This document shows positions 1 through 64,000 of a DNA stretch of 64,000 nucleotides, in pieces. Below the pieces are notes generated by a model. It worked only from the letters and a program-made list of their open reading frames with translations, was not told the DNA's origin and ran no database searches. The position numbers were made by a program, and so were the translations under genes. The DNA is from Botrimarina mediterranea. Its GTDB lineage: Bacteria > Planctomycetota > Planctomycetia > Pirellulales > Lacipirellulaceae. Location of the stretch: assembly GCF_007753265.1 (NCBI RefSeq), contig NZ_CP036349.1:3257363-3321362 (forward strand), read 5' to 3'. Numbering within the stretch: position 1 is the stretch's first letter; each line of letters opens with the position of its first letter.

Positions 1-32
1 AAGGGGCGGGCTTATCGCTGGCGTGATTCAAA

Positions 33-110
33 AGAGTCCACCGCGGAGTACGCGGAGGGCGCGAAGGATACGTCGCAACTCTTGGCGACCTCCGCGCTCC
101 CCGCGATGAG
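33..110. repeat. Imperfect inverted repeat after the GHL10 gene
   Basis: The arms CGCGGAGTACGCGGAGG and CCTCCGCGCTCCCCGCG can pair with few mismatches. They lie just beyond the stop codon of the hydrolase gene, so the hairpin may act as its terminator. The arm words resemble the 'ACGCGGAGGCGCAGAG' repeat seen at 12.4-12.6 kb. Confidence 0.5.
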
Positions 111-1676
111 TTAATCGATGGCTACAACCGTCGGCTCGCCGAGGCGGCCGAACTCGTCCACCGCCGAGACCGCGATCGCGTCGGCCGCGACGCCGTCGGC
201 GTTGGGGCGGACGCGGATCGTTTCGATCTGCCCGCCGAAGACGCCGGTCGTCCAGTCATCGCCACAGCGCTTCTGCAGCACCCAGCGCGACGGCTTGGCG
301 TCGCCGTCGAGCGACAACGCAAACTGCGGCGTCCCCTCTTCCTCGACGCGCTCAACACTTGGCGCCGCGGGCCTTTCCTTGTCGCCAGCCAGCCAATCCG
401 AATCGGGCGGCAAGGCGCCGTCGGCGTAGACGGTCTCCTTGAGCTTGTCGTTGATGCCCAGCCAGTTCTTCACCAAGGCCTTCATGCTGAAGTGGATGTG
501 GCCCGCCTCGTCGCCCGATTGTTCGCGGGTTGCGAGAATCTGATCAACGATCTCCTGCGCCGGGTACTTCGGGGCGTCGCCGCCGAGCCGAGACGTGTAG
601 AGCCCCGGCCAGAGGTTGCGGATGTGGGTGTTCTCACTCGCCCACCAAGCGAGTAGCGCCGTGAAGCTCTGCGGCTTCTGGTCGATCGCCCAGTAGAGCT
701 GCGGCGAGAGGTAATCGACCCAACCCTCGTTGAGCCACAGCTTGGCGTCGGCGTAGAGCTTGGCGTACTGGTCGAAGCCCTGAATGCCCTCGGGATGGCC
801 GGGGCGCCAGATGCCGAAGGGGCTCACGCCGAGCCGGACGTGGGGCTTCACCTTGTGGATCTCGACGCCGAGGTCCCGGATGAAGCGGTTGACGTTGTCG
901 CGGCGCCAATCTTCGCGCGTCATCCGCTCGTCTTCGGGCGTCTCGTCGCAGTAGACCTTCCAACTGGCGTCATCGGGGAAGGGGACTTCCACCTGCTTCT
1001 TCTCGCCCGTCCCGTCTTCCAGGGCGTCGCTGATCGGGTAAGGGTAGAAGTAATCGTCGAAGTGAACGGCGTCGACGTCGTAACGACGCACCACGTCGAG
1101 CATCACGTCCATCGAGTGCTCGGACGCTTCTTTCGCGCCCGGGTCGAGCCAGCGGTAGACGCCGTATTGCGGCGCGAGCTCGGGCCGGCGGACGGCGATG
1201 TGCGACGTGTCGAGCGGGCCTTTGTCCGCCGGGTGGGTCGCCCGGTAAGGGTTGAACCAGGCGTGTAACTCGAGGCCGCGGGCGTGGGCTTGCTCGCAGG
1301 CCCACGTGAGCGGGTCGAAGCCGTCGGCGGGCGCCTGCCCCTGCTTGCCGGTGAGGAACGCGCTCCAGGGCTCGAGCTCCGAAGCGTACAGCGCGTCGCA
1401 CGCCGGCCGGACCTGCAGCACCACGGCGTTGAGCTTCAGCTTGACGCACAGGTCGAGGATGCCGGTCAGTTCGGCCTTGAGCTCGTCGTTCGAGAGCCCC
1501 GGCTTGCTCGGCCAGTCGATGTTGGCGACGGTCGCGACCCAGACGGCGCGGAACTCCCGCGGCACGGGCGGCGGCGTGATCGCCGCGTCGTCCTGACCGT
1601 GACTGAGCGTCGGCGCCAGGACGGCGGCGACGAAGAGGAGGGGGCGAGTCGCGGCGAGCAGTTGGCGAAACGTCAT
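111..1676 (-). CDS. Secreted GH10-like (GHL10/YngK-type) glycoside hydrolase
   Basis: A predicted exported glycan hydrolase of the family-10-like GHL10 group. After an N-terminal signal peptide (about residues 1-28, hydrophobic LLFVAAVLAP) the mature protein opens with the family hallmark REFRAVWVATVANIDWPS. It continues as a TIM-barrel with LQVRPACDALY, LHAWFNPYRA, DAVHFDDYFYPYP and WVDYLSPQLYW, which place acidic and aromatic residues at strand ends. A short C-terminal beta domain follows (about 430-521). I chose the ATG at 1676 because it puts the signal peptide at the N-terminus; a GTG at 1700 would add 8 residues. No close neighbour shares the strand, so it is probably monocistronic. The substrate is unknown; family members act on peptidoglycan or plant-type polysaccharides. 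Confidence 0.85.
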   Translation of the reverse strand: MTFRQLLAATRPLLFVAAVLAPTLSHGQDDAAITPPPVPREFRAVWVATVANIDWPSKPGLSNDELKAELTGILDLCVKLKLNAVVLQVRPACDALYASELEPWSAFLTGKQGQAPADGFDPLTWACEQAHARGLELHAWFNPYRATHPADKGPLDTSHIAVRRPELAPQYGVYRWLDPGAKEASEHSMDVMLDVVRRYDVDAVHFDDYFYPYPISDALEDGTGEKKQVEVPFPDDASWKVYCDETPEDERMTREDWRRDNVNRFIRDLGVEIHKVKPHVRLGVSPFGIWRPGHPEGIQGFDQYAKLYADAKLWLNEGWVDYLSPQLYWAIDQKPQSFTALLAWWASENTHIRNLWPGLYTSRLGGDAPKYPAQEIVDQILATREQSGDEAGHIHFSMKALVKNWLGINDKLKETVYADGALPPDSDWLAGDKERPAAPSVERVEEEGTPQFALSLDGDAKPSRWVLQKRCGDDWTTGVFGGQIETIRVRPNADGVAADAIAVSAVDEFGRLGEPTVVAID

Positions 1677-2107
1677 ATGCGCATCGTCTGGAGGGATCAC
1701 GAGCAGAAACGAACAGCGTAGCTGATCGCCTGCCGCGGCGGGAGAATCCGGCGCAGTTCCGTCTCGCTAACGCGCACCTTTGCAGTAAGGTCTCGCCAGA
1801 TTGAACGCGCGTCTGCGGATTACGCCTCCGCAGTTCAACACAGTGGCCCACCCGAGCCGATGGGCTTAACGAGCCGATGGGACCGTCCGGCAATTCGGCT
1901 GTCGACACACAGTCGTCCAACGGACGCACCGCCAGTCTTGGGCCGCAGTTCATCGGCGGATCGACTGACTAGGAACGACTGGCCGGCGTCGGCCTACGGT
2001 CTCGGCCGTGCGATGCCAACTCTCTAGGCGTCACGTGCTTGCGCTAGTGGCATCCCCCCAGCGTGGTGGCAAGGGTCGGCTAGTCTCCGGCGTTTTTTTT
2101 CCTGCAT

Positions 2108-2132
2108 TAAGTCGCTTCATTTCAGCGACTTA
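2108..2132. promoter_or_regulatory. 8-bp inverted repeat, possible operator upstream of amt
   Basis: TAAGTCGC and GCGACTTA are perfect reverse complements separated by 9 nt, about 33 bp upstream of the sigma-54-like element. The spacing would suit a dimeric regulator. It does not match the NtrC consensus, so no regulator is assigned. Confidence 0.35.
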
Positions 2133-2164
2133 GAGGTTTCGAGCTGGCCATCCGTGCCAGCGTC

Positions 2165-2180
2165 TGGCACGCCGCGTGCT
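2165..2180 (+). promoter_or_regulatory. Sigma-54-like -24/-12 promoter for amt
   Basis: TGGCACGCCGCGTGCT matches the sigma-54 consensus TGGCAC-N5-TTGCW with one mismatch, and the invariant GG and GC are exactly 10 nt apart. It lies about 120 bp upstream of the ammonium transporter start, a gene class commonly under sigma-54 control. The -24 box is half of a perfect 7-bp palindrome (2154-2170). G+C-rich DNA can produce such matches by chance, so this is a hypothesis. Confidence 0.45.
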
Positions 2181-2300
2181 CTGCCGCGTCGCGTGGCTGC
2201 TCGGGCGGCCACTCGCTGCCCCCGGCGTAGGTGGAACGAGAAACGCCGGCTGGCCGCGACGGTAAACGTCCTTCTGTGATGACTTGTTGAGAGGAAACAA

Positions 2301-3797
2301 ATGACGCTAGCTCTCGAGCGGCGTGGCTGGGCCGTGATGCTGTTGGCCCTGCTCGCTGCACTCGCCGGCCCCGCCGGCTACGCGATCGCGCAGGAGGAGG
2401 CCGAAGCCCCCGCCGCAACCGAAGAAGCTGTCGAAGCGCCGGCCGAGGAAGAGGCCGTGGCGGAAGAACCTGTTGAAGAGGAAGCGACCACGGAAGAGGC
2501 GCCTGAGGAAGAAGCCGTTGATCTAGGCATCGGTTACGCGTTCGACAACGCTGTTCTGTTCTTCTGCGCGGTTCTTGTGTTCTTTATGCAAGCCGGCTTC
2601 GCGATGGTCGAGGCCGGTTTCAACTCGTCGAAGAATGCTGTGAACATCATGTTCAAGAACGCTATGGACATCTGCGTCGGCGTTCTATTGTTCTTCGCCG
2701 TTGGTTTCGGACTCATGTATCCCCTCGGGTACGAGAATAATGCTGAAGCTGCGGAGCACCTGGACACCGCGCCGGGCTTTTTCTCGTTCGGCAATCTTGG
2801 CTTGAGCGGATACTCATCCGGCTTCTCGGTCGAAGTCGATTGGCTATTCCAAGCGGTGTTCGCTGCCACGGCTGCAACTATTGTTTCTGGTGCGGTTGCC
2901 GGACGTATGAAGGTCTCGGGCTACCTGATTTACAGTGCCATTCTTACCGGTCTAGTTTATCCAGTGAGCGGCTTCTGGAAATGGGGCGGCGGCTGGCTTA
3001 CACGCTTTGGTGATTACGATTCCACTGCGAATGAGTTTGCAATGGCCTTCCAAGACTTTGCTGGATCGGCAGTTGTACACGGCCTCGGCGGCTTCGCGGG
3101 CCTAGCGGGTGCGATTGTTCTCGGCCCTCGGATTGGACGCTTTGTCGAGACCAAGAGTATTCCGATGCCGGGCCACAACATTCCGCTTGCCGGCCTCGGT
3201 GTGTTCATCCTCTGGTTCGGCTGGTACGGCTTTAATCCCGGCAGCCAGCTTGCGTTTACGTCCACGGACGACATCAACGCCACAATGCACTGCGCCATTA
3301 CCACCACGCTTGCTGCTGGCGCAGGCGGCATCGTTGCTACGGTCCTTAGCTGGCTGATGTTTGGTAAGCCGGACCTGTCCATGGGTCTCAACGGTATCCT
3401 AGCAGGATTGGTCAGCATCACGGCCTGTTGTGACTGCATGACAGATTGGTGGTCTATCGTCGTAGGCGCCATCGGCGGCGTATTGGTGATCTTCGGTATC
3501 ATCATGCTCGACAAGCTAAAGATTGATGACCCCGTCGGCGCGTGGCCTGTCCACGGTCTCTGCGGCATCTGGGGCTGCTTGGCGATCGGCATCATTCCCA
3601 ACGACTACCTGAGAGATGGCGCTACGTCGTTTGCTATCCAAGCGACCGGCGCACTGTCGATCTGTGCATGGGGTTTCGGGACCATGTTTATCTTGTTCAG
3701 TGTGCTTAAGGCCGTCGGCTTGCTCCGCGTCTCGCCTGAGGAAGAGCAGCAGGGTCTGGACATCAGTGAGCACGGCATGGCCGCTTACACGCACTGA
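2301..3797 (+). CDS. amt: Ammonium transporter (Amt/MEP/Rh family)
   Basis: Conducts ammonium across the inner membrane. Residues 1-31 are a cleavable-looking signal peptide, as in many Amt proteins. Then comes an unusual acidic linker (about 32-73, almost only Glu, Ala, Pro, Val, Thr) before TM1. The core has the usual set of about 11 membrane helices. The twin pore histidines are visible in VVHGLGGFAG (about His260) and WPVHGLCGIWG (about His418). The start is supported by GAGGAAAC seven or so bases upstream. The downstream P-II gene suggests the usual gating partnership, but here 756 bp of structured spacer separate them. The third-position base use looks less G+C-biased than that of its neighbours. 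Function is secure; the role of the acidic linker is unknown. Confidence 0.95.
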   Translation: MTLALERRGWAVMLLALLAALAGPAGYAIAQEEAEAPAATEEAVEAPAEEEAVAEEPVEEEATTEEAPEEEAVDLGIGYAFDNAVLFFCAVLVFFMQAGFAMVEAGFNSSKNAVNIMFKNAMDICVGVLLFFAVGFGLMYPLGYENNAEAAEHLDTAPGFFSFGNLGLSGYSSGFSVEVDWLFQAVFAATAATIVSGAVAGRMKVSGYLIYSAILTGLVYPVSGFWKWGGGWLTRFGDYDSTANEFAMAFQDFAGSAVVHGLGGFAGLAGAIVLGPRIGRFVETKSIPMPGHNIPLAGLGVFILWFGWYGFNPGSQLAFTSTDDINATMHCAITTTLAAGAGGIVATVLSWLMFGKPDLSMGLNGILAGLVSITACCDCMTDWWSIVVGAIGGVLVIFGIIMLDKLKIDDPVGAWPVHGLCGIWGCLAIGIIPNDYLRDGATSFAIQATGALSICAWGFGTMFILFSVLKAVGLLRVSPEEEQQGLDISEHGMAAYTH

Positions 3798-3884
3798 GAT
3801 GTGAACTTACGACCGGCCACGGACTCGGCCGGGTTTATGAGCCGCCAGGATGGCGGCGAAGCTTCAAGTGAGTAATGGGAGAGC

Positions 3885-3940
3885 GTCTCGGCCCGCGGTT
3901 GGTTACCGCCTGGCCGCCGCGGGCCGAGACTTCCCGTTTT
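3885..3940 (+). terminator. Hairpin H1 with conserved 13-nt loop
   Basis: A perfect 14-bp stem (GTCTCGGCCCGCGG at 3885-3898 with its complement at 3917-3930) encloses a loop containing GTTACCGCCTGGC. A TTTT tract follows at 3937-3940 after TTCCCG. It is about 90 bp downstream of the amt stop codon, so it could terminate or attenuate amt transcription. Confidence 0.7.
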
Positions 3941-3942
3941 GT

Positions 3943-4027
3943 AGCTGTTAGCCATTAGCTGTTAGCTCAAGAGGACGGCGAAGCCGTCAGTCGCTCGCTA
4001 ACAGCTAATCGCTAACGACTAACCGCT
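3943..4027. repeat. TTAGC-word inverted repeat (family A, copy 1)
   Basis: Degenerate words GTTAGC/ATTAGC on the left (3943-3967) face CGCTAAC/AGCTAATC/ACTAACC on the right (3996-4027). The centre is a mini-hairpin GACGGCGAAGCCGTC (3974-3988). The same architecture recurs at 4904-5000. Confidence 0.75.
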
Positions 4028-4043
4028 CAACAAATGCCTCCGG

Positions 4044-4090
4044 CCCGGCGGGGTTACCGCCTGGCTCCGCCGGGTTCGGGGGTGTTTTTT
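4044..4090 (+). terminator. Hairpin H2 with conserved 13-nt loop
   Basis: Stem CCCGGCGG (4044-4051) pairs with CCGCCGGG (4067-4074) around a loop containing GTTACCGCCTGGC. A T6 run ends at 4090. It has the form of a rho-independent terminator, although no gene lies between it and H1. Confidence 0.7.
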
Positions 4091-4170
4091 AGACCTGCGT
4101 CTCCAAGGGATTAGGCGACCCCCATGATGATCGCACGGCTTCTTCGCCCCGGCGATCGACAATCCAACCA

Positions 4171-4230
4171 GCGCCCGACGGGGCGAGTGCGAGTTACCGC
4201 CTGGCTCGCGCTCGCCCCGGGCGTTTTTTT
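4171..4230 (+). terminator. Hairpin H3 with conserved 13-nt loop
   Basis: CGGGGCGAGTGCGAG (4179-4193) pairs with CTCGCGCTCGCCCCG (4205-4219) with one G-T wobble. An outer CGCCCG/CGGGCG extension is possible. The loop again contains GTTACCGCCTGGC, and T7 follows at 4224-4230. Confidence 0.75.
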
Positions 4231-4317
4231 GGAGGGTCCCGGATGGCTTTTTGGGGCACCTCCAACGCCCCCACTGATCCCCGTCCCGCTCGTTGCGAGG
4301 AATCCAAGGCAGCGGCG

Positions 4318-4412
4318 CCCTCGAAAGGCCCCGCACTAAGCCAGAAGGACGCCCCATATGGCTTGGGCGGGCTTTCCGCCTAGTCCGTCCAAGCCGGGGT
4401 GTCTTTCGAGGG
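4318..4412. repeat. 95-nt inverted repeat upstream of glnB
   Basis: CCCTCGAAAG (4318-4327) and CTTTCGAGGG (4403-4412) are perfect complements. Inner segments (GGCCCCG/CGGGG, GGACG/CGTCC, GGCTTGG/CCAAGCC) can extend the fold. It could be a structured leader element or a small mobile repeat; nothing in it encodes protein. Confidence 0.6.
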
Positions 4413-4553
4413 GAGTGGGCAGTCGGCAGTGCGCGGTGGGAAGGGATTGATTTGGGCCGTTCTGGATGAGGCCTTTCCTCGTTAAGATGAGGGGCTGTCA
4501 CAGGCGACGGGCTGCTTTCTTGCCCACTGCCGACCGCCCACTGCCCACTCCCC
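4410..4553. repeat. GGGCAGT-word inverted repeat ending at glnB ATG (family B)
   Basis: GGGGAGTGGGCAGTCGGCAG (4410 onward) faces the complementary words CCCACTGCC, GACCGCCCA and CTGCCCACTCCCC (4521-4553). The last base of the right arm touches the ATG of glnB, so no Shine-Dalgarno sequence is available and the ribosome-binding region would be inside the stem. Confidence 0.75.
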
Positions 4554-4901
4554 ATGAAACTCATCATCGCGATCGTCCAGCCCAGCAAGCTGGAGGACGT
4601 TAAGGCCGCTCTTGCCGAGGTGGAGGTTGTCCGCCTTACCATCCTCGACGTCCAGGGCTTTGGCCGGCAGAAGGGGCACACCGAGCAGTACCGCGGCACC
4701 GAGATCTCGGTCAACCTGCTGCGGAAGGTCCAGCTCCAGATCGCCGTCAACGAGCAGTTCGTCGAGCCGACGATCAGCGCCATCATCAAGGGCGGCCGCA
4801 CCGGCGACGCGGGCGAGATCGGCGACGGCAAGATCTTCGTCCTCCCGATGGACGACTGCATCCGCATCCGCACCGGCGAACGCGGCACCGAGGCGATTTA
4901 G
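4554..4901 (+). CDS. glnB: P-II nitrogen regulatory protein
   Basis: Small trimeric signalling protein that senses 2-oxoglutarate and ATP/ADP and controls targets such as Amt. The 115 residues match the family length. It begins MKLIIAIVQPSKLEDVK, and the T-loop region GFGRQKGHTEQYRG and the IIKGGRTGDAGEIGDGKIF nucleotide-binding segment are intact. The T-loop reads YRGTEISV where enterobacterial GlnB/GlnK have YRGAEYxV. The uridylylated or adenylylated Tyr51 is therefore Ile, and position 49 is Thr rather than the cyanobacterial phospho-Ser. Tyr46 is kept. This suggests control by ligand binding alone, or by another modification. Linkage to amt supports a GlnK-like role. Confidence 0.95.
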   Translation: MKLIIAIVQPSKLEDVKAALAEVEVVRLTILDVQGFGRQKGHTEQYRGTEISVNLLRKVQLQIAVNEQFVEPTISAIIKGGRTGDAGEIGDGKIFVLPMDDCIRIRTGERGTEAI

Positions 4902-4903
4902 GA

Positions 4904-5003
4904 GCGGTTAGCTCTTAGCGGTTAGCTGTTAGCCAAGTGGCGACGGCAAAGCCGCCGCTCCTTCCTTCTGCTAACGACTAATCGCTAACCGCCAACCGCT
5001 CCC
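4904..5003. repeat. TTAGC-word inverted repeat ending at ksgA start (family A, copy 2)
   Basis: GAGCGGTTAGC words on the left and GCTAACG/CTAATCG/CTAACCG/CCAACCGCTC words on the right flank the core GGCGACGGCAAAGCCGCCGC (4939-4958). It fills almost all of the glnB-ksgA spacer and stops one base before the ATG of ksgA. Confidence 0.75.
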
Positions 5004-5004
5004 C

Positions 5005-5916
5005 ATGTCCGCCCCGCGTCAAACGAAGTCGTTCTTGATGAGCAAGCTGCGGGAGATCGGCGTCGAGCCGAACTCCCGGCACGGGCAGAACTTCCTGATC
5101 GATCTGAACCTCGTTCAGATGATCGCCGACTCGGCGGACCTCGGCCCGCGCGACGTGGTGCTCGAGATCGGCACCGGCACCGGCTCGCTGACAACTTTGA
5201 TGGCGCCACTGGCGAGTCATGTCGTCACGGTCGAGATCGACGGCAACCTGTTCGAGCTCGCGTCGGAGCAGCTGCTGCGGTTTGACAACGTCACCCAACT
5301 GCGTGTCGACGCGCTGCACAACAAGAGCACGTTCGCGCCCGAGGTGATGGACGCCGTCGGCGAGGCACTGCGCGGCACGCCCGACTCGCGGCTCAAGCTC
5401 GTGGCGAACCTGCCGTACAACGTGGCGACGCCGATCCTGTCGAACCTGCTCTTGTGCGAGCACACGCCGCACTCGATGGTGGCGACGATCCAGAAAGAAG
5501 TCGCCGATCGGATCGTCGCCGAGCCTTGGAGCAAGGACTACGGCGCCCTCTCGGTGTGGATGCAGAGCCAAGCGACGACCGAGATTGTCCGGATCATGTC
5601 GCCGAAGGTCTTCTGGCCGGCGCCGAAGGTCGAGTCGGCGATCGTACGGATCGTCGTCGATCCCGAGCGCCGCGCGGCGATCCCCGACCTCAAGTACTTC
5701 CAGCAGATCGTCCGCGCCCTGTTCCTCCACCGCCGCAAGTTCCTCCGGGCCAATGTTGTTTCGGCGATGAAGCGGCATCTGACGAAAGAACAGATCGACG
5801 CGGTGCTCGACGAGATGGGCTTCGCCCCCGACACCCGCACCGAGCAGGTCGATATCCTCACGCTGCAAGCCTTCGCGGAGAAGCTCCGGCAGCTCGCGCC
5901 GGATTGGACGCTGTAG
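5005..5916 (+). CDS. rsmA/ksgA: 16S rRNA (adenine1518/1519-N6)-dimethyltransferase
   Basis: Dimethylates two adjacent adenines in the helix 45 loop of 16S rRNA during small-subunit maturation, using S-adenosylmethionine. The Rossmann methyltransferase fold is marked by GQNFLID (about residues 28-34), the SAM motif LEIGTGTGSLT (about 52-62), the acidic TVEID, and the catalytic NLPYNVATPI (about 136-145). The C-terminal helical RNA-binding part contains PAPKVESAIV and the FLHRRK segment. The length of 303 is somewhat longer than the E. coli enzyme. No Shine-Dalgarno is visible because a repeat abuts the start. Function is secure. Confidence 0.95.
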   Translation: MSAPRQTKSFLMSKLREIGVEPNSRHGQNFLIDLNLVQMIADSADLGPRDVVLEIGTGTGSLTTLMAPLASHVVTVEIDGNLFELASEQLLRFDNVTQLRVDALHNKSTFAPEVMDAVGEALRGTPDSRLKLVANLPYNVATPILSNLLLCEHTPHSMVATIQKEVADRIVAEPWSKDYGALSVWMQSQATTEIVRIMSPKVFWPAPKVESAIVRIVVDPERRAAIPDLKYFQQIVRALFLHRRKFLRANVVSAMKRHLTKEQIDAVLDEMGFAPDTRTEQVDILTLQAFAEKLRQLAPDWTL

Positions 5917-5928
5917 CGGGGGAAGGAC

Positions 5929-6062
5929 CAATGACCAAGCCCCAATGACCAAGGAAGGAGGGGTCAGAGGACTGGAGTCAGGGGTCATTAATCAGGTTGA
6001 AAATTGTTAAACCGCTCGTGCGGCAGCACGCCATTGGTCATTGGGGCTTGGTCATTGGTCAT
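5929..6062. repeat. CCAATGACCAAG-word inverted repeat (family C)
   Basis: A 27-bp arm beginning GACCAATGACCAAGCCCC (from about 5930) is perfectly repeated in inverse orientation within 6030-6059. The arms themselves contain repeats of (A)ATGACCAAG. About 70 bp lie between them. It sits between ksgA and the next small gene. Confidence 0.8.
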
Positions 6063-6141
6063 TGCACCGCCCGGTCTCTTGGCGTTTCTCGATTTCCGCC
6101 GTACGCTGACGGCGCCCCCACCGCAGACGGAGACCCCCACC

Positions 6142-6369
6142 ATGGCGTTTATTGAGATGACCGGACAGCAGCTCGATAAGCTGTTGGTCGAGGACGAATT
6201 GCACCACGACGACCTCGTCGCCGCCGGCGTCAACGAGGCGACGATCGTCCGCGTCAACCGTGAAGGGGACATCGAGGTCCGCCGCCCCGAGGGGTGGGAA
6301 GTCGTCGGCGGTTTGATCGGCGAGTTCGACGAGCGGATCCGGAAAGAGACGGGCCTCAACTGGGCGTAG
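6142..6369 (+). CDS. Small conserved planctomycete-type protein, function unknown
   Basis: A 75-residue soluble, acidic protein beginning MAFIEMTGQQLDKLLVEDEL. It has no signal peptide or membrane segment. The pattern DELHHDDLVAAGVNEATIVRVNREGDIEVRRPEGW looks like a small alpha/beta domain. I chose the ATG at 6142 over the upstream one because the extra 46 residues would be translated from the family C repeat. I believe similar short proteins occur in other planctomycetes, but no function is known to me. It lies between ksgA and hisB on the same strand. Confidence 0.7.
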   Translation: MAFIEMTGQQLDKLLVEDELHHDDLVAAGVNEATIVRVNREGDIEVRRPEGWEVVGGLIGEFDERIRKETGLNWA

Positions 6370-6464
6370 CTGGCGAGCCGGCGACGCGAGTCGTCGGATT
6401 GAAGCAGCCGGTGGTCAAATTAAGCGGCGGCGTACACCGACGACTAACGTCGCCGGCTCGCCGT
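6370..6464. repeat. GGCGAGCCGG hairpin (family E, copy 1)
   Basis: GGCGAGCCGGCGACGCGAGT with CGTCGG on the left (6371-6396) pairs with CCGACGACTAACGTCGCCGG and CTCGCC on the right (6438-6463). It starts just after the small gene's stop codon. Related elements sit at 20.27 and 35.53 kb, also behind stop codons, so it is probably a terminator-type repeat. Confidence 0.7.
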
Positions 6465-6617
6465 CTTCCGTTTGGCGAGCCGTTACGACCATCCCAGCCG
6501 GCCCAGTCGGGTCGACGGGGCCGATCCTAATCTCCCCTCGGCGTGCCGACGGCGCCGAACTCCCGCCGCTTTGCGGGTATCCTTAGGGAGTCGCCCCCAC
6601 CGCCTTCGGACCCCGCC

Positions 6618-7205
6618 GTGTCGCGTACCGCTTCGATCAACCGCAAGACCCGCGAAACCGACATCCAGCTCACGCTGGACCTCGACGGCGAGGGCCGCAT
6701 CGACCTGGCGACGAGCGTTGGCTTCCTCGACCACATGCTCGAGCTGCTGGCGAAGCACGCCTGCATCGACTTGACGGTTAACGCCAGGGGCGATCTCCAG
6801 GTCGACCAGCACCACACGGTCGAAGACATCGGCATCTGCCTTGGGATGGCCGTACGCGAGGCGCTGGGCGACAAGTCGGGCATCCGTCGTTATGGCTCGA
6901 TGACGCTGCCGATGGACGAAACGCTCGTCACCGCGGCGATCGATCTCGGGGGGCGATACGCGTTCGAGTGGCGGCTGGCGATCCCGACGGAGAAGATCGG
7001 CGACTTCGACAGCGAGCTCGTCGAGCACTTCTGGCAGTCGTTCGCCGCCAATGCCGCCGCCAACCTGCACGTGGTGCTCCACCACGGCCGCAACAGCCAC
7101 CACATCGCCGAAGCCGCCTTCAAGGCGTGCGGCCGGGCGATCCGCCAGGCGGCCGAGCCCGACCCGCGGATGAAGGGCGCCCCGAGCACCAAGGGCGTGC
7201 TATAA
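6618..7205 (+). CDS. hisB: Imidazoleglycerol-phosphate dehydratase
   Basis: Sixth step of histidine synthesis: dehydrates imidazole-glycerol phosphate to imidazole-acetol phosphate, a Mn-dependent cytoplasmic reaction. The manganese motifs are all visible: [26 protein letters not shown] and [16 protein letters not shown]. From the GTG at 6618 ([17 protein letters not shown]) the protein has 195 residues, the normal single-domain length. A GTG at 6543 would add 25 Pro/Ser-rich residues absent from the family. There is no phosphatase domain of the enterobacterial fusion, and no other his gene is nearby. Confidence 0.93.
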
Positions 7206-7396
7206 AGCGAAAACGCGGTCCCAAATCGTGCAAAGCCGGAGATTCTCCGCGGTTTTGCGACGGGGCTCACCTTCCGCTGCCTGGGAATCCCGTAAAGTTG
7301 TGTAAATAATAGCGACCCCGCGGAATACTCATCGTGTGGGGGAAACGCTCCCTTATTTCACTCCTCTTCTGGCCTGCAAGGGTCTTCTGGTCTGCA

Positions 7397-8422
7397 ATGC
7401 TTCTCCGGCGGCTGCTCCTCTGCATCATGATGGCTTCGATCGGCAAGGTTGCCGTTGGCGACGTTGCCACTGGCGACAACAGCGCCGATTCGACCTCGAC
7501 GCCGGCGATCTCGATCGAGTCCACCCCTACCGGCAAGCGAGTGTCGATCGACGACCAGCTGTTTGCCGAGTACCTCACCGACACGGGCCGCCAGCCCGCC
7601 GTGTGGCCGATCCACGGCCCGAGCGGTCAGGCGATGACACGGAGCTGGCCCCTCGGTCCCCAGCAGCCTTCCGAAGAGGTCGACCACCCGCACCACGAGT
7701 CGCTGTGGTTCTCGCACGGCGGCGTCAACGGCCACGACTTCTGGGCCGTCGCCAAAGGCGAGCCCAAGACGCACATCGTTCACAAGAAGTTTGTTCGCAG
7801 TGAGGTGCTGGACAACGCGGCGACGATCGAGACCGCCAACGACTGGAACGCCGGCGGCGAGACGATCATCACCGACACACGGCGGCTGACGTTCGGCCTG
7901 CTGGGCGACGCGGCCGACTCGCCGCGTTACATCGACTTCCAGATCAAGCTCAACGCCAGCGAAGGGCCGGCGACGTTTGCCGACACGAAGGAAGGGTCGT
8001 TCGGCATCCGCGTTTCGGGTCCGCTGACGGTCGACAACAAACTCGGCGGCAAGATCCGCAACAGCCGCGGCGAGACCGACGGCAAGGCGTGGGGCCGACC
8101 CGCCGAGTGGGTCGATTACGGCGGGCCGCTCACCGCCACGAGCGAAGCCGACCAGCCGACTGGCGGCGTCGTCATCATGTGCCACCCCGAGTCGTTCCGA
8201 CCCGTCCCGCGTTGGCACGTACGCACCTACGGTCTATTCGCCGCGAACCCCTTCGGCGGCGACAAGGACTTCCCGAAGGGCGAGCCAGCTCAGGGCGCCG
8301 TGACGCTCGACGAAGACGAAACGCTCACTCTGAACTACCGTGTTGTCTTCTACGATGGCGACGTCGCAGCCGACAAGATTCAGAAGTGGTTCGACGCGTT
8401 TGCGAACGCCGAAGCCAACTAA
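7397..8422 (+). CDS. Secreted PmoA-like (DUF6807) family protein
   Basis: A predicted exported protein of the family annotated 'PmoA' or DUF6807, common in planctomycetes near sugar-metabolism genes. The N-terminus MLLRRLLLCIMMASIGKVAVG is a signal peptide. The body shows the family pattern HHESLWFSHGGVNGHDFW (about residues 102-119), a His-rich patch, followed by beta-rich sequence and a C-terminal LNYRVVFYDGD. I chose the ATG at 7397; a GTG at 7334 would add 21 residues before the signal peptide. Despite the name there is no evidence for methane oxidation; the biochemical role is unknown. The next gene on the strand is a Gfo/Idh/MocA oxidoreductase, about 50 bp away and probably co-transcribed. 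Confidence 0.8.
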   Translation: MLLRRLLLCIMMASIGKVAVGDVATGDNSADSTSTPAISIESTPTGKRVSIDDQLFAEYLTDTGRQPAVWPIHGPSGQAMTRSWPLGPQQPSEEVDHPHHESLWFSHGGVNGHDFWAVAKGEPKTHIVHKKFVRSEVLDNAATIETANDWNAGGETIITDTRRLTFGLLGDAADSPRYIDFQIKLNASEGPATFADTKEGSFGIRVSGPLTVDNKLGGKIRNSRGETDGKAWGRPAEWVDYGGPLTATSEADQPTGGVVIMCHPESFRPVPRWHVRTYGLFAANPFGGDKDFPKGEPAQGAVTLDEDETLTLNYRVVFYDGDVAADKIQKWFDAFANAEAN

Positions 8423-8476
8423 CTTTGTAGACTGATACTCTTCGCTACCCAGCGCTCCCATTTGCCCGAGGCCAAG

Positions 8477-9928
8477 ATGCCAATCCATCGACGTGACTTT
8501 CTCTCCGCTACCGCCGCCGTCGCGGGCCTGACGATGACCGGCGTCCACGCCTTCGGCGCCGCCAGCAAGAAGGCGGCCGATCTCCGCGTCGCCGTTGTTG
8601 GCGTGAAGGGCCGCGGTCGTGAGCACCTACGGTCGCTCGGCAAGAACGCCGTCGGTCTCTGCGACGTGGACAGCGACGTGCTCGAGAGGATTGGGCAGGA
8701 GCACCAAGAGCGCAACGGCGTGAAGGCCGCTAAGTTCGCCGACTTCCGTGAGATGCTCGAGAAGGCCGACATCGACGCGGTGTCGATCGCCACGCCTAAC
8801 CACACCCACTGCCAGATCGCGATCGCCGCGATCGAGGCGGGCAAGGACGTGTACTGCGAGAAGCCGATCTCGCACGACGTGTGGGAGGGCCGCCAACTCG
8901 TCGCCGCCTCGCGGAAGCACAACCGCATCGTGCAGTGCGGCACGCAGTCACGCTCTAGCAAGAGCCTGATGGACGCGGTCGCCTGGGTGAACAGCGGCGC
9001 CCTCGGCAAGATCGAGTACGCGCTGGGCACCTGCTACAAGCCGCGCCCGCCGATCGGCAAACTCGACCAGCCGCTCGAGATCCCCGAGTCGATCGACTAC
9101 GACCTGTGGTGCGGTCCGCGCGAGAAGCGTGAGCTGTACCGGCCCCAGCTGCACTACGATTGGCACTGGGACTTCAACACCGGCAACGGCGACATGGGCA
9201 ACCAGGGCATCCACCAGATGGACATCGCCCGCTGGTTCCTCGGTGAAGACACGCTGTCGCCACGTGTGATCAGCATCGGCGGCCGTCTCGGCTACGACGA
9301 CGCCGGCGACACGCCCAACACGCAGGTCTGCTACTTCGACTACGAGAAGGCGCCGCTGATCTTCGAGACCCGCGGTCTGCCGCGTTCGAAGGAAGGCCAG
9401 AAGCGTTGGGGCGGTTCGATGGACCGGTACCGCGGGACGGGCGTCGGCGTGATCATCCAGTGCGAGAAGGGCCACGTGCTGGTGCCCAACTACACCGAGG
9501 CGACCGCCTACGACCTCAAGGGCGAACAGGTCAAGCACTGGCAGGGCGGCGCCGACCACCACGCCAACTGGCTGAAGGCGATCGAGGCGAACGACCGCTC
9601 GCTCCTCAACGCCGATATTCAAGAAGGCCACCTCTCTAGCTCGCTCTGCCACGTCGGCGGGGCGTCGCACCAGTGCGGCGAGAAGGTCGCCACCGCCGAC
9701 ATCGCTAATTCGATCGCCGGCATGCCGCTCTTGAGCGCGTCGTTCGACCGCATGCTCGGCCACCTGCGCGCTAACGAGGTCGATGTCGACGGCGAGCCGG
9801 TGCTGACGCAAGGCCCGTGGCTCGACATCGACACGCAGACCGAGCGCTTCACCAACAACGGCGACGCCGAGAAGTACTTCAAGTGCCCGATGCGTAAGGG
9901 CCACGAGGTGCCGGATTACGACGCCTGA
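8477..9928 (+). CDS. Tat-exported Gfo/Idh/MocA family oxidoreductase
   Basis: NAD(P)-dependent sugar or inositol dehydrogenase-like protein predicted to act outside the cytoplasm. The N-terminus MPIHRRDFLSATAAVAGL carries a twin-arginine signal. The Rossmann domain follows, with VAVVGVKGRGREH and LCDVD. The catalytic-lysine motif is present as CEKPISHDVWEG (about residues 133-144). The C-terminal domain includes DFNTGNGDMGNQGIHQMDIARW. The ATG at 8477 puts the Tat motif at the N-terminus. It follows the PmoA-like gene and ends at a clear terminator. Planctomycete genomes carry many paralogues, so the substrate cannot be assigned. Confidence 0.88.
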   Translation: MPIHRRDFLSATAAVAGLTMTGVHAFGAASKKAADLRVAVVGVKGRGREHLRSLGKNAVGLCDVDSDVLERIGQEHQERNGVKAAKFADFREMLEKADIDAVSIATPNHTHCQIAIAAIEAGKDVYCEKPISHDVWEGRQLVAASRKHNRIVQCGTQSRSSKSLMDAVAWVNSGALGKIEYALGTCYKPRPPIGKLDQPLEIPESIDYDLWCGPREKRELYRPQLHYDWHWDFNTGNGDMGNQGIHQMDIARWFLGEDTLSPRVISIGGRLGYDDAGDTPNTQVCYFDYEKAPLIFETRGLPRSKEGQKRWGGSMDRYRGTGVGVIIQCEKGHVLVPNYTEATAYDLKGEQVKHWQGGADHHANWLKAIEANDRSLLNADIQEGHLSSSLCHVGGASHQCGEKVATADIANSIAGMPLLSASFDRMLGHLRANEVDVDGEPVLTQGPWLDIDTQTERFTNNGDAEKYFKCPMRKGHEVPDYDA

Positions 9929-9953
9929 TCCGGAGCGATCTTTGAGCTTGCAA

Positions 9954-9989
9954 CGGCCCCGGTCGCGCGGATGCGGCCGGGGCCGTTTT
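9954..9989 (+). terminator. Rho-independent terminator
   Basis: CGGCCCCGG (9954-9962) pairs perfectly with CCGGGGCCG (9977-9985), followed by TTTT. It lies 25 bp behind the oxidoreductase stop codon. Its loop is unrelated to the amt-glnB hairpin loops. Confidence 0.85.
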
Positions 9990-10116
9990 GTTACGCGATA
10001 GCCCCCTTATGCAGCGCGTCTACGGTTCACTGGTATCTCATAACTCGCTTCGCCTTACCGTCTCGTCTTAGCCGTGGACGGCAACCCTCGGAGTGGAATG
10101 CGAGTCACGCTGATCT

Positions 10117-10273
10117 CCGAGGGCTGCCCAGGATTATGCAACTGCTAGCAAATGGACGTTTAACAAAGGACTTACGTCGATGATGCACTGCTGCGATAGC
10201 AGTCCGACGACGCTTAAGTCCTTATCTGAACGTGGTAACTGCTAGCCCTTGCATAATCCTGGGCCGCCCTCGG
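10117..10273. repeat. 157-bp long imperfect palindrome
   Basis: The two halves are near-perfect inverted copies centred near 10195. Outer arms CCGAGGGC-T/G-GCCCAGGATTATGCAA pair with one mismatch, then GCTAGCA, ACGTT, AAGGACTTA and GTCG blocks also match. The apex is ACTGCTGCGATAGCAGT (10187-10203), a 6-bp stem with a GCGAT loop. No reading frame fits. It could be a MITE-like element or a structured RNA; I see no clear target-site duplication. Confidence 0.8.
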
Positions 10274-10375
10274 CTAAGAAGTTTTCTCAAGCGAGCCGCT
10301 ACACTGAGGCGTCGTCCGCTCTTAAGGCAGCCACCCTACTTTTTGATGTCAGCACCGCACGGCTCCCCCCACTGC

Positions 10376-10490
10376 CGGGGGAAGCCTCGTGAAGGCCCCT
10401 AGGAGGCCGTTTGAGGCGTTTAAATCGGGAGGCCTGGTTAAAAGCGTCAGGACGCGCCTAAGGGCCCCCTATGAGCCTCTAAACGCATGT
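10376..10490. repeat. Cluster of short palindromes
   Basis: Contains the near-palindrome GGCCCCTAGGAGGCC, GCGTCAGGACGC (10443-10454, perfect arms), and GCGTTTA facing TAAACGC about 60 bp apart. Several words (GCCTCGTGA, GCGTCAGGA, GGCCC) recur in the spacer at 38.70-38.82 kb, suggesting a related intergenic repeat. Confidence 0.4.
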
Positions 10491-10645
10491 CTACGACCAC
10501 GCCTGGCGCCGGCTCAGATCAACCCACGCCGCCGGGAGCTGCGAGCCGCTTTTCTGAAGCATGCCATCGTCGCACGGACCAGCTCTTGGGTCATGTCGCC
10601 GCTCCCACCTTTCGAATCACGTCGCCCGATCGAGAACCCCCGCCG

Positions 10646-12334
10646 ATGAAGCCTTCTGCACTCGCTCTGCTGTTTGCTTTCGCTAGCGTCGTCTCTGTCG
10701 CCTTTGCCGAGGAGACGACACTTGCCGCTAAGGCCATTAGCGCCCAGGTCGTCGTTTACGGCGACACGTCCGGCGGCGTCGCCGCGGCGGTGCAGGCTGC
10801 ACGGATGGGGAAGGAGACGGTGCTGGTCTCGCCCGTCGGCCATCTCGGCGGCATGACCAGCAGCGGGCTCGGCTGGACCGACATCGGTCGCTCGGCGATC
10901 CTCGGCGGCGTCGCGCGGGAGTTCTACCACCGCGTTTACCTCCACTACCAAGACGAGGCCGCTTGGGAGTGGGAAGCGCGCTCCGACTTCAACAACGTGG
11001 GCCAAGGGGCGCCGGCTCTCGATGACAAGACGCAGTTGGCGATGACCTTCGAGCCGCACGTCGCCGAAGCCGTCTTCGATGAGCTTTTGAAGGACGCTGG
11101 TGTTCAGGTTGTCCGCGGCCGCATCGACTTGGCGGACGGGGCGGTCAAAGACGGTCGGCGCCTCACGGCGTTACGGCTTGAGGGTGGAGGGCTCATCGAG
11201 GGCGACGTCTTCATCGACGCCTCTTACGAGGGCGACCTGCTCCCGGCGGCGGGCGTCTCGTTCCGCGTCGGCCGCGAGGCCAACGCCGAGTTCAACGAGA
11301 TGGGCAACGGCAACACCGGCCAGCGGCGCACGCACCAGATGCCCGACGGCGTCGACCCCTACGTCGTCGCCCGCGACGCGTCGAGCGGCCTCTTGCCGAG
11401 CGTGAACGCCACGATCGGCGGGCCGCTCGGCTCGGCCGACGAGCGGCTGCAATCGTACTGCTACCGCCTGACGCTAACCGACGTCCCCGCCAACCGGATC
11501 ACGATCGCCAAGCCCGAGGGCTACCGCGAAGCGGACTACGAGCTGCTGTTCCGCGCAATCGAGGCGGGCCACCGCTGGCCGTTCTTCACTACCAGCCTGA
11601 TGCCCAATCGCAAGACCGACACCAACAACAACGGCGGCGTGTCGATGGACTTCATCGGCGGCAATTACAAGCTCGACGAGGACGGCAAGACGGTGTGGAG
11701 CTGGGTGACGCTCGACCACGCCGGACGCGAGCGCGTCGCCGCGGCGCACAAGAAATGGCAGCTTGGCTTGTTGTGGACGCTCCAGAATCACCCGCGCGTC
11801 CCCGCCGAGATTCGCCGGCGTGTCGCCCCGTGGGGCCTAGCGGCGGACGAGTACCAGGACAACGACACCTGGCCGTACGCGATCTATGTCCGCGAAGGTC
11901 GGCGGATGGCGTCGGACTTCGTCATGACCGAGGGACACTGCCGCAACCAGCTGCCGATCGACGACCCCATCGGCATGGGCGCCTACACGCTCGACTCGCA
12001 CAACACGCAGCGTTGCGTCGTCGATGGCGTGGTCCGCAACGAGGGGGACGTGCAACTCCGTCTCACCGACGGCCCCTACAAGATCGCCTACCGCGCGATC
12101 ACGCCGCGCGCCGACGAGTGCGAGAACCTGCTCGTCCCCTGGGCCTTGTCCTCGACGCACATCGCGTTCGGATCGATCCGCATGGAGCCGGTCTTCATGA
12201 TCCTCGGTCAGTCGGCCGCCACGGCCGCGTCGCTGGCGATCGACGAAGTGATACCAGTCCAGGAGGTTTCGTATGAAGCGCTGCGAGAACGACTGTTGAA
12301 GGACGACCAGCGGCTTGAAGTCGTGGCGGAGTAA
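10646..12334 (+). CDS. Secreted FAD-dependent oxidoreductase
   Basis: An exported flavoprotein of the FAD_oxidored type. After a signal peptide (MKPSALALLFAFASVVSVAFAEE) comes a dinucleotide-binding beta-alpha-beta unit: VVVYGDTSGGVAAAVQAARMGKE (about residues 35-57), a GDTSGG variant of the usual glycine motif. LVSPVGHLGGMTSSGLGWTD follows. The remainder, with IDASYEGDLLPAAGVSFRVGREA and a C-terminal MILGQSAATAASLAID, is typical of planctomycete paralogues found in polysaccharide or sulfatase regions. The ATG at 10646 removes an unlikely 53-residue extension. The substrate is unknown. It faces the next gene tail to tail. Confidence 0.85.
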   Translation: MKPSALALLFAFASVVSVAFAEETTLAAKAISAQVVVYGDTSGGVAAAVQAARMGKETVLVSPVGHLGGMTSSGLGWTDIGRSAILGGVAREFYHRVYLHYQDEAAWEWEARSDFNNVGQGAPALDDKTQLAMTFEPHVAEAVFDELLKDAGVQVVRGRIDLADGAVKDGRRLTALRLEGGGLIEGDVFIDASYEGDLLPAAGVSFRVGREANAEFNEMGNGNTGQRRTHQMPDGVDPYVVARDASSGLLPSVNATIGGPLGSADERLQSYCYRLTLTDVPANRITIAKPEGYREADYELLFRAIEAGHRWPFFTTSLMPNRKTDTNNNGGVSMDFIGGNYKLDEDGKTVWSWVTLDHAGRERVAAAHKKWQLGLLWTLQNHPRVPAEIRRRVAPWGLAADEYQDNDTWPYAIYVREGRRMASDFVMTEGHCRNQLPIDDPIGMGAYTLDSHNTQRCVVDGVVRNEGDVQLRLTDGPYKIAYRAITPRADECENLLVPWALSSTHIAFGSIRMEPVFMILGQSAATAASLAIDEVIPVQEVSYEALRERLLKDDQRLEVVAE

Positions 12335-12660
12335 CTCGGCGGGGCTACCCACGGCAAGAGCGTGCTTCGCCTCGCCGTAATGTTCTTTCGCCTCACGCCG
12401 ACCCATGAAGTAAACCTGGCGATGTCTCGCGCAGAGACGCGGAGGCGCAGAGATGGATGTACTTTCTACGACTCACTCAAAGGCGATGTGCCGCAAAGAA
12501 CGCACTCCTGCGCGATCGTAGGCCGTTGCGCTCTTTCTTCTATAATCTTTGCCTTAGCGCCTTGGCGGCTTTGCGTGAGACTTCGCTGCCTACCCTCTGC
12601 GCCTCCGCGTCTCTGTGCGAGACGCTACGGCAAATTGAAGGACGCTATAGCGCTGAAGGC
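12335..12660. other. Convergent spacer with GCGCAGAG-type inverted repeat
   Basis: No gene. CTCGCGCAGAGACGCGGAGG (from 12429) with GCGCAGAG is matched in inverse by CTCTGCGCCTCCGCGTCTCT (from about 12595) with GTGCGAGA. About 140 bp lie between the arms. This type of word repeat is frequent in environmental bacterial genomes. It lies between two convergent genes. Confidence 0.65.
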
Positions 12661-14070
12661 TCATTTGAACGCCGGGTCGTCCAGATCGATCCGGTACAAT
12701 ACCTGGTTGTAATCGTGCCGCGGTGTGGGCTCGGGCTTGTCGGCGAAGGTCGCCGTGTACGTCCCTTCGAAGAGCAGGATCGGCGAGCCGTCGGGCGTCA
12801 GCTCCGGGTGCACGAGCGGGTTGTAGAACGTGTAGTTCTTGTGCGTCACGACCTTCACCGCCGATCCCCACGGGCCGGTGGGGGCGTCGCTCTCGGCGTA
12901 CCAAATTTCTCCCAACGGTGAGTCGCCGCCGAACTGTGTGAAGATGGCGACCCACTTCTGCCGGTAGGCGTTCCAAGCGATCGACCCGCCGTGCGTCGTC
13001 ACCTCGGCGGCGCCGTCGCGCGACTTCACGACCTTCTGCGGCTCGAGCTTCTCCCACGCCGCCGGGTCCGACCAAGCCTCGTAGCTTGCTCGGCACTTGA
13101 GGCGTGGGAACGGGTCGCCGTACAGCAGCCACTCCTCGCCATCGCCGTCGGTCCACCGCACGACATGCCCGTCGGGGAAGAGCGGCGGCTTATCCGACTC
13201 GGTCTCCTTCTTCCAAACGACCCTCGTCCGCTCGAAGACCTGCTTGCCCGCGTTCCACTCGCAGAGCCCGACATCATAGGCCGTGAGCATGCCGCGGATC
13301 TTGGCGTAAGCGGCGACCAGTCGGTCGGCGCCCTGCTTATCCTTGAGCGTGATCAGACCGCTCAGCCAAGTCGGGCCGTCGCCCTCGATCGGGGCGATGC
13401 CGCGGATCGGGCCGTTCCCGTCGCGGATGTAGTCGTAGCGCAGCTGCAGCGGCGGCTCGAAGCTCCGCAGAGGGTTGCCGCGCGTCGTCGCGCCGAGCGT
13501 GTCGAAGATGCCCAGCGGGTACTTGGCGAGCGTCGTGTCGCCCCACAGCCAGAAGAGCCGGTCGCCATACTTGGCGACGTAAACCGTGTCGCAACCGAGC
13601 ACGCCCTGCTCACGCCAACGCGACTCGCGGCCGAACCGCTGACTCTCGGCGAACAACCCGGCGCCGGTGAGGCGGCCGAGCCGCTTGCCGGGAAGCTCGC
13701 GATGCACCCTCACGGTCGCCCTGCCGCCCGGCGTCGGCGTCAGGCGCACGCCGCGGTAGCCGAAGCCGTCCGCCTTGACGCCGTAGCCGTGGCCCTCGAT
13801 GTGGAACCACGTCTCGACGCCCATCAACTCCGGCAGGTCGCAGGCGATAACGCCGGCGTTGTCCGACACGAAGCGCGCGTGGTGCGTCGTCTTCAACTCC
13901 ACCGCAGGCACGGGCCAGCCGTTCTGGTCATCGACGATATCGATGCGAAACGGCGCCGCCGCGCAGGCCGCACTCGCGGCAAGGCCCAGCAAGAGTATCG
14001 AGCAGCGAGTCAAGGGCGGCGCATGGTGGTGAAGGGACCCGTCGAGATTAGGCAGAGCTGATGGTGACAC
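12661..14070 (-). CDS. Secreted beta-propeller protein (DUF4185/GH43-like), uncertain
   Basis: A predicted exported protein with a hydrophobic N-terminal segment (CSILLLGLAASAACAAA). A beta-sandwich-like region (about 40-125) is followed by a probable five-bladed propeller with repeated Trp/Asp strand motifs such as LFWLWGDTT, WTDGDGEEWLLYGDPF, QKWVAIFTQFGGDSPLGEIWYAES and GPWG. The DGDG/WGDT pattern resembles DUF4185 and the GH43/GH32 propellers, but I cannot name catalytic acids with confidence. The start is uncertain: GTG at 14070 gives 469 residues, while a TTG 19 codons later would give a tighter signal peptide. It could bind or cleave an oligosaccharide. Confidence 0.7.
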   Translation of the reverse strand: MSPSALPNLDGSLHHHAPPLTRCSILLLGLAASAACAAAPFRIDIVDDQNGWPVPAVELKTTHHARFVSDNAGVIACDLPELMGVETWFHIEGHGYGVKADGFGYRGVRLTPTPGGRATVRVHRELPGKRLGRLTGAGLFAESQRFGRESRWREQGVLGCDTVYVAKYGDRLFWLWGDTTLAKYPLGIFDTLGATTRGNPLRSFEPPLQLRYDYIRDGNGPIRGIAPIEGDGPTWLSGLITLKDKQGADRLVAAYAKIRGMLTAYDVGLCEWNAGKQVFERTRVVWKKETESDKPPLFPDGHVVRWTDGDGEEWLLYGDPFPRLKCRASYEAWSDPAAWEKLEPQKVVKSRDGAAEVTTHGGSIAWNAYRQKWVAIFTQFGGDSPLGEIWYAESDAPTGPWGSAVKVVTHKNYTFYNPLVHPELTPDGSPILLFEGTYTATFADKPEPTPRHDYNQVLYRIDLDDPAFK

Positions 14071-14153
14071 TCAAGCCCTCGGAAGTATAAAGTCAACTCA
14101 ACTCGTCAGAATACTCGCACGCGGCATGAACCATCAGGCAGTATACTCATTCC

Positions 14154-14666
14154 ATGATTCTCAAGGACCAGATCCCACTTGACGAGGTTGTCAGCACTTA
14201 CCAAACGGCCTTGGAGCGATTGCCATCACATAGAGCTCGACGCCGACGATCCATAGTGGCGATGGTCGTCACCTGCCCAATATTAATCGCCCTGCTAATT
14301 GATGAGCCCCTGCAATACCGGCTAGTCGTAGCGGGCGTGTTTGCCGTCACGATTGGGCTCCTCTACCCCTGGTACTACCGGAGCGCTGTGCAGCGCAACC
14401 TTCGGAGGCACCTTGTGGAGGTCAACGGATCAGAAGGGCCATTCGATGTCAATTACAAGATTGACTCAGAGAGGATTGAGGTCGAACAGTCTGAAACAGC
14501 TTTACTGTTTTCTTGGACTAAGCTCGTGGAGTGTAACGAGGGAGAGAACGCGATTGACCTAGCCTTCGAAAAGGGTGGCTTCGTACGGATTGCGCACCGA
14601 GCCTTTGAAACAGACGAGCAACGACGGGCTTTCTTGTCGTTGGTGAATTCCTCACAGACCAACTAA
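14154..14666 (+). CDS. YcxB-like membrane protein
   Basis: A 170-residue inner-membrane protein of unknown function. After a basic stretch (RARRRR) two adjacent membrane helices are predicted (about 33-50 and 54-72). A C-terminal soluble domain of about 95 residues begins with NYKIDSERIEVEQSETALLFSWTKLVE, typical of YcxB-like proteins with its Trp-centred beta-strands. Base use is visibly less G+C-rich than in neighbouring genes, which could mean recent acquisition. It is isolated: both neighbours lie on the other strand. Confidence 0.75.
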   Translation: MILKDQIPLDEVVSTYQTALERLPSHRARRRRSIVAMVVTCPILIALLIDEPLQYRLVVAGVFAVTIGLLYPWYYRSAVQRNLRRHLVEVNGSEGPFDVNYKIDSERIEVEQSETALLFSWTKLVECNEGENAIDLAFEKGGFVRIAHRAFETDEQRRAFLSLVNSSQTN

Positions 14667-14800
14667 CAGAAAGCCGCTGCGATTCGCGCATGATGCAACA
14701 TCGACCTGCTACCTGAGTTAGGGCGTATAGGCTTGAGGTGGCTAGTGGCTTGCGCAGCAACACACATTGCCCGCCTCTGGGCCGATACAGTTCGGCTCGC

Positions 14801-15415
14801 TCACTCCCCGAACTCCTCGATGTAGTCCGCGATCGCCGCTTCGACGACCAGCTCGGCGTGCTCGCGGCCGTAGGCGGCGTCGATCTTGACGCGGCCCGCC
14901 TCGTCGGGGGTCAGCGCCTTGTAGACGCTGAAGTAATGCCGCAGGCGATCGACCAAGACCTTCGGAAGCTCCGACACGTCGTTGACGCCGCTCCACATCT
15001 GGTCGTTCTCGAGGACGGCGATGATCTTGTCGTCCGCCTCGCCCTGGTCGAGCATCGGCAGCCCGCCGACGATGCGGGCGTTGACGATCGTCTCGGGGTT
15101 GGTGATCGCGCGCTCGCTGATCACGCAGATGTCAAGCGGGTCGCGGTCGCCGTCCGACGCTTCCGGCATGAGGGCCTTCACCCGCTTGCCGCAGAACGTC
15201 TTCGGGATGAAGCCGTACAACGTCGGGGCGAACGCCGACGTCCGGTTGGGACGATCGACCCGCAGGTAGCCCGTCTTCTTGTCCAGTTCGTACTTAACGC
15301 GGTCGAACGGCGTCAGTTCGATGTAGGCGTGAACGATCGACGGCGGCTGGGGGCCGATCTCAAGTCCGTGCCAAGGGTGCGGGCGCCAACGAAAGAACGG
15401 CTGGGGGAAGCTCAT
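14801..15415 (-). CDS. ppa: Inorganic pyrophosphatase, family I
   Basis: Hydrolyses PPi to two phosphates in the cytoplasm. The active-site signature is present as [11 protein letters not shown] (about residues 88-98), with additional family residues in [14 protein letters not shown] and [10 protein letters not shown]. The 204 residues fit soluble family I enzymes with a slightly extended N-terminus ([17 protein letters not shown]). The gene follows the PPi-dependent phosphofructokinase on the same strand after a 93-bp spacer filled by a word-like inverted repeat that ends at the start codon. The adjacency puts PPi use and PPi removal side by side. Confidence 0.93.
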
Positions 15416-15507
15416 AGGGGCAGTTGGCTCTCGGCTGTCAGCTATCGGCTAAGGTTATCGGGAATCCATTAGCCGACGGCCGATAGCCGACGGCCGACAG
15501 CGAACTT
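15416..15507. repeat. GTCAGCTATCGGC-word inverted repeat ending at ppa start (family D)
   Basis: GGCTCTCGGCTGTCAGCTAT with CGGCTAA on the left (from about 15425) faces TTAGCCGACGGCCGATAGCC with GACGGCCGACAGC on the right (to about 15502). On the minus strand the element ends in CAACTGCCCCT directly before the ppa ATG. It fills the pfp-ppa spacer. Confidence 0.75.
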
Positions 15508-15508
15508 A

Positions 15509-16834
15509 TCAGCCCAACTCTTCTTCGTTGACGTAGGTCTCGAGGAACCGCGTCAGCTTGTGGAAGTCGCTGTCCTGCTCGATGTAGCGGACGACCGTGA
15601 CGAGCGTCTCGGGATCGACGAGCTCGTCGAACGGCACGTAGCGGAGTTGCAGCTGACCCTGGCAGGAGACCATCACGCCGTTGGCCTTCTGCTCCACCAG
15701 CGCCCGGTAGGCGCCGACGCCGAGCTGGCTGCCGAGCATCACGTCGAAGGCGTGCGGCACCGTGCAGCGGGCCTCGTAGCCGAGCTGCACCGGCTTCACC
15801 TGCTTTTTCTTATCGGTCTGCTTCTTGTACTCGGCCTCGATCAGCTTGGCGAACAGCGTGTAGAGGCTGACGTCCGACACCTTGATGTGGCCGTGGTCGT
15901 CGCGCGAAACGCCTTCGAGGTGCTTGAATGGCAGCAGCTCGGCTAGGCCCTCGGCGATGACGATGACGCCGTACTCTTTGCCCTCGCGTTCGCGCGTCGT
16001 CATCGTCAGCACGATGCGACGGATCACTTCATCGAGGTTCATCACCTCGCGCGAGTGCGTCTGGCCCGTCGCAGGGTCGGTGTACTCTTCGGTCGTGCGG
16101 TACTTGCCGCTGATGTCCTCGACGCTGATGACGAGGCTCGCCTCGCCCGCGATCGCCACGCCGTACGCCAACCAACCGGCCGAGCGGCCCATCGACTCGA
16201 CGAGGAAGTAGTTGCGGTTCGCCTCGGCGTCGGCCAGCAGGTTCAGCACTTCGCGGGCGAGGAAATCGACCGCCGTGAAGTAGCCGAACGTGAAGTCGAT
16301 GCCCGAGTAGTCGTTGTCGATCGTCTTCGGCAGGTGGACGACCGGGATCTTCTTCGCCCCCTCGGGGAGGCGGTCCTGGTAGAGCTTGAACTTGTTGGCG
16401 GTCTTGAGCGTGTCGTCGCCGCCGATAGAGATCAGCGCGTCGACGCCGATCGACGAGAGCCCCTCGTAGACGTTCTTCAGCGGCGCCGAACGCTCGGGGT
16501 CCTCGAGGTGCGACGGGTGCGAGACCATCTTGCCGGGGTTCGCGCGGGCGGTGCCGATGATGATGCCCCGCTTGCTGCGGGTGCGGCTGAGGAGCTTGTG
16601 ATCGATCATCACGTAGTCGCTCCCCTCGACGAGCGGCTTGTCGGCCGAGTAGTCGATGAGGCTCGAGTAGCCGTGCTTGACGCCGACGACCTCAACGCCA
16701 TTGCGGAGGAACGAGACGGCGGCGGCCGAGATCACGGCGTTCGCCGCCGGCGCCGGGCCACCGGCGAACAGGATGGCGACCCGCTTGAACTGGTGGTCGT
16801 GCTTGGTGGGACGGGCGAGGCTGCTCTTGGCCAT
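15509..16834 (-). CDS. pfp: Pyrophosphate-dependent 6-phosphofructokinase
   Basis: Phosphorylates fructose-6-phosphate with PPi, reversibly, in central carbon metabolism. PPi use is indicated by GGDDTLKTANK (about residue 136 on), where ATP enzymes have GGDGS/T, and by the Lys in PKTIDNDY (about 169), where ATP enzymes have Gly. SMGRSAGWLAYGVAIAG (about 210) and the C-terminal GYEARCTVPHAFDVMLGSQLG substrate-binding region are intact. The 441 residues fit the non-allosteric PPi clade. A pyrophosphatase gene follows directly. Confidence 0.93.
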   Translation of the reverse strand: MAKSSLARPTKHDHQFKRVAILFAGGPAPAANAVISAAAVSFLRNGVEVVGVKHGYSSLIDYSADKPLVEGSDYVMIDHKLLSRTRSKRGIIIGTARANPGKMVSHPSHLEDPERSAPLKNVYEGLSSIGVDALISIGGDDTLKTANKFKLYQDRLPEGAKKIPVVHLPKTIDNDYSGIDFTFGYFTAVDFLAREVLNLLADAEANRNYFLVESMGRSAGWLAYGVAIAGEASLVISVEDISGKYRTTEEYTDPATGQTHSREVMNLDEVIRRIVLTMTTREREGKEYGVIVIAEGLAELLPFKHLEGVSRDDHGHIKVSDVSLYTLFAKLIEAEYKKQTDKKKQVKPVQLGYEARCTVPHAFDVMLGSQLGVGAYRALVEQKANGVMVSCQGQLQLRYVPFDELVDPETLVTVVRYIEQDSDFHKLTRFLETYVNEEELG

Positions 16835-16969
16835 GTCGTCGCGGCGGGAGTTGGGGGTGGGATGACGGAGGTGGGAAAGCTCTCTCAGGCGGAGAGTTTA
16901 CCCGCCGGGAGCCGGGGCGTTAATGGGCCGGCTCATCGCGAATCCGATCCAGATTCCGAGCCGCGACCG

Positions 16970-17335
16970 TCAGGGAGCGACGGAATCGTGGGATTTGTAG
17001 TGCTCTGTCAAAAGCTTCGCGATGCGGTATTCAGCTAAGTAGTGCACCAAGCCGGCGAGCACCGACGAAAGGCTCAGGCCGAGTCCCAAGCCGAGAAACC
17101 CGCCTGCGAACGATCCCACGTAGAAGGGGGCATGGACACCATCAAGCTCGATTTCAGCCCAGCCATCCATCAACATTTTGGAGACAGCAAAGAATACGGC
17201 GATATGGCACGAGGCGACGAATGCGCAAAAAGTCGCCATCCACCATCGCATCCGTCTATATGAATGGATGCGTCTTGCAAGCCGTGCAACCAACTCGTCG
17301 TCGGTGAGCCGGAGCGGAATTATTGGCAACTTCAT
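16970..17335 (-). CDS. Small membrane protein, unknown function
   Basis: A 121-residue protein with two predicted membrane helices: MATFCAFVASCHIAVFFAVSK (about 33-53) and a Gly-rich FAGGFLGLGLGLSLSSVLAGL (about 75-95). Both ends appear cytoplasmic, with a basic N-terminus (RLARRIHSYRRMRWW). I do not recognise a family. Base use is less G+C-biased than in core neighbours, and it sits between pfp and a toxin-antitoxin pair, so this small patch may be accessory DNA. Confidence 0.6.
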   Translation of the reverse strand: MKLPIIPLRLTDDELVARLARRIHSYRRMRWWMATFCAFVASCHIAVFFAVSKMLMDGWAEIELDGVHAPFYVGSFAGGFLGLGLGLSLSSVLAGLVHYLAEYRIAKLLTEHYKSHDSVAP

Positions 17336-17439
17336 AAGCCAGCAATCCGTCTGAGACTTGCCATTCTTAATGCTTCAGCGTCTTGCGTCAGGGCTTAGGT
17401 CAAGCGTCACTTCGCCGCGTGCTAGGCGACAATGGACTG

Positions 17440-17826
17440 TCACCAGATTCGCGCCACGCCGTAGGCGTCGAGTTGCTTGTCGCCACTCAAAAGAGTCAGC
17501 CCATTCTCCAAAGCCTGAGCAACCAACAATCGGTCGAACGGGTCTTTGTGGTGATGCGGCAGCGTGGCGACTCGGGCGACGTGAGCAAACCCGATTGGCA
17601 GAACGGTCAATTCGTATAGCCGGACGGCGTCGTGCAGGTAATCGACGAGCGGCTCTTGGAGCTGGATCTTTCCCAGCCCGACCTTGATCCCTAGCTCCCA
17701 ACAACTCGCAGGACTCAAAAAGAGTTCGGCTTCGGAGTCGGCAACCACATCGGCAGCACGCTCCGTGAGCTTTGCATCCCCCTCGACAAGCCAGAGCAGC
17801 GTGTGGGTGTCGAGCAGTAGCTTCAC
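17440..17826 (-). CDS. vapC: PIN-domain toxin (VapC-like)
   Basis: Predicted Mg-dependent RNase toxin of a type II toxin-antitoxin pair. The PIN acidic residues are in place: Asp6 in MKLLLDTHTLLWL, Glu in SCWELGIKVGLG (about 44), and two Asp in HHHKDPFDRLLVAQA (about 94-97), with a later SGDKQLDAYGV. The 128-residue length is normal, and HKDPFDRL marks the subgroup paired with Phd/YefM-type antitoxins. Its start overlaps the antitoxin stop by 4 nt, so the two are translationally coupled. The RNA target is unknown. Confidence 0.88.
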   Translation of the reverse strand: MKLLLDTHTLLWLVEGDAKLTERAADVVADSEAELFLSPASCWELGIKVGLGKIQLQEPLVDYLHDAVRLYELTVLPIGFAHVARVATLPHHHKDPFDRLLVAQALENGLTLLSGDKQLDAYGVARIW

Positions 17827-18062
17827 GGCAGGTAATCCTTGAAGCCTTCGAGGTGCTCGTCGTCCTCGACGATGACCCGGAGCCGCCCCTTCATCTGACC
17901 GGGTAGGCGACGTTTCTGCGCCTCACTCTTCGGCAAAGCCGAGTAAGACAGGATGGCGACCTCTCGATCCCCCTCCACGAAGACGATCGGCTCGCCTTGG
18001 CTTCGCGCCACGAGTTCGCGAACCGCTTCTGAGGCGTCACTAAGATCGATGACTTCCGACAT
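17823..18062 (-). CDS. Phd/YefM-type antitoxin partner of the PIN toxin
   Basis: A 79-residue protein with an N-terminal Phd/YefM-like DNA-binding segment (VIDLSDASEAVRELVARSQGE, then PIVFVEGDREVAILSYSAL). A charged, probably flexible C-terminal tail (RLRVIVEDDEHLEGFKDYLP) would wrap the toxin. It precedes the toxin with a 4-nt overlap, the usual order. Autoregulation at the upstream region is expected from the family. Identification rests on size, order and this fold pattern. Confidence 0.8.
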   Translation of the reverse strand: MSEVIDLSDASEAVRELVARSQGEPIVFVEGDREVAILSYSALPKSEAQKRRLPGQMKGRLRVIVEDDEHLEGFKDYLP

Positions 18063-18135
18063 GAGGTACTCCTGCGGAGAGCTTCCACCAGCCTATCTTA
18101 CCGCAGCAACCAACGCAGGCAAAACAATCTGCTGG

Positions 18136-18162
18136 GCGGGTAGGAACGCCTTGTTCCTACCG
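18136..18162. terminator. Hairpin behind accC
   Basis: GGTAGGAAC (18140-18148) pairs with GTTCCTACC (18153-18161) around a 4-nt loop. Read on the minus strand it lies 25-50 bp behind the accC stop codon and is followed by ATTGTTTTG. It probably terminates the pepQ-accB-accC transcript before the toxin-antitoxin genes. Confidence 0.6.
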
Positions 18163-18185
18163 TGATATGCAGCACGCCAACCACA

Positions 18186-19535
18186 TCAGCCGCCCGCCGT
18201 GAACGTCCGCTCGACGAACGTCGTGTCGATCCGGGCCTCGCTGAACGCGGTGTGGCTGAGGATCTCTTTGTGGAGCGGGATCGTCGTTTTGATGCCTTCC
18301 ACCTTTAGTTCGGCGAGGCAGCGGAGCATCGAGGCGATCGCCTCATCGCGGGTTGCCTGGCGCACCAGGAGCTTGCCGATCATCGAGTCGTAGTACGGCG
18401 GCACGACGTAGCCCGAGTGGGCGTGCGAGTCGAACCGCACGCCGAAGCCGCCGGGGATCACCAGCCGCTCGATCTTGCCCGGCGACGGCTGGAAGTTCTT
18501 CGCGGGGTCCTCGGCGTTGATGCGGCACTCGATCGCGTGGCCCAAGCGCGGGATGTCTTCCTGCTTGAGCCACAGTTCTTCGCCCGCGGCGATGCGGATC
18601 TGCGCCTTGATCAGGTCGACGCCGGTGACTAGTTCGGTGACCGGGTGCTCGACCTGGATGCGGGCGTTGACTTCGATGAAGTAGAAGTTGCCGTCCTTAT
18701 CGACGATGAACTCGACGGTCGCCGCGTTGGAGTAATCGGCGGCCTTGATGAGGCGCACCGCCGCCTCGCACATCTCCTGCCGCGTCTCTTCGTTGATATT
18801 CGGGCTCGGCGACTCTTCGATGAGCTTCTGGTGCCGCCGCTGGGTGGAGCAGTCGCGTTCCCAGAGGTGGATGGCGTTGCCGTGCTTGTCGGCGAGGACT
18901 TGCACCTCGACGTGGCGCGGGTGCTCGATGTACTTCTCGAGGTAGACGTCGCCGTTGCCGAACGCGGCCTCGGCCTCGGCGCGGGCTTGTTGCAACGCCG
19001 ACTTGAGCGCCAAGTCGTTCGAGGCGACACGCATGCCGCGGCCGCCGCCGCCGGCGGTCGCCTTGATCAGCACGGGGAAGCCGACCTCGTGGGCGAACTT
19101 CACCGCCTCGGACTCTTCGCTGATGCACCCCGCGCTACCGGGCACCACCGGCACGCCGGCCTGACGGGCCAGTTCGCGGGCTGTGTTCTTATCGCCGAGC
19201 TTTGCCATCGCCTCGGGCGAGGGGCCGATGAAGTCAATCTGGCAGTTGCGGCAGATCTCGTTGAAGTGGGCGTTCTCGGACAGAAAACCGAAGCCCGGGT
19301 GGATCGCCTCGACGTTGCCGACCTCGGCCGCCGCGATGACGTTGGCGATCTTGAGGTAGCTCTCCGACGCCCTCGCCGGGCCGATGCAGTAGGCCTCGTC
19401 GGCCAGCGACAAGTAGTTGGAGCCGCGGTCCCCTTCGCTGAAGACGGCGACCGACTCGATGCCCATCTCTTTGCAAGCGCGGATCACCCGCAGGGCAATC
19501 TCGCCGCGGTTCGCGATCAGGATCCTTCGGTACAT
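18186..19535 (-). CDS. accC: Acetyl-CoA carboxylase, biotin carboxylase subunit
   Basis: Carboxylates biotin on the carrier protein with ATP and bicarbonate, the first half-reaction of fatty acid synthesis. The ATP-grasp fold is complete: [20 protein letters not shown] at the N-terminus, the glycine-rich loop [12 protein letters not shown] (about 159-170), [33 protein letters not shown] and the catalytic [16 protein letters not shown] (about 288-303). The 449 residues match the family. It follows accB on the same strand by 108 bp. Confidence 0.96.
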
Positions 19536-19643
19536 CGAGGCAGCGTCTTGTGTTCTAGCGAAGGCCCGGCAAGCGGGGACGCGTTCGCGTCACGGTTCCG
19601 GGAGGGGGAGGGCAGGGCGGCGGGCTACTCGATTCGAACCTAG

Positions 19644-20147
19644 TTACTCGATACGGAAGAGCGGCTGGCCGAATTCGACCGGCATGCCGTTCTCGACCAG
19701 CACCGCCGTGATTTTGCCGCTCGTCTCGGCGGGGATCTCGTTGAAGACTTTCATGGCTTCAATGATGCAGATCGTGGTGTCGGGGCCGACCTGGTCGCCA
19801 ATCTTGATGAACGGCGCCGCGTCGGGGCTCGACGACAGGTAGAACGTGCCGACCATCGGGCTATTGATCGTCTTGCCAGCCGGAGCGGCCGCGGGGGCCG
19901 AGGGCGCCGCCGCTGGGGCAGGGGCCGCCTGAGGAGCCGGGGCAGGCGCCGCCGCGGGGGCATAGGCCGGCGTCGCGGTGAAGACCGGCTGATCGGCCCC
20001 ACGGCGGAGGCGGACCCGCTGGTTGCCCTGGCGGAGATCGATCTCCGAAAGGTCGTGTTCGTTCATCAAAGCCACGAGCCGACGGACACGGCGGACGTCG
20101 AAGACGTCTTGGGCTTCGGTGGGGTCTTGTTTGCTGTCTTCAGCCAC
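19644..20147 (-). CDS. accB: Biotin carboxyl carrier protein of acetyl-CoA carboxylase
   Basis: Carries biotin between the carboxylase and transferase active sites. The N-terminal domain (about 1-55, [30 protein letters not shown]) is followed by an Ala/Pro-rich mobile linker (about 56-92). The biotinyl domain has the acceptor lysine in [13 protein letters not shown] (about Lys134). The residues after the lysine are Val-Phe instead of the common Leu/Met-Met. A PMVGTFY motif is present. It is placed between pepQ and accC. Confidence 0.95.
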
Positions 20148-20264
20148 GGTCGGGGTTCTCGTCGTCTCTCGGCACGTGCACAGGCGGACCGCTACGGTCG
20201 CCCACGGCCCCGCAGTTTACCCGCCAAGGGGGGGCGTCACTAGACCGGACCCGGGAGCGAATCT

Positions 20265-20360
20265 TTAGGCGAGCCGGGTGGCGTCAGCCCCCGAAGGAAA
20301 CTGCATTTTCGCCGATAGAGACAGCGCTTCCCTCCGGGGGCTCACGCCACCCCGTTCGCA
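20265..20360. repeat. GGCGAGCCGG-type hairpin behind pepQ (family E, copy 2)
   Basis: GGGTGGCGTCAGCCCCCGAAGG (left, ends near 20297) pairs with CCTCCGGGGGCTCACGCCACCC (right, about 20333-20353). It begins with the same GGCGAGCCGG word as the elements at 6.37 and 35.53 kb and lies behind the pepQ stop codon on the minus strand. Confidence 0.65.
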
Positions 20361-20379
20361 GGACGTGGGTCTTGAGGGA

Positions 20380-21468
20380 CTAAAGCACGCTACTTTCGAT
20401 GGACTTCGGCACATCCGAGAGCAGCTCGTGGCCCGTTTTGGTAACCAGCACGTCATCCTCGATCCGCACGCCGCCCCAGCCGGGGAGGTAGATGCCGGGC
20501 TCGACGGTCACCACCATGCCGGGGACGAGCTCGTTGGGCATGTTGCGGCCCATCCTTGGCCCCTCGTGGATCTCGAGGCCGACGCCGTGGCCCAGGCCGT
20601 GGCCGAACTCCTTGCCGTAACCAGCCTTGGTGATGACGTTGCGGGCGGCGGCGTCGACGTCCTCGCACTTCACGCCCGGCCGGATGGCGTCGATCGCGGC
20701 GAGCTGGGCCTCCAGAACGATGCTGTAGACCTTCTGCATCTTCTTCGAAGGCTCAACGTGGAACACCATCCGCGTCAGGTCGCTGGCGTAGAGCGGCGCG
20801 AAAACGCCCCAGTCGATGAGCGTGAAGTCGTAGTCGCCCACCACGGCGTCCGTCGGCGAGGCGTGAGGCAGCGCCGCGCGGGGGCCGGCGGCGACGATCG
20901 CCGGGAAACTAAGGCACTTCCCGCCGAAACGCCGGGCTTGGTACTCGAGTTCGCGCGCCAGGTCGGCCTCGGTGGCGTCGGGTGTCCACGCCGCCCTCAC
21001 GACGTTAAAGGCCCGCTTGGCGACGTAGGCGGCGTGGCGGATGGCCTCGACCTCTTCGCGGTCTTTGACGGCGCGGAGCGACTCGACGAGCCCCGCCTGA
21101 CCCTCGAACCGGACGGCCGGCGCCTCTTCCTTGAGCTGCCGCAGTGAACCAGCCGTCAGCGAGTCTTCCTCGAACCCAAGGACGCCGACGGATTTCTTCT
21201 CCAGGAGCTTTGCCGTCGTTGGCAAGATGCGTTCGCCGGGCTCACGCACTAGCAGCCGCAAGCGGGGGCACTCGTCCTCTAGCTGAGTCGTGTAGCGCGG
21301 GTCGGTCACGAGGACGGCGTCGTCGCCGGTGACGAGCAGATAACTGTCGTCGCCGGTGAAGCCCGTCAGGTAAGTGACGTTATGGAAGCTGGTGACCAGC
21401 AGCGCGTCTACCTTTTGGCGCCGCAACAGCTTCCGCAGATTCGCCCGCCGCTTCTCGTGTGTCGACAT
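20380..21468 (-). CDS. pepQ: Xaa-Pro peptidase, M24 family
   Basis: Cytoplasmic metallopeptidase cleaving X-Pro bonds. The N-terminal creatinase-like domain (about 1-125, with VDALLVTSFHNVTYLTGFTGDDSYLL) precedes the pita-bread catalytic domain. Metal ligands are in LIDWGVF and SDLTRMVF (two Asp), GHGLGHGVGLEIHEGP (His), TVEPGIYLPG (Glu) and VRIEDDVLVT (Glu). The 362 residues fit bacterial members. It starts the pepQ-accB-accC strand run, an order I associate with many bacteria. Confidence 0.92.
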   Translation of the reverse strand: MSTHEKRRANLRKLLRRQKVDALLVTSFHNVTYLTGFTGDDSYLLVTGDDAVLVTDPRYTTQLEDECPRLRLLVREPGERILPTTAKLLEKKSVGVLGFEEDSLTAGSLRQLKEEAPAVRFEGQAGLVESLRAVKDREEVEAIRHAAYVAKRAFNVVRAAWTPDATEADLARELEYQARRFGGKCLSFPAIVAAGPRAALPHASPTDAVVGDYDFTLIDWGVFAPLYASDLTRMVFHVEPSKKMQKVYSIVLEAQLAAIDAIRPGVKCEDVDAAARNVITKAGYGKEFGHGLGHGVGLEIHEGPRMGRNMPNELVPGMVVTVEPGIYLPGWGGVRIEDDVLVTKTGHELLSDVPKSIESSVL

Positions 21469-21584
21469 ACCGACCTTTGATGCTCGTGTCCCGCAGCCGC
21501 CGTCAGGAGCGACAGCCGCTTAGGCTAGAGTATCGGCCAGCCCGATTGCGTCCGGCAACCCAGTTCCGCCGGCCACCCCTCGAG

Positions 21585-22907
21585 TCAGCGGCGCCGACGA
21601 CGCATCGCAACAAGAACTGTCGACGCTGCGAGGGCGAGGGCGGAGGGCTCGGGGATCGCCACGGCCGAGACGAGTTGAGCGAAGGCCGACGACGAGATCG
21701 ATCCGCCCAAGGCCTCACGCATCAGGACGAAATCTCCGAGATCAACATTCCCATCGAGGTTGAGGTCGCCCTTCATCCAGGAGTGAACGTTCACGTCTAC
21801 CGAGCTGGACAACCAGTTGTCGACCAGAATGCCGAGGTCGCCAGTAGCAACACCATTGACGATGCCGCCGGTGACTTGGCCGTCCAGATCGATATCACCC
21901 ATTTTCGAAAAGGTCGTCCTAGCATCGTCGATCTGCGAAGCATAAGTCGAATAAGAGAGGTCCGAGATGCCCGTAAACCCACCGAACAAGGAAAGCACGG
22001 AGGGCTGACCGTTGCCGAAGTAAATGCCATGCATCAAACCGGCGAGCACCCACTCGTCCCCGTCCTTCCAGAAGACCGGCCCGCCGGAGTCGCCCGCCAC
22101 GCCTTGCGCTTCGTCAGGGAGGCCGTTTTCGTCGAACCGAATAGCAAACCCGATTGTGTCTAAGAAACTTCCCTCCATCAGCATGTTCTGGCTGACCCTA
22201 ACGACGCCGTTGGGAGTTGTTGAGCTGCGTTGATTGGTCCCCCATTGCCAAGGGGTGGGGGACACCGGCGAGTTCGTGAAGCCGAAACCGCGGTAGGACG
22301 AAGTTGGCCAGTCAGCGGGATCGTTCAGCACGGACCCCGATGAGTTGTAGTAGAACTGGCCGTTCGTGTCGTTCGCGTCGTTGAGGGTGCGTATGCGACC
22401 CTTGCCAAAGATTGTTAATTGCTCTGACGAGGTATTGGGCAGCCGGGACGCAAGCGTCAACCGTCGGATTTCGGGATCGAGTTCCTCAGGTGACAAACCG
22501 GTCGTTGTATCAACGCCGACTCGATAGAGCCGCAAGTCCGAGCTGATGTTAAGGCTGCCATTCGATGTCCTGCGTGTTGACCCGAAGGTCGACGGGTTCG
22601 CCAAATTCGTCGCTGAGCCCGGAATGATCGGAAATGTCCCTCCGGCTATTTCGACGCTCCCACTCGTCGCCGTGTCGGCGTGATAGGCGGTCAGAAATAA
22701 GTTGTCGCCGAGATAGATGCCCGTCTTGTTCGTGGGCAGGTTGTGTGATCCCGGGTCGTCCACCGGCGGCGTCGTGTTGATTAGCGCCGGCGTGCCGGCG
22801 CCGTTCCACGTCTTGACGATCAGCGCGTCGCACGGCGCAACGCCAAACGCCAGCACCGCCGCTAGCAGTGATGTAAGTCGAATCGAATAGAAGGTCGTGT
22901 GCGACAA
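21585..22907 (-). CDS. Secreted trypsin-like serine protease with dockerin-like repeats and PEP-CTERM tail
   Basis: An exported S1-type protease. The catalytic triad is readable: His in FLTAYHAD (about residue 76), Asp in SSDLRLYRV (about 124), and Ser in GVAGDSGGPVFW (about 274). Two dockerin-like calcium repeats follow (GDIDLDGQVTGG and GDLNLDGNVDLGDFVLMREA, about 345-405). The C-terminus is a PEP-CTERM sorting signal: PEP motif in AIPEPSALAL, a hydrophobic stretch, and RRRRR. I place the start at TTG 22907, preceded at a good distance by GGAGGAC (22914-22920). It gives a 26-residue signal peptide; the open frame continues upstream to 23168 without support. No sorting enzyme lies in the window. 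Confidence 0.85.
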   Translation of the reverse strand: MSHTTFYSIRLTSLLAAVLAFGVAPCDALIVKTWNGAGTPALINTTPPVDDPGSHNLPTNKTGIYLGDNLFLTAYHADTATSGSVEIAGGTFPIIPGSATNLANPSTFGSTRRTSNGSLNISSDLRLYRVGVDTTTGLSPEELDPEIRRLTLASRLPNTSSEQLTIFGKGRIRTLNDANDTNGQFYYNSSGSVLNDPADWPTSSYRGFGFTNSPVSPTPWQWGTNQRSSTTPNGVVRVSQNMLMEGSFLDTIGFAIRFDENGLPDEAQGVAGDSGGPVFWKDGDEWVLAGLMHGIYFGNGQPSVLSLFGGFTGISDLSYSTYASQIDDARTTFSKMGDIDLDGQVTGGIVNGVATGDLGILVDNWLSSSVDVNVHSWMKGDLNLDGNVDLGDFVLMREALGGSISSSAFAQLVSAVAIPEPSALALAASTVLVAMRRRRR

Positions 22908-23296
22908 GCTGGGGTCCTCCGTCACCGTTCCGATGGCGACGTCGATGTGCAACGGACAAGAAGCTGGCAAAGCAGGCGCCCACTCCGACACCTCCTCCGA
23001 CTCGCATTCTACGCGAACTTTGCTCTTAGGGAGAATCAAATTGGTCGGTAGATTCCCGACAAATGCGAGAGATTTGGCCCAGAAAACCTTCCACACGCGT
23101 GCAATATTCCGCGATTGGCGTACGCTCCTGCCGGATGCGCCGGCAAAGGGACCCTGAGGGCCCGGCAATCCATTCCGGCTGGAAAACCTAAGACGGATCT
23201 ACCGGTGGCGCCGAATACAGAATTAATGAGTGTCTGCCCGGGGCGCTAGCAGCGCTGGCGTCCGGGGTCAGGAGCATAAACCGCACGGAAGCAGGC
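22908..23296. other. Divergent spacer
   Basis: About 390 bp between the divergent protease and motor-operon starts. Apart from the Shine-Dalgarno of the protease, I see a GC-rich hairpin near 23235-23275 (CCCGG.../...CCGGGG) upstream of the motor operon. No promoter stands out. Confidence 0.4.
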
Positions 23297-24964
23297 ATGA
23301 TGCCCCCGATCACTTCGATAGCAAACTGGCTGCTGAGGCTGCCCCTCCTTTGGGGTGGGCTCGCTACCCTGGCGTTCTACGCGGCAATGCAGGGCGGCAT
23401 GATCGGCTCGCCGATCCTCGCCCGATACTGCGCATTGCATCCGGTCGAAGTGACCTCGATGCTGCTGTTCTTCGTCGCCATGGCGGCGCTCGCGATCCGC
23501 CTGACAGCGGTGCTCGCCCACCTCGGCGCTACACGTGTCGAGCCGCTGGGCCCAACGCCCGCTGAGGGTCAGTCCGTTGGCGAGGCGCCACAACTGTTGG
23601 CGAAGCTCGATTCGCTTTCCGGACCATTGCAACGAACGCCGCTTGTTCGACGTTTGCGTGCCGCTCTAGGCTACGTCGTCAACGTCGGCTCGGGTGACAC
23701 GTTAGAATCGCACCTTGAGCACCTCGCGCAAGTCGATCGAGACAAAGCCGCTGCCGGCTACACGTTGCCCAAGCTCATGCGGGCGATGCTGCCGATCGTC
23801 GGCATGCTGGGCACGATCGTCGGCATCACGATGGCGATCGCCCAGCTCTCGCCCGAGAGCCTCGAGGAGTCCCTCGACCAGGTGATGGCGTCGCTCGCCG
23901 TCGCCTTCGACACGACCGCTCAAGCGATGGTGCTGATGCTCATCACCTGGTTCGGTGTCTACGTCGTGGAAAGCACCGAAGAACGCCTACTCGACGAGGT
24001 CGATCGTGTCACGGCTAAGCAACTGATCGGCCGCTTCCAGCAATTCGGGTCGCAGAAGGACCCCAATGTCGCTGCGATCCGCCGCATGAGCGAGCAGGTG
24101 ATCGAGTCGGTCGAGCAATTGACCCACAGCCAAGCGCTGACTTGGCAGATCCTCATGGACGACATGCAGGAACGCTGGCTCAACGCGACGTCCTCGGCAG
24201 GCGAGCTACTTACCACCACCCTGGCGAACGGCCTGCGGGAGGGTCTCAAAGACCACGCCACCGGCCTCACCTCGGGGGTCGAGTTGCAGCTAAACAGCTT
24301 GGCGCAATCGCTCAACAAGCAGCAGTCGCTAGTCGCAGACGCCGTCAAGACGCAGCTCGTCTCGCTCGAACGGCTCCAAAAAGAACACGCCCAGCGACTG
24401 CATGAAACCAGCGAGGTACAAACCGGACGACTCGTCACTAGCGCCGATGGCCTGCTCGGCAATCTCCGCGACGGCCTCGAGCGGATGGCCGAACTGCTCG
24501 TCGAAGCCCTGCAGAAGCACGGCGAGACGCTCACCGAGGCCGAGAACGAGCTGGCGAGCGAGAACCGCCGCCACCTCTCGGAAGTCGAAGCGGCGATGGG
24601 CGAGGCGATGGTGATCGCCGCCGATCGCCAAGAGAAACTCGTCCGCCAGAGCGAAGCGGTCCTCCGCGAAATGCAACAAGCGCTGGTCTCCGCCGCCGGC
24701 GCGACCATCGACCAACAGAAGGAACTCGTCAAACAAGGCGAGGTGCTTCTGAAGGTTGTCGATTCGACCGGGCACGTCCAGCGGCTCGAAGAGACGCTCA
24801 ACCGCAACCTGTCTTCGCTCGGTCGCGCCCACAACTTCGAAGAGACGCTTATGAACCTCTCGGCGGCGATTCAGCTGCTCAGCGCCCGCGTCGGGCGTGA
24901 GTCGAGCGCCCCGAAAGCGATCACCCCCTCGCCGTCGACCGTTCAGCAGCACAAGGCCGCATGA
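23297..24964 (+). CDS. MotA/TolQ/ExbB-type proton channel protein with long coiled-coil tail
   Basis: Predicted stator-like channel subunit of the inner membrane. Helices lie at about 13-35 and 52-73. Then come the conserved channel helix LMRAMLPIVGMLGTIVGITMAI (about 160-181, family GLLGT motif) and VMASLAVAFDTTAQAMVLML (about 195 on, with the conserved Thr-rich face). After about residue 225 the chain becomes a coiled-coil tail of some 330 residues rich in Leu, Glu and Gln. That is far longer than TolQ/ExbB (about 230) and resembles ZorA in layout. It is first in a three-gene operon, overlapping the next gene by 4 nt. Confidence 0.85.
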   Translation: MMPPITSIANWLLRLPLLWGGLATLAFYAAMQGGMIGSPILARYCALHPVEVTSMLLFFVAMAALAIRLTAVLAHLGATRVEPLGPTPAEGQSVGEAPQLLAKLDSLSGPLQRTPLVRRLRAALGYVVNVGSGDTLESHLEHLAQVDRDKAAAGYTLPKLMRAMLPIVGMLGTIVGITMAIAQLSPESLEESLDQVMASLAVAFDTTAQAMVLMLITWFGVYVVESTEERLLDEVDRVTAKQLIGRFQQFGSQKDPNVAAIRRMSEQVIESVEQLTHSQALTWQILMDDMQERWLNATSSAGELLTTTLANGLREGLKDHATGLTSGVELQLNSLAQSLNKQQSLVADAVKTQLVSLERLQKEHAQRLHETSEVQTGRLVTSADGLLGNLRDGLERMAELLVEALQKHGETLTEAENELASENRRHLSEVEAAMGEAMVIAADRQEKLVRQSEAVLREMQQALVSAAGATIDQQKELVKQGEVLLKVVDSTGHVQRLEETLNRNLSSLGRAHNFEETLMNLSAAIQLLSARVGRESSAPKAITPSPSTVQQHKAA

Positions 24965-26967
24965 GACGCTCCGCCCGCGGAGAGCCGTCGGCGTTTTCGC
25001 TCTTCCCGTTCCTGGCCGTGCTGCTGTGCACGATGGGATCGCTGGTCGTGCTGCTGGTCGCGATGGCGCAAATCTCACGAGAGAAGGCCGAGGTCGAAGC
25101 CGAGGCGGCCCGCGTCGCCGCTGAAGCAGCGCGCGTTGACGAAGACTCGCCCGAGCGACGCCAGCTCGAGTCGCAAATCGTCGAAGCAGCGGGCGTCCTC
25201 AGCCGACTCCGCCTCGCCAAGGCCGAGGGCCAGCAACGGCTACGACAAGAGCAACAACGGCTCTCCGACATCGAAGACCACCTGCGTCGCCTCAGCGACG
25301 AGGCGGAGGCGCTCGTCGCTGAGACCAAGGAGCTGATCGCTGTCGAGGACGAGCACTACGACGACGCGAAGATCGCCGATCAAGAGCTGGAACGGCTCAA
25401 CCAACTCGCCGGCGAGATCGAAGACGAAATCGAGCAACTCAAGCACGCCGCCGCAGGGCGCGAGCGGAAGTTCGCTGTCGTGCCGCTCCGCGATGGCCGC
25501 GCCGGCACGCTCCGCCCGCCAGTCTACTACGAGTGCACCAAGACGGGGATCGTCTTGCAGCCCGAGGGCGTGCATCTCACTTGGCAAGACCTTGTCGCCA
25601 GTGATTTCAGCAGCCCCGTCAACGCGGCCGCCCGGGCCGTATCACGGTACTACGAGGAGCACCCAGAGGCCCGCGCCGCCAACGAATCGGGTCGCCCCTA
25701 CCCGCTGCTGATCGTCCGTCCCGATGGCGTCCTCTCTTACTACCAAGCCCGACTGGCGCTGGAGGGGGCCGACGTCGACTACGGCTATCAACCGGTCGCC
25801 GACGATTGGGAGCTCGAGTACGGCGAGAGCAACCCCGTTCTAGCAGCCCAGGTTGAGGACGCCGTTCGAACGGCCCGTGCCGAACGCGAAGGTCTCGCCA
25901 AGGTGATCCCGCAAGTGGGGGCGGCCCTCGCCTCGGCTGAGTCGGAAGCCCGTATGGTGATCGCTCTTTCCCATGGACAATCATCCGACGCCGGAGCCGC
26001 CGATTTCGCCGGGAACACGGCTGCCGGTCGCGTCGCCACCAACCAAACGGGCATCCGCGTCCGGCCAGCAAACCCGCGTTCGAACAACCCGTTCGAAGGC
26101 CTGCGGATCGAGGGGTCGCTCCCCGGCGAGGTCGGCGGCTCGGGCTACAGCGGAGGCATGCCGGCCGCTTCGGCCTTGAGCGAAGCGCCTGTCCCAGGCG
26201 CCAAGCAGTCGCCGCTGATAACGGGCATGCCGCAAGCCACGGAAATGACGCCACCTTCGGCCCAGTCAGCTGCTGGCTCACAGAATATTGCGGTTAGCTC
26301 CACCGGGCCGGCGGGCGTCGCAGCGACGGCGGTTGAGCCATCTTCCGAAGAGGAAGCGGCGGTTGAAACGCCAGGGCAAGAGACGGGCACGGTTGCGACC
26401 GCGAAGGCCTCCGTTGGCGCACAGCCGCCACCCGAGGATAGCCGCAGCGTTCTCGCCACAACCGGTGTCGCCTCCGACCCGGCCTCGCCAAAGGAGCACG
26501 GCGAAGCCAGCGTCAATGCGGGATCGAGCAGGACTCAGGCGCCGAAAAACGCCACGGCCGGCGGTGGGGCTCAGCGACAGACGACGACGCGTGACGGCCT
26601 GCCGATGATCCGCCCGATCCGGCTTTATGTGTCGCATGACCGCGCTGTTGTGCTGTCCGATACGGTTCGAACCGTTAGCGACATGGAACGGGCGTCGGCG
26701 GGTACGCAAGCGATTCAGTTCGACGGCGCCACCACAGGTCAAATCAACGACTTGATTGCCGTGCTCAAGCAGCACGCCGACACCTGGGGTATGGCGGGCG
26801 ACGGCATGTATTGGGAGCCCCGATTGGTCCTCAATGTGGCGGGCAACGGGGCCGATCGCGCAGAAGACGTGCGATGCTTGCTCGAAGCCGCGGGAGTGAA
26901 GGTCCAGGCTTACCCCGTCACGACAGCGGCTAATCCCGGCGGAGGTTCCGATGCGTCGCGCCGTTGA
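24961..26967 (+). CDS. Single-span ExbD/TolR-like partner, large coiled-coil form without membrane Asp
   Basis: One membrane helix (about 13-36, FSLFPFLAVLLCTMGSLVVL) is followed by a coiled coil (about 40-165) and an alpha/beta domain (about 170-300, with VPLRDGRAGTLRPPVYYEC and PYPLLIVRPDGVLSYY). A Pro/Ser/Ala/Gly-rich low-complexity linker (about 330-545) leads to a C-terminal domain (about 545-668) with IRPIRLYVSHDRAVVLSD. At the position where ExbD/TolR/MotB carry the proton-binding Asp (PFIDV), this protein has Ala19 (PFLAV). Overlaps on both sides show translational coupling. The function is inferred from context. Confidence 0.75.
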   Translation: MRRSARGEPSAFSLFPFLAVLLCTMGSLVVLLVAMAQISREKAEVEAEAARVAAEAARVDEDSPERRQLESQIVEAAGVLSRLRLAKAEGQQRLRQEQQRLSDIEDHLRRLSDEAEALVAETKELIAVEDEHYDDAKIADQELERLNQLAGEIEDEIEQLKHAAAGRERKFAVVPLRDGRAGTLRPPVYYECTKTGIVLQPEGVHLTWQDLVASDFSSPVNAAARAVSRYYEEHPEARAANESGRPYPLLIVRPDGVLSYYQARLALEGADVDYGYQPVADDWELEYGESNPVLAAQVEDAVRTARAEREGLAKVIPQVGAALASAESEARMVIALSHGQSSDAGAADFAGNTAAGRVATNQTGIRVRPANPRSNNPFEGLRIEGSLPGEVGGSGYSGGMPAASALSEAPVPGAKQSPLITGMPQATEMTPPSAQSAAGSQNIAVSSTGPAGVAATAVEPSSEEEAAVETPGQETGTVATAKASVGAQPPPEDSRSVLATTGVASDPASPKEHGEASVNAGSSRTQAPKNATAGGGAQRQTTTRDGLPMIRPIRLYVSHDRAVVLSDTVRTVSDMERASAGTQAIQFDGATTGQINDLIAVLKQHADTWGMAGDGMYWEPRLVLNVAGNGADRAEDVRCLLEAAGVKVQAYPVTTAANPGGGSDASRR

Positions 26968-27988
26968 GAACGAAGAAGACGATATCCCCGGAGGCGATTC
27001 CTTCCTGGACATCGTCGCCAACATCGTCGGCATCCTTGTGCTGTTGGTGGTGGTTGTTGGCGTCCGCGCCGGCCGCGTCATCTTTACGCCCGAGGCTGTC
27101 GTCGCTGAGCAGGCCGAATCCACCGTAGCGCTCCAGACGAAGCTCAGCGAAATTGTCCGCCAAGCCCACGCCGAGCAGAGTGAGATCAGCGAGCTCGTGG
27201 GCAAAGTCGCCACGACCCTCGATGAAGTCGATCGACGCAACGCGATGCGGGAATCGGCCGCGCTCTACAACACCAAGCTTCGAGCGGAGCTTGATGAAGC
27301 CCGCACGTCCCTCAACGAAGGCGACCAGCGCAGCCTCGAGACACACAACGCGATCGCGCAGGCCCAACTCCGACTCGACCGGCTAACGCGCGAACAAGTC
27401 GCTCTCTCCTCGGTCGAACCGGAGCCCGACGCCGAGATTGTCGAGGTCGCCCCGACACCGATCGTCAACGGCAAGGCGGAAGAACTGATCTCGTTCCGCC
27501 TCCAAAAGGGACGGCTCGTCTATGTGCCTCTCAATGAGCTCGCGGAGGACCTCTCCAAAGGGATTCACATCCCCACCCTGATCGATCCCGCCAAGCCGGT
27601 CGTCACCCGAGAAACCATTGGGCCGATCGAAGGTTTTGTCGGCGAGGCCGAGATCGGCTGGTCGATCCGCTCCGTTGGCGGTCGGGTGGGCCCTCTCCCG
27701 GTGGTCAATATGCTCCGTTTACGTGAGGTGACGCCACTGCGGGGCGAGGACCCCGAACAAGCCTTCTCAGCAGGAGGCTACGTCAGCTCGCGCATCGAGT
27801 TGTTAGACCCGAAGTTCGTTGTGATTCAGCTCTACATCTATGCCGACAGCTTTGATTCGTCCGCAACCATCGTCAACCGGTTCCGCGAGCGCGGATTTCG
27901 CGTCGCTCAATTCCTCAAGACCGATGGCTCACCGATCGGCGTGACCTCGAGCCGCGCCCGGGGGGGGTTCTCCTCGGTGACGCAGTGA
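26951..27988 (+). CDS. Single-span ExbD/TolR-like partner with membrane Asp
   Basis: The N-terminus FLDIVANIVGILVLLVVVVG (about 18-37) is a single membrane helix whose Asp20 sits where ExbD, TolR, MotB and ZorB carry the essential proton-binding Asp. A coiled coil follows (about 50-140). The C-terminal alpha/beta domain (about 165-330) has KPVVTRETIG, FVVIQLYIYADSFDSS and FRERGFRVAQF. The gene overlaps the preceding one by 17 nt. With the channel subunit upstream it would complete an ion-driven motor. No peptidoglycan-binding OmpA-type motif is recognisable. Confidence 0.78.
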   Translation: MRRAVENEEDDIPGGDSFLDIVANIVGILVLLVVVVGVRAGRVIFTPEAVVAEQAESTVALQTKLSEIVRQAHAEQSEISELVGKVATTLDEVDRRNAMRESAALYNTKLRAELDEARTSLNEGDQRSLETHNAIAQAQLRLDRLTREQVALSSVEPEPDAEIVEVAPTPIVNGKAEELISFRLQKGRLVYVPLNELAEDLSKGIHIPTLIDPAKPVVTRETIGPIEGFVGEAEIGWSIRSVGGRVGPLPVVNMLRLREVTPLRGEDPEQAFSAGGYVSSRIELLDPKFVVIQLYIYADSFDSSATIVNRFRERGFRVAQFLKTDGSPIGVTSSRARGGFSSVTQ

Positions 27989-27994
27989 CGCCCG

Positions 27995-28612
27995 TCACTC
28001 AGCGGCCGGCCGGCCCGCGGTCGGTTCGGACCCGCCGCCCCTGGCGTGTGTCGGTTCGAACATCGCCCGCAAGAACAGCACGCCAGCCCCGACTACAAGA
28101 AACGCGTCAGCAAGGTTGAAATTGGGCCAACGCCACTCGTCGTTGAGCTGCCAGAGAATCCAGTCGCGCACCGCATAGACCGTCTCGCCGGCGCGGGGGT
28201 CGAAGGCGGGCCAGACCTCGCCCGACAATCCAAGCCGGTCGTAGAGGTTACCCAACACGCCCGCCATCACGGCACCGAGCGACGCGGTCAGCCACCAGTC
28301 GTTGGCGGCCCGGAAGACGAACAGCCAGACCGGGATCGCGATCGCCGCGAGCACGCTGATCGCCGCGAAGACGGGCACGTGGCCAAATCCCAGGCCAAAC
28401 AGCGCGCCCTCGTTGAGGCTGGTCTGGAAGCCGGCGTACCCCTCCCACAGCCAGTAGACCTGGCCCGTGAGCTTACCCGGCCACGAGAAGACGACCGCCT
28501 TGGTGACAAGGTCCGCCGCTAGCCCGACCGACGCGATCAGCGCAAAGGCGACGTAACGGTTCGGCGCCACCGGCGGCAGTGTCACGGGTTGGGTGTCCAA
28601 TCCCTCGGACAT
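27995..28612 (-). CDS. lspA: Lipoprotein signal peptidase (signal peptidase II)
   Basis: Membrane aspartyl protease that cleaves lipoprotein signal peptides before the lipidated cysteine. The conserved regions are all present: LAADLVTKAVVF (about 38-49), SLNEGALFGLG (NxGxxFG-type box), GNLYDRLGL (catalytic Asp, about 125) and FNLADAFLVVGAG (second Asp, about 166). Four membrane helices are predicted in 205 residues. The ATG at 28612 is preferred; an upstream start would add 41 residues overlapping the dksA-like gene. It lies 23 bp behind the dksA-like gene on the same strand. Confidence 0.92.
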   Translation of the reverse strand: MSEGLDTQPVTLPPVAPNRYVAFALIASVGLAADLVTKAVVFSWPGKLTGQVYWLWEGYAGFQTSLNEGALFGLGFGHVPVFAAISVLAAIAIPVWLFVFRAANDWWLTASLGAVMAGVLGNLYDRLGLSGEVWPAFDPRAGETVYAVRDWILWQLNDEWRWPNFNLADAFLVVGAGVLFLRAMFEPTHARGGGSEPTAGRPAAE

Positions 28613-28635
28613 CGTCGTCACTCCGTAAGAGTCGG

Positions 28636-28989
28636 TCAGCCGCCCTCTTGCTGCTCGGCGCAGCGGACGCACATTGCGGCGTAAGGGATCGCGTTGAGAC
28701 GCGTCTTGGGGATGATGCTGTCGCACCCAACGCACTTTCCGTATTCGCCGTTCTCGATGCGGTGCAGGGCCTCGTCGATCGCTACGAGGGTGTCCTCTTC
28801 GGACTCCATAAGGCTGAGGGCGAACTCTTGCTCGTAGTTCTCGCTGCCAAGTTCGGCCATGTGGATGGGCATCGACGAATTGTTCGATTCGTTGAGCGCC
28901 ACGTCCGCGATCGCCTTCACATCTCCACGCAAGCGGGCTCTCAGAACGAGCAGATTCTGCTTGAAAGCCTGCATATCAGCCTTCTTCAT
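28636..28989 (-). CDS. DksA/TraR-family zinc-finger protein
   Basis: A 117-residue protein with an N-terminal coiled coil (LVLRARLRGDVKAIADVALN... to about 75) and a C-terminal C4 zinc finger: CVGC, 17 residues, then CVRC (about 88-112). EEDTLVAIDEALHRIENGEYG just before the finger is the family signature. Members bind RNA polymerase through the secondary channel and adjust transcription, often with ppGpp. The usual acidic DxxDxA tip is not evident, so the exact activity is uncertain. It is probably co-transcribed with lspA, a pairing frequent in several phyla. Confidence 0.87.
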   Translation of the reverse strand: MKKADMQAFKQNLLVLRARLRGDVKAIADVALNESNNSSMPIHMAELGSENYEQEFALSLMESEEDTLVAIDEALHRIENGEYGKCVGCDSIIPKTRLNAIPYAAMCVRCAEQQEGG

Positions 28990-29364
28990 CGCGTTCTCCG
29001 GTCCTCGTCATCGCCTAGTTGTGAATCGTCGAGGCCCCGCTAGCCTCCGGCCGGACGGGGGTAGACTCACCAGTCTAGGCAGAGTTCGCCGACGGCGTCC
29101 ATCGGTTCGCCCGAATCCCGGCCCCGTGGGAACGCCGGCGGGTTGGCGGCCTTAGCGCGTTGCTAGACGGCGACCTGGAAACTACACTTTATGTAAGTCG
29201 TTTGCAGGACAGCGGTTAGAGGACTGCCGATACCTACGAGAGAGCCCCGGCGCCCCGCGCTCGCCCCCGCTCGCCGCAACGGATACAACAGATTTAAGTC
29301 GCAGAGTCAGCGTCAGCTGCCCCTCGCCGGTCGATCACCAGTCGCCTAACCGCCAACCGCTTCC
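28990..29364. other. Divergent spacer upstream of thrC
   Basis: About 375 bp. I recognise no promoter and no gene. The last 22 bases (from 29343) are CGCCTAACCGCCAACCGCTT plus CC, a half-copy of the family A repeat that ends directly before the thrC start codon. Confidence 0.5.
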
Positions 29365-30777
29365 ATGCCCGCTGTTCAGACCAAGACCGACCTGGCGTTC
29401 CAACAGTGCGTGATGCCCTCGTGCGGCGCCACCTACGACGTTGGCGAAGAGCGGACGAGCTGCGAGGAGTGCGGCGCGTTGCTCGACATCGCCTACGACT
29501 GGGACCGGCTCCCCGTCCCGGGTTCGCTCAAGGACTTCGAGAAGAAGTGGGCCCGCCGCAATGAGCCCCTGGAACGATCGGGCGTGTGGCGGTTCCGCGA
29601 GTTGCTGCCGTTCGCGCCGGACGACAAGATCGTCACGATCGGTGAAGGCCAGACGCCCCTCCATTCGTCGGCGGGCGTGGCGGACTACATCGGCCTCAAG
29701 CCGGGGAATGCGCTGCTGCAGTACGAGGGCATGAACCCGTCGGGCAGCTTCAAAGACAACGGCATGACCGCCGCCTTCACCCACGCCCACATGATCGGCG
29801 CCAAGCGCGCGGCGTGCGCCTCGACGGGCAACACCTCGGCGTCGCTCGCCCTGTACTGCGGCATGAGCCGGCTGATGCAGGCGGTGATCTTCATCGGCTC
29901 GGGCAAGATCAGCTACGGCAAGCTCTCGCAAGCGCTCGACTACGGCGCGCTCACGGTGCAGATCGCCGGCGACTTCGACGACGCTATGCACCGGGTGCGC
30001 CAGGTGTCGAAGCAACTCGGCATCTATCTCGTGAACAGCGTGAACCCGTTCCGGCTCGAGGGCCAGAAGACGATCATGCTGCGGGTGCTAGAGTCGCTCA
30101 ACTGGGAAATCCCGGACTGGATCGTCGTCCCGGGCGGCAACCTGGGGAACTCCAGTTCTTTCGGAAAAGCCTTCCATGAGTTGAAGCAGTTAGGCCTAAT
30201 CGATCGCGTCCCGCGGGTGGCGATTATTAACGCAGCCGGCGCCAACACGTTAAACGCCCTCTATAACGAGCTCGGAGTCCGCTGGAATGGCGGCGCGCCC
30301 GACGTGTCGGCCATCGACAGCTACTACGCCGAACTCGACGCCTCCGCCAAGCGCGCTGACACGATCGCCAGCGCGATCGAGATCAATCGCCCTGTAAACC
30401 TGATGAAATGCTTGCGAGCGTTGGAGTGCTGCGACGGTGTCGTCCGCGAAGCGACCGACCAGCAGATGCTCGACGCCAAGGCCCGCATCGCCGCCAACGG
30501 GCTGGGCTGCGAGCCGGCCTCGGCCGCGAGCGTCGCCGGCGCGAAGATCCTTTGCGAGCAGGGCGTCATCGATCCCGACGAGCGCGTGGTGTGCGTCTTG
30601 ACGGGTCACCAACTGAAAGACCCCACCGCGACGGTCGCCTACCACTCGAGCGACCAGAACGAGTTCAACCGCGTCCTGGGGAGCCGCGGCGTGACGACCG
30701 CCGCGTTCGCCAACCGCGCGGTGCAGGTCGAGAACGAACTCGACGCGATCGTGCGGACGATTCAGCTCAACAGTTAG
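29365..30777 (+). CDS. thrC: Threonine synthase
   Basis: PLP enzyme converting O-phosphohomoserine to threonine in the cytoplasm. The N-terminal zinc-ribbon-like part (about 10-45: [28 protein letters not shown]) is followed by the PLP domain. The Schiff-base lysine is in [15 protein letters not shown] (about Lys130). [16 protein letters not shown] binds the phosphate, and [20 protein letters not shown] belongs to the active site. The length of 470 fits the bacterial class. A repeat half-copy stands in place of a Shine-Dalgarno sequence. Confidence 0.94.
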
Positions 30778-30874
30778 GCAAGCAACACAAACGCTGTCCG
30801 CGTCCGGATTCGGGTCCGCTTTTCTACCCCTCCAACCGTTGCCACAGAGCCCTCGGGCAGGGTTGAATCGAAGG

Positions 30875-33313
30875 ATGCGCCCTTCGATGCGAATCGCTGC
30901 CCTCTTCGCCGTCTGCCTCGCCTCCGCTGCGATTGCTGGTGAGCGGCGGCTGCTCGACTCGGGCTGGCGGTTCCATCAAGGGGACGTTTCGGGCGCCGAG
31001 GGGCTTGAGTTCGACGACCGCGCTTGGCGCCGTGTTGATCTGCCGCACGACTGGAGCGTTGAGTCTTCTCCTACGAAAGACGCCATGTCCGAGGGCGGCG
31101 GCGGTTATCACATCGCCGGCGTCGGCTGGTACCGGCGCGAGCTGCCACTCGAAGCGTCGAAGCTCCGGCCGCAGCCCCCTAGCGCCGTCATCCGCCTTGA
31201 GTTCGAGGGCGTCTATCGCAACTCCGAAGTCTGGTTCAACGGCCGGCCGCTCGGCAAGCATGCCTACGGCTATACGCCGTTCTCTTTCGACGTGACCGAT
31301 CGGGTCCGCTTCGACCGGCCCAACGTGATCGCCGTACGCGTCGATAACTCGGGGCAACCCAACAGCCGTTGGCATAGCGGCTCGGGCATCTACCGGCACA
31401 TCTGGCTACGGACGAGCAGCGAGGTCACGGTCCCCGCGGATAGCCTGTGGGTCCGCACTAAGGAGCTGAGGACAGAGAGTGCCGCTGTCGAAGTCGCCTA
31501 CGACATCGACAACGCGACCGAGCGCGATCTCGATCTGCTCGCCCACGTCACGCTGCGCGACACGAGCGGCGCCATCGTTGCCGAGACGACAGAGAGAATG
31601 GTTTCGGCCGCTGGCGAGCGGGCGCCGCAGGTGATCGGCTTCGAGGTCGCATCTCCACAAGCGTGGTCTATCGAGACGCCAACGTTCTATGCAGCCCAGA
31701 TTGATTTGCTCGCTGTGTCAGAGCACGGCGAGCAAGTCTTGATCGATTCGGTCTCACAGCGCTGCGGCCTACGCACAATATCGATCGATCCCCAGCAAGG
31801 CTTGTTGCTGAATGGCGAGCGAGTGGTCCTCTTCGGCGGCAACGTCCACCACGACCACGGCCCTCTAGGCGCCGCTTCGTTCGACGATGCCGAGCGCCGC
31901 CGGGTGCGGCTGCTGAAGGCGGCGGGCTTCAACGCGGTCCGCACATCGCACAACCCGCCGTCGGAGGCGTTCCTCGACGCGTGCGACGAACGGGGCATGC
32001 TCGTTCTCGACGAGGCCTTCGACAGCTGGCGGAAGCCCAAACTCAAACACGACTACAGCGAAGATTTCGACGCCCACTGGCGCGAGGACTTGGCGGCGAT
32101 GGTTCTGCGAGACCGACGCCACGCTTCGGTCTTCGCTTGGAGTATCGGCAACGAGATGTTCGAGCGCGGCGACGCCTACGCGGTGGAGCTCTCGAAAGAG
32201 ATGGCGGCGTTAATCCGTGACCTCGACCAGACACGGCCCGTCACGGTCGGCGTCAACGGCCTTGGATCGCGGTCGTGGAGCGATCTCGATGCATTGTTCG
32301 CGCCGCTCGACATGGCTGGTTACAACTACGCGCCGGAGCAATACGCCCTCGATCACGAACGGCTGCCGGGGCGTGTCATGATGGGGACGGAGTCTTACGC
32401 CGACGAGGCATTCGTCCATTGGCATGAGACCACCACGCGGCCGTGGGTCGTTGGCGACTTCGTCTGGACTGCGATCGATTACCTCGGCGAAGCGGGTCTC
32501 GGCCGCGTCTTCCCGCCGGGTCAGCCGCCGAAGAAGCCCTGGGAGGCCGACATGTGGCCGTGGCGAGGCGCCGTATGCGGCGATATCGACCTTCTCGGCC
32601 ATCGAAAGCCCGTCTCGCACTACCGGCAGATCGTGTGGGACCGCGGCGCCAAACTGCACGCCGCCGTCGAGCCCCCGCACGAAGGCGATTGGGGTCTAAC
32701 GCCGTGGTCAGTCGAACCGTCGGAAGAATCGTGGACGTGGGAAGTGGAAGAGGGGACGCCTCTCAATGTTGTCGTCTCCTCGCGCTGGCCGAAGGTGCGT
32801 GTGCTACTCAATGGGAAGTCCGTCGGCGAAGCCGTGACGACAGAGGCCGAAGAGTTTCGCGCCACGATCGCCGTTCCCTACGAACCCGGCGAGTTAATCG
32901 TCGTTGGCTTGAAGGAAGAAGGCGCGGAGGCGGAACGCTTCAGCCTCCGCACCGCTAACACGCCACGAGCGATTAGGCTTACTCCCGACCGCACCGATGC
33001 GATCGCCGATCGGCAAAGCCTGGTCTTCATCGACGCCGATGTCGTCGATGACCACGGCGTCGTTCATCCACTGGCGGACCGAGTCGTGCGGTTCAAGGTC
33101 GAAGGCCCCGCTACGATTCAAGCGGTCGGCAACGTCGACCTGACCAATCACGGCGTCTACGCCGGCAACTCTTTCTCGACTTACCGCGGCCGCGCGCAGG
33201 TGATCGTGCGTAGCAGTGGTAAACCGGGCGCCGTGAAGGTCACCGCCGAGGCCGAGGGCGTACCCCCCGCAACGATCCAACTCGAATTCGCGCCGCCATC
33301 GGCGCCCCGCTGA
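30875..33313 (+). CDS. Secreted glycoside hydrolase family 2 (beta-galactosidase-like)
   Basis: An exported GH2 enzyme. After a signal peptide (MRIAALFAVCLASAAIAG) come a jelly-roll sugar-binding domain (about 25-190: WRFHQGDVSG, VDLPHDWSVE, GVGWYRRELPL, GVYRNSEVWFNG) and an immunoglobulin-like domain. In the TIM barrel the acid/base Glu is in FAWSIGNEMFERG (about 426) and the nucleophile Glu in MMGTESYADE (about 504). Further beta domains reach residue 812. ATG 30875 or 30887 could be the start; both keep the signal peptide. GH2 covers galactosidases, glucuronidases and mannosidases, so specificity is open. A pectate-lyase-like gene follows by 31 bp. Confidence 0.88.
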   Translation: MRPSMRIAALFAVCLASAAIAGERRLLDSGWRFHQGDVSGAEGLEFDDRAWRRVDLPHDWSVESSPTKDAMSEGGGGYHIAGVGWYRRELPLEASKLRPQPPSAVIRLEFEGVYRNSEVWFNGRPLGKHAYGYTPFSFDVTDRVRFDRPNVIAVRVDNSGQPNSRWHSGSGIYRHIWLRTSSEVTVPADSLWVRTKELRTESAAVEVAYDIDNATERDLDLLAHVTLRDTSGAIVAETTERMVSAAGERAPQVIGFEVASPQAWSIETPTFYAAQIDLLAVSEHGEQVLIDSVSQRCGLRTISIDPQQGLLLNGERVVLFGGNVHHDHGPLGAASFDDAERRRVRLLKAAGFNAVRTSHNPPSEAFLDACDERGMLVLDEAFDSWRKPKLKHDYSEDFDAHWREDLAAMVLRDRRHASVFAWSIGNEMFERGDAYAVELSKEMAALIRDLDQTRPVTVGVNGLGSRSWSDLDALFAPLDMAGYNYAPEQYALDHERLPGRVMMGTESYADEAFVHWHETTTRPWVVGDFVWTAIDYLGEAGLGRVFPPGQPPKKPWEADMWPWRGAVCGDIDLLGHRKPVSHYRQIVWDRGAKLHAAVEPPHEGDWGLTPWSVEPSEESWTWEVEEGTPLNVVVSSRWPKVRVLLNGKSVGEAVTTEAEEFRATIAVPYEPGELIVVGLKEEGAEAERFSLRTANTPRAIRLTPDRTDAIADRQSLVFIDADVVDDHGVVHPLADRVVRFKVEGPATIQAVGNVDLTNHGVYAGNSFSTYRGRAQVIVRSSGKPGAVKVTAEAEGVPPATIQLEFAPPSAPR

Positions 33314-33344
33314 GACCAACACTTCTCACAACTCTTCGCTACCC

Positions 33345-35522
33345 ATGAAATTCGCTTCTTTGGCCGCGGTCGCCCTAGTCGCCTGCACCGCAACACTGCA
33401 CGCAGCAGAGCCACTCCGCCTCGACCTCAGCGCCACGACGGGCCGGTCCGACGCGAAGACGTTCGGCTGGCAGAACTGGGAGATCGGTAGCGAGGAGGAG
33501 GCCTCGACAACTATCGGCACAGTTAAGGTCACGCTCCGCGGCGTCGGCGCGCCGCTCGAAGGCTTCTTGTACAAGCCCGGCCTCCCCAGCGGCGCGACTC
33601 TGGTCGCCGATGGCGTTCGGTGTCAGGGCGAAGCGATTGAGCTGATCATAGAAGGGTTGCCCGCCGGCCCGCACAGCCTCGCCGCGTTTCACAACGTCAC
33701 CGGCGACGAGAAGCCCGCCGCTCTGCGGCTCAACGGCCCCAACGACACGGAAGCAACGGCGACCGCATCGACCAACGCCGAGACGAACAACGACGGCGCC
33801 GCGACCTATGTCAAGTTCGACGCCGCCGAAGGGGAACCCACGAAGCTCCGCCTCACCGCCGAGCAAGGTTCGCTTGTCCTCAATGCTCTGGAGATCGGCG
33901 CCGCCGATCCCGCCAAGCGCGCGGCGGCTCCTTCACCAGCCAATTGGGATGGCCACGTCGATGCTGAGTCGGGCGAAGTGATGCTCTCGTGGCGGCCCGT
34001 CAAAGGGGCGAAGTCTTATCGGCTCTACGTCGCGCACGACCGTGACCTCGCGGAAGCCAAGAGCCAAGCCAATGTCGCTGACGATTCTCAAGGTGAACTC
34101 GACAAGGCTGAGACAACCGTCTCCATTGCGGCAAGCGATAGCCTGACGAACCATGCTTGGCGCGTCGATACGGTGATGGAGGACGGCGAAGTCATCCACG
34201 GCGACGTCTGGACGTTCCGCGTCCGTCACCTCGCTTTCCCCGGCGCCGAGGGCTACGGCCGCTTCGCCCGCGGCGGCCGCGGCGGACGGGTTCTGCATGT
34301 CACTAATCTCGACGACGCGGGTCCGGGCAGTCTTCGCGATGCGGTCGAGGCCGAAGGGCCACGGACGATCGTCTTCGATGTGTCAGGCCGTATCGTGCTG
34401 AAGAGTCGGTTGATCATGCGAAACGATGAGCTCACGATCGCCGGTCAGACTGCGCCAGGCGATGGCGTTTGCCTCTCGGACTACAACCTCGGCGGCCTCG
34501 GCTGTGAGGACCTCATCGTGCGTTACATGCGAGTCCGCCCCGGCGATCCCTCGGGCAAGACGCTCGACGGCATGGGACTCGCCAGCTGCGACCACGCCAT
34601 TGTCGATCACTGCTCGATCAGCTGGACGCAGGACGAGTCGTTCAGCTCGCGCGGCGCGAAGAACATCACGCTCCAGCGGACGCTGATCAGCGAGGCCCTC
34701 AACATCGCCGGCCACAAGAAGTACGAGAAGGGCAAGTCGCACGGCTTCGCGGCGAGCATCGGCGGCGACATCGGCAGCTTCCATCACAACCTGCTTGCCC
34801 ACTGCGCGGGCCGCAACTGGTCGCTTGCCGGCAGCGTCGATCAAGCGAACCGCCACATGGGCCGGCTCGATATCCGCAACAACGTTGTCTTCAACTGGGA
34901 TCACCGCACCACCGACGGCGGCGCCAAAGAGGTCCAGTTCGTCAATAACTACTACAAGCCCGGCCCCGCGTCGCGCGTGTTCCACGTGTTGATGCCCGAA
35001 CGCAAGTGGGTAGGCGCCTTCGGTCCGCAGGACTACTACGTCAAGGGCAACGTCATGGAGGGCAAGTACGGCGCGGGCGACCGCTACGCCGGCGTGAAGG
35101 CCGACAACGGCGATCCAATCGAAGGTTTCATTTCCGACGAGCCGTTCTTCGAGCCGTATGTCGCGACCACTTCGGCCAAGAAGGCTTACCACGACGTGCT
35201 CGCCGACATCGGCTGCAATGTCCCGACGCTCGACAAGCACGACCAACGCGTCATCGAAGAGGTCCGCACGGGCAAGACGACTTACAGGGGGAGCGTCAGC
35301 GGCCTGCCGGGCCTCCCCGACACGCAAGAAGACGTCGGCGGCTGGGATGATTACCCCGAGGTCCATCGCCCCGCCGATTGGGACGCCGACGGGGACGGCA
35401 TGCCCGGCGAGTGGGAAGTCTCCCACGGCCTCGACCCTGATGACGCGAGCGACGGCGCCGCGGACGCGGATGGCGATGGGTATACGAACCTTGAGGATTA
35501 CCTCAACAGTCTCGTGAAGTGA
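33345..35522 (+). CDS. Secreted pectate-lyase-like beta-helix protein with N-terminal binding domains
   Basis: An exported multidomain protein. The order is a signal peptide (1-20), a galactose-binding-like domain (about 21-185), a fibronectin-III-like domain (about 190-290: WDGHVDAESGEVMLSWRPV), and a right-handed beta-helix of pectate-lyase type (about 295-620). The helix has FPGAEGYGRFARGGRGG, ITIAGQ-like turns, HAIVDHCSISWTQDESF and NNVVFNWDHRTTDGG. A calcium-binding DADGDGMPGEWEVSHGLDPD tail (about 680-725) ends it. The beta-helix and tail closely resemble the protein at 50.5-52.1 kb. It probably cleaves or binds pectin. Catalytic Arg/Lys cannot be assigned safely. Confidence 0.85.
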   Translation: MKFASLAAVALVACTATLHAAEPLRLDLSATTGRSDAKTFGWQNWEIGSEEEASTTIGTVKVTLRGVGAPLEGFLYKPGLPSGATLVADGVRCQGEAIELIIEGLPAGPHSLAAFHNVTGDEKPAALRLNGPNDTEATATASTNAETNNDGAATYVKFDAAEGEPTKLRLTAEQGSLVLNALEIGAADPAKRAAAPSPANWDGHVDAESGEVMLSWRPVKGAKSYRLYVAHDRDLAEAKSQANVADDSQGELDKAETTVSIAASDSLTNHAWRVDTVMEDGEVIHGDVWTFRVRHLAFPGAEGYGRFARGGRGGRVLHVTNLDDAGPGSLRDAVEAEGPRTIVFDVSGRIVLKSRLIMRNDELTIAGQTAPGDGVCLSDYNLGGLGCEDLIVRYMRVRPGDPSGKTLDGMGLASCDHAIVDHCSISWTQDESFSSRGAKNITLQRTLISEALNIAGHKKYEKGKSHGFAASIGGDIGSFHHNLLAHCAGRNWSLAGSVDQANRHMGRLDIRNNVVFNWDHRTTDGGAKEVQFVNNYYKPGPASRVFHVLMPERKWVGAFGPQDYYVKGNVMEGKYGAGDRYAGVKADNGDPIEGFISDEPFFEPYVATTSAKKAYHDVLADIGCNVPTLDKHDQRVIEEVRTGKTTYRGSVSGLPGLPDTQEDVGGWDDYPEVHRPADWDADGDGMPGEWEVSHGLDPDDASDGAADADGDGYTNLEDYLNSLVK

Positions 35523-35532
35523 TAAAATGAGT

Positions 35533-35613
35533 CGGCGAGCCGGGAGGGTCAGCGACCGGAGTTGAAGCGGGTACCCGGGTTACTCCGGTCGCTGACGCTC
35601 CCGGCTCGCCGAT
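35533..35613. terminator. Bidirectional GGCGAGCCGG hairpin (family E, copy 3)
   Basis: CGGCGAGCCGGGAGGGTCAG with CGACCGGAGT (left) pairs with ACTCCGGTCGCTGACGCTCC with CGGCTCGCCG (right) over about 30 bp with one bulge. It lies between two convergent genes 11 bp behind one stop codon and 13 bp behind the other, so it could serve both. Confidence 0.75.
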
Positions 35614-35625
35614 AACTCCCAAAGA

Positions 35626-37428
35626 CTATCGCACGACGATTTCCTCGCCCGACTCCGCCAGGGGCAGCCGATACGCCGCCGCCTCTTGCGAGTTGCGGAC
35701 GTAGAGCCGATCGCCATCGACGACGGGGTGGTTCCACGTCTTGCCGTCGAGGGCCTGGAACTTACTGAGCTCGACGCGGCGCTCGGGCGTGGCTTCGAGC
35801 AGGACGAGCTCGCCTTGCTCGCTGACGACCAGCAGGAGGCCTGCGTCTGCGAGCAACAGCACTTGGCCTTTGCCGTAGCGGCCGCCTTTCCAGGCTTGCT
35901 TGCCGTCGGCGAGTTTGACGCAGACAAGAATCCTGCCGTCGAAACCGTAGGCGTGGTCCTCGTAAATAACGAAGTCGTTGAAGTCGGGCTTCAACGAGCG
36001 CGAAGTCCAAACCACTTCATCAACGAGCGTGCCTTCCTTTTCTTCGACGTGGATGCGTCGTGTCCCTTTGCCGAGTTCGGACGGGATGACGATGTCGGCG
36101 TCGCCGAGCACTTGCGGCTGGACGCTGCGGTGGACATCGATGGGCCAGTCGTGGCGTAAAACCAGCTCGCCGGTTGCCGGGTCGAGCAGGTCGAGGCCCG
36201 TGTTGCTGAGACTCATCACGACGCGTTTGCCGGCGACGGTCGCCAGTTGGGGGGACGTGTACGCCAGCTCGCCGGCGGGCGCGCCCCAGCGTGGCTCGCC
36301 GGTCGTCGCATCGAAGGCGAGGACGCCTTTGTCGCCGTCGCCGCCGGCGTAGACGATCACAAGCGAATCGACCACCAGTGGCGAGCCGCTAAAGCCCCAC
36401 ATCGGCGGCTTGCGGTCGGCCTCTTCTTGCAGGTCTCGGCGCCAGATCACCTCGCCGGTCGCCGCGTCGAGGCACGCCACGATTCCAGTGGCGCCTTGCA
36501 CGAAGAGCCCGCCGTCGGCGAGCGTCGGCGTCGCCCGCGGGCCGGGGCCGCCGAGGGGGTCGTCGAAACGGCCCTCGAACGCGCGGGTCCAAATCTCTTT
36601 GCCCGAGTCGGCGTCGTAGCAGACGATGGTCTCGGCCTGGTCGCGTTGCTCTTGCGTAAAGAGCAGCTTGCCGGCGACGGCGAACGACGACCAACCCGGC
36701 CCCGCCGGCGCCTTCCAGAGCAGCTCGGGGGGCGTCTGGTCCCAGTCGGTCGCGATCGCCGGGCCGTGCTGCTTGCTGTCGCGGTCGGGGCCGCGGAAGC
36801 CGGGCCAGCGGATGTCGCCGAGAGACTCCGCCACGCTCGCCGCATCGACCTGCTTCGCCTCGCGGTCGGCGGCGTAGGCGACGATGCGCTCTTCGCTGGT
36901 TGTCGTCCACCGCCAGTCGACGCCCAACAGAAAGTTGCCCCACATGCCGTCGCTGCGCACCAGCGTCGAGGTCGCCATCCCAACAGCGCCGCAGGCGAGC
37001 ACGATCATGGTGCGGCGGAATGAGGGGAGCTCGCGCGTCAAGATGGCGGCCAACGCGAAGAGGACGCCGCCGATCGGGATCGTCATCACCAGCACGCCCG
37101 GCCCGAGCATCGTCGGATGCATCACCGCGAGCGTCAGCGCGAAGGCGCCGATCATGCCGAAAAAGAGCAGCGCTCGGTCCCAGCTCTTCGTGCGGCTGAA
37201 GAGCATCCACCACAGCCCAATCAACAGGGCGCCGATCGGCGGCCCCATCGCGGCGACAATCCAGACCCACGGCGGGCCGTTGTCGTCCAAGAGCTGCGGC
37301 GCGAACCGCGTCAGCGCCATCAACACCAGCAGCACGACGACCGGCCAGGTGCGTGGCGGCGCGGCGGCAGCTTTTTCCTCAACGGGCGCGGCGGCAGGCA
37401 TGGACGGGGCAGGGGGGGCGGCTTCCAT
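35626..37428 (-). CDS. Membrane protein with PQQ-type beta-propeller
   Basis: The N-terminal third (about 30-165) has four to five hydrophobic helices, for example WPVVVLLVLMAL, WIVAAMGPPIGALLIGLWWML and RALLFFGMIGAFALTLAV. The rest (about 195-600) is a propeller of PQQ-like repeats, for example CYDADSGKEIWTRAFEG, CLDAATGEVIWRRDL and AFDATTGEPRWGAP. Such proteins are frequent in planctomycetes and are usually not PQQ dehydrogenases. A WPGFRGPDRDS motif precedes the propeller, as in many of them. The start at 37428 has GGAG about 9 bases upstream. Function unknown. Confidence 0.82.
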   Translation of the reverse strand: MEAAPPAPSMPAAAPVEEKAAAAPPRTWPVVVLLVLMALTRFAPQLLDDNGPPWVWIVAAMGPPIGALLIGLWWMLFSRTKSWDRALLFFGMIGAFALTLAVMHPTMLGPGVLVMTIPIGGVLFALAAILTRELPSFRRTMIVLACGAVGMATSTLVRSDGMWGNFLLGVDWRWTTTSEERIVAYAADREAKQVDAASVAESLGDIRWPGFRGPDRDSKQHGPAIATDWDQTPPELLWKAPAGPGWSSFAVAGKLLFTQEQRDQAETIVCYDADSGKEIWTRAFEGRFDDPLGGPGPRATPTLADGGLFVQGATGIVACLDAATGEVIWRRDLQEEADRKPPMWGFSGSPLVVDSLVIVYAGGDGDKGVLAFDATTGEPRWGAPAGELAYTSPQLATVAGKRVVMSLSNTGLDLLDPATGELVLRHDWPIDVHRSVQPQVLGDADIVIPSELGKGTRRIHVEEKEGTLVDEVVWTSRSLKPDFNDFVIYEDHAYGFDGRILVCVKLADGKQAWKGGRYGKGQVLLLADAGLLLVVSEQGELVLLEATPERRVELSKFQALDGKTWNHPVVDGDRLYVRNSQEAAAYRLPLAESGEEIVVR

Positions 37429-37622
37429 GTGAAGGCTCCGGGTTCTCCACAACATACGCGGCGATCGCGCGGCTGCCTATCAGCGTTTGGCCTCGAGGCA
37501 GTTGGCGTAGCGTCGGCTGAACAGCAATTGATCAACGCTGCGCAGCGTGTTCCCGCTCACTACCCGCCGTATGGGCGGTCCCTATGCTGTGGGCATTCCC
37601 GCCGAGCCCTACGCCAGCCGCA

Positions 37623-38639
37623 ATGCCCAACGAAGTCATCAAGCCCGCCCGCGTCTGGCCGTTCCTCCTTTGGCTAGCCGCCTTCTACACGGTTTGGCTG
37701 GTGCTGGTCTCAACGGGCGGGCGCTGGGAGGTGGTTAAAGAGCACTGGCCGATAGCGCTGGCGATGGGGTTCGGCTCGTACGTCGCCGGCTCGACGCCGA
37801 TGGGGGGCGGCACGGTTGGCTTCCCGGTGCTGGTGCTGCTGTTCGATTTCCCTAGTTCACTGGGCCGGAACTTTGCGCTGGCGATCCAATCGATCGGCAT
37901 GGTGTCGGCGACGATCTACCTGCTGTCGGCGCGGCGGCCGCTCGACTGGGGCGTCCTCTGGCCCGCGCTCCGCGGGATGATTGTTGGCGTGCCGCTCGGC
38001 GCGGCGGTGGTGGCGCCGGCGCTCCCCGACCTGTGGGTGAAGCTCGCTTTCGCGGTGATCTGGGCGAGCTTCGGAGTCATGCACCTCGTGAAGATGCGCG
38101 CGATCGTCGCCGCCAAGAGCGACCCCGACCTGCCCAAGCCCTACGAGCGGCCGGTAGGCTACGCCGTTGGGCTGCTCGGCGGCGTCGCTGCGGCCGTGAC
38201 GGGGGTCGGCATCGACATGATACTTTACGCCGTGCTGGTGCTCCTCTACCGCAGCGACCTCAAGACCGCGGTGCCAACCTCGGTGGTGATCATGGCGGCG
38301 GCGTCGCTGCTCGGGATCGTGACCAACGCGGCCCTCGCCCAGCTGATGCCGAGCCGCTACGCGATCGACCCCGAGGTGTTCGCCAACTGGCTCGCCGCGG
38401 CGCCGATCGTGGCCCTCGGGGCGCCGATCGGGGCGCTGGTGGTCAACTTGCTTCCGCGGACCCCGACGCTGGTGATCGTCTCGCTGCTCTGCGTCGGGCA
38501 GTACGCCTGGACGGTGATTGACCAGCGGGTCACCGGGGCGCCGCTGGTGATTTCGTTCGTCGCGGTGCTGGCAATCGAGGCGGTCTTCCGCAAGCTGTAC
38601 CTGTGGGGTGGCAGCTGGTCCGCCGCGGCGCCGAGTTGA
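37623..38639 (+). CDS. TauE/SafE-family membrane transporter
   Basis: A 338-residue membrane protein with eight or so helices in two repeats. GSTPMGGGTVGFPVLVLLFDFP (about 59-80) is the family hallmark, and GVAAAVTGVGIDMILYAVLVLLYRSDLKTAVPTSVV (about 190-225) is its second-half counterpart. Family members export sulfite, sulfoacetate or related organic anions; the substrate here cannot be read from sequence. The ATG at 37623 is chosen because the earlier one adds a Pro-rich stretch outside the family. It has no same-strand neighbour. Confidence 0.88.
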   Translation: MPNEVIKPARVWPFLLWLAAFYTVWLVLVSTGGRWEVVKEHWPIALAMGFGSYVAGSTPMGGGTVGFPVLVLLFDFPSSLGRNFALAIQSIGMVSATIYLLSARRPLDWGVLWPALRGMIVGVPLGAAVVAPALPDLWVKLAFAVIWASFGVMHLVKMRAIVAAKSDPDLPKPYERPVGYAVGLLGGVAAAVTGVGIDMILYAVLVLLYRSDLKTAVPTSVVIMAAASLLGIVTNAALAQLMPSRYAIDPEVFANWLAAAPIVALGAPIGALVVNLLPRTPTLVIVSLLCVGQYAWTVIDQRVTGAPLVISFVAVLAIEAVFRKLYLWGGSWSAAAPS

Positions 38640-38689
38640 CCGCGGGGCCTCCAATAGGGGTAGGAAGGGGCCGCAATGAGGAAGTCGTC

Positions 38690-38825
38690 GGAGACAGCCT
38701 CAGGCATGCCTCTGGGAGGCTCTCGCAAGCCGTCTGCAGCGACTTTGTGGGCTCTCTCGACATTTGGTCGATCGGCTATTCGGTTGCGTCTATGGGCCTC
38801 CTGACGCGTCTCACGAGGCCCTTCT
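38690..38825. repeat. Palindromes between convergent genes
   Basis: GGGCCTC (38794-38800) pairs with GAGGCCC (38815-38821). GCCTC-AGGCATGCCT-CTGG-GAGGC (38697 onward) forms another fold. Words are shared, partly in inverse orientation, with the palindrome cluster at 10.38-10.49 kb. A terminator role for either flanking gene is possible. Confidence 0.4.
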
Positions 38826-38872
38826 TGGAGTCGCCGTCGCAACACAGCGGCCTTAGCTTGGCCGGTCTCTCA

Positions 38873-40876
38873 CTAGGGCTCTTCGCTGGCGAACCGCAGC
38901 ACGGTGAGCGAGTGGGCCGGCGCGGTCAAATGGGCGGCGTCTGCGATCGCCATCGTCGCTTCCTTAGGCTCGAGGACCGGTGGACTCGCTTCCTGAGCCG
39001 AGGTGGGGTTCGTTGCGTCGGGGTCGCCGACGAGGGTCCAGACCTTCGCCCGCTTGGCCGGGGAGGGGAGAGCGGTGAGATCGAGTCGCAACGCCCTCGA
39101 ATCGCTTTCAGGGTTCACGATCTTCAGGATGACTTCGCCCGTAGCGCTGTCGAGCACGGCCGAAGTGAACAGGCCCGTTTCGCCAGTCAGATCGAGCTCA
39201 AGCAGCTTGTCGCCGGCGTTGGCGCCGAAGAGCTTCTGCACGTAGTAGTTGATCGTCGGGTAGACGGCCTGGTTGTCGAAGTAGACGAGGTCGGGCCGCC
39301 ATTGGGTGTGGCCGTTCTTCGCCAGCAGCGGGGCGTACGACGCCATCACGACCACGTCGCCGTTGCGTTCGAGCTGCGTCATGTACGCCGCCTCCGCGAG
39401 CGCCGAGCGCAGCGTGGACTGGCGGTCGCGGTCATGGGCGGCGTACTCGCCGACATAAACCTTCGAGCGCGATCGGTCGAACGCGTCGTAACGCCCGGCG
39501 TTCTCAAGGAACCACCCGGGCGGCCGGTAGTAGTGCTCGTCAACGATCGGCACACGCAGCCGATTGGCGATCCGCCAACCCTCCTCCCAGTCGGTTCCGT
39601 CGGGGAAGGGACCGACGGTGCCGATCACCGTGATCTCGGGGCAGCGCTCGCGCAGCGCCTCGTCGATCATTTCGAAGCGTTCTTCGAACTCCGGCGTGAT
39701 GTGGTCCTCGTTGCCGACGCCGAGGTACTCCAGCCCAAAGGGCTCGGGGTGGCCGGCGGCGGCGCGAACGGCGCCCCAGCGGCTGGTGGGTGGGCCGTTC
39801 GCCCACTCCACCAGATCGACGATCTCCTGGATGTAGGCGGGCATCTCTTCCATCGGCAGACCGTCCTGACCGGCGCCGCCCGTGTGCGCCGAGTTCTGGC
39901 AGCTGACGGCCGCGGGCACGATCGGCGCCGGCTTGGCGCCGATGTCTTCGCAGAACTGGAAGTACTCGAAGTATCCGAGGCCTACCGACTGGTGGTAGCC
40001 CCAGATATTCGGCTGCGCGCGACGCTGCTCGATCGGCCCGACGGTGTCCTTCCATCGATACATGTTGGGCAGACCGTTGCCGTGGACGAGGCAGCCGCCT
40101 GGGAAGCGGACGAAGCGAGGGTGGAGGCCGGCGATCGATTCTGCCAAGTCGCGACGCAAGCCGTTCACACGTCCCTTGAAGGTGTCGGAGGGGAAAAGCG
40201 AGATCACGTCCAGCGCGATCCCGCCCTGCGTCTCACTGAGGAGGACGAAGCGGGCGTCGGGGTCGGTGTCGGTCGCCTCGATCTGGCCCGTGACGCGCCG
40301 CCACTTCGAGCCGGTGACTTCAAACGTCGTCTCACCGAGCGGCTTGCCGTCTTTCGATTCGAGCCGCGCGATGAGTCGGTGCGGGGGCGTCTGGTCGTTG
40401 GCTTGGCGACCGCCCCAGCGGTGGTCGAGATACAACGGCATCGCGAAGAACGATACGCGGTAGGTTTTCGCGGCCTCGACGGGGACGCCGTCGAACCCCG
40501 CGTTCGCAAGCCCGACGCCCCCGCCGACGCGGCCCACTTCGAGCACGGCGTAGTGCGGGTTGTTGGGGTGCAGCGGGCGCGCGAGGTCGAGCGCGACGTT
40601 CCCCTCGCCGCCATCGCGACGGACGACTTCCCAGAAGCTCAACGCGTTCCAATCGGTCCTTTCGATGGGGCTGTAGTCGAACGAACGGTTCTGGATCAGC
40701 TCAGCGTAGAGCCCGCCGTCGGCGGCGTAGTTGATGTCCTCGAAGAAGACGCCGAACAGGTCCGAGCTGATTGGCTTGCCGGGCCCGCGGACGGAGAGCG
40801 TCGTCGGCTCGGCGGCCGCCGCCAGGCTCGAACATCCGGCGATGACCGCGCCGAGCAACAACAAAGAGGGCTTCAT
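38873..40876 (-). CDS. Exported alpha-L-arabinofuranosidase-like protein (GH51)
   Basis: A GH51-type enzyme releasing terminal alpha-L-arabinofuranose. The N-terminus has a possible lipobox (VIAGC at about residues 11-15), so it may be a lipoprotein. FGVFFEDINYAADGGLYAELIQNRSF is the family opening. A CBM4/9-like insert (about 85-215) separates it from the TIM barrel. The acid/base Glu is in YLGVGNEDH (about 389) and the nucleophile Glu in VYVGEYAAHD (about 475). A C-terminal beta domain ends the 667 residues. It is the last gene of a leftward run behind the DUF1501 gene (35 bp). Confidence 0.88.
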   Translation of the reverse strand: MKPSLLLLGAVIAGCSSLAAAAEPTTLSVRGPGKPISSDLFGVFFEDINYAADGGLYAELIQNRSFDYSPIERTDWNALSFWEVVRRDGGEGNVALDLARPLHPNNPHYAVLEVGRVGGGVGLANAGFDGVPVEAAKTYRVSFFAMPLYLDHRWGGRQANDQTPPHRLIARLESKDGKPLGETTFEVTGSKWRRVTGQIEATDTDPDARFVLLSETQGGIALDVISLFPSDTFKGRVNGLRRDLAESIAGLHPRFVRFPGGCLVHGNGLPNMYRWKDTVGPIEQRRAQPNIWGYHQSVGLGYFEYFQFCEDIGAKPAPIVPAAVSCQNSAHTGGAGQDGLPMEEMPAYIQEIVDLVEWANGPPTSRWGAVRAAAGHPEPFGLEYLGVGNEDHITPEFEERFEMIDEALRERCPEITVIGTVGPFPDGTDWEEGWRIANRLRVPIVDEHYYRPPGWFLENAGRYDAFDRSRSKVYVGEYAAHDRDRQSTLRSALAEAAYMTQLERNGDVVVMASYAPLLAKNGHTQWRPDLVYFDNQAVYPTINYYVQKLFGANAGDKLLELDLTGETGLFTSAVLDSATGEVILKIVNPESDSRALRLDLTALPSPAKRAKVWTLVGDPDATNPTSAQEASPPVLEPKEATMAIADAAHLTAPAHSLTVLRFASEEP

Positions 40877-40911
40877 CTCGATCTCAGGTGGGGGCGAGCG
40901 TGATCACCGGC

Positions 40912-42363
<1,452 letters not shown>

Positions 42364-42425
42364 AGAAGATTCCCGCTGGCTGGGAGTGACCCACTTGATG
42401 AGAGCGACCCGTTGGCTGGGCACGA

Positions 42426-44828
42426 TTAGTCGCGGGTGATCGTTTCGCTGAGGTTGATGAGGGTCCGTCCGACCGAGGTCCAGGCGGCGAGTTCCGCGGT
42501 GGCGACGCCCTCGGGCCGCGGCGCCACGCCGACCGCGAGCAGCTCCTCGGCCGCTTGTGGCTCGGCGGCGTAATGGTCGCGGTGCTTCGCTAGCAGGTCG
42601 GCGAGCGCCGCCACTTCGTCACGGTGCGGCTGGCGCCCGGTCGCCTCGCGCCACGCCCAACGGAGCCGCGCGTCGTCGGTCGCCGGCTTGGCCGGTTCGG
42701 TCAGCGCGCGAGCCGCCAAGGCGCGCGACGCTTCGACGAACGAGGGGTCGTTGAGCAGCACCAGGGCGGCGCTGGGGGTGTTCGACACAGGGCGCTGGGC
42801 GGTGCACTCTTCGCGCGTCGGGGCGTCGAACGCCAACAGCCACGGGTGCAGGTACTGCCGCTGCCAGTGCGTGTAGACGCCACGGCGGTGTTGGTCGTCG
42901 CCCTGCGAGGCTTGGTAATCCCGCTCGGGGAACGCCAGCTGGGCGTAGTAGCCTTCCGGTTGATAGGGATAGGCGAATCCTCCGCCGAACTGGTGCTTCA
43001 ACAGGCCGCTGACTTGCAGGGCCGTGTCACGGAGCTGCTCGGCTTCGAGGCGCATCCGCGATTGCCGGGCGAGCAGGCGGTTCTGTGGGTCGAGGTCTTG
43101 CAACTCGTATCGCGGCGCCGAGTCCTGGCGGTAGACGCTGGAAGTAACCATCAAGCGGATGACGTGCTTGAGGTCCCAGTCGCTCTCGACGAGTTCGAGC
43201 GCGAGCCAATCGAGTAACTCGGGATAGGTTGGCGGCTCGGTCTGCGAGCCCATGTCGATCAACGTCTTGGTAAAGCCCGAACCGTAGTAAAGCCGCCATA
43301 AGCGATTGACGACGACACGCGGCGTCACCGGGTTCTCTTCGCCCGACACGAGCCAGCGGGCGAGGTCGAGGCGCGTTAGCCGACTGTTCTCGTCGCTGGC
43401 CGGCCCATTCAGCACGGCGGGTGTCGCCGGCGTTACCACCTCCCCCGACTTGTCCATCCAGTCACCGCGTGGCAAGAGGCGGACCTCGTGGGGTTCGACG
43501 GCTTCCGTGACGAGTGTCGGCGTGAACTTCGCCTCGAGATCGACGCGTTGATGGCGCATCTCGGTGAGCTTCTTCATCAGCTCGGGTGTCTTGTCGGGCG
43601 AGGGCATCTTGCCCGAGAGTTGCTTTTCGAGCTCGGCGATCTGGGCGTCGATCTTCTGCAATTGCTCGTAGACGGGCAGCGTCCACGCCAGCATCTCCGG
43701 CGGACGCATCGCGGGGGACGTATTCTCGGCGATCGGCACGAACGACGCGTAGTGATCGACGTCGGCGAAGAACGCCCCCATGCGAAAGAAGTCGCGTTGG
43801 CTGATCGGGTCGAACTTGTGATCGTGACACTCGGCGCAGCCCATGCTCGCGGCGAGCCACACCTCTGAGACGTTCCGCACCCGGTCGGCCATCATCTTGG
43901 CGCGGTACTCGTCGTCTTGGATGCCGCCCTCGTGGGAGGTTTGCAGGAGACGGTTGTAGCCCGTGGCGACACGCTGCCAGAGATCGGGGTTCGGCAAGAG
44001 GTCGCCGGCGAGTTGCTCGACGGTGAACTCGTCGTACGGCTTGTTCTCATGGAACGACTTGAGGACGTAATCGCGGTACGGCGCGATGCGGTGGTCCTGG
44101 TCGCCGTGGTAGCCGACGGTGTCGGAGAAACGCACGAGGTCGAACCACCACGTCGCCATCCGCTCGGCGTATCGCGGCGACTCGAGCAGCGAATCGACGA
44201 GGCGCTCGTACGCGTCGGGGCGGTTGTCGGCCAAGAACGCATCGAGCTGAGCCGTTGTCGGCGGCAGTCCCGTCACATCGAGATAGACGCGGCGGGCGAG
44301 CGTTTCGCGATCGGCTTCGGGTGAAGGCCGTAGGTCTTGCGTGGCGAGCTTGGCGAGAATGAAGCGATCGATCGCGTTTCGGGACCAAGTATCGGTCTCA
44401 GCCGCGGTCGGCTCGGCTCGCTTCAGCGGCAGGTAGGCCCAATGCAATTGGTACTCCGCGCCTTCAGCGATCCATTGCCGCAGCTTCTCGGCGCCCGCCG
44501 GGGTGACGGCCGGGCGGTTCGCCGAGGGGGGCGGCATCTGGTAGTCGGGGTCGTCCGACAAGACCCGGGCGAGGACCTCGCTCGAATCGGGATCGCCCGC
44601 GACGACGGCCCACTCGGTGGTGTGCTCGAAGCTGTCGAGCCGCAGCCCCGCTTCTTGCGTGCCGGGACCGTGGCAGGCGAAGCAGCTGTCCGACAAGATC
44701 GGCCGGATGTCGCGGTTGAAGTCGATCCGCGCAGGCTCCCCGGCGATGGCAAACTTGGCGGCGCCGAGGGTGATTAACAATGCGCCGGCGAAAAGCCAAG
44801 CTTGAAGAGGCGTTTGAAGAGGTCGCAT
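42426..44828 (-). CDS. PSD1 and cytochrome-c-like domain protein (DUF1549/DUF1553)
   Basis: An 800-residue exported planctomycete protein. After a signal peptide (residues 1-29) comes a PSCyt1-type haem motif, CFACHG, in DFNRDIRPILSDSCFACHG (about 48). DUF1549 follows (about 125-330, with LARRVYLDVTGLPPT and YAERMATWWFDLVRFSDT). A coiled-coil segment (about 400-440, LQKIDAQIAELEKQLSG) leads to DUF1553 (about 500-760, with TPRVVVNRLWRLYYG and LLARQSRMRLEAEQLRD). It is the first gene of the run PSD1-DUF1501-GH51. Such pairs are proposed to act in periplasmic breakdown of complex polymers, without biochemical proof. Confidence 0.9.
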   Translation of the reverse strand: MRPLQTPLQAWLFAGALLITLGAAKFAIAGEPARIDFNRDIRPILSDSCFACHGPGTQEAGLRLDSFEHTTEWAVVAGDPDSSEVLARVLSDDPDYQMPPPSANRPAVTPAGAEKLRQWIAEGAEYQLHWAYLPLKRAEPTAAETDTWSRNAIDRFILAKLATQDLRPSPEADRETLARRVYLDVTGLPPTTAQLDAFLADNRPDAYERLVDSLLESPRYAERMATWWFDLVRFSDTVGYHGDQDHRIAPYRDYVLKSFHENKPYDEFTVEQLAGDLLPNPDLWQRVATGYNRLLQTSHEGGIQDDEYRAKMMADRVRNVSEVWLAASMGCAECHDHKFDPISQRDFFRMGAFFADVDHYASFVPIAENTSPAMRPPEMLAWTLPVYEQLQKIDAQIAELEKQLSGKMPSPDKTPELMKKLTEMRHQRVDLEAKFTPTLVTEAVEPHEVRLLPRGDWMDKSGEVVTPATPAVLNGPASDENSRLTRLDLARWLVSGEENPVTPRVVVNRLWRLYYGSGFTKTLIDMGSQTEPPTYPELLDWLALELVESDWDLKHVIRLMVTSSVYRQDSAPRYELQDLDPQNRLLARQSRMRLEAEQLRDTALQVSGLLKHQFGGGFAYPYQPEGYYAQLAFPERDYQASQGDDQHRRGVYTHWQRQYLHPWLLAFDAPTREECTAQRPVSNTPSAALVLLNDPSFVEASRALAARALTEPAKPATDDARLRWAWREATGRQPHRDEVAALADLLAKHRDHYAAEPQAAEELLAVGVAPRPEGVATAELAAWTSVGRTLINLSETITRD

Positions 44829-45470
44829 CCTTCCAGGATAGCAAGGACTAGCGACTCCGAAACGCCGCAAACGAGCCTCAAATCGAGTCCGCGCGATGGG
44901 GCGGGACACGTGACGGGTTTCACCGGCTTGGCCGCCGGGGCGGCGGCGAACTGATCGATGGATGACATCTTCGAGGCTTTTAGGGCGAATCTGGCGGAAT
45001 TGTGAACCCCTTTGGTCCTTGTTGGGCACTTAGGCAGTGTAAGGATCGAACCGGGGCGTCCGTTTGGGGGGAACATCGCCGCGAGATGGATTCGGTCTGA
45101 GTTACGAGGCGATTGGTTAGCCCCGGATCAAGACATCCCGCGATGTGGCTTCACGGTTGCGGCAATAGCAGGCCCCCTAACCCTTTGTGGCAAAAGCACT
45201 TAAGCCTGCATCCAATTGTCCTAAAATAGGGCTGTCCTAGTGTGTCGGAATTCAACTCACCCTGGTTAGAGTGATAGTGCGGATGGAGGCTTGCCCGCCC
45301 ATCTGAGGGGCCCTCATCGGGCTGCTCGGCTAGGCAGGTCGGCTTTGCTACGCGAGTCCAGTAGCGTACGCTGCTGATCGCTGGGCTAGCATCACGGCCT
45401 CCCCCCTTGTCTGAAAGCCTCACGGCAACTCATCCCTCGACGCCTAGTTTCATTTCCGCGGAGTGACCTC
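44829..45470. other. Divergent spacer between PSD1 and a PEP-CTERM gene
   Basis: About 640 bp without a credible gene. It holds a short CCTAAAATAGG palindrome (45219-45229), a GGGGCCC-centred palindrome near 45308-45316 and an AT-richer stretch around 45190-45260 that could contain promoters. No consensus promoter is clear. Confidence 0.45.
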
Positions 45471-46415
45471 ATGAGATGCACACGATTGTTCTCCCTCTTC
45501 CTAGCGGGAGCGTTCTGCGCACCTGCGCTGTCGGCCTCGATCTGGGTGCCGACGAACTACGGGAATGGCGCCGACGCCGAAGTCCGTGAATCGGCCCCGA
45601 CTCAGAACCGCGGCACGAGCACCGAGATTGCCTCGCGGATCAAGAACACCGCGCCGCAGGGCGATCCCGGCGATGGCGGCGACCGTAATAGTCTGATCTA
45701 CGTGAAGATCGACCTGACGAACGCCCAGATGCCCGGCGATGGCAAGACGGCGTTCCGGATGACGTACCGTAACAACAACATGACGTCGGCCCGCGTCATG
45801 GACCTCCAGACGCCGAACCCCGCGCTTCGTACGGGCATGGCATTCTACGGTCTGGCGTCCGGACAAACCTGGGATGAATCGACGATTACGTACGCGAACG
45901 CTCCTGGCATCAACTTCCCTGGCGACGCGAACGTTGGCACCCGCGACCTGAACTCCGACTTGACGTTCCTCGGCACCAAGTCCTTCTCGGACGTTGGCGA
46001 CGCCGGTTTGGGAATTGCGGGGTCCAACTGGAACCCCGTCGGTGGTGAGTTCAAGTTCGAGAGCGCTGCGCTCGACGCCTTCGTCCAAGCGGCCATCGAC
46101 AACGGCGACTCGGAAGTGACCATCGTCTCGCACGTCCTTCACAGCGGCGATCCGGTGTTCTCGTATCTCACCCAGTGGATCAACTTCAACTACCTGTTCA
46201 ATCCCAAGGAACAGGTCACGCTGAATGCCGACCCGAACTTCGACGCGGACGTGCTCGACGCCAACAACGCCTTGGGCAGTCCTTGGTCGTCCGCCGACAA
46301 CAGCACCGGCGCCTTCTCGCCGGCGTTGCTGCTGGTTCAGGTTCCTGAGCCGACCGCCGCATTGCTTTGCCTCGGCGCCCTGGCCGGTCTGGCGGGCGCC
46401 CGTCGCCGCGGTTGA
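45471..46415 (+). CDS. PEP-CTERM secreted protein with DNRLRE/CBM96-like domain
   Basis: A 314-residue exported protein. Signal peptide 1-21; a beta-rich domain (about 22-240) with ADAEVRESAPTQNRGTSTEI, SLIYVKIDLTNAQM, GQTWDESTITYANAPG and FVQAAIDNGDSEVTIV. This matches the DNRLRE or CBM96-like pattern of surface or carbohydrate-associated beta-sandwiches. The C-terminus QVPEPTAALLCLGALAGLAG plus ARRRG is a PEP-CTERM sorting signal, so the protein is probably processed by an exosortase encoded elsewhere. It ends at a terminator and stands alone in front of the hydrolase operon. Confidence 0.85.
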   Translation: MRCTRLFSLFLAGAFCAPALSASIWVPTNYGNGADAEVRESAPTQNRGTSTEIASRIKNTAPQGDPGDGGDRNSLIYVKIDLTNAQMPGDGKTAFRMTYRNNNMTSARVMDLQTPNPALRTGMAFYGLASGQTWDESTITYANAPGINFPGDANVGTRDLNSDLTFLGTKSFSDVGDAGLGIAGSNWNPVGGEFKFESAALDAFVQAAIDNGDSEVTIVSHVLHSGDPVFSYLTQWINFNYLFNPKEQVTLNADPNFDADVLDANNALGSPWSSADNSTGAFSPALLLVQVPEPTAALLCLGALAGLAGARRRG

Positions 46416-46449
46416 TCGCAGCCGCTGGAAGTTCGACTTGATCTGACTA

Positions 46450-46490
46450 CCGGGGCTCCCAGGCATCGCTTGGGGGCCCCGGTTTCTTTT
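46450..46490 (+). terminator. Rho-independent terminator
   Basis: CCGGGGCTCCCAGGC pairs with GCTTGGGGGCCCCGG (two mismatches) around a 3-nt loop, followed by TTTCTTTT. It is 35 bp behind the PEP-CTERM gene and separates it from the operon that follows. Confidence 0.85.
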
Positions 46491-46639
46491 CAGGCGTTGG
46501 CTGTCTTGAAATAAGCCCACGCGCAACGGGCGGTCGCTCGACCTCGTTGACTAGAATAGAGCGAGAGGCGGACTCAGCCAGCGGCGGGTCCCTTTTCTGC
46601 CATCCTTCTTTTCAGTTCCCGCATAGAGGCACGCTTCCC

Positions 46640-49600
46640 ATGGCTCGTTGGGGATTTCTCGTCACGGCTGCGACGACGCTTGTTTGCTTGACGAATGGCG
46701 AAACGCTCGCGCAGATCGATTACACCAACTGGAACCCCGCGTTGACCGGCTCTCAGGAGTGGCAGATCGACGGCAACTGGAGCCCCGCGACGTTCCCCAA
46801 CGATCCCGGTCGTGTCGATACCGTTCCAGAGGTGATTGAGAACGTCACCGGCGCCAACGTCTCGGTTCCGCTGGGCGCCGACCTCAACCTCAGCGTTGGC
46901 ACGAGCGACGTCACGGTGGCTGCGCTCAAACTTGGCGGCACGGCGGGCCCAGTGACGACGACGATCTCCGCCGGAGCCGGTGGTCGGCTCGTGATGGAGA
47001 ACAACGAGGACAACTACGTCGTCCCCACGACCCCCGGCGAACCCGACGACATCACCCCCTCCTACAACAACAGCAACGCGTTGATCATCAGCGGCGGAGT
47101 CGCCGGCTCGACCAACGTCATCACGGCGCCAATCCTGATCCGTGACGTGCTGGAGGTCGGCTCCTACGGGGACGACCTCATGACCAACGACCTGACCATC
47201 AGTGGGCCGATCCAATTCACCAACACGGATCGTACGACCGTGCTGAGTATGAGAGCGCCTGGACGGACGTTGACGGTTACAGGCGATCATACGATTGACG
47301 ACCTCTTCACATCGACAGAGGGCGCCAATCCGGTCGACTTTGCCTTTAATCAGAGCACCTCGTCCACAGGTACATTGCTACTCCAGGGCAACTTTTCTGG
47401 CACGGGCAGCATGCAGGTGGGCCCCCGGACGGGTGGCGGTTCCAGCTATGTTGTCATCAGCGGCGACAACGGCGACCTGAATGGCGGGATCAGCATCGGG
47501 CGGGGCACGTATCTGCTTGCCAGCGACACCGCCCTCGGGTCCGAAACGACCGGCAACTTCAAGCAGAACAATCAAACGAACACGCTCGGTGTGAACCTGA
47601 TCTCCGACAGCGACAGCCGCATCGTTAGCGCGCCGGTTCAACTGTCACAGTGGGTGACGATTAAGGGCGAGAACAGCCTGACCTTCACTGGCGACGTTGC
47701 GAATACCAACTCGCGCGGTTTCATCAACCTGCTACCCGCGGGCAAGACCCTGACGCTATCGGGCACCCAAGCGGCCGACGACCAGAGTCCGGCCGACACC
47801 AATCCCATCCCGGGCGGCGACACCATCTATACGTTCGATGGCTCGGGGAAGACCGTGGTCACGGGCCTGATGAAGGACCATCTGTCTGACGACCTTCCCG
47901 AGAACGCCAACGCCGAGCGTTCGTTCGGCTTCCGCGGCACCGGCGCCGTTTACCTGCAAGGGAGCATCCAGGACACGCCGCAGATCAGCACCTACCGTGG
48001 CTTCACCTACGTGCAAGGGGCGAATGTCCACTTCGCGACGGGCGCCGACTTGGGCGCATCGCAGAAAATTAAATCGACCGGGGGCGCCGTGGGACTCGAC
48101 AACGGCACGGCCACCGGTCCCGATAGTTCCATTCTCTTGGGCAAACTCAATAACCGAGCCCAACGGGCCCTGCCCCCGGAAGGCGACGTGGTTCGCACGG
48201 ATGACTATGCAACCGGCGGTCTGATGCTCACGGCGTCAGAGTCGGGAGTGAACCTCAATTTCACTGCCGGCAATCTTGTCAACGCCGCCGATATGTCGGT
48301 CGCTGCTCCAGAGCAGGGAATGTCGTACACTGGCACGGTAACGCCGGCAAACAACACCTACCGCTTCGGCGGCGGGTCGGGTGTCATTACCCTTCCGAAC
48401 GCGAATCAGCTTACCGGCGCCAACTCGCTGGTCGTCATGAATGGTCATGACTTCGGTGATCGGCAAGGACTGGGCGGCGTTCGCATTACCGCCAACAACA
48501 ACTACACCGGCGCCACACGCATTCAAGGGCGCTCGATGACGACCAACCAAGACGCCGCCGCTGTGGACGCAGGCGTCGCCGGCAGCCAGTTCAATGGCAC
48601 CACGCTGACGGTCACTTCGCTCGCCAACGGCGGCGCCGCCAGCAGCATCGGTTCGTCGAGCAATGCAGCAAGCAATCTACACATTCAGGGCGGCACCCTC
48701 CGATACGAGGGCGCCGCGGCGAGCACCGATCGACTTTTCACGATTGGTACTCGGGGGGCGACGCTCGACGCCTCGGGCTCGGGCGCGTTGGTCTTCAACA
48801 ACACCGGCGCCCTGACGATCGACACCGCCGAAGCCCGCGATGGCGTCATCAATGGCTTCGCCTTCTCCTTCCAAGCCGGCATTACGCCGTCGAGCCAATC
48901 GGTCGCGTACGGGATTGCAGACACCAGCGACTTGGTGCCCGGGATGCAGATCGCCCATCAGCACTTGACGGAAAGCGGTTCGGATGACGACGAGGTGATC
49001 ACGATTACCGCGATTCAGAGCCCAACTCGCGTTCAGTTCAGCGACCCCGTCAACCTTTTTGCCGGCTCGTCGACGCCTTCGCAGTTCACGTTCATCGACG
49101 TCGAGCGTACCTTCACTCTCACTGGCAGCAGCACCGCGAATAACACTCTGCGTCCGGTTATTGCCGATTCTCCGACTGCGGCCGTCAACGTTGCCAAGAC
49201 CGGCTCGGGCAAGTGGATCCTGGATGCGGCCAATACTTACACGGGCGACACGATGGTCGAAGAGGGCACCCTGAGCATCACGAATGCGTATCTTGCGGAT
49301 ACGGCTGACGTGATGATCGACAGCGGCGCGATCTTCGACCTGAGCTTCGTCGGTTCCGATACGATCGGCGCACTGTTCCTCGACGGGGCCTCGCAGGCGA
49401 TCGGCACCTATGGCTCGCTCGCCTCGTCGGCCATGTTCAAGAGCTCGTACTTCGCCGGCACGGGCATTCTTAATGTCACCGAGCTGGTCCTTACCGCCAT
49501 CCCGGGCGATTACAACAACGATGGCATTGTGAACGCGGCGGATTACACGGTGTACCGCGACAATGTCGGCCAGCCCGATGGAACGCTCATCAACGACCTG

Positions 49601-49768
49601 GTCGGTGGCGTCGTCGGGGCGGCTCAGTACACGCAGTGGGCGGAGAACTACGGCGCCACCGAGCCGCCGCCCGCCGAAGCTTCGTCGCTCAGTGTTCCGG
49701 AGCCGACTGCCCTCGTGCTAGCCGGCATCGCAGCCGTCGGCTTCCTTTCGCGTCGGAAGGCGGCATGA
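46640..49768 (+). CDS. Large PEP-CTERM protein with autotransporter-type beta-strand repeats and dockerin-like domain
   Basis: A 1042-residue exported protein. The signal peptide (1-27) is followed by a long beta-helical region of irregular repeats rich in Gly, Thr, Asn and Ser. Near the end of this region a clear beta-strand repeat appears: SGKWILDAANTYTGDT with VEEGTLSI (about 855-880). A dockerin-like calcium segment follows: GDYNNDGIVNAADYTVYRDN (about 955-975) and a second half near AAQYTQWAENYG. VPEPTALVLAGIAAVGFLSR plus RKAA is the PEP-CTERM tail. The stop codon overlaps the next start (ATGA), so it is translationally coupled to the hydrolase operon. A substrate-binding or scaffolding surface role is possible. 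Confidence 0.83.
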   Translation: MARWGFLVTAATTLVCLTNGETLAQIDYTNWNPALTGSQEWQIDGNWSPATFPNDPGRVDTVPEVIENVTGANVSVPLGADLNLSVGTSDVTVAALKLGGTAGPVTTTISAGAGGRLVMENNEDNYVVPTTPGEPDDITPSYNNSNALIISGGVAGSTNVITAPILIRDVLEVGSYGDDLMTNDLTISGPIQFTNTDRTTVLSMRAPGRTLTVTGDHTIDDLFTSTEGANPVDFAFNQSTSSTGTLLLQGNFSGTGSMQVGPRTGGGSSYVVISGDNGDLNGGISIGRGTYLLASDTALGSETTGNFKQNNQTNTLGVNLISDSDSRIVSAPVQLSQWVTIKGENSLTFTGDVANTNSRGFINLLPAGKTLTLSGTQAADDQSPADTNPIPGGDTIYTFDGSGKTVVTGLMKDHLSDDLPENANAERSFGFRGTGAVYLQGSIQDTPQISTYRGFTYVQGANVHFATGADLGASQKIKSTGGAVGLDNGTATGPDSSILLGKLNNRAQRALPPEGDVVRTDDYATGGLMLTASESGVNLNFTAGNLVNAADMSVAAPEQGMSYTGTVTPANNTYRFGGGSGVITLPNANQLTGANSLVVMNGHDFGDRQGLGGVRITANNNYTGATRIQGRSMTTNQDAAAVDAGVAGSQFNGTTLTVTSLANGGAASSIGSSSNAASNLHIQGGTLRYEGAAASTDRLFTIGTRGATLDASGSGALVFNNTGALTIDTAEARDGVINGFAFSFQAGITPSSQSVAYGIADTSDLVPGMQIAHQHLTESGSDDDEVITITAIQSPTRVQFSDPVNLFAGSSTPSQFTFIDVERTFTLTGSSTANNTLRPVIADSPTAAVNVAKTGSGKWILDAANTYTGDTMVEEGTLSITNAYLADTADVMIDSGAIFDLSFVGSDTIGALFLDGASQAIGTYGSLASSAMFKSSYFAGTGILNVTELVLTAIPGDYNNDGIVNAADYTVYRDNVGQPDGTLINDLVGGVVGAAQYTQWAENYGATEPPPAEASSLSVPEPTALVLAGIAAVGFLSRRKAA

Positions 49769-50427
49769 ACCGCGGGATGAAAGGGGCCGTCTGCATGGCT
49801 TTCAGCCGATCGCTGCTTCTTGCCGCGATCGGCATGGGGACGGCGATGGGTAGCGGCGTTGCCGTCGCACAGACCAACGACGCCTATCGAAAGACCGTCA
49901 CGCAACGCGCCGAGCGGATCGTCGCAGCACTCGATATCTCCGACAGCGGGCAGCGTGATCGCGTTGTCGGTTTGATCGCCGACCAATACGTTGACTTAAG
50001 CGACGCGCACGCCGCTCGTGACGCCGCCCTAGAAGAGGAGGGCTCAGACGCTCAGGCGATCCGGGACGCGTCGCACCGCGTTGTTGTCGAACACCATCGC
50101 AAGTTCATTGCAACTCTCTCGGCAGAGCTGACGCCGCAGCAAGTGGATGGCGTGAAGAACGGCATGACCTACGGTGTGGTTCCGATAACCTACGAGGGGT
50201 ATCTGCGGCTTGTGCCAAACCTTAGCGACGAGCAGAAGCGAATGATCCTCGCTAACTTGTTGGAAGCACGCGAATATGCGATGGACGCGGGCTCGTCTGA
50301 CGAGAAGCACGGCTGGTTTGGCAAGTACAAAGGCCGGATCAACAACCGCCTGTCCGCCGCCGGCATCGATCTTAAGCAGGCCGAACGCGATCTGCCCAAG
50401 CGTCGGGCGGCCGAACAAGCGAAGTAA
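49765..50427 (+). CDS. Secreted DUF3826 protein
   Basis: A 220-residue exported, mainly helical protein. The signal peptide covers about residues 1-38 (MAFSRSLLLAAIGMG core). The mature part has the DUF3826 pattern YRKTVTQRAERIVAALDISD, DQYVDLSDAHAARDA, LTPQQVDGVKNGMTYGVVP and YLRLVPNLSDEQKRMIL. The start overlaps the preceding stop by 4 nt; an internal ATG at 49795 would give a shorter signal peptide. Function is unknown. I recall members of this family lying beside pectate lyases in Bacteroidetes, and here a pectate-lyase-like gene follows by 43 bp. Confidence 0.78.
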   Translation: MNRGMKGAVCMAFSRSLLLAAIGMGTAMGSGVAVAQTNDAYRKTVTQRAERIVAALDISDSGQRDRVVGLIADQYVDLSDAHAARDAALEEEGSDAQAIRDASHRVVVEHHRKFIATLSAELTPQQVDGVKNGMTYGVVPITYEGYLRLVPNLSDEQKRMILANLLEAREYAMDAGSSDEKHGWFGKYKGRINNRLSAAGIDLKQAERDLPKRRAAEQAK

Positions 50428-50470
50428 TGCGCGACGCCTGCAACGCGTCCGAACCAGATGGGAGTTTGCT

Positions 50471-52123
50471 TTGAGTATTCGTCTACTTTGCGTAGTCGCC
50501 CTCTTCGTATCCGTCTGCCCATTGGCAGAAGGGCAGTATCCGAAGATCACACAGGACGTGGCTGCTGAGAGCCGCGTTCGGCTGGATGAAGTCTTCCGCC
50601 GCTCGGACGAGGCGTGGGAGAAGGCGCTACCGGCGATCGATGCGGGCGAGAAGGCCGGCAAACCTTACCTACCCGGCGCTCGGCGTCCGAAAGACCTGCC
50701 TCAAGCCGATATCCCGGCCTTCCCCGGCGCCCATGGGGGCGGCATGTACAGCTTCGGCGGTCGCGGCGGCAAGGTGTTTGTCGTCACGACGCTCGCCGAC
50801 AGCGGGCCGGGGAGCTTCCGCGAGGCGCTCGAAGCGGGCGGGCCGCGGATTGTCGTCTTCAACGTCGCGGGGATCATCGAGCTCAAGAGCCGCCTGATTG
50901 TCCGCGCCCCGTACATCACCATCAACGGCGCCACGGCTCCAGGCGACGGCGTCTGCATCGCCGGCGACACGGTCGAACTCGAGACGCACGATGTGGTGAT
51001 CCGTCACTTGCGGTTCCGCCGCGGCGACACTTGGGTCGGCGATCGCAACGACTCGCTCGGCGGCAACCCGGTCGGCAACATAATGATCGATCACGTCTCA
51101 GCGAGTTGGGGCCTCGACGAGAACCTGTCGATGTACCGCCACATGTATCAGCCGCCCGACGGTGGTCCCCAGCTGAAACTGCCGACTGTGAATATCACGA
51201 TCCAGAACTCGATCTTCAGTGAGGGCCTCGACACCTACAACCACGCCTTCGGCAGCACGCTCGGCGGGTACAACAGCACATTCCACCACAATCTCTGGGC
51301 GTGCAACACGGGCCGCAACCCGAGCGTCGGAATGAACTACGACTTCACGTTTGCGAACAACGTGCTTTACAATTGGCGTCACCGCACCGTTGATGGCGGC
51401 GATCACCTCAGCTTCTATTCGATTATCAACAACTACTACAAACCGGGACCGGTGACGCCCCGGGATGAGCCTATCGGCCATCGGATCCTCAAGCCCGAAC
51501 AACGTCGCAGTTCGTACTACTTGCTCGACTATGGTAAGGCCTACGTTGAAGGCAACATTGTCGAAGGGAACGAGCGCGTTACGGCTGACAACTGGGATGG
51601 CGGCGTGCAGGTCGATATCCCCGAGCCGCGCGAACCGCTGAAGAAGGGCGTCCGCGTCCTCTCGCAGGACGAGGCCCTCACTATGATCCGCTCCGAAGAG
51701 CCTTATCCGCACTCGTACTTGGAGATCGAGTCGGCGCAGGACGCCTACGCCTCGGTGCTCAAGAACGCCGGCGCGACGCTGCCTAAGCGAGACCCGGTCG
51801 ATGAGCGGATCGTCGAGATGGTCCGCACGGGGACGGTGACGTACGAGGAAGGGAATGGGATTATCACCGACATCGCGCAGGTTGGGGGTTATCCCGAGTA
51901 CAAGGGCGAGCCCTATGCCGATGCCGACTCTGACGGGATGCCCGACGATTGGGAGCAGTCCAACGGCCTCAATCCGAACGATGCTTCCGACGCCGGCGGC
52001 GACCTCAACGGCGACGGCTACACCAACATCGAAGACTTTGTCAACGGCATCGATCCGACGGCGCCGCTGAAAGACTGGCCCGCCCCACGTACTTATGTCG
52101 ATCTCTTCTGGCAGAGCTTCTGA
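50471..52123 (+). CDS. Secreted pectate-lyase-like beta-helix protein
   Basis: A 550-residue exported protein. The TTG at 50471 has GGGAG (50460-50464) at a suitable distance and gives a signal peptide (SIRLLCVVALFVSVCPLAEG). The beta-helix (about 75-400) begins FPGAHGGGMYSFGGRGGKVF and shows INGATAPGDGVCIAGDTVEL, NIMIDHVSASWGLDENLSMY and FTFANNVLYNWRHRTVDGGD. The C-terminus has a calcium-binding DADSDGMPDDWEQSNGLNPN tail. It is a paralogue of the 33.3-35.5 kb protein but lacks the N-terminal binding domains. Its 3' end overlaps the next gene by 29 nt. The likely substrate is pectin; activity is inferred from fold only. Confidence 0.85.
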   Translation: MSIRLLCVVALFVSVCPLAEGQYPKITQDVAAESRVRLDEVFRRSDEAWEKALPAIDAGEKAGKPYLPGARRPKDLPQADIPAFPGAHGGGMYSFGGRGGKVFVVTTLADSGPGSFREALEAGGPRIVVFNVAGIIELKSRLIVRAPYITINGATAPGDGVCIAGDTVELETHDVVIRHLRFRRGDTWVGDRNDSLGGNPVGNIMIDHVSASWGLDENLSMYRHMYQPPDGGPQLKLPTVNITIQNSIFSEGLDTYNHAFGSTLGGYNSTFHHNLWACNTGRNPSVGMNYDFTFANNVLYNWRHRTVDGGDHLSFYSIINNYYKPGPVTPRDEPIGHRILKPEQRRSSYYLLDYGKAYVEGNIVEGNERVTADNWDGGVQVDIPEPREPLKKGVRVLSQDEALTMIRSEEPYPHSYLEIESAQDAYASVLKNAGATLPKRDPVDERIVEMVRTGTVTYEEGNGIITDIAQVGGYPEYKGEPYADADSDGMPDDWEQSNGLNPNDASDAGGDLNGDGYTNIEDFVNGIDPTAPLKDWPAPRTYVDLFWQSF

Positions 52124-53693
52124 GCTTGCGAAGGGATTCGTCGCTCGCGTGTCGATCGTCGCCTCGCTTGCTGTAGGCGCGGCCGTCGCCCCGGCAAGCG
52201 ACGCCATCCTTCCTCGCGACCACAGCGCCAACTTTGTTAAGCGGTTCAACGCCGCCGACAACGAATCGGCTATTAATCTCGTTCCCAACGCCGCGGCCGC
52301 GGAGTGGATCGCCTCGAATACACCTCGGTTCGACTGCCCTTCGGGCCGCTTCGTCGAGACGTACTACTACCGCTGGTGGACGTATCGCAAGCACATCAAG
52401 GCGACGCCCGATGGCCGCGTCCTGACGGAGTTTATCACGCCGGTCAGCCATGCGGGCGCTCACAACACGATCGCTTGCGCGATCGGTCATCACATCGCCG
52501 AGGGGCGTTGGCTGGCGGACAAGGCTCTGCTCGACGAGTACCTGCGTTTCTGGTTCACCGAAGGTCCCAACGGTGGACCGCAGCCGCATTTGCACAAGTT
52601 CAGCGGCTGGATCGCAGCCGCGATCGACGGGCGGCGTCGAGTGACAGGCGATGACGCGTTCGCGATCGATTTGCTCGACGCGTTGGTAGCTGACTACTAC
52701 AGCTGGGAAGAGGAACGTCTACTTCCCAGCGGTCTCTTCTGGCAGCGCGACGTCGCCGACGGCATGGAGGAGTCCATCAGCGGGGGGCGTCATGTGCAGA
52801 ACGTGCGGCCGACGATCAACAGTTACATGGTGGGCAACGCCCGCGCAATCGCCCACATTGCTCGTGACGCAGGTCGCGGCGAGGTTGCCGTCGAGTTTGA
52901 AGAGAAGGCCAACACGCTCGCCGCCAAGTCCGTCGAGGCAATGTGGGACGCCAAAGCCAATTTCTTTAAGGTGCGGCTCGAATCGGATAAGCTCTCGGAC
53001 GCGCGCGAGGCGATCGGATACCTCCCTTGGCTTCATGGCCTAGCGGGCCCCGCCCACAGCGAGGCCTGGCGACAGACACAAGATCACGATGGCTTCTGGG
53101 CTCCCGCCGGGCTGACGACCGCAGAACGCCGCCACCCGTCGTTCCGTACGCGGGGGGTTGGCACGTGCGAGTGGGACGGCGCCGTCTGGCCGTTTGCTAC
53201 GAGTCAAACGCTCGGGGCAATGGCGGTCGTGCTCCGGGGCCCTGAGCAAACCAATGTCACGCGTCGCGACTACTTCGAGCACCTAATCCGCTACGCCGCA
53301 TCGCATCAGAGGGACGGCGTGGCTTATATCGGCGAGTACCACGACGAGGTCACTGGAGATTGGCTGATCACCGGCGAAAAAGAGAAGCGGAGTCGCTACT
53401 ACAATCACTCGACGTTCTGCGACCTCGTTATCACGGGGCTCGCCGGGGTGATACCGCAGGACGATAGCAGGGTTGTTGTTGACCCGATGCTGCCCGCCGA
53501 CGCCTGGGATTGGTTCTGCCTCGACGGCGTACCATATCGGGGCCGCCAACTATGCATCCTCTGGGATCGCGATGGAACTCGCTATGACCGAATCGCCGGT
53601 CTCTCCGTGTGGATTGATGGTAAAATGGAGGCTCACTCTCCGCAGCTAGGCCGCTTGGCGGTGAACTTATCCCGGGGCACCTCTTCAGAATGA
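52095..53693 (+). CDS. Secreted (alpha/alpha)-barrel glycosidase, MGH1-like
   Basis: A 532-residue exported protein with an (alpha/alpha)6-barrel pattern rich in Trp, His and Asp, resembling the MGH1/GH63-like glycosidase fold. Readable segments are YYYRWWTYRKHI, HAGAHNTIACAIGHHIAEGRWL, FKVRLESDKLSDAREAIGYLPW and GTCEWDGAVWPFATSQTL. An acidic pair in WDGAVWP and YNHSTFCDL is a plausible active-site part. ATG 52095 overlaps the previous gene; a GTG at 52149 would give a shorter signal peptide (SIVASLAVGAAVAPASDA). The specificity is unknown. The stop overlaps the GH95 start by 4 nt. Confidence 0.75.
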   Translation: MSISSGRASELAKGFVARVSIVASLAVGAAVAPASDAILPRDHSANFVKRFNAADNESAINLVPNAAAAEWIASNTPRFDCPSGRFVETYYYRWWTYRKHIKATPDGRVLTEFITPVSHAGAHNTIACAIGHHIAEGRWLADKALLDEYLRFWFTEGPNGGPQPHLHKFSGWIAAAIDGRRRVTGDDAFAIDLLDALVADYYSWEEERLLPSGLFWQRDVADGMEESISGGRHVQNVRPTINSYMVGNARAIAHIARDAGRGEVAVEFEEKANTLAAKSVEAMWDAKANFFKVRLESDKLSDAREAIGYLPWLHGLAGPAHSEAWRQTQDHDGFWAPAGLTTAERRHPSFRTRGVGTCEWDGAVWPFATSQTLGAMAVVLRGPEQTNVTRRDYFEHLIRYAASHQRDGVAYIGEYHDEVTGDWLITGEKEKRSRYYNHSTFCDLVITGLAGVIPQDDSRVVVDPMLPADAWDWFCLDGVPYRGRQLCILWDRDGTRYDRIAGLSVWIDGKMEAHSPQLGRLAVNLSRGTSSE

Positions 53694-56062
53694 TGCGTCT
53701 GTTCCTCTTGCTAATCGTTGCTCTATGGACATCGCCTAGTTACGCCGATGGCCGTTGGAAATTGCTCTACGATCAACCCGCTAAGGAATGGGTCGAAGCC
53801 CTTCCGGTTGGGAATGGGCGGATGGGCGCCATGGTCTTTGGCGGAGTCGCCGAGGAACGGCTGCAAGTCAACGAGAGTTCTGTTTGGACCGGCGGTCCGC
53901 ATAGCTACGCCCGCCCCGGCGCCGCTCAATATCTCGGAGAGATCCGCAAGCTGCTGTTCGAGGGGAAACAGCGTGAGGCAGAGCAACTCGCCGAGCGTGA
54001 GTTCATGTCCGTGCCACTGCGTCAGCAGTTCTACCAACCGATGGCGGACCTTCGACTGAAGCTCGAAGGGATCGACCCTGAGCAGGTGAAGAGCTACCAC
54101 CGGAATCTCGATTTAAAGACTGCAACCGCTACGACTACCTACACGGCAAACGATGTCCGTTTCGAGCGACGGGTTTTTGCCAGCTTTCCGGACCAGGTCG
54201 TCGTCGTCACGCTCAAGGCCGAAAAGGTCGGCGCCCTTGCCTTCACCGCGAGTCTGCCGACTCCTCACACTCGCAACGAAGCGGCCGTTGTTGACGAGAC
54301 GACGATCGAACGTCGCGCACTGGTGAACGACGCCAACATCGGCGGCGCCGATCGCGCCGAGGGGCAAGTACGGTTCGCCGCTCGCCTACGGGTTGTCGAG
54401 ACAGACGGTGAGGTTGTGGTTTCCAACGATTCAATGCGTGTCAGTGGGGCGACGCATGCGACGCTCTTGCTGGCGGCGGCGACTAACGTTGCTGACTTCC
54501 GCGATCTCACGGCTGATCCGTCGGCGCTCGCCGCCACTGATCTCGACGCGGCTTCCGAACGCTCGTCAGGCGACTTATATCGCCGGCATGTCGCTGACCA
54601 CCGCGAACTGTTTGATCGTGTCGACCTCCAAATCGGCAGGACCTCTGAAGCCGCGCTCAAGCAGGCGACCGACGAACGGCTCATCGCTTCGAAGACGACG
54701 GCTGATCCGGATCTCGCGGCGCTAGTGTTTCACTATGGCCGCTACTTGATGATCGCATCGAGTCGTCCTGGAGGGCAGCCGGCAAACTTGCAGGGCTTGT
54801 GGAATCAAGACCTCTCTCCGGCGTGGGGGAGCAAGTACACGGTCAACATCAACACCGAGATGAACTACTGGCTCACCGAGCCGTGCAACCTCGGTGAGTG
54901 TAACGGGCCGCTGTTCGCCGCGCTTTCCGAGTTGGCTGAGTCCGGCGCCGAAGTCGCCCGCGAACATTACGCGGCACCGGGGTGGGTGCTTCACCACAAC
55001 TTCGACCGCTGGCGCGGCGCCGCGCCGATCAACGCCAGCAATCACGGCATCTGGCCCACTGGCGGCGCGTGGCTCTGTCAACACCTCTGGCTGCACTACC
55101 TCTACACGGGGGATGAGGCGTTTCTAAGTGAAACGGCCTATCCGTTGATGAAAGGCGCGGCCCAGTTTTTCGCGGCGTATCTCGCCGAAGACCCGCGGAG
55201 TGAAAACAGGTGGTTGATCAGTGGGCCGAGCAATTCGCCAGAGCAGGGAGGCCTGGTCATGGGGCCCGCGATGGACCACCAGATCATCCGTGACCTCTTC
55301 GCGAATACCATCGCGGCGAGTGAAGTCCTGCAAGTCGATGACGACTTACGGAAGGAACTTCTCGCTCTGCGAGCCCGTATCGCTCCTAACCAGATCGGCA
55401 AGCATGGCCAGCTCCAAGAGTGGCTCGAGGACGTTGACGATCCGGAAAATGATCACCGCCACGTCTCACATCTGTGGGGGCTGCACCCTGGCGTTGAGAT
55501 TTCCCCCGAGACGCCTGAGCTGTTTTCGGCGGCGAAGCGATCGCTCGAAATGCGAGGGGATGAGGGCACCGGCTGGTCGCGCGCCTGGAAAGTAAATTTT
55601 TGGGCGCGACTCCGTGACGGCGATCACGCTTACAAAGTGCTCGATGGTTTGATGACGCTAACCGGGTCGCCCAAGTCGAAGCACCGCGGCGGCGGCCTTT
55701 ACGCAAACCTGTTCGACGCCCACCCGCCCTTTCAGATCGATGGCAACTACGGGGCGACCTCTGGGGTCTGCGAGATGCTCGTGCAGTCGCACCGCGTTAC
55801 CGCTGATGGCGAGCGACTGATTGAACTGCTCCCGGCGCTGCCCAGTGCTTGGCCCGAGGGCAAAGTCAGCGGCCTCCGCACGCGCGACGGCTTCGAAGTG
55901 GCTATCGAATGGCTTGACGGCGTACTTTCCGAGTGCCACGTCAAGTCACTGCTCGGCAAGCCCGCGACGCTGGCTTATGGCGACCTACAAGTGCAACTGC
56001 ACCTGGGCAGTAACGAATCGACAAGCCTTGACGCCGACCTCCTCGAAACGAGCTCCCGATAA
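53690..56062 (+). CDS. Secreted GH95 alpha-L-fucosidase/alpha-L-galactosidase
   Basis: An exported GH95 enzyme of 790 residues. The signal peptide (1-18) is followed by an N-terminal beta domain with the family opening EWVEALPVGNGRMGAMVFGG and ERLQVNESSVWTGGP. In the helical barrel, NINTEMNYWLTEPCNL holds the two Asn that assist catalysis (about 385-400). DHRHVSHLWGLHPG and FQIDGNYGATSGVCEML (Asp of the catalytic network) follow. GH95 inverts 1,2-linked alpha-L-fucose or alpha-L-galactose; sequence alone does not decide which. It is coupled to the preceding MGH1-like gene (ATGA). Confidence 0.9.
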   Translation: MMRLFLLLIVALWTSPSYADGRWKLLYDQPAKEWVEALPVGNGRMGAMVFGGVAEERLQVNESSVWTGGPHSYARPGAAQYLGEIRKLLFEGKQREAEQLAEREFMSVPLRQQFYQPMADLRLKLEGIDPEQVKSYHRNLDLKTATATTTYTANDVRFERRVFASFPDQVVVVTLKAEKVGALAFTASLPTPHTRNEAAVVDETTIERRALVNDANIGGADRAEGQVRFAARLRVVETDGEVVVSNDSMRVSGATHATLLLAAATNVADFRDLTADPSALAATDLDAASERSSGDLYRRHVADHRELFDRVDLQIGRTSEAALKQATDERLIASKTTADPDLAALVFHYGRYLMIASSRPGGQPANLQGLWNQDLSPAWGSKYTVNINTEMNYWLTEPCNLGECNGPLFAALSELAESGAEVAREHYAAPGWVLHHNFDRWRGAAPINASNHGIWPTGGAWLCQHLWLHYLYTGDEAFLSETAYPLMKGAAQFFAAYLAEDPRSENRWLISGPSNSPEQGGLVMGPAMDHQIIRDLFANTIAASEVLQVDDDLRKELLALRARIAPNQIGKHGQLQEWLEDVDDPENDHRHVSHLWGLHPGVEISPETPELFSAAKRSLEMRGDEGTGWSRAWKVNFWARLRDGDHAYKVLDGLMTLTGSPKSKHRGGGLYANLFDAHPPFQIDGNYGATSGVCEMLVQSHRVTADGERLIELLPALPSAWPEGKVSGLRTRDGFEVAIEWLDGVLSECHVKSLLGKPATLAYGDLQVQLHLGSNESTSLDADLLETSSR

Positions 56063-56193
56063 TAACGAGAATGTTCGCGAATAAGCCAGCAACAGCCTTC
56101 GATACACCGCCATCAATCGACGCTCGCGATCACACGCGATGCTCGTTGGGCGTTTGCCAGTCCTCCCGACCAACTCGAGCCACTACGAAAGCC

Positions 56194-57759
56194 GTGAAAG
56201 CGACCCGATCACTTCTGGTATGCTGCCTCGTGCTCGCCCCTACATTCTTACTGGCCGCAGACTGCGAACGATGGGGCGTTTATGAGATCGAACTGAAGGG
56301 CCCGACGGCCGGTAACCCTTTTCTCGGCGTCAACCTATCGGCAACGTTCGAGCAGGGTGATCGTCGCATCGACGTCACCGGATTCTACGACGGGGACGGC
56401 GCCTATCGCATTCGGTTCTGCCCGCCTACGACCGGCGAGTGGTCGTACTCGACGGTGAGCAATGCCGCTGAATTGAAAGGCAAGGAAGGGACCTTCGAGG
56501 TCGGCGCGCTGTCCGAGGGCAACCACGGGCCAGTCGAGGTGGCGCACGTAGCCCACTTCGCCTACGCCGACGGCACGGCCTATAAGCCGGTCGGCACCAC
56601 CTGTTACGCCTGGACCTCGCAGACAGAAGAGCTTCAAGAGAAGACGCTCGAAACACTCGCCACGGCGCCGTTCAACAAGATCCGCATGTGCGTCTTTCCC
56701 AAGTGGTACTCGTGGAACGAAGTCGATCCGCCACAGTACGCTTACGAGGGGACGGCGCCCAACCAGTGGGACTTCTCGCGCTTCAATCCCGCCTTCTTCC
56801 GTAGCCTTGAGAAACGGATCACGCAGCTTGGCGAGATGGGAATCGAAGTCGATCTGATTTTGTTGCACCCCTACGATAATGGCCGCTGGGGCTTCGACAA
56901 CATGCCTCCGGAGGCTTGCGATTTCTATCTGCGGTACATCGTCGCGAGGCTCGGCGCCTATCGCAATGTGTGGTGGTCAATGGCGAACGAGTGGGACTTC
57001 GACAAGAACAAGACTCGCGACGACTGGACGCGGATGATCGGCGTTGTGCATGACGCCGACCCCTACGGCAAGCTGCTCGGAATTCACAACGGCTGGGAGC
57101 TCTACGACCACAACCATCCCTACTTGACGCACGCCAGCATCCAGAATGGCTCGGCCGCCGAGGAAGCGGGCCGCGCGGCGCTGTACCGCGACGTTTACCC
57201 TAAGCCAATTCTGCTCGATGAGGTCAAGTATGAGGGCGACATCCCGCTGCGATGGGGCAACCTCTCTGCGGAGGAGATGGTGCATCGCTTCTGGGAAGGG
57301 ACGATCGCCGGCTGCTACGTCACTCACGGCGAGTGCTATTTAGCGGACGACGATGTGCTCTGGTGGGCAAAGGGAGGCGTGCTCAAGGGCGAGAGCCCGC
57401 AGCGGATCGCCTTCTTAAAGAAGGTGCTCGATGGCTCACCCGCCGAGGGGATTGATCAGATCGACAAGTGGCAGCACCCGAACATCGCCGGACAGCCGGG
57501 AGATTACTACTTGGTTTACCTGGGCGAACAGACGCCCGATTCGTGGGAGTTCTGTCTCCCGAAGCACGACTTAGCAGATGGCATGCGGTTCAAAGTCGAG
57601 GTGCTCGACACTTGGAACATGACCGTCTCGCCGGTCGAAGGCGAGTTCGTTACCAAGCAGCACTCACAGTATCTGTTCAAGGACGAGGCGGGCAAGTTGG
57701 TCGACCTACCCGGCAAACCGTGGATCGCCCTCCGGATCACACGGGTGCAGGAGAACTGA
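56194..57759 (+). CDS. Secreted DUF5060/DUF5605-like cellulase-fold hydrolase
   Basis: An exported TIM-barrel glycosidase of about 521 residues. The signal peptide (KATRSLLVCCLVLAPTFLLAA) is followed by a DUF5060-like beta domain (about 22-110: YEIELKGPTAGNPFLGV, VTGFYDGDGAYRIRFCP). The barrel has YKPVGTTCYAWTSQ, FNKIRMCVFPKWYSWNE and the acid/base WWSMANEWDFDKNK (about 270). The nucleophile is a Glu in ILLDEVKYEGD (about 345). A C-terminal DUF5605-like beta domain ends it. The GTG at 56194 gives a normal signal peptide; ATG 56071 would add 41 residues. Substrate unknown. Confidence 0.8.
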   Translation: MKATRSLLVCCLVLAPTFLLAADCERWGVYEIELKGPTAGNPFLGVNLSATFEQGDRRIDVTGFYDGDGAYRIRFCPPTTGEWSYSTVSNAAELKGKEGTFEVGALSEGNHGPVEVAHVAHFAYADGTAYKPVGTTCYAWTSQTEELQEKTLETLATAPFNKIRMCVFPKWYSWNEVDPPQYAYEGTAPNQWDFSRFNPAFFRSLEKRITQLGEMGIEVDLILLHPYDNGRWGFDNMPPEACDFYLRYIVARLGAYRNVWWSMANEWDFDKNKTRDDWTRMIGVVHDADPYGKLLGIHNGWELYDHNHPYLTHASIQNGSAAEEAGRAALYRDVYPKPILLDEVKYEGDIPLRWGNLSAEEMVHRFWEGTIAGCYVTHGECYLADDDVLWWAKGGVLKGESPQRIAFLKKVLDGSPAEGIDQIDKWQHPNIAGQPGDYYLVYLGEQTPDSWEFCLPKHDLADGMRFKVEVLDTWNMTVSPVEGEFVTKQHSQYLFKDEAGKLVDLPGKPWIALRITRVQEN

Positions 57760-57760
57760 G

Positions 57761-59800
57761 TTGCTTAGATCGCTCGCATTGATCGTTGCCGTCGTGGCGC
57801 CGTTCAGCACAAGGACGCAAGCCCAATCCCTTGTCGTCGCGGACGTGGCGGCGAGCCCGCGCGCCGTTGTTCAGCCGGTTGCCGTCGATGAGGTGACTTG
57901 GACGGACGGCTTTTGGGCCGACCGGGCGCGAGTGTGCCGAGAGCGTTCAATCCCCGCGATGTGGGAGTTGATGCGGGGCTCAAAGTACAAGCCGTTTTAT
58001 GAGCACTTCCTGATTGCCGCCGGCGATATGGAGGGAGACTACCACGGCGCCCCGTGGAATGACGGCGATTTCTACAAGTGGATCGAGGCGGCATCGACTG
58101 CTATTGCTTGCGAGCCGAACGCCGAGTTGGAAGCCGCCATTGATAAGTCAGTCCGCGCCGTCGTCGCCGCTCAACGAAAGGATGGCTACTTGCACACACC
58201 CGTTCTGATCCGCCAGCGGAATGGTGACGCTGCGGCGAAGCCGTTTGCGGACCGCAACGACTTCGAGGTCTACAACCTCGGTCACCTGATGACAGCCGGC
58301 TGCGTGCACTATCGCGCAACCGGAAAGCGAGAATTGCTCGACACCGCCGAGCGCGCCGCGCAATTCCTCGAAAAGGCCTTCGCCAACCCGACGCCGCAGA
58401 TGTCGCGGCAGGCGGTATGCCCCTCGCACTACATGGGGCTGATCGAACTCTATCGCACCACGCGGAATGACCGCTACCTGCTGTTGGCGCAGACGGTAAT
58501 CGACCTTCGCAACGTCGCCGCGGGCGTCGGCGGTGGGGGAGGGGATGACAATCAGGACCGCATCCCTTTCGTTGACCAACGCGAAGCCGTTGGTCACGCG
58601 GTTCGCGCGAACTACCTCTTTGCCGGCGCCGCGGACATGTACCTTGAAACGGGCGACGAGCGATTGCTGCCGGCGCTAGAAGCGGTCTGGCACAACGTGA
58701 CGCGGAAGAAGCTGTATGTCACCGGCGCATGCGGCGCCTTGTTCGACGGGGCCTCACCGGACGGTTCGCCCAAGCAGAATGAGATCACCCGCATTCATCA
58801 GGCGTACGGCCGCAACTACCAACTCCCTAGCGAGACGGCTCACAACGAGACCTGTGCCGCGATCGGCGCGGTGATGTGGAATTGGCGGCGTTACCTAGCG
58901 ACGGGTGAGGGGCGGCACCTCGATTGGATCGAACTCGCCATGCACAATGCGGTGCTTGCTGGGGTGAGTCTCGAGGGGACCGACTACTTCTATACGAACC
59001 CCTTGCGCGTCACCGACCCGCCGCCGCTTGAGTTGCGGTGGTCACGGCAGCGTGAGCCGTTTGTCGTGTCGTACTGCTGCCCGCCGAATGTCGTGCGGAC
59101 CGTCGCTCAACTAGGTGGCTATGCCTACGGCAAGGCGGACGAGGCTGTCTCCGTGAATCTCTATGGCGCGAGCGTTCTAGAGACGAAACTCAAAGGGGAG
59201 ACGCTGCGATTGGTCCAGGAAACCGCGTTCCCTTGGTCAGGCCACGTCCGGATACGGATCGAGACCGCGCCTCAGCAACCGTGGACCCTACGCTTGCGGA
59301 AGCCTAGCTGGGCTGCTGATATGTCGTTGAAGGTCAACGGAGAAGCGGTTGCGGTCGAGGTCGTTGATGGCTTCGCCGTGGTTCGCCACGCGTGGAACGT
59401 TGGTGATGAAGTCTCCGTGACCATTCCGATGCCCGTGGTTTGCCTTGAGTCACACCCCCTGGTTGAAGAGACCCGCGGACAACTCGCCATCAAGCGCGGG
59501 CCGATTGTCTACTGCCTCGAGTCGGCCGATCTACCGGCGGGGGTTACCGTTGGCCAACTGCGACTCGACCCCACGGCCGACTTTGCGGTCCGTTACGACG
59601 ACGATCTGCTCAACGGCATGGCCGTGATCGAAGCCGACTTGCCGATGGTCGAGCCGGAGTCGTGGGACTCGCTCTATCGACCGGCAACTGAAACAGCGAC
59701 GCGGACGATTCGAGCGCAGTTCATTCCCTACTACGCTTGGGGAAACCGCGGCGGGGAAGAGATGACGGTGTGGGTTCCCCGCGGGAAGACGCCTGACTAG
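57761..59800 (+). CDS. Secreted GH127 beta-L-arabinofuranosidase (DUF1680)
   Basis: A 679-residue exported enzyme. It starts at TTG 57761, one base after the preceding stop, with GGAG about 7 bases upstream. The signal peptide is LRSLALIVAVVAPFSTRTQA. VAVDEVTWTDGFWADRARVC opens the family domain. The zinc-thiolate catalytic site is visible as HNETCAAIGAVMWNWR (Glu and Cys, about 365-370) and VSYCCPPNVVRTVAQ (paired Cys, about 437). FYTNPLRV and LRLRKPSWA belong to the barrel and beta domain. Characterised members remove beta-L-arabinofuranose from plant glycans. It is the last gene of the operon. Confidence 0.9.
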   Translation: MLRSLALIVAVVAPFSTRTQAQSLVVADVAASPRAVVQPVAVDEVTWTDGFWADRARVCRERSIPAMWELMRGSKYKPFYEHFLIAAGDMEGDYHGAPWNDGDFYKWIEAASTAIACEPNAELEAAIDKSVRAVVAAQRKDGYLHTPVLIRQRNGDAAAKPFADRNDFEVYNLGHLMTAGCVHYRATGKRELLDTAERAAQFLEKAFANPTPQMSRQAVCPSHYMGLIELYRTTRNDRYLLLAQTVIDLRNVAAGVGGGGGDDNQDRIPFVDQREAVGHAVRANYLFAGAADMYLETGDERLLPALEAVWHNVTRKKLYVTGACGALFDGASPDGSPKQNEITRIHQAYGRNYQLPSETAHNETCAAIGAVMWNWRRYLATGEGRHLDWIELAMHNAVLAGVSLEGTDYFYTNPLRVTDPPPLELRWSRQREPFVVSYCCPPNVVRTVAQLGGYAYGKADEAVSVNLYGASVLETKLKGETLRLVQETAFPWSGHVRIRIETAPQQPWTLRLRKPSWAADMSLKVNGEAVAVEVVDGFAVVRHAWNVGDEVSVTIPMPVVCLESHPLVEETRGQLAIKRGPIVYCLESADLPAGVTVGQLRLDPTADFAVRYDDDLLNGMAVIEADLPMVEPESWDSLYRPATETATRTIRAQFIPYYAWGNRGGEEMTVWVPRGKTPD

Positions 59801-59846
59801 GCAGCAATGTTGTGTGACGATGCCCGTTGTTATCCCTTCGGGTCAA

Positions 59847-62800
59847 TCAATATAGTGGTGTCACCCAAGCGACGCGACCGTCGAGCGTAAGCCGCACGCC
59901 TTTGCTGACCCGGACATCGTCGCTTAACTCTCCCGAACTTCGGTCGATCCATCGCACGCGACTTGGTCGCTCTACGACGAAGCTAGCGTCAGAAGCGACG
60001 CCATAGCAGACGGCGTGACCGCGGTCGTCGGCAAGTCGCATCGCGGACTCGCCAGGGTTCCATGCGGGGCGCATTGCAACGAGCGCCCGCTTCAACTCCT
60101 CAGGCAGCGGGGGCACGTCGGCAAGCGAACCGCCGCCCATCAGCACGGCCCAACCGTCGCGGGGGGTGTTGCAGAATCGGTTGGCGTTGAAGAGCACGGG
60201 CTTGGTCGGGTAATAGGTGCGATACTCGCGCACGGCTCTGGCGACCGAGGCGAAGTCACCGGCTTTGACCTTCGATTGTCGCAGGTGCTGTCGCGGCGCC
60301 ATGTTCGCGCCGCCCGGCGGGGCGTATAGCGACTCGTCGCGCCCGTAGCACCAGTAGCGGATGTCGATAACATCGATGGCGTCGCGACGCTTCGGGTCGG
60401 CGAGCAGTGTGTCTTGAACGTCCTTGGCGGCGCTGATAGCGATGAAAGGCTTACGAGCGCCGGCCGCCTTCATCTGGTCGAGCCAGAACTCGGTGAATTC
60501 TAGCGGCCCGGTGTACTCATCGCTGGTGAACTGGATCACGTTCGAATTATCGACGAAGTTCTCAACGCATTTCGCTAAATAGCCACGGTGCAGTTTGCGC
60601 AACTCTGCATTGTCAGGGTCGTAGAACTGATGAGCGATGAAGATGCGTTTGTCACCGACGTAGGGCGGCGGCTCGGTCAGACCGGTCTCGTTGAGGTTGT
60701 TCGCCGGACGCCAAGGGGAATCGGCCCAGTGCGCGCCCGCCTCAAGAATGTTGTGCTGGAAATAGCACTGATGCATCAGCACGAGTCCGCGCTCGTCACA
60801 GAGCTCAGCGAAGTCTCGCAGCCGGTCCCAGTACCAAGCGTTGAACTTCGTCAGATCGTACTTGCTGAGCCCGTCCCACGCTCGGCCCTGGCCGCTGCGG
60901 GCGAAGGGTTGCTCGAAGAAGGGTGGAGCCACGCTCGCCGTCCCGCGGCGGACCAACAGGTGGTCGTCGCGGCGGCGGTCGTACCAGAGGCCGTAATGAT
61001 GGTCGTACGCAGAGATGCCGGCGGCGCGCATACCGTCAGCGACCGCGACGAGATCGTCGGTTAGTCCGACGCCGTACCGGCCGGGCGCCCAGCGCGTTAT
61101 CGACGGCCCGAATTCCACGGCGTCGTCCGGCCGGACTACCCCTCTCCACCAAGTGGGGCTCAGGGTATTTCCTGTCAGCACCTGACCATCGATCGTCAAC
61201 CAGCCATTGACGATCTTCAAATCATGCCGTTCCGGGGCCGGCCTACTGCTTAGAGTCTTGACGAGCAAATTGAAATGTAACTTTCGGTCATCATCGGGGG
61301 GTTTGACCGCCGACAGTCGCTCTTCGATCGCGTCTCTCAGTGTCTTGAGGGGACGATTCGATCGCTGGACAAAACGTCGCGTCTCCTCGAGGGTCGGACT
61401 GGTGGACTCGACGGGGTCAAGCAACAGCGGTTCCACTCGCTTCGCGGCGTCCTCGCCGATTCGCTCAGCAAGCTGTGCCTTATATAGGCTTCGCGGGCGG
61501 ACGAAGTCGCTGAGGCCTGACATCACCCCGTCACCCACGGGCTGCGCCCAGTAACCGATGGCCCAGTTCTGGGCCGTCGGCGGTGAGAAGCAGTGCAGTT
61601 GGGCGGCTTGGCATTGGAAAGCCACGCAATTGGCGGCCGACCAACCGGCGCCGGGCGGGTCGAGCCAGCGGTTGGTGAAAACGAGGTCGGCGCCGTCGAT
61701 TCGGACGTTGTCGTAGAGCACGCCGGAGGCCCAACTCTCGAGCGGCCCGCTATCGCCGTGGGCGTTGTAGGCGTAGCAGTTTACATACGCGTTTGGACCC
61801 GGCGCACAGTGACCGACTGCGAAGTCGTTTCGGCCTTCTTCTGCCCAGCAGCGTAGAAAGAGCGTTTGCTGGCCTTGCGTGAAGAACGACTGCCGGCGGT
61901 ACCCGGCGATCTCAGACACGGGCGTTAGCGCGAGGCAATCCTCGACCGTCGCGTGTCGTACCCCCTCCCGCAGCAGCACGGCTCCACCAGCAAAGCCCTC
62001 GAAGCGCATCCGGCGTAACCAGAGGTTCTCCACGTCATTGGCGATGACGCCGTGCCAGCTGTGTTCCTCGTCGAGCGGGTTGTCACTCACTGTTTCGCTA
62101 CGCAGGGTGAGGTCTTCGACGCCGATCTCACGTAGTCGATGGTTCTCCGTCACGAGCGCGACTTGAGCGCCACCGAATTTCCGGTCAAGGGCGGTCGTCA
62201 CCGGTGCGTCAAGCGTAACGCGGTCGCCGTCGATAGCCGCAACCGTCCGCTCCCAGCGAACGTCGCACCTTCCGGGTCGCCAGCCAACTCCGTCCGCCCG
62301 TGCGCCAAGGGCCTCGATCCATTCCGCGGTGGCAGGGCGCGTGACTAACACGGCGTCACCGACTTTTAGGCTGTTCGCCGGCGGCAACCTGAGGATCGTC
62401 GCTCCGACTGGTACGTAGTCGTCAAGAATGCCGATCGGCTCACCCGTCGCCAACCTATCGTGTCCAGACGGCCGAATACGAATTACCGGCCTGCGTCCTT
62501 TGCCTGTCGCAATAAGCGTCGTGCGATCGGCGCCGGAGCCACGCAAGACGATGCCGCTTGTTGCAATCTGTAGTTCACCGGCGACACGGTGTATGCCTTG
62601 CCCTAGCAGAACGGCCCCACGAAAGCCGTCTTCGTCGGGCGCCAAAGTAGCGATGTAGTCGATTGCCGCCTGGATGCGTTCGCCGTTGTCGCCTTCGATG
62701 GCGTCAACAAGAACTCGCGCCGGAGGCGAGGGGATGTCAACGTCGGCGCCGGCGTATCCGCACGATGAGAAGTCGGGGATTCGGTCGCCTCTTTCGTTAG

Positions 62801-62918
62801 CTTGATACGTTAGCTCGCCTTCTTCGCCGAGCGAAACGGGCGCGGATGGCGAAGCGGCCACAGCCGGTGGCGCCGGGCAAAGTAGAAATAATAGCGCAAG
62901 CATTCTGAAAGTCTTCAT
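59847..62918 (-). CDS. Secreted DUF6298-like protein with N-terminal pectate-lyase fold
   Basis: A 1023-residue exported protein. The signal peptide (MKTFRMLALLFLLCPAPPAVA) is followed by a right-handed beta-helix (about 50-480: FSSCGYAGADVD, SGIVLRGSGADRTTLIATGK, EDLTLRSETVSDNPLDEEHS, WLRRMRFEGFAGGAVLL). The second half (about 590-1023) resembles a TIM-barrel glycosidase domain, DUF6298: SPTWWRGVVRPDDAVEFGPS, GLVLMHQCYFQHNILEAGAH and IQFTSDEYTGPLEFTEFW. The ATG at 62918 overlaps the transporter stop (ATGA). Both halves together suggest a pectin-type substrate; no activity is known to me. Confidence 0.82.
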   Translation of the reverse strand: MKTFRMLALLFLLCPAPPAVAASPSAPVSLGEEGELTYQANERGDRIPDFSSCGYAGADVDIPSPPARVLVDAIEGDNGERIQAAIDYIATLAPDEDGFRGAVLLGQGIHRVAGELQIATSGIVLRGSGADRTTLIATGKGRRPVIRIRPSGHDRLATGEPIGILDDYVPVGATILRLPPANSLKVGDAVLVTRPATAEWIEALGARADGVGWRPGRCDVRWERTVAAIDGDRVTLDAPVTTALDRKFGGAQVALVTENHRLREIGVEDLTLRSETVSDNPLDEEHSWHGVIANDVENLWLRRMRFEGFAGGAVLLREGVRHATVEDCLALTPVSEIAGYRRQSFFTQGQQTLFLRCWAEEGRNDFAVGHCAPGPNAYVNCYAYNAHGDSGPLESWASGVLYDNVRIDGADLVFTNRWLDPPGAGWSAANCVAFQCQAAQLHCFSPPTAQNWAIGYWAQPVGDGVMSGLSDFVRPRSLYKAQLAERIGEDAAKRVEPLLLDPVESTSPTLEETRRFVQRSNRPLKTLRDAIEERLSAVKPPDDDRKLHFNLLVKTLSSRPAPERHDLKIVNGWLTIDGQVLTGNTLSPTWWRGVVRPDDAVEFGPSITRWAPGRYGVGLTDDLVAVADGMRAAGISAYDHHYGLWYDRRRDDHLLVRRGTASVAPPFFEQPFARSGQGRAWDGLSKYDLTKFNAWYWDRLRDFAELCDERGLVLMHQCYFQHNILEAGAHWADSPWRPANNLNETGLTEPPPYVGDKRIFIAHQFYDPDNAELRKLHRGYLAKCVENFVDNSNVIQFTSDEYTGPLEFTEFWLDQMKAAGARKPFIAISAAKDVQDTLLADPKRRDAIDVIDIRYWCYGRDESLYAPPGGANMAPRQHLRQSKVKAGDFASVARAVREYRTYYPTKPVLFNANRFCNTPRDGWAVLMGGGSLADVPPLPEELKRALVAMRPAWNPGESAMRLADDRGHAVCYGVASDASFVVERPSRVRWIDRSSGELSDDVRVSKGVRLTLDGRVAWVTPLY

Positions 62919-64000
62919 GCCTCGACCTCTTGATGGGATTCCACGACAACGGGCGGCCGGCGGCGCCAGTAGTTGGCGAGCAGCGATCCCGATACGTTCA
63001 TCCAAGCGATGAAGATCGCTGCGGGGAGGCCGAGCGTGGCGAGTTTGCCCATATCGGCGGCGATTCCGGTCGCCATGCCGCCGTTTTGCATACCGACTTC
63101 AATCGCTACAGTCCGCGCTGACTGCTCGTTCATCCCCAAGAGGCGGCTAACACCGTATCCGAGCAGATATCCCAGGAAATTATGCATGCCAGCGGCGACG
63201 ATTAGCACGACGCCAACCGCAAGCAAATGATCTCGGCCCTCGGCGGTGGTCATGCCCGTAACGTAGATGATGCCCGCCATCGAGAGAGCAGGCATCGCCT
63301 TCGCAATCTGCGGCATGGCGCTAACTACGATGTGGTAGATGACGCCAAACGCGATCCCACCGAGCACCCAGGCGAACAAATCGACACCGAGAGCGATGCT
63401 CGGTCTGGAAATCACAATGCCGCCGCCAACATACACTGAGCAGAACACCACGCCCGCTAGGGCGGCGCCCCAGGCTATCGCTTTTCCGCGTACATCGGCG
63501 CGAAGGAGATAATCGTGCACCAGGGCCGCTCCTGTCGGCACGATCACAATCTTGACGATGCTCGCCATCATGCTCACGAAGCTGATCGTAACGTCAGTGC
63601 CCTCCAGTAACGACGCTGCCATCGTCTTCATCCAGAAGGGCGTTACGATGGGCGCCAAGAGCGTCGCCACGGCGGTAAGAGTTATTGATAGCGCTAGATT
63701 TGCCTTCGCGATGTAGGCCATGACATTCGACGCTAAGCCGCTCGAACACGACCCGATCAGGACCATCCCCGCGCCGATCCCCGGCGGCAGCCGGAAGCCA
63801 ATTGCGATGCCGAAGCCTACAAGAGGCATGATGGTGAACTGACAGAGGAGCCCGATCATCACGGGCAACGGCGTCCGGGCGATGCCGACAAAGTCGCGAA
63901 TCCCCATCTGAGTCCCCATGCCAAACATCACCGCCTGAATCACTACCAGCAGGAGCAGCTTGTAGTGAGGCGTTCCTGGCGCGAAAGGTTGGAACACCTG
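62915..64000 (-). CDS. BASS-family transporter (bile acid:sodium symporter-like), 5' end may be cut
   Basis: A membrane protein with about nine to ten helices. GSCSSGLASNVMAYIAKANLA (about 85-105) and EVGMQNGGMATGIAADMGKL (about 290-310) are the two sodium/substrate motifs of the BASS family. The frame reaches a GTG at 63997 and is open at the window edge, so the true start may lie outside. Family members move bile acids, pyruvate or other organic acids with sodium. Coupling by ATGA to the pectate-lyase-fold gene suggests uptake of a breakdown product, for example a keto-deoxy sugar acid; this is inference. Confidence 0.85.
   Translation of the reverse strand, partial: QVFQPFAPGTPHYKLLLLVVIQAVMFGMGTQMGIRDFVGIARTPLPVMIGLLCQFTIMPLVGFGIAIGFRLPPGIGAGMVLIGSCSSGLASNVMAYIAKANLALSITLTAVATLLAPIVTPFWMKTMAASLLEGTDVTISFVSMMASIVKIVIVPTGAALVHDYLLRADVRGKAIAWGAALAGVVFCSVYVGGGIVISRPSIALGVDLFAWVLGGIAFGVIYHIVVSAMPQIAKAMPALSMAGIIYVTGMTTAEGRDHLLAVGVVLIVAAGMHNFLGYLLGYGVSRLLGMNEQSARTVAIEVGMQNGGMATGIAADMGKLATLGLPAAIFIAWMNVSGSLLANYWRRRPPVVVESHQEVEA

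Follow-up and report, generated by a model that had tools for sequence, protein, structure and literature searches.

A hairpin element with a near-invariant CCGCCU loop between amt and glnB of Botrimarina mediterranea: a candidate nitrogen-regulatory RNA

The spacer between the ammonium transporter gene amt and the P-II gene glnB of B. mediterranea contains four hairpins that belong to a structured RNA element. Its pairing is conserved at the RNA level, its loop and the element itself are conserved across the order, and it is linked to sigma-54-like sites and to amt or glnB. It lies at the end of transcripts that would probably be induced when nitrogen is scarce and is therefore a good candidate for a novel RNA in nitrogen regulation. 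On balance, we favour the reading that the hairpins form the 3' part of a sigma-54-dependent nitrogen-regulon transcript and would show their CCGCCU loops to a partner acting in trans. The window referred to below is the whole stretch of DNA that was analysed (64 kb); the features of the locus are given in Table 1.

Table 1. Features of the amt–glnB locus in window coordinates
Feature	Position	Strand	Details
sigma-54 (−24/−12) promoter-like site	2165..2179	+	TGGCAC-GCCGC-GTGC; about 120 nt before the amt start codon
amt, ammonium transporter, 498 aa	2301..3797	+	TIGR00836, 404.9 bits, above its cut-off
Hairpin H1, loop GUUACCGCCUGGC, weak T tract	3874..3938	+	Fold; orthologues in G001, G002 and G003
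Hairpin H2, loop as in H1, six T at the 3' foot	4032..4087	+	Fold
Hairpin H3, loop as in H1, followed by seven T	4170..4225 (about)	+	Fold; limits of the main stem
Hairpin E4, two-part long stem, 4-nt bulge AUAU, loop UUCCGCCU	4344..4407	+	Fold; order-wide model
sigma-70-like promoter of glnB	4460..4488	+	TTCTGG-N17-TAAGAT
glnB, P-II protein, 115 aa	4554..4901	+	NF008111, E 4.5e-34; NF007946, E 2.2e-33

The order at the locus is amt, hairpin spacer, glnB and then rsmA/ksgA. The site at 2165 is the sole forward-strand site in the window with at most one mismatch to TGGCAC-N5-TTGC; the reverse strand carries one further such site, at 61435. An rpoN gene (PF04552) is present in the genome. The glnB scores lie under the equivalog cut-offs of both models listed. 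The P-II protein reads YRGTEIS at the position at which E. coli GlnB has YRGAEYM, and the tyrosine that is uridylylated seems to be absent from it.

The 13-mer GTTACCGCCTGGC was found exactly at 3902–3914, 4053–4065 and 4193–4205 on the forward strand. A scan of the whole genome (5.87 Mb) returned these three copies only, all in the amt–glnB spacer and each at the tip of a hairpin, which bears out the three identical 13-mers reported by the first-pass annotation of the window. The stems consist of a perfect 14 bp helix in H1 (3885–3930) and of cores at 4044–4074 in H2 and 4180–4218 in H3; the folded hairpins of Table 1 exceed these cores, and folding adds a further, weak stem outside the main stem of H3. 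The description of the 13-mer as a 13-nt loop was correct as to its sequence but not as to its being fully unpaired, as RNAfold pairs GUUA with UGGC (including two U–G wobbles) and leaves CCGCC as the tip. A T tract had been described after every hairpin; it is present after H2 and H3, whereas H1 is followed only by TTCCCGTTTT, and the G001 orthologue of H1 has no T tract at all. As intrinsic terminators the window hairpins have good T tracts at H2 and H3 and weak ones at H1 and E4. The annotation had located three hairpins correctly and had missed both the fourth and most conserved one, E4, into which a conserved CCAGAAGG leads (4341–4348), and the sigma-54-like site.

In all four genomes of the genus the 13-mer lies within hairpins in the same amt–glnB spacer, with three exact copies in B. 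mediterranea and in G001, two in G003 (plus one with a single mismatch) and one in G002 (plus one variant hairpin). The exact 13-mer was present in 12 of the 59 genomes examined, these four and eight others; in the eight the copies are scattered (one per genome, except for three on separate contigs of G012), none forms part of a similar hairpin, and neither amt nor glnB was detected at these loci. The genus spacers are poorly alignable except at E4, which is their best conserved block and folds into a long hairpin (z −5.1). When paralogous hairpins of the genus are compared, 55.6% of stem positions and 1.7% of loop positions are different; between orthologous hairpins the corresponding values are 16 and 1.9%. 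The spacer of G001 (L008) also contains, at 300–460 between its H2 and H3, a tandem repeat of about 24–26 bp (TTTTACTGCCTTGCTGAGGGCTCC), within which ACTGCCTTGC resembles the hairpin loop.

Covariation was measured in two alignments. For ten H hairpins (the variant H2 of G002, with its inexact loop, was excluded from this alignment and from model R1), 95.3% of the cells are paired and 29 cells are changed on both sides, compared with 9.9 after shuffling; by a weaker measure, the number of pairs with both-side changes, the value was 9 versus 6.6 and was reached in 35 of 500 shuffles. For 75 E4 hairpins (those of 86 copies that were retained by a similarity filter), 91.5% of the cells are paired, 137 cells are changed on both sides (31.6 after shuffling) and such changes occur at 20 of the 25 pairs. 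The ratios of G–U to A–C were 191:14 and 22:1 in the stem cores and 266:38 and 42:1 across all pairs. As G–U is far in excess of A–C, the pairing is conserved in RNA of the strand running from amt to glnB, which contradicts a DNA repeat or an RNA of the opposite strand. A coding repeat was also rejected: 21 stretches between the sigma-54-like site and the hairpin share little protein similarity, and what little there is falls mostly in several frames and among close relatives, as expected from plain DNA identity.

The placement of the loop motif was counted separately. In 37 spacers of the amt–glnB type, 106 of 124 CCGCCT occurrences lie in hairpins scoring at least nine pairs, compared with 8/125 for CCGCCT elsewhere in the loci, 0/15 for the opposite strand and 60/1850 for random spacer positions. 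The presence of CCGCCT at hairpins is not due to chance. Together with the covariation, these counts agree with the earlier proposal of a structured RNA, linked to nitrogen genes and going beyond ordinary terminators, in which the stems covary around a near-invariant loop.

Model R1, built from the H hairpins, matched only 12 of 43 family genomes, so that E4 was needed to reveal the family. Model R2, built from E4, matched 34 of the 43, mostly at a single locus each, and, across the order (which we take to be Pirellulales), 153 of the 246 genomes sampled (70 of 114 genera). With the broader model R3, matches were obtained in 67 of 297 genomes of the class, 65 of them within the order (the two others are weak, and one of these is on both strands), and in four of 294 genomes of the phylum, all from the same order. 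Among 80 amt loci of a separate named collection, both planctomycete loci matched (79.8 bits, and 25.8 bits with E 0.0012) and none of the 78 non-planctomycete loci did.

The number of hairpins per locus ranges from one to at least 21. Counted as CCGCCT in hairpins, the arrays of G015 and G018 contain 21 and 15 copies, respectively, with A/C-rich linkers between them. In 148 hairpins from 77 loci the commonest tips are ACCGCCTGG (42), TCCGCCTGG (27) and TCCGCCTAG (19), and the loop core across the element is U/A-CCGCCU-R-G. Several lineages appear to have an extra hairpin directly before E4, with the loop UUGCCU (folded) or UACCGCCU (by eye).

The 86 E4 copies comprise 36 in the order amt–element–glnB, 30 before glnB with amt undetected, 11 after amt without glnB and nine with neither gene, several of the last ending at contig ends. 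The element thus adjoins amt or glnB in 77 of the 86 loci and, conversely, no model match was found in 26 amt or P-II loci without E4, the opposite of a loop scattered over random intergenic sites. In genomes with several copies, 18 of the 20 loci fetched hold an amt or P-II gene, in some cases a distant paralogue. Within the family the element accompanies one type of P-II gene, that of the window (at least 79% identical), which has the element 73–367 nt upstream in 32 of 34 genomes; 33 family genomes have both this gene and the element, eight have neither, one has the gene only and one a weak element only (Fisher 5e-7). Further P-II genes occur in the family genomes, the next best being mostly at about 50–58% identity. 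Among the nine loci with neither gene, L196, L204 and L206 have ample sequence and carry E4-type hairpins with no amt or glnB found in the roughly 2.4 kb to each side; in L196 and L206 a sigma-54-like site lies upstream of the hairpin.

A same-strand porin-like gene lies upstream in 14 of the 30 glnB loci in which amt was undetected (BBP2 was confirmed for three of the 14). The possibility that the hairpin is the terminator of the porin was rejected, as the porins before free-standing copies end at their own terminator in 9 of 14. In five loci porin, amt, element and glnB follow one another. Remnants of amt were also found: in L161 the element accompanies an amt gene with its middle apparently deleted in frame (one translated frame was read), and L198 and L173 keep the amt C-terminus, which in L198 is all that is left of the gene beside the element. 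A simple account is an ancestral order of sigma-54 site, amt, element and glnB, from which amt was later lost while the promoter and the element were spared; these cases come from often fragmented assemblies, so that assembly error is possible for single loci.

In an alignment of four free-standing loci, the single conserved block besides the hairpins was TGGCAC-N5-TTGCA, the sigma-54 consensus; sites were scored as consensus matches with at most one mismatch. Among the 30 glnB loci for which no amt was detected, 26 have such a site, with 0.58 expected, or 25 of 28 if L173 and L198 are left out; the four misses (L178, L173, L223 and L229) have at most 450 nt of contig upstream. It was found before amt in 20 of 24 loci (those of 47 with at least 500 nt upstream; opposite strand 0/24) and, counted separately, in all four genus members, each with one mismatch; it was found between amt and the element in none of the 47 loci. 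Loci lacking the element served as controls. No site was found at six of these (the amt and P-II paralogues of the genome itself and the glnB genes of G015 and G016), and three of 20 paralogous amt loci had one upstream; a same-strand site was present in four, of which L292 was discounted as its site is inside amt, and the site of L284, which was counted, is 82 nt before the amt model start and may be coding. The site therefore occurs in 50 of 58 loci with the element and in 3 of the 26 controls, which had no R3 match (Fisher 5e-11; the test omits the nine loci without detected amt or glnB, four of which have the site).

Downstream of the element, a sigma-70-like site (TTGN3-N16-18-TANNWT) lies before glnB in 29 of 66 loci, compared with 1.4 in shuffles, and the element is consequently outside the glnB leader in many loci. 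The position in the leader also fails in the window and in the 11 loci without glnB; it is possible in the loci without a counted promoter. The window promoter, with TTCTGG, is off the TTG pattern used for counting and is not among the 29; its G001 counterpart reads TTCTGG-N17-TACGAT. With a sigma-54 site upstream and a promoter of glnB's own, the element would end the sigma-54 transcript, either as part of the amt mRNA or as a free-standing RNA.

In the favoured reading, the hairpins would thus make up the conserved 3' portion of a transcript that depends on sigma-54 and is probably activated by NtrC. In loci that have amt, they would constitute the 3' untranslated region of its mRNA and frequently form a tandem array. 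After loss of amt, a free-standing RNA would be made from the sigma-54 promoter, about 150–200 nt long in the shortest cases and with the same hairpin at its end. glnB would often be transcribed from its own sigma-70 promoter downstream of the hairpins. We infer transcription under nitrogen limitation, control by NtrC, an RNA that is released or persists separately, and a trans partner, to which the RNA would offer the CCGCCU loops and the conserved lead into E4. The partner might be an RNA-binding protein, titrated by the array, or target mRNAs, with which the RNA would base-pair in the manner of an sRNA derived from a 3'UTR. An RNA-binding-protein array and a link to sRNAs (in the form of an sRNA target) had been suggested in the first-pass annotation; a protein-binding array and an sRNA are now the leading options. 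No Hfq (PF17209) was detected in any of the 19 group genomes searched, that of B. mediterranea included, which makes an Hfq-type route unlikely. As a target, the glnB start was rejected as a general rule: AGGCGG occurs near it in 7 of 66 loci (0.9 in shuffles, largest value 5), in few lineages. Besides the lack of a general target and of Hfq, several observations count against the favoured reading: T runs follow a minority of the hairpins, L196, L204 and L206 have neither gene nearby, a porin terminator in L210 also contains CCGCCT, the weaker covariation measure of the H hairpins is near its shuffled value, and the sigma-54 sites are consensus matches.

A more specific form of this reading, which we put forward tentatively, is that of a nitrogen-induced sponge in bacteria with no Hfq detected, in which the CCGCCU array in the amt 3'UTR, tunable through its copy number (one to at least 21), would titrate an RNA-binding protein or RNA, and the free-standing RNA under its sigma-54 promoter would be what survives the loss of amt. 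If this is true, synthesis of the transporter under nitrogen limitation would also reset a post-transcriptional regulon.

A less likely alternative is a purely local 3'-end element, in which the hairpins terminate and stabilize sigma-54 transcripts and insulate the glnB promoter with no function in trans, the loop being kept for termination or decay (e.g. by a loop-binding nuclease or a NusA-like factor). The position between a sigma-54-like site and a glnB promoter in many loci is consistent with this, as is the enrichment of T runs: at least four T lie just 3' of 50 of the 148 hairpins and 5' of only one. However, two thirds of the hairpins have no such run and many would therefore be poor terminators, the 15–21 tandem copies exceed what termination needs, and terminators need no fixed loop; eight of nine porin terminators beside element loci are without CCGCCT. 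The fixed loop, the arrays and the shortage of T runs led us to reject ordinary terminators as a full account. The ninth porin terminator, in L210, lies about 1 kb before E4, off the usual place of the element, and has CCGCCT in its tip (CCGCCTTGG); it is either a chance occurrence or a relative of the array.

An attenuator with regulated read-through is unlikely. Here, sigma-54 transcripts would reach glnB unless stopped, and a loop-binding factor would set the amount of glnB product. The distance of 62–474 nt between the element and glnB in 66 of the 86 loci would suit such a device, and P-II genes are frequently co-expressed with amt. Against it stand the promoters counted between the element and glnB and the 11 loci (one at a contig end) in which the element follows amt without an adjoining glnB; in G015 the array is beside amt and glnB lies 21 kb away with neither element nor sigma-54 site. 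The nitrogen-linked attenuator suggested in the first-pass annotation is not supported by these counts as an attenuator of glnB of the usual type, and on sequence grounds the element does not appear to be a classical glnB leader attenuator.

We consider titration of CsrA under nitrogen limitation very improbable. In that scheme the RNA would be bound at AAGGA in the 5' foot of E4, which we take as a match to the CsrA consensus. The motif is present in 58 of 75 E4 copies despite a varying 3' partner, and csrA, in contrast to hfq, was found in all 19 genomes (3 to 10 matches each; five in B. mediterranea). The GGA is nevertheless in the stem foot rather than in the loop, the loops carry CCGCCU, each E4 has one AAGGA, and the other array hairpins inspected have CCGCCU without an AAGGA lead. 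A repeat acting at the DNA level (a mobile element, a cruciform or a protein-binding palindrome) can practically be dismissed, as the tandem copies of G018 with their period near 108 bp are outweighed by the one-strand excess of G–U over A–C, the mostly single locus per family genome and a neighbourhood that is fixed across the order.

Known RNAs were compared with the element by sequence model and by description. No match above the gathering threshold was obtained with Rfam 15 over the window, and a search of 3700–4600 with E up to 10 gave 13 weak matches far below gathering (best E 0.017, to a microRNA model); a known Rfam RNA was therefore rejected. Among the literature matches listed, no paper describes the element, which is apparently uncatalogued.

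CsrB and RsmZ repeat one short motif within one RNA, in hairpin loops, and CrcZ is sigma-54-linked. The element resembles them in having many copies of one short motif per RNA and differs in its CCGCCU loop, as opposed to GGA or the A-rich CrcZ motif, and in being usually attached to an mRNA. The glnA and Downstream-peptide motifs are glutamine riboswitches; the element, unlike them, has no Rfam match and often lies before a glnB promoter, not in a leader. These two motifs are described in Weinberg 2010 (PMC2864571) as tied to PII and ammonium-transporter genes and sometimes tandem, features that the element shares. The same paper lists the Rhodopirellula-1 motif, a candidate RNA without an Rfam number, for Planctomycetes and Proteobacteria; the first of these listings is like the element and the second unlike it, and the two may or may not be the same RNA, the comparison having been with the table entry. 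CrcZ and Rsm sponge RNAs are discussed in PMC8395346.

Closer likenesses are offered by two sigma-54 RNAs. GlnZ, as characterized in PMC9731577, is an RpoN-dependent sRNA from the glnA 3'UTR of Enterobacteriaceae that needs Hfq. Like the element as read here, it lies in the 3'UTR of a sigma-54/NtrC nitrogen gene, between that gene and regulator genes having their own promoter, and both have a sigma-54 site upstream of the host transcript (consensus matches only in our case). GlnZ ends in a terminator hairpin; the element agrees in its 3' position, with T runs of at least four after 50 of the 148 hairpins. The element differs in that the host gene is amt, that the conserved part is hairpin loops rather than a linear seed and that there are up to at least 21 repeats; it also differs in the Hfq dependence, given the group without detected Hfq. 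NrsZ of P. aeruginosa, according to PMC8395346 and PMC9308961, is transcribed on its own from an RpoN promoter in an intergenic region next to nitrogen-regulator genes. Its functional unit is a stem-loop, and it resembles the element copies without amt; it belongs to another phylum, has other gene neighbours and has the reported motif ACAGGCAG. Our best reading by analogy is that the element would be of the GlnZ/NrsZ kind; what would be novel is the array form and the partner.

The element is thus a structured RNA that extends across the order, has no Rfam 15 match and is associated with sigma-54-like sites and with transporter and P-II genes central to nitrogen control. To our knowledge, RNA regulation in planctomycetes has been little described. 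With its single locus, its fixed loop, copy numbers that vary in nature and an element-free paralogous amt locus as a control, the element provides a testable handle on how Planctomycetes without detected Hfq might run post-transcriptional nitrogen control.

Other repeats were noted by eye near the locus. Imperfect inverted repeats on TTAGCTGTTAGC / GCTAACAGCTAA, which have the appearance of small dispersed repeats, occur in the H1–H2 interval (3945–4028) and again in the glnB–rsmA spacer (4912–5003). Repeated GACCAATGACCAAG / CATTGGTCATTGG around the rsmA 3' end (5925–6065) make a further inverted repeat.
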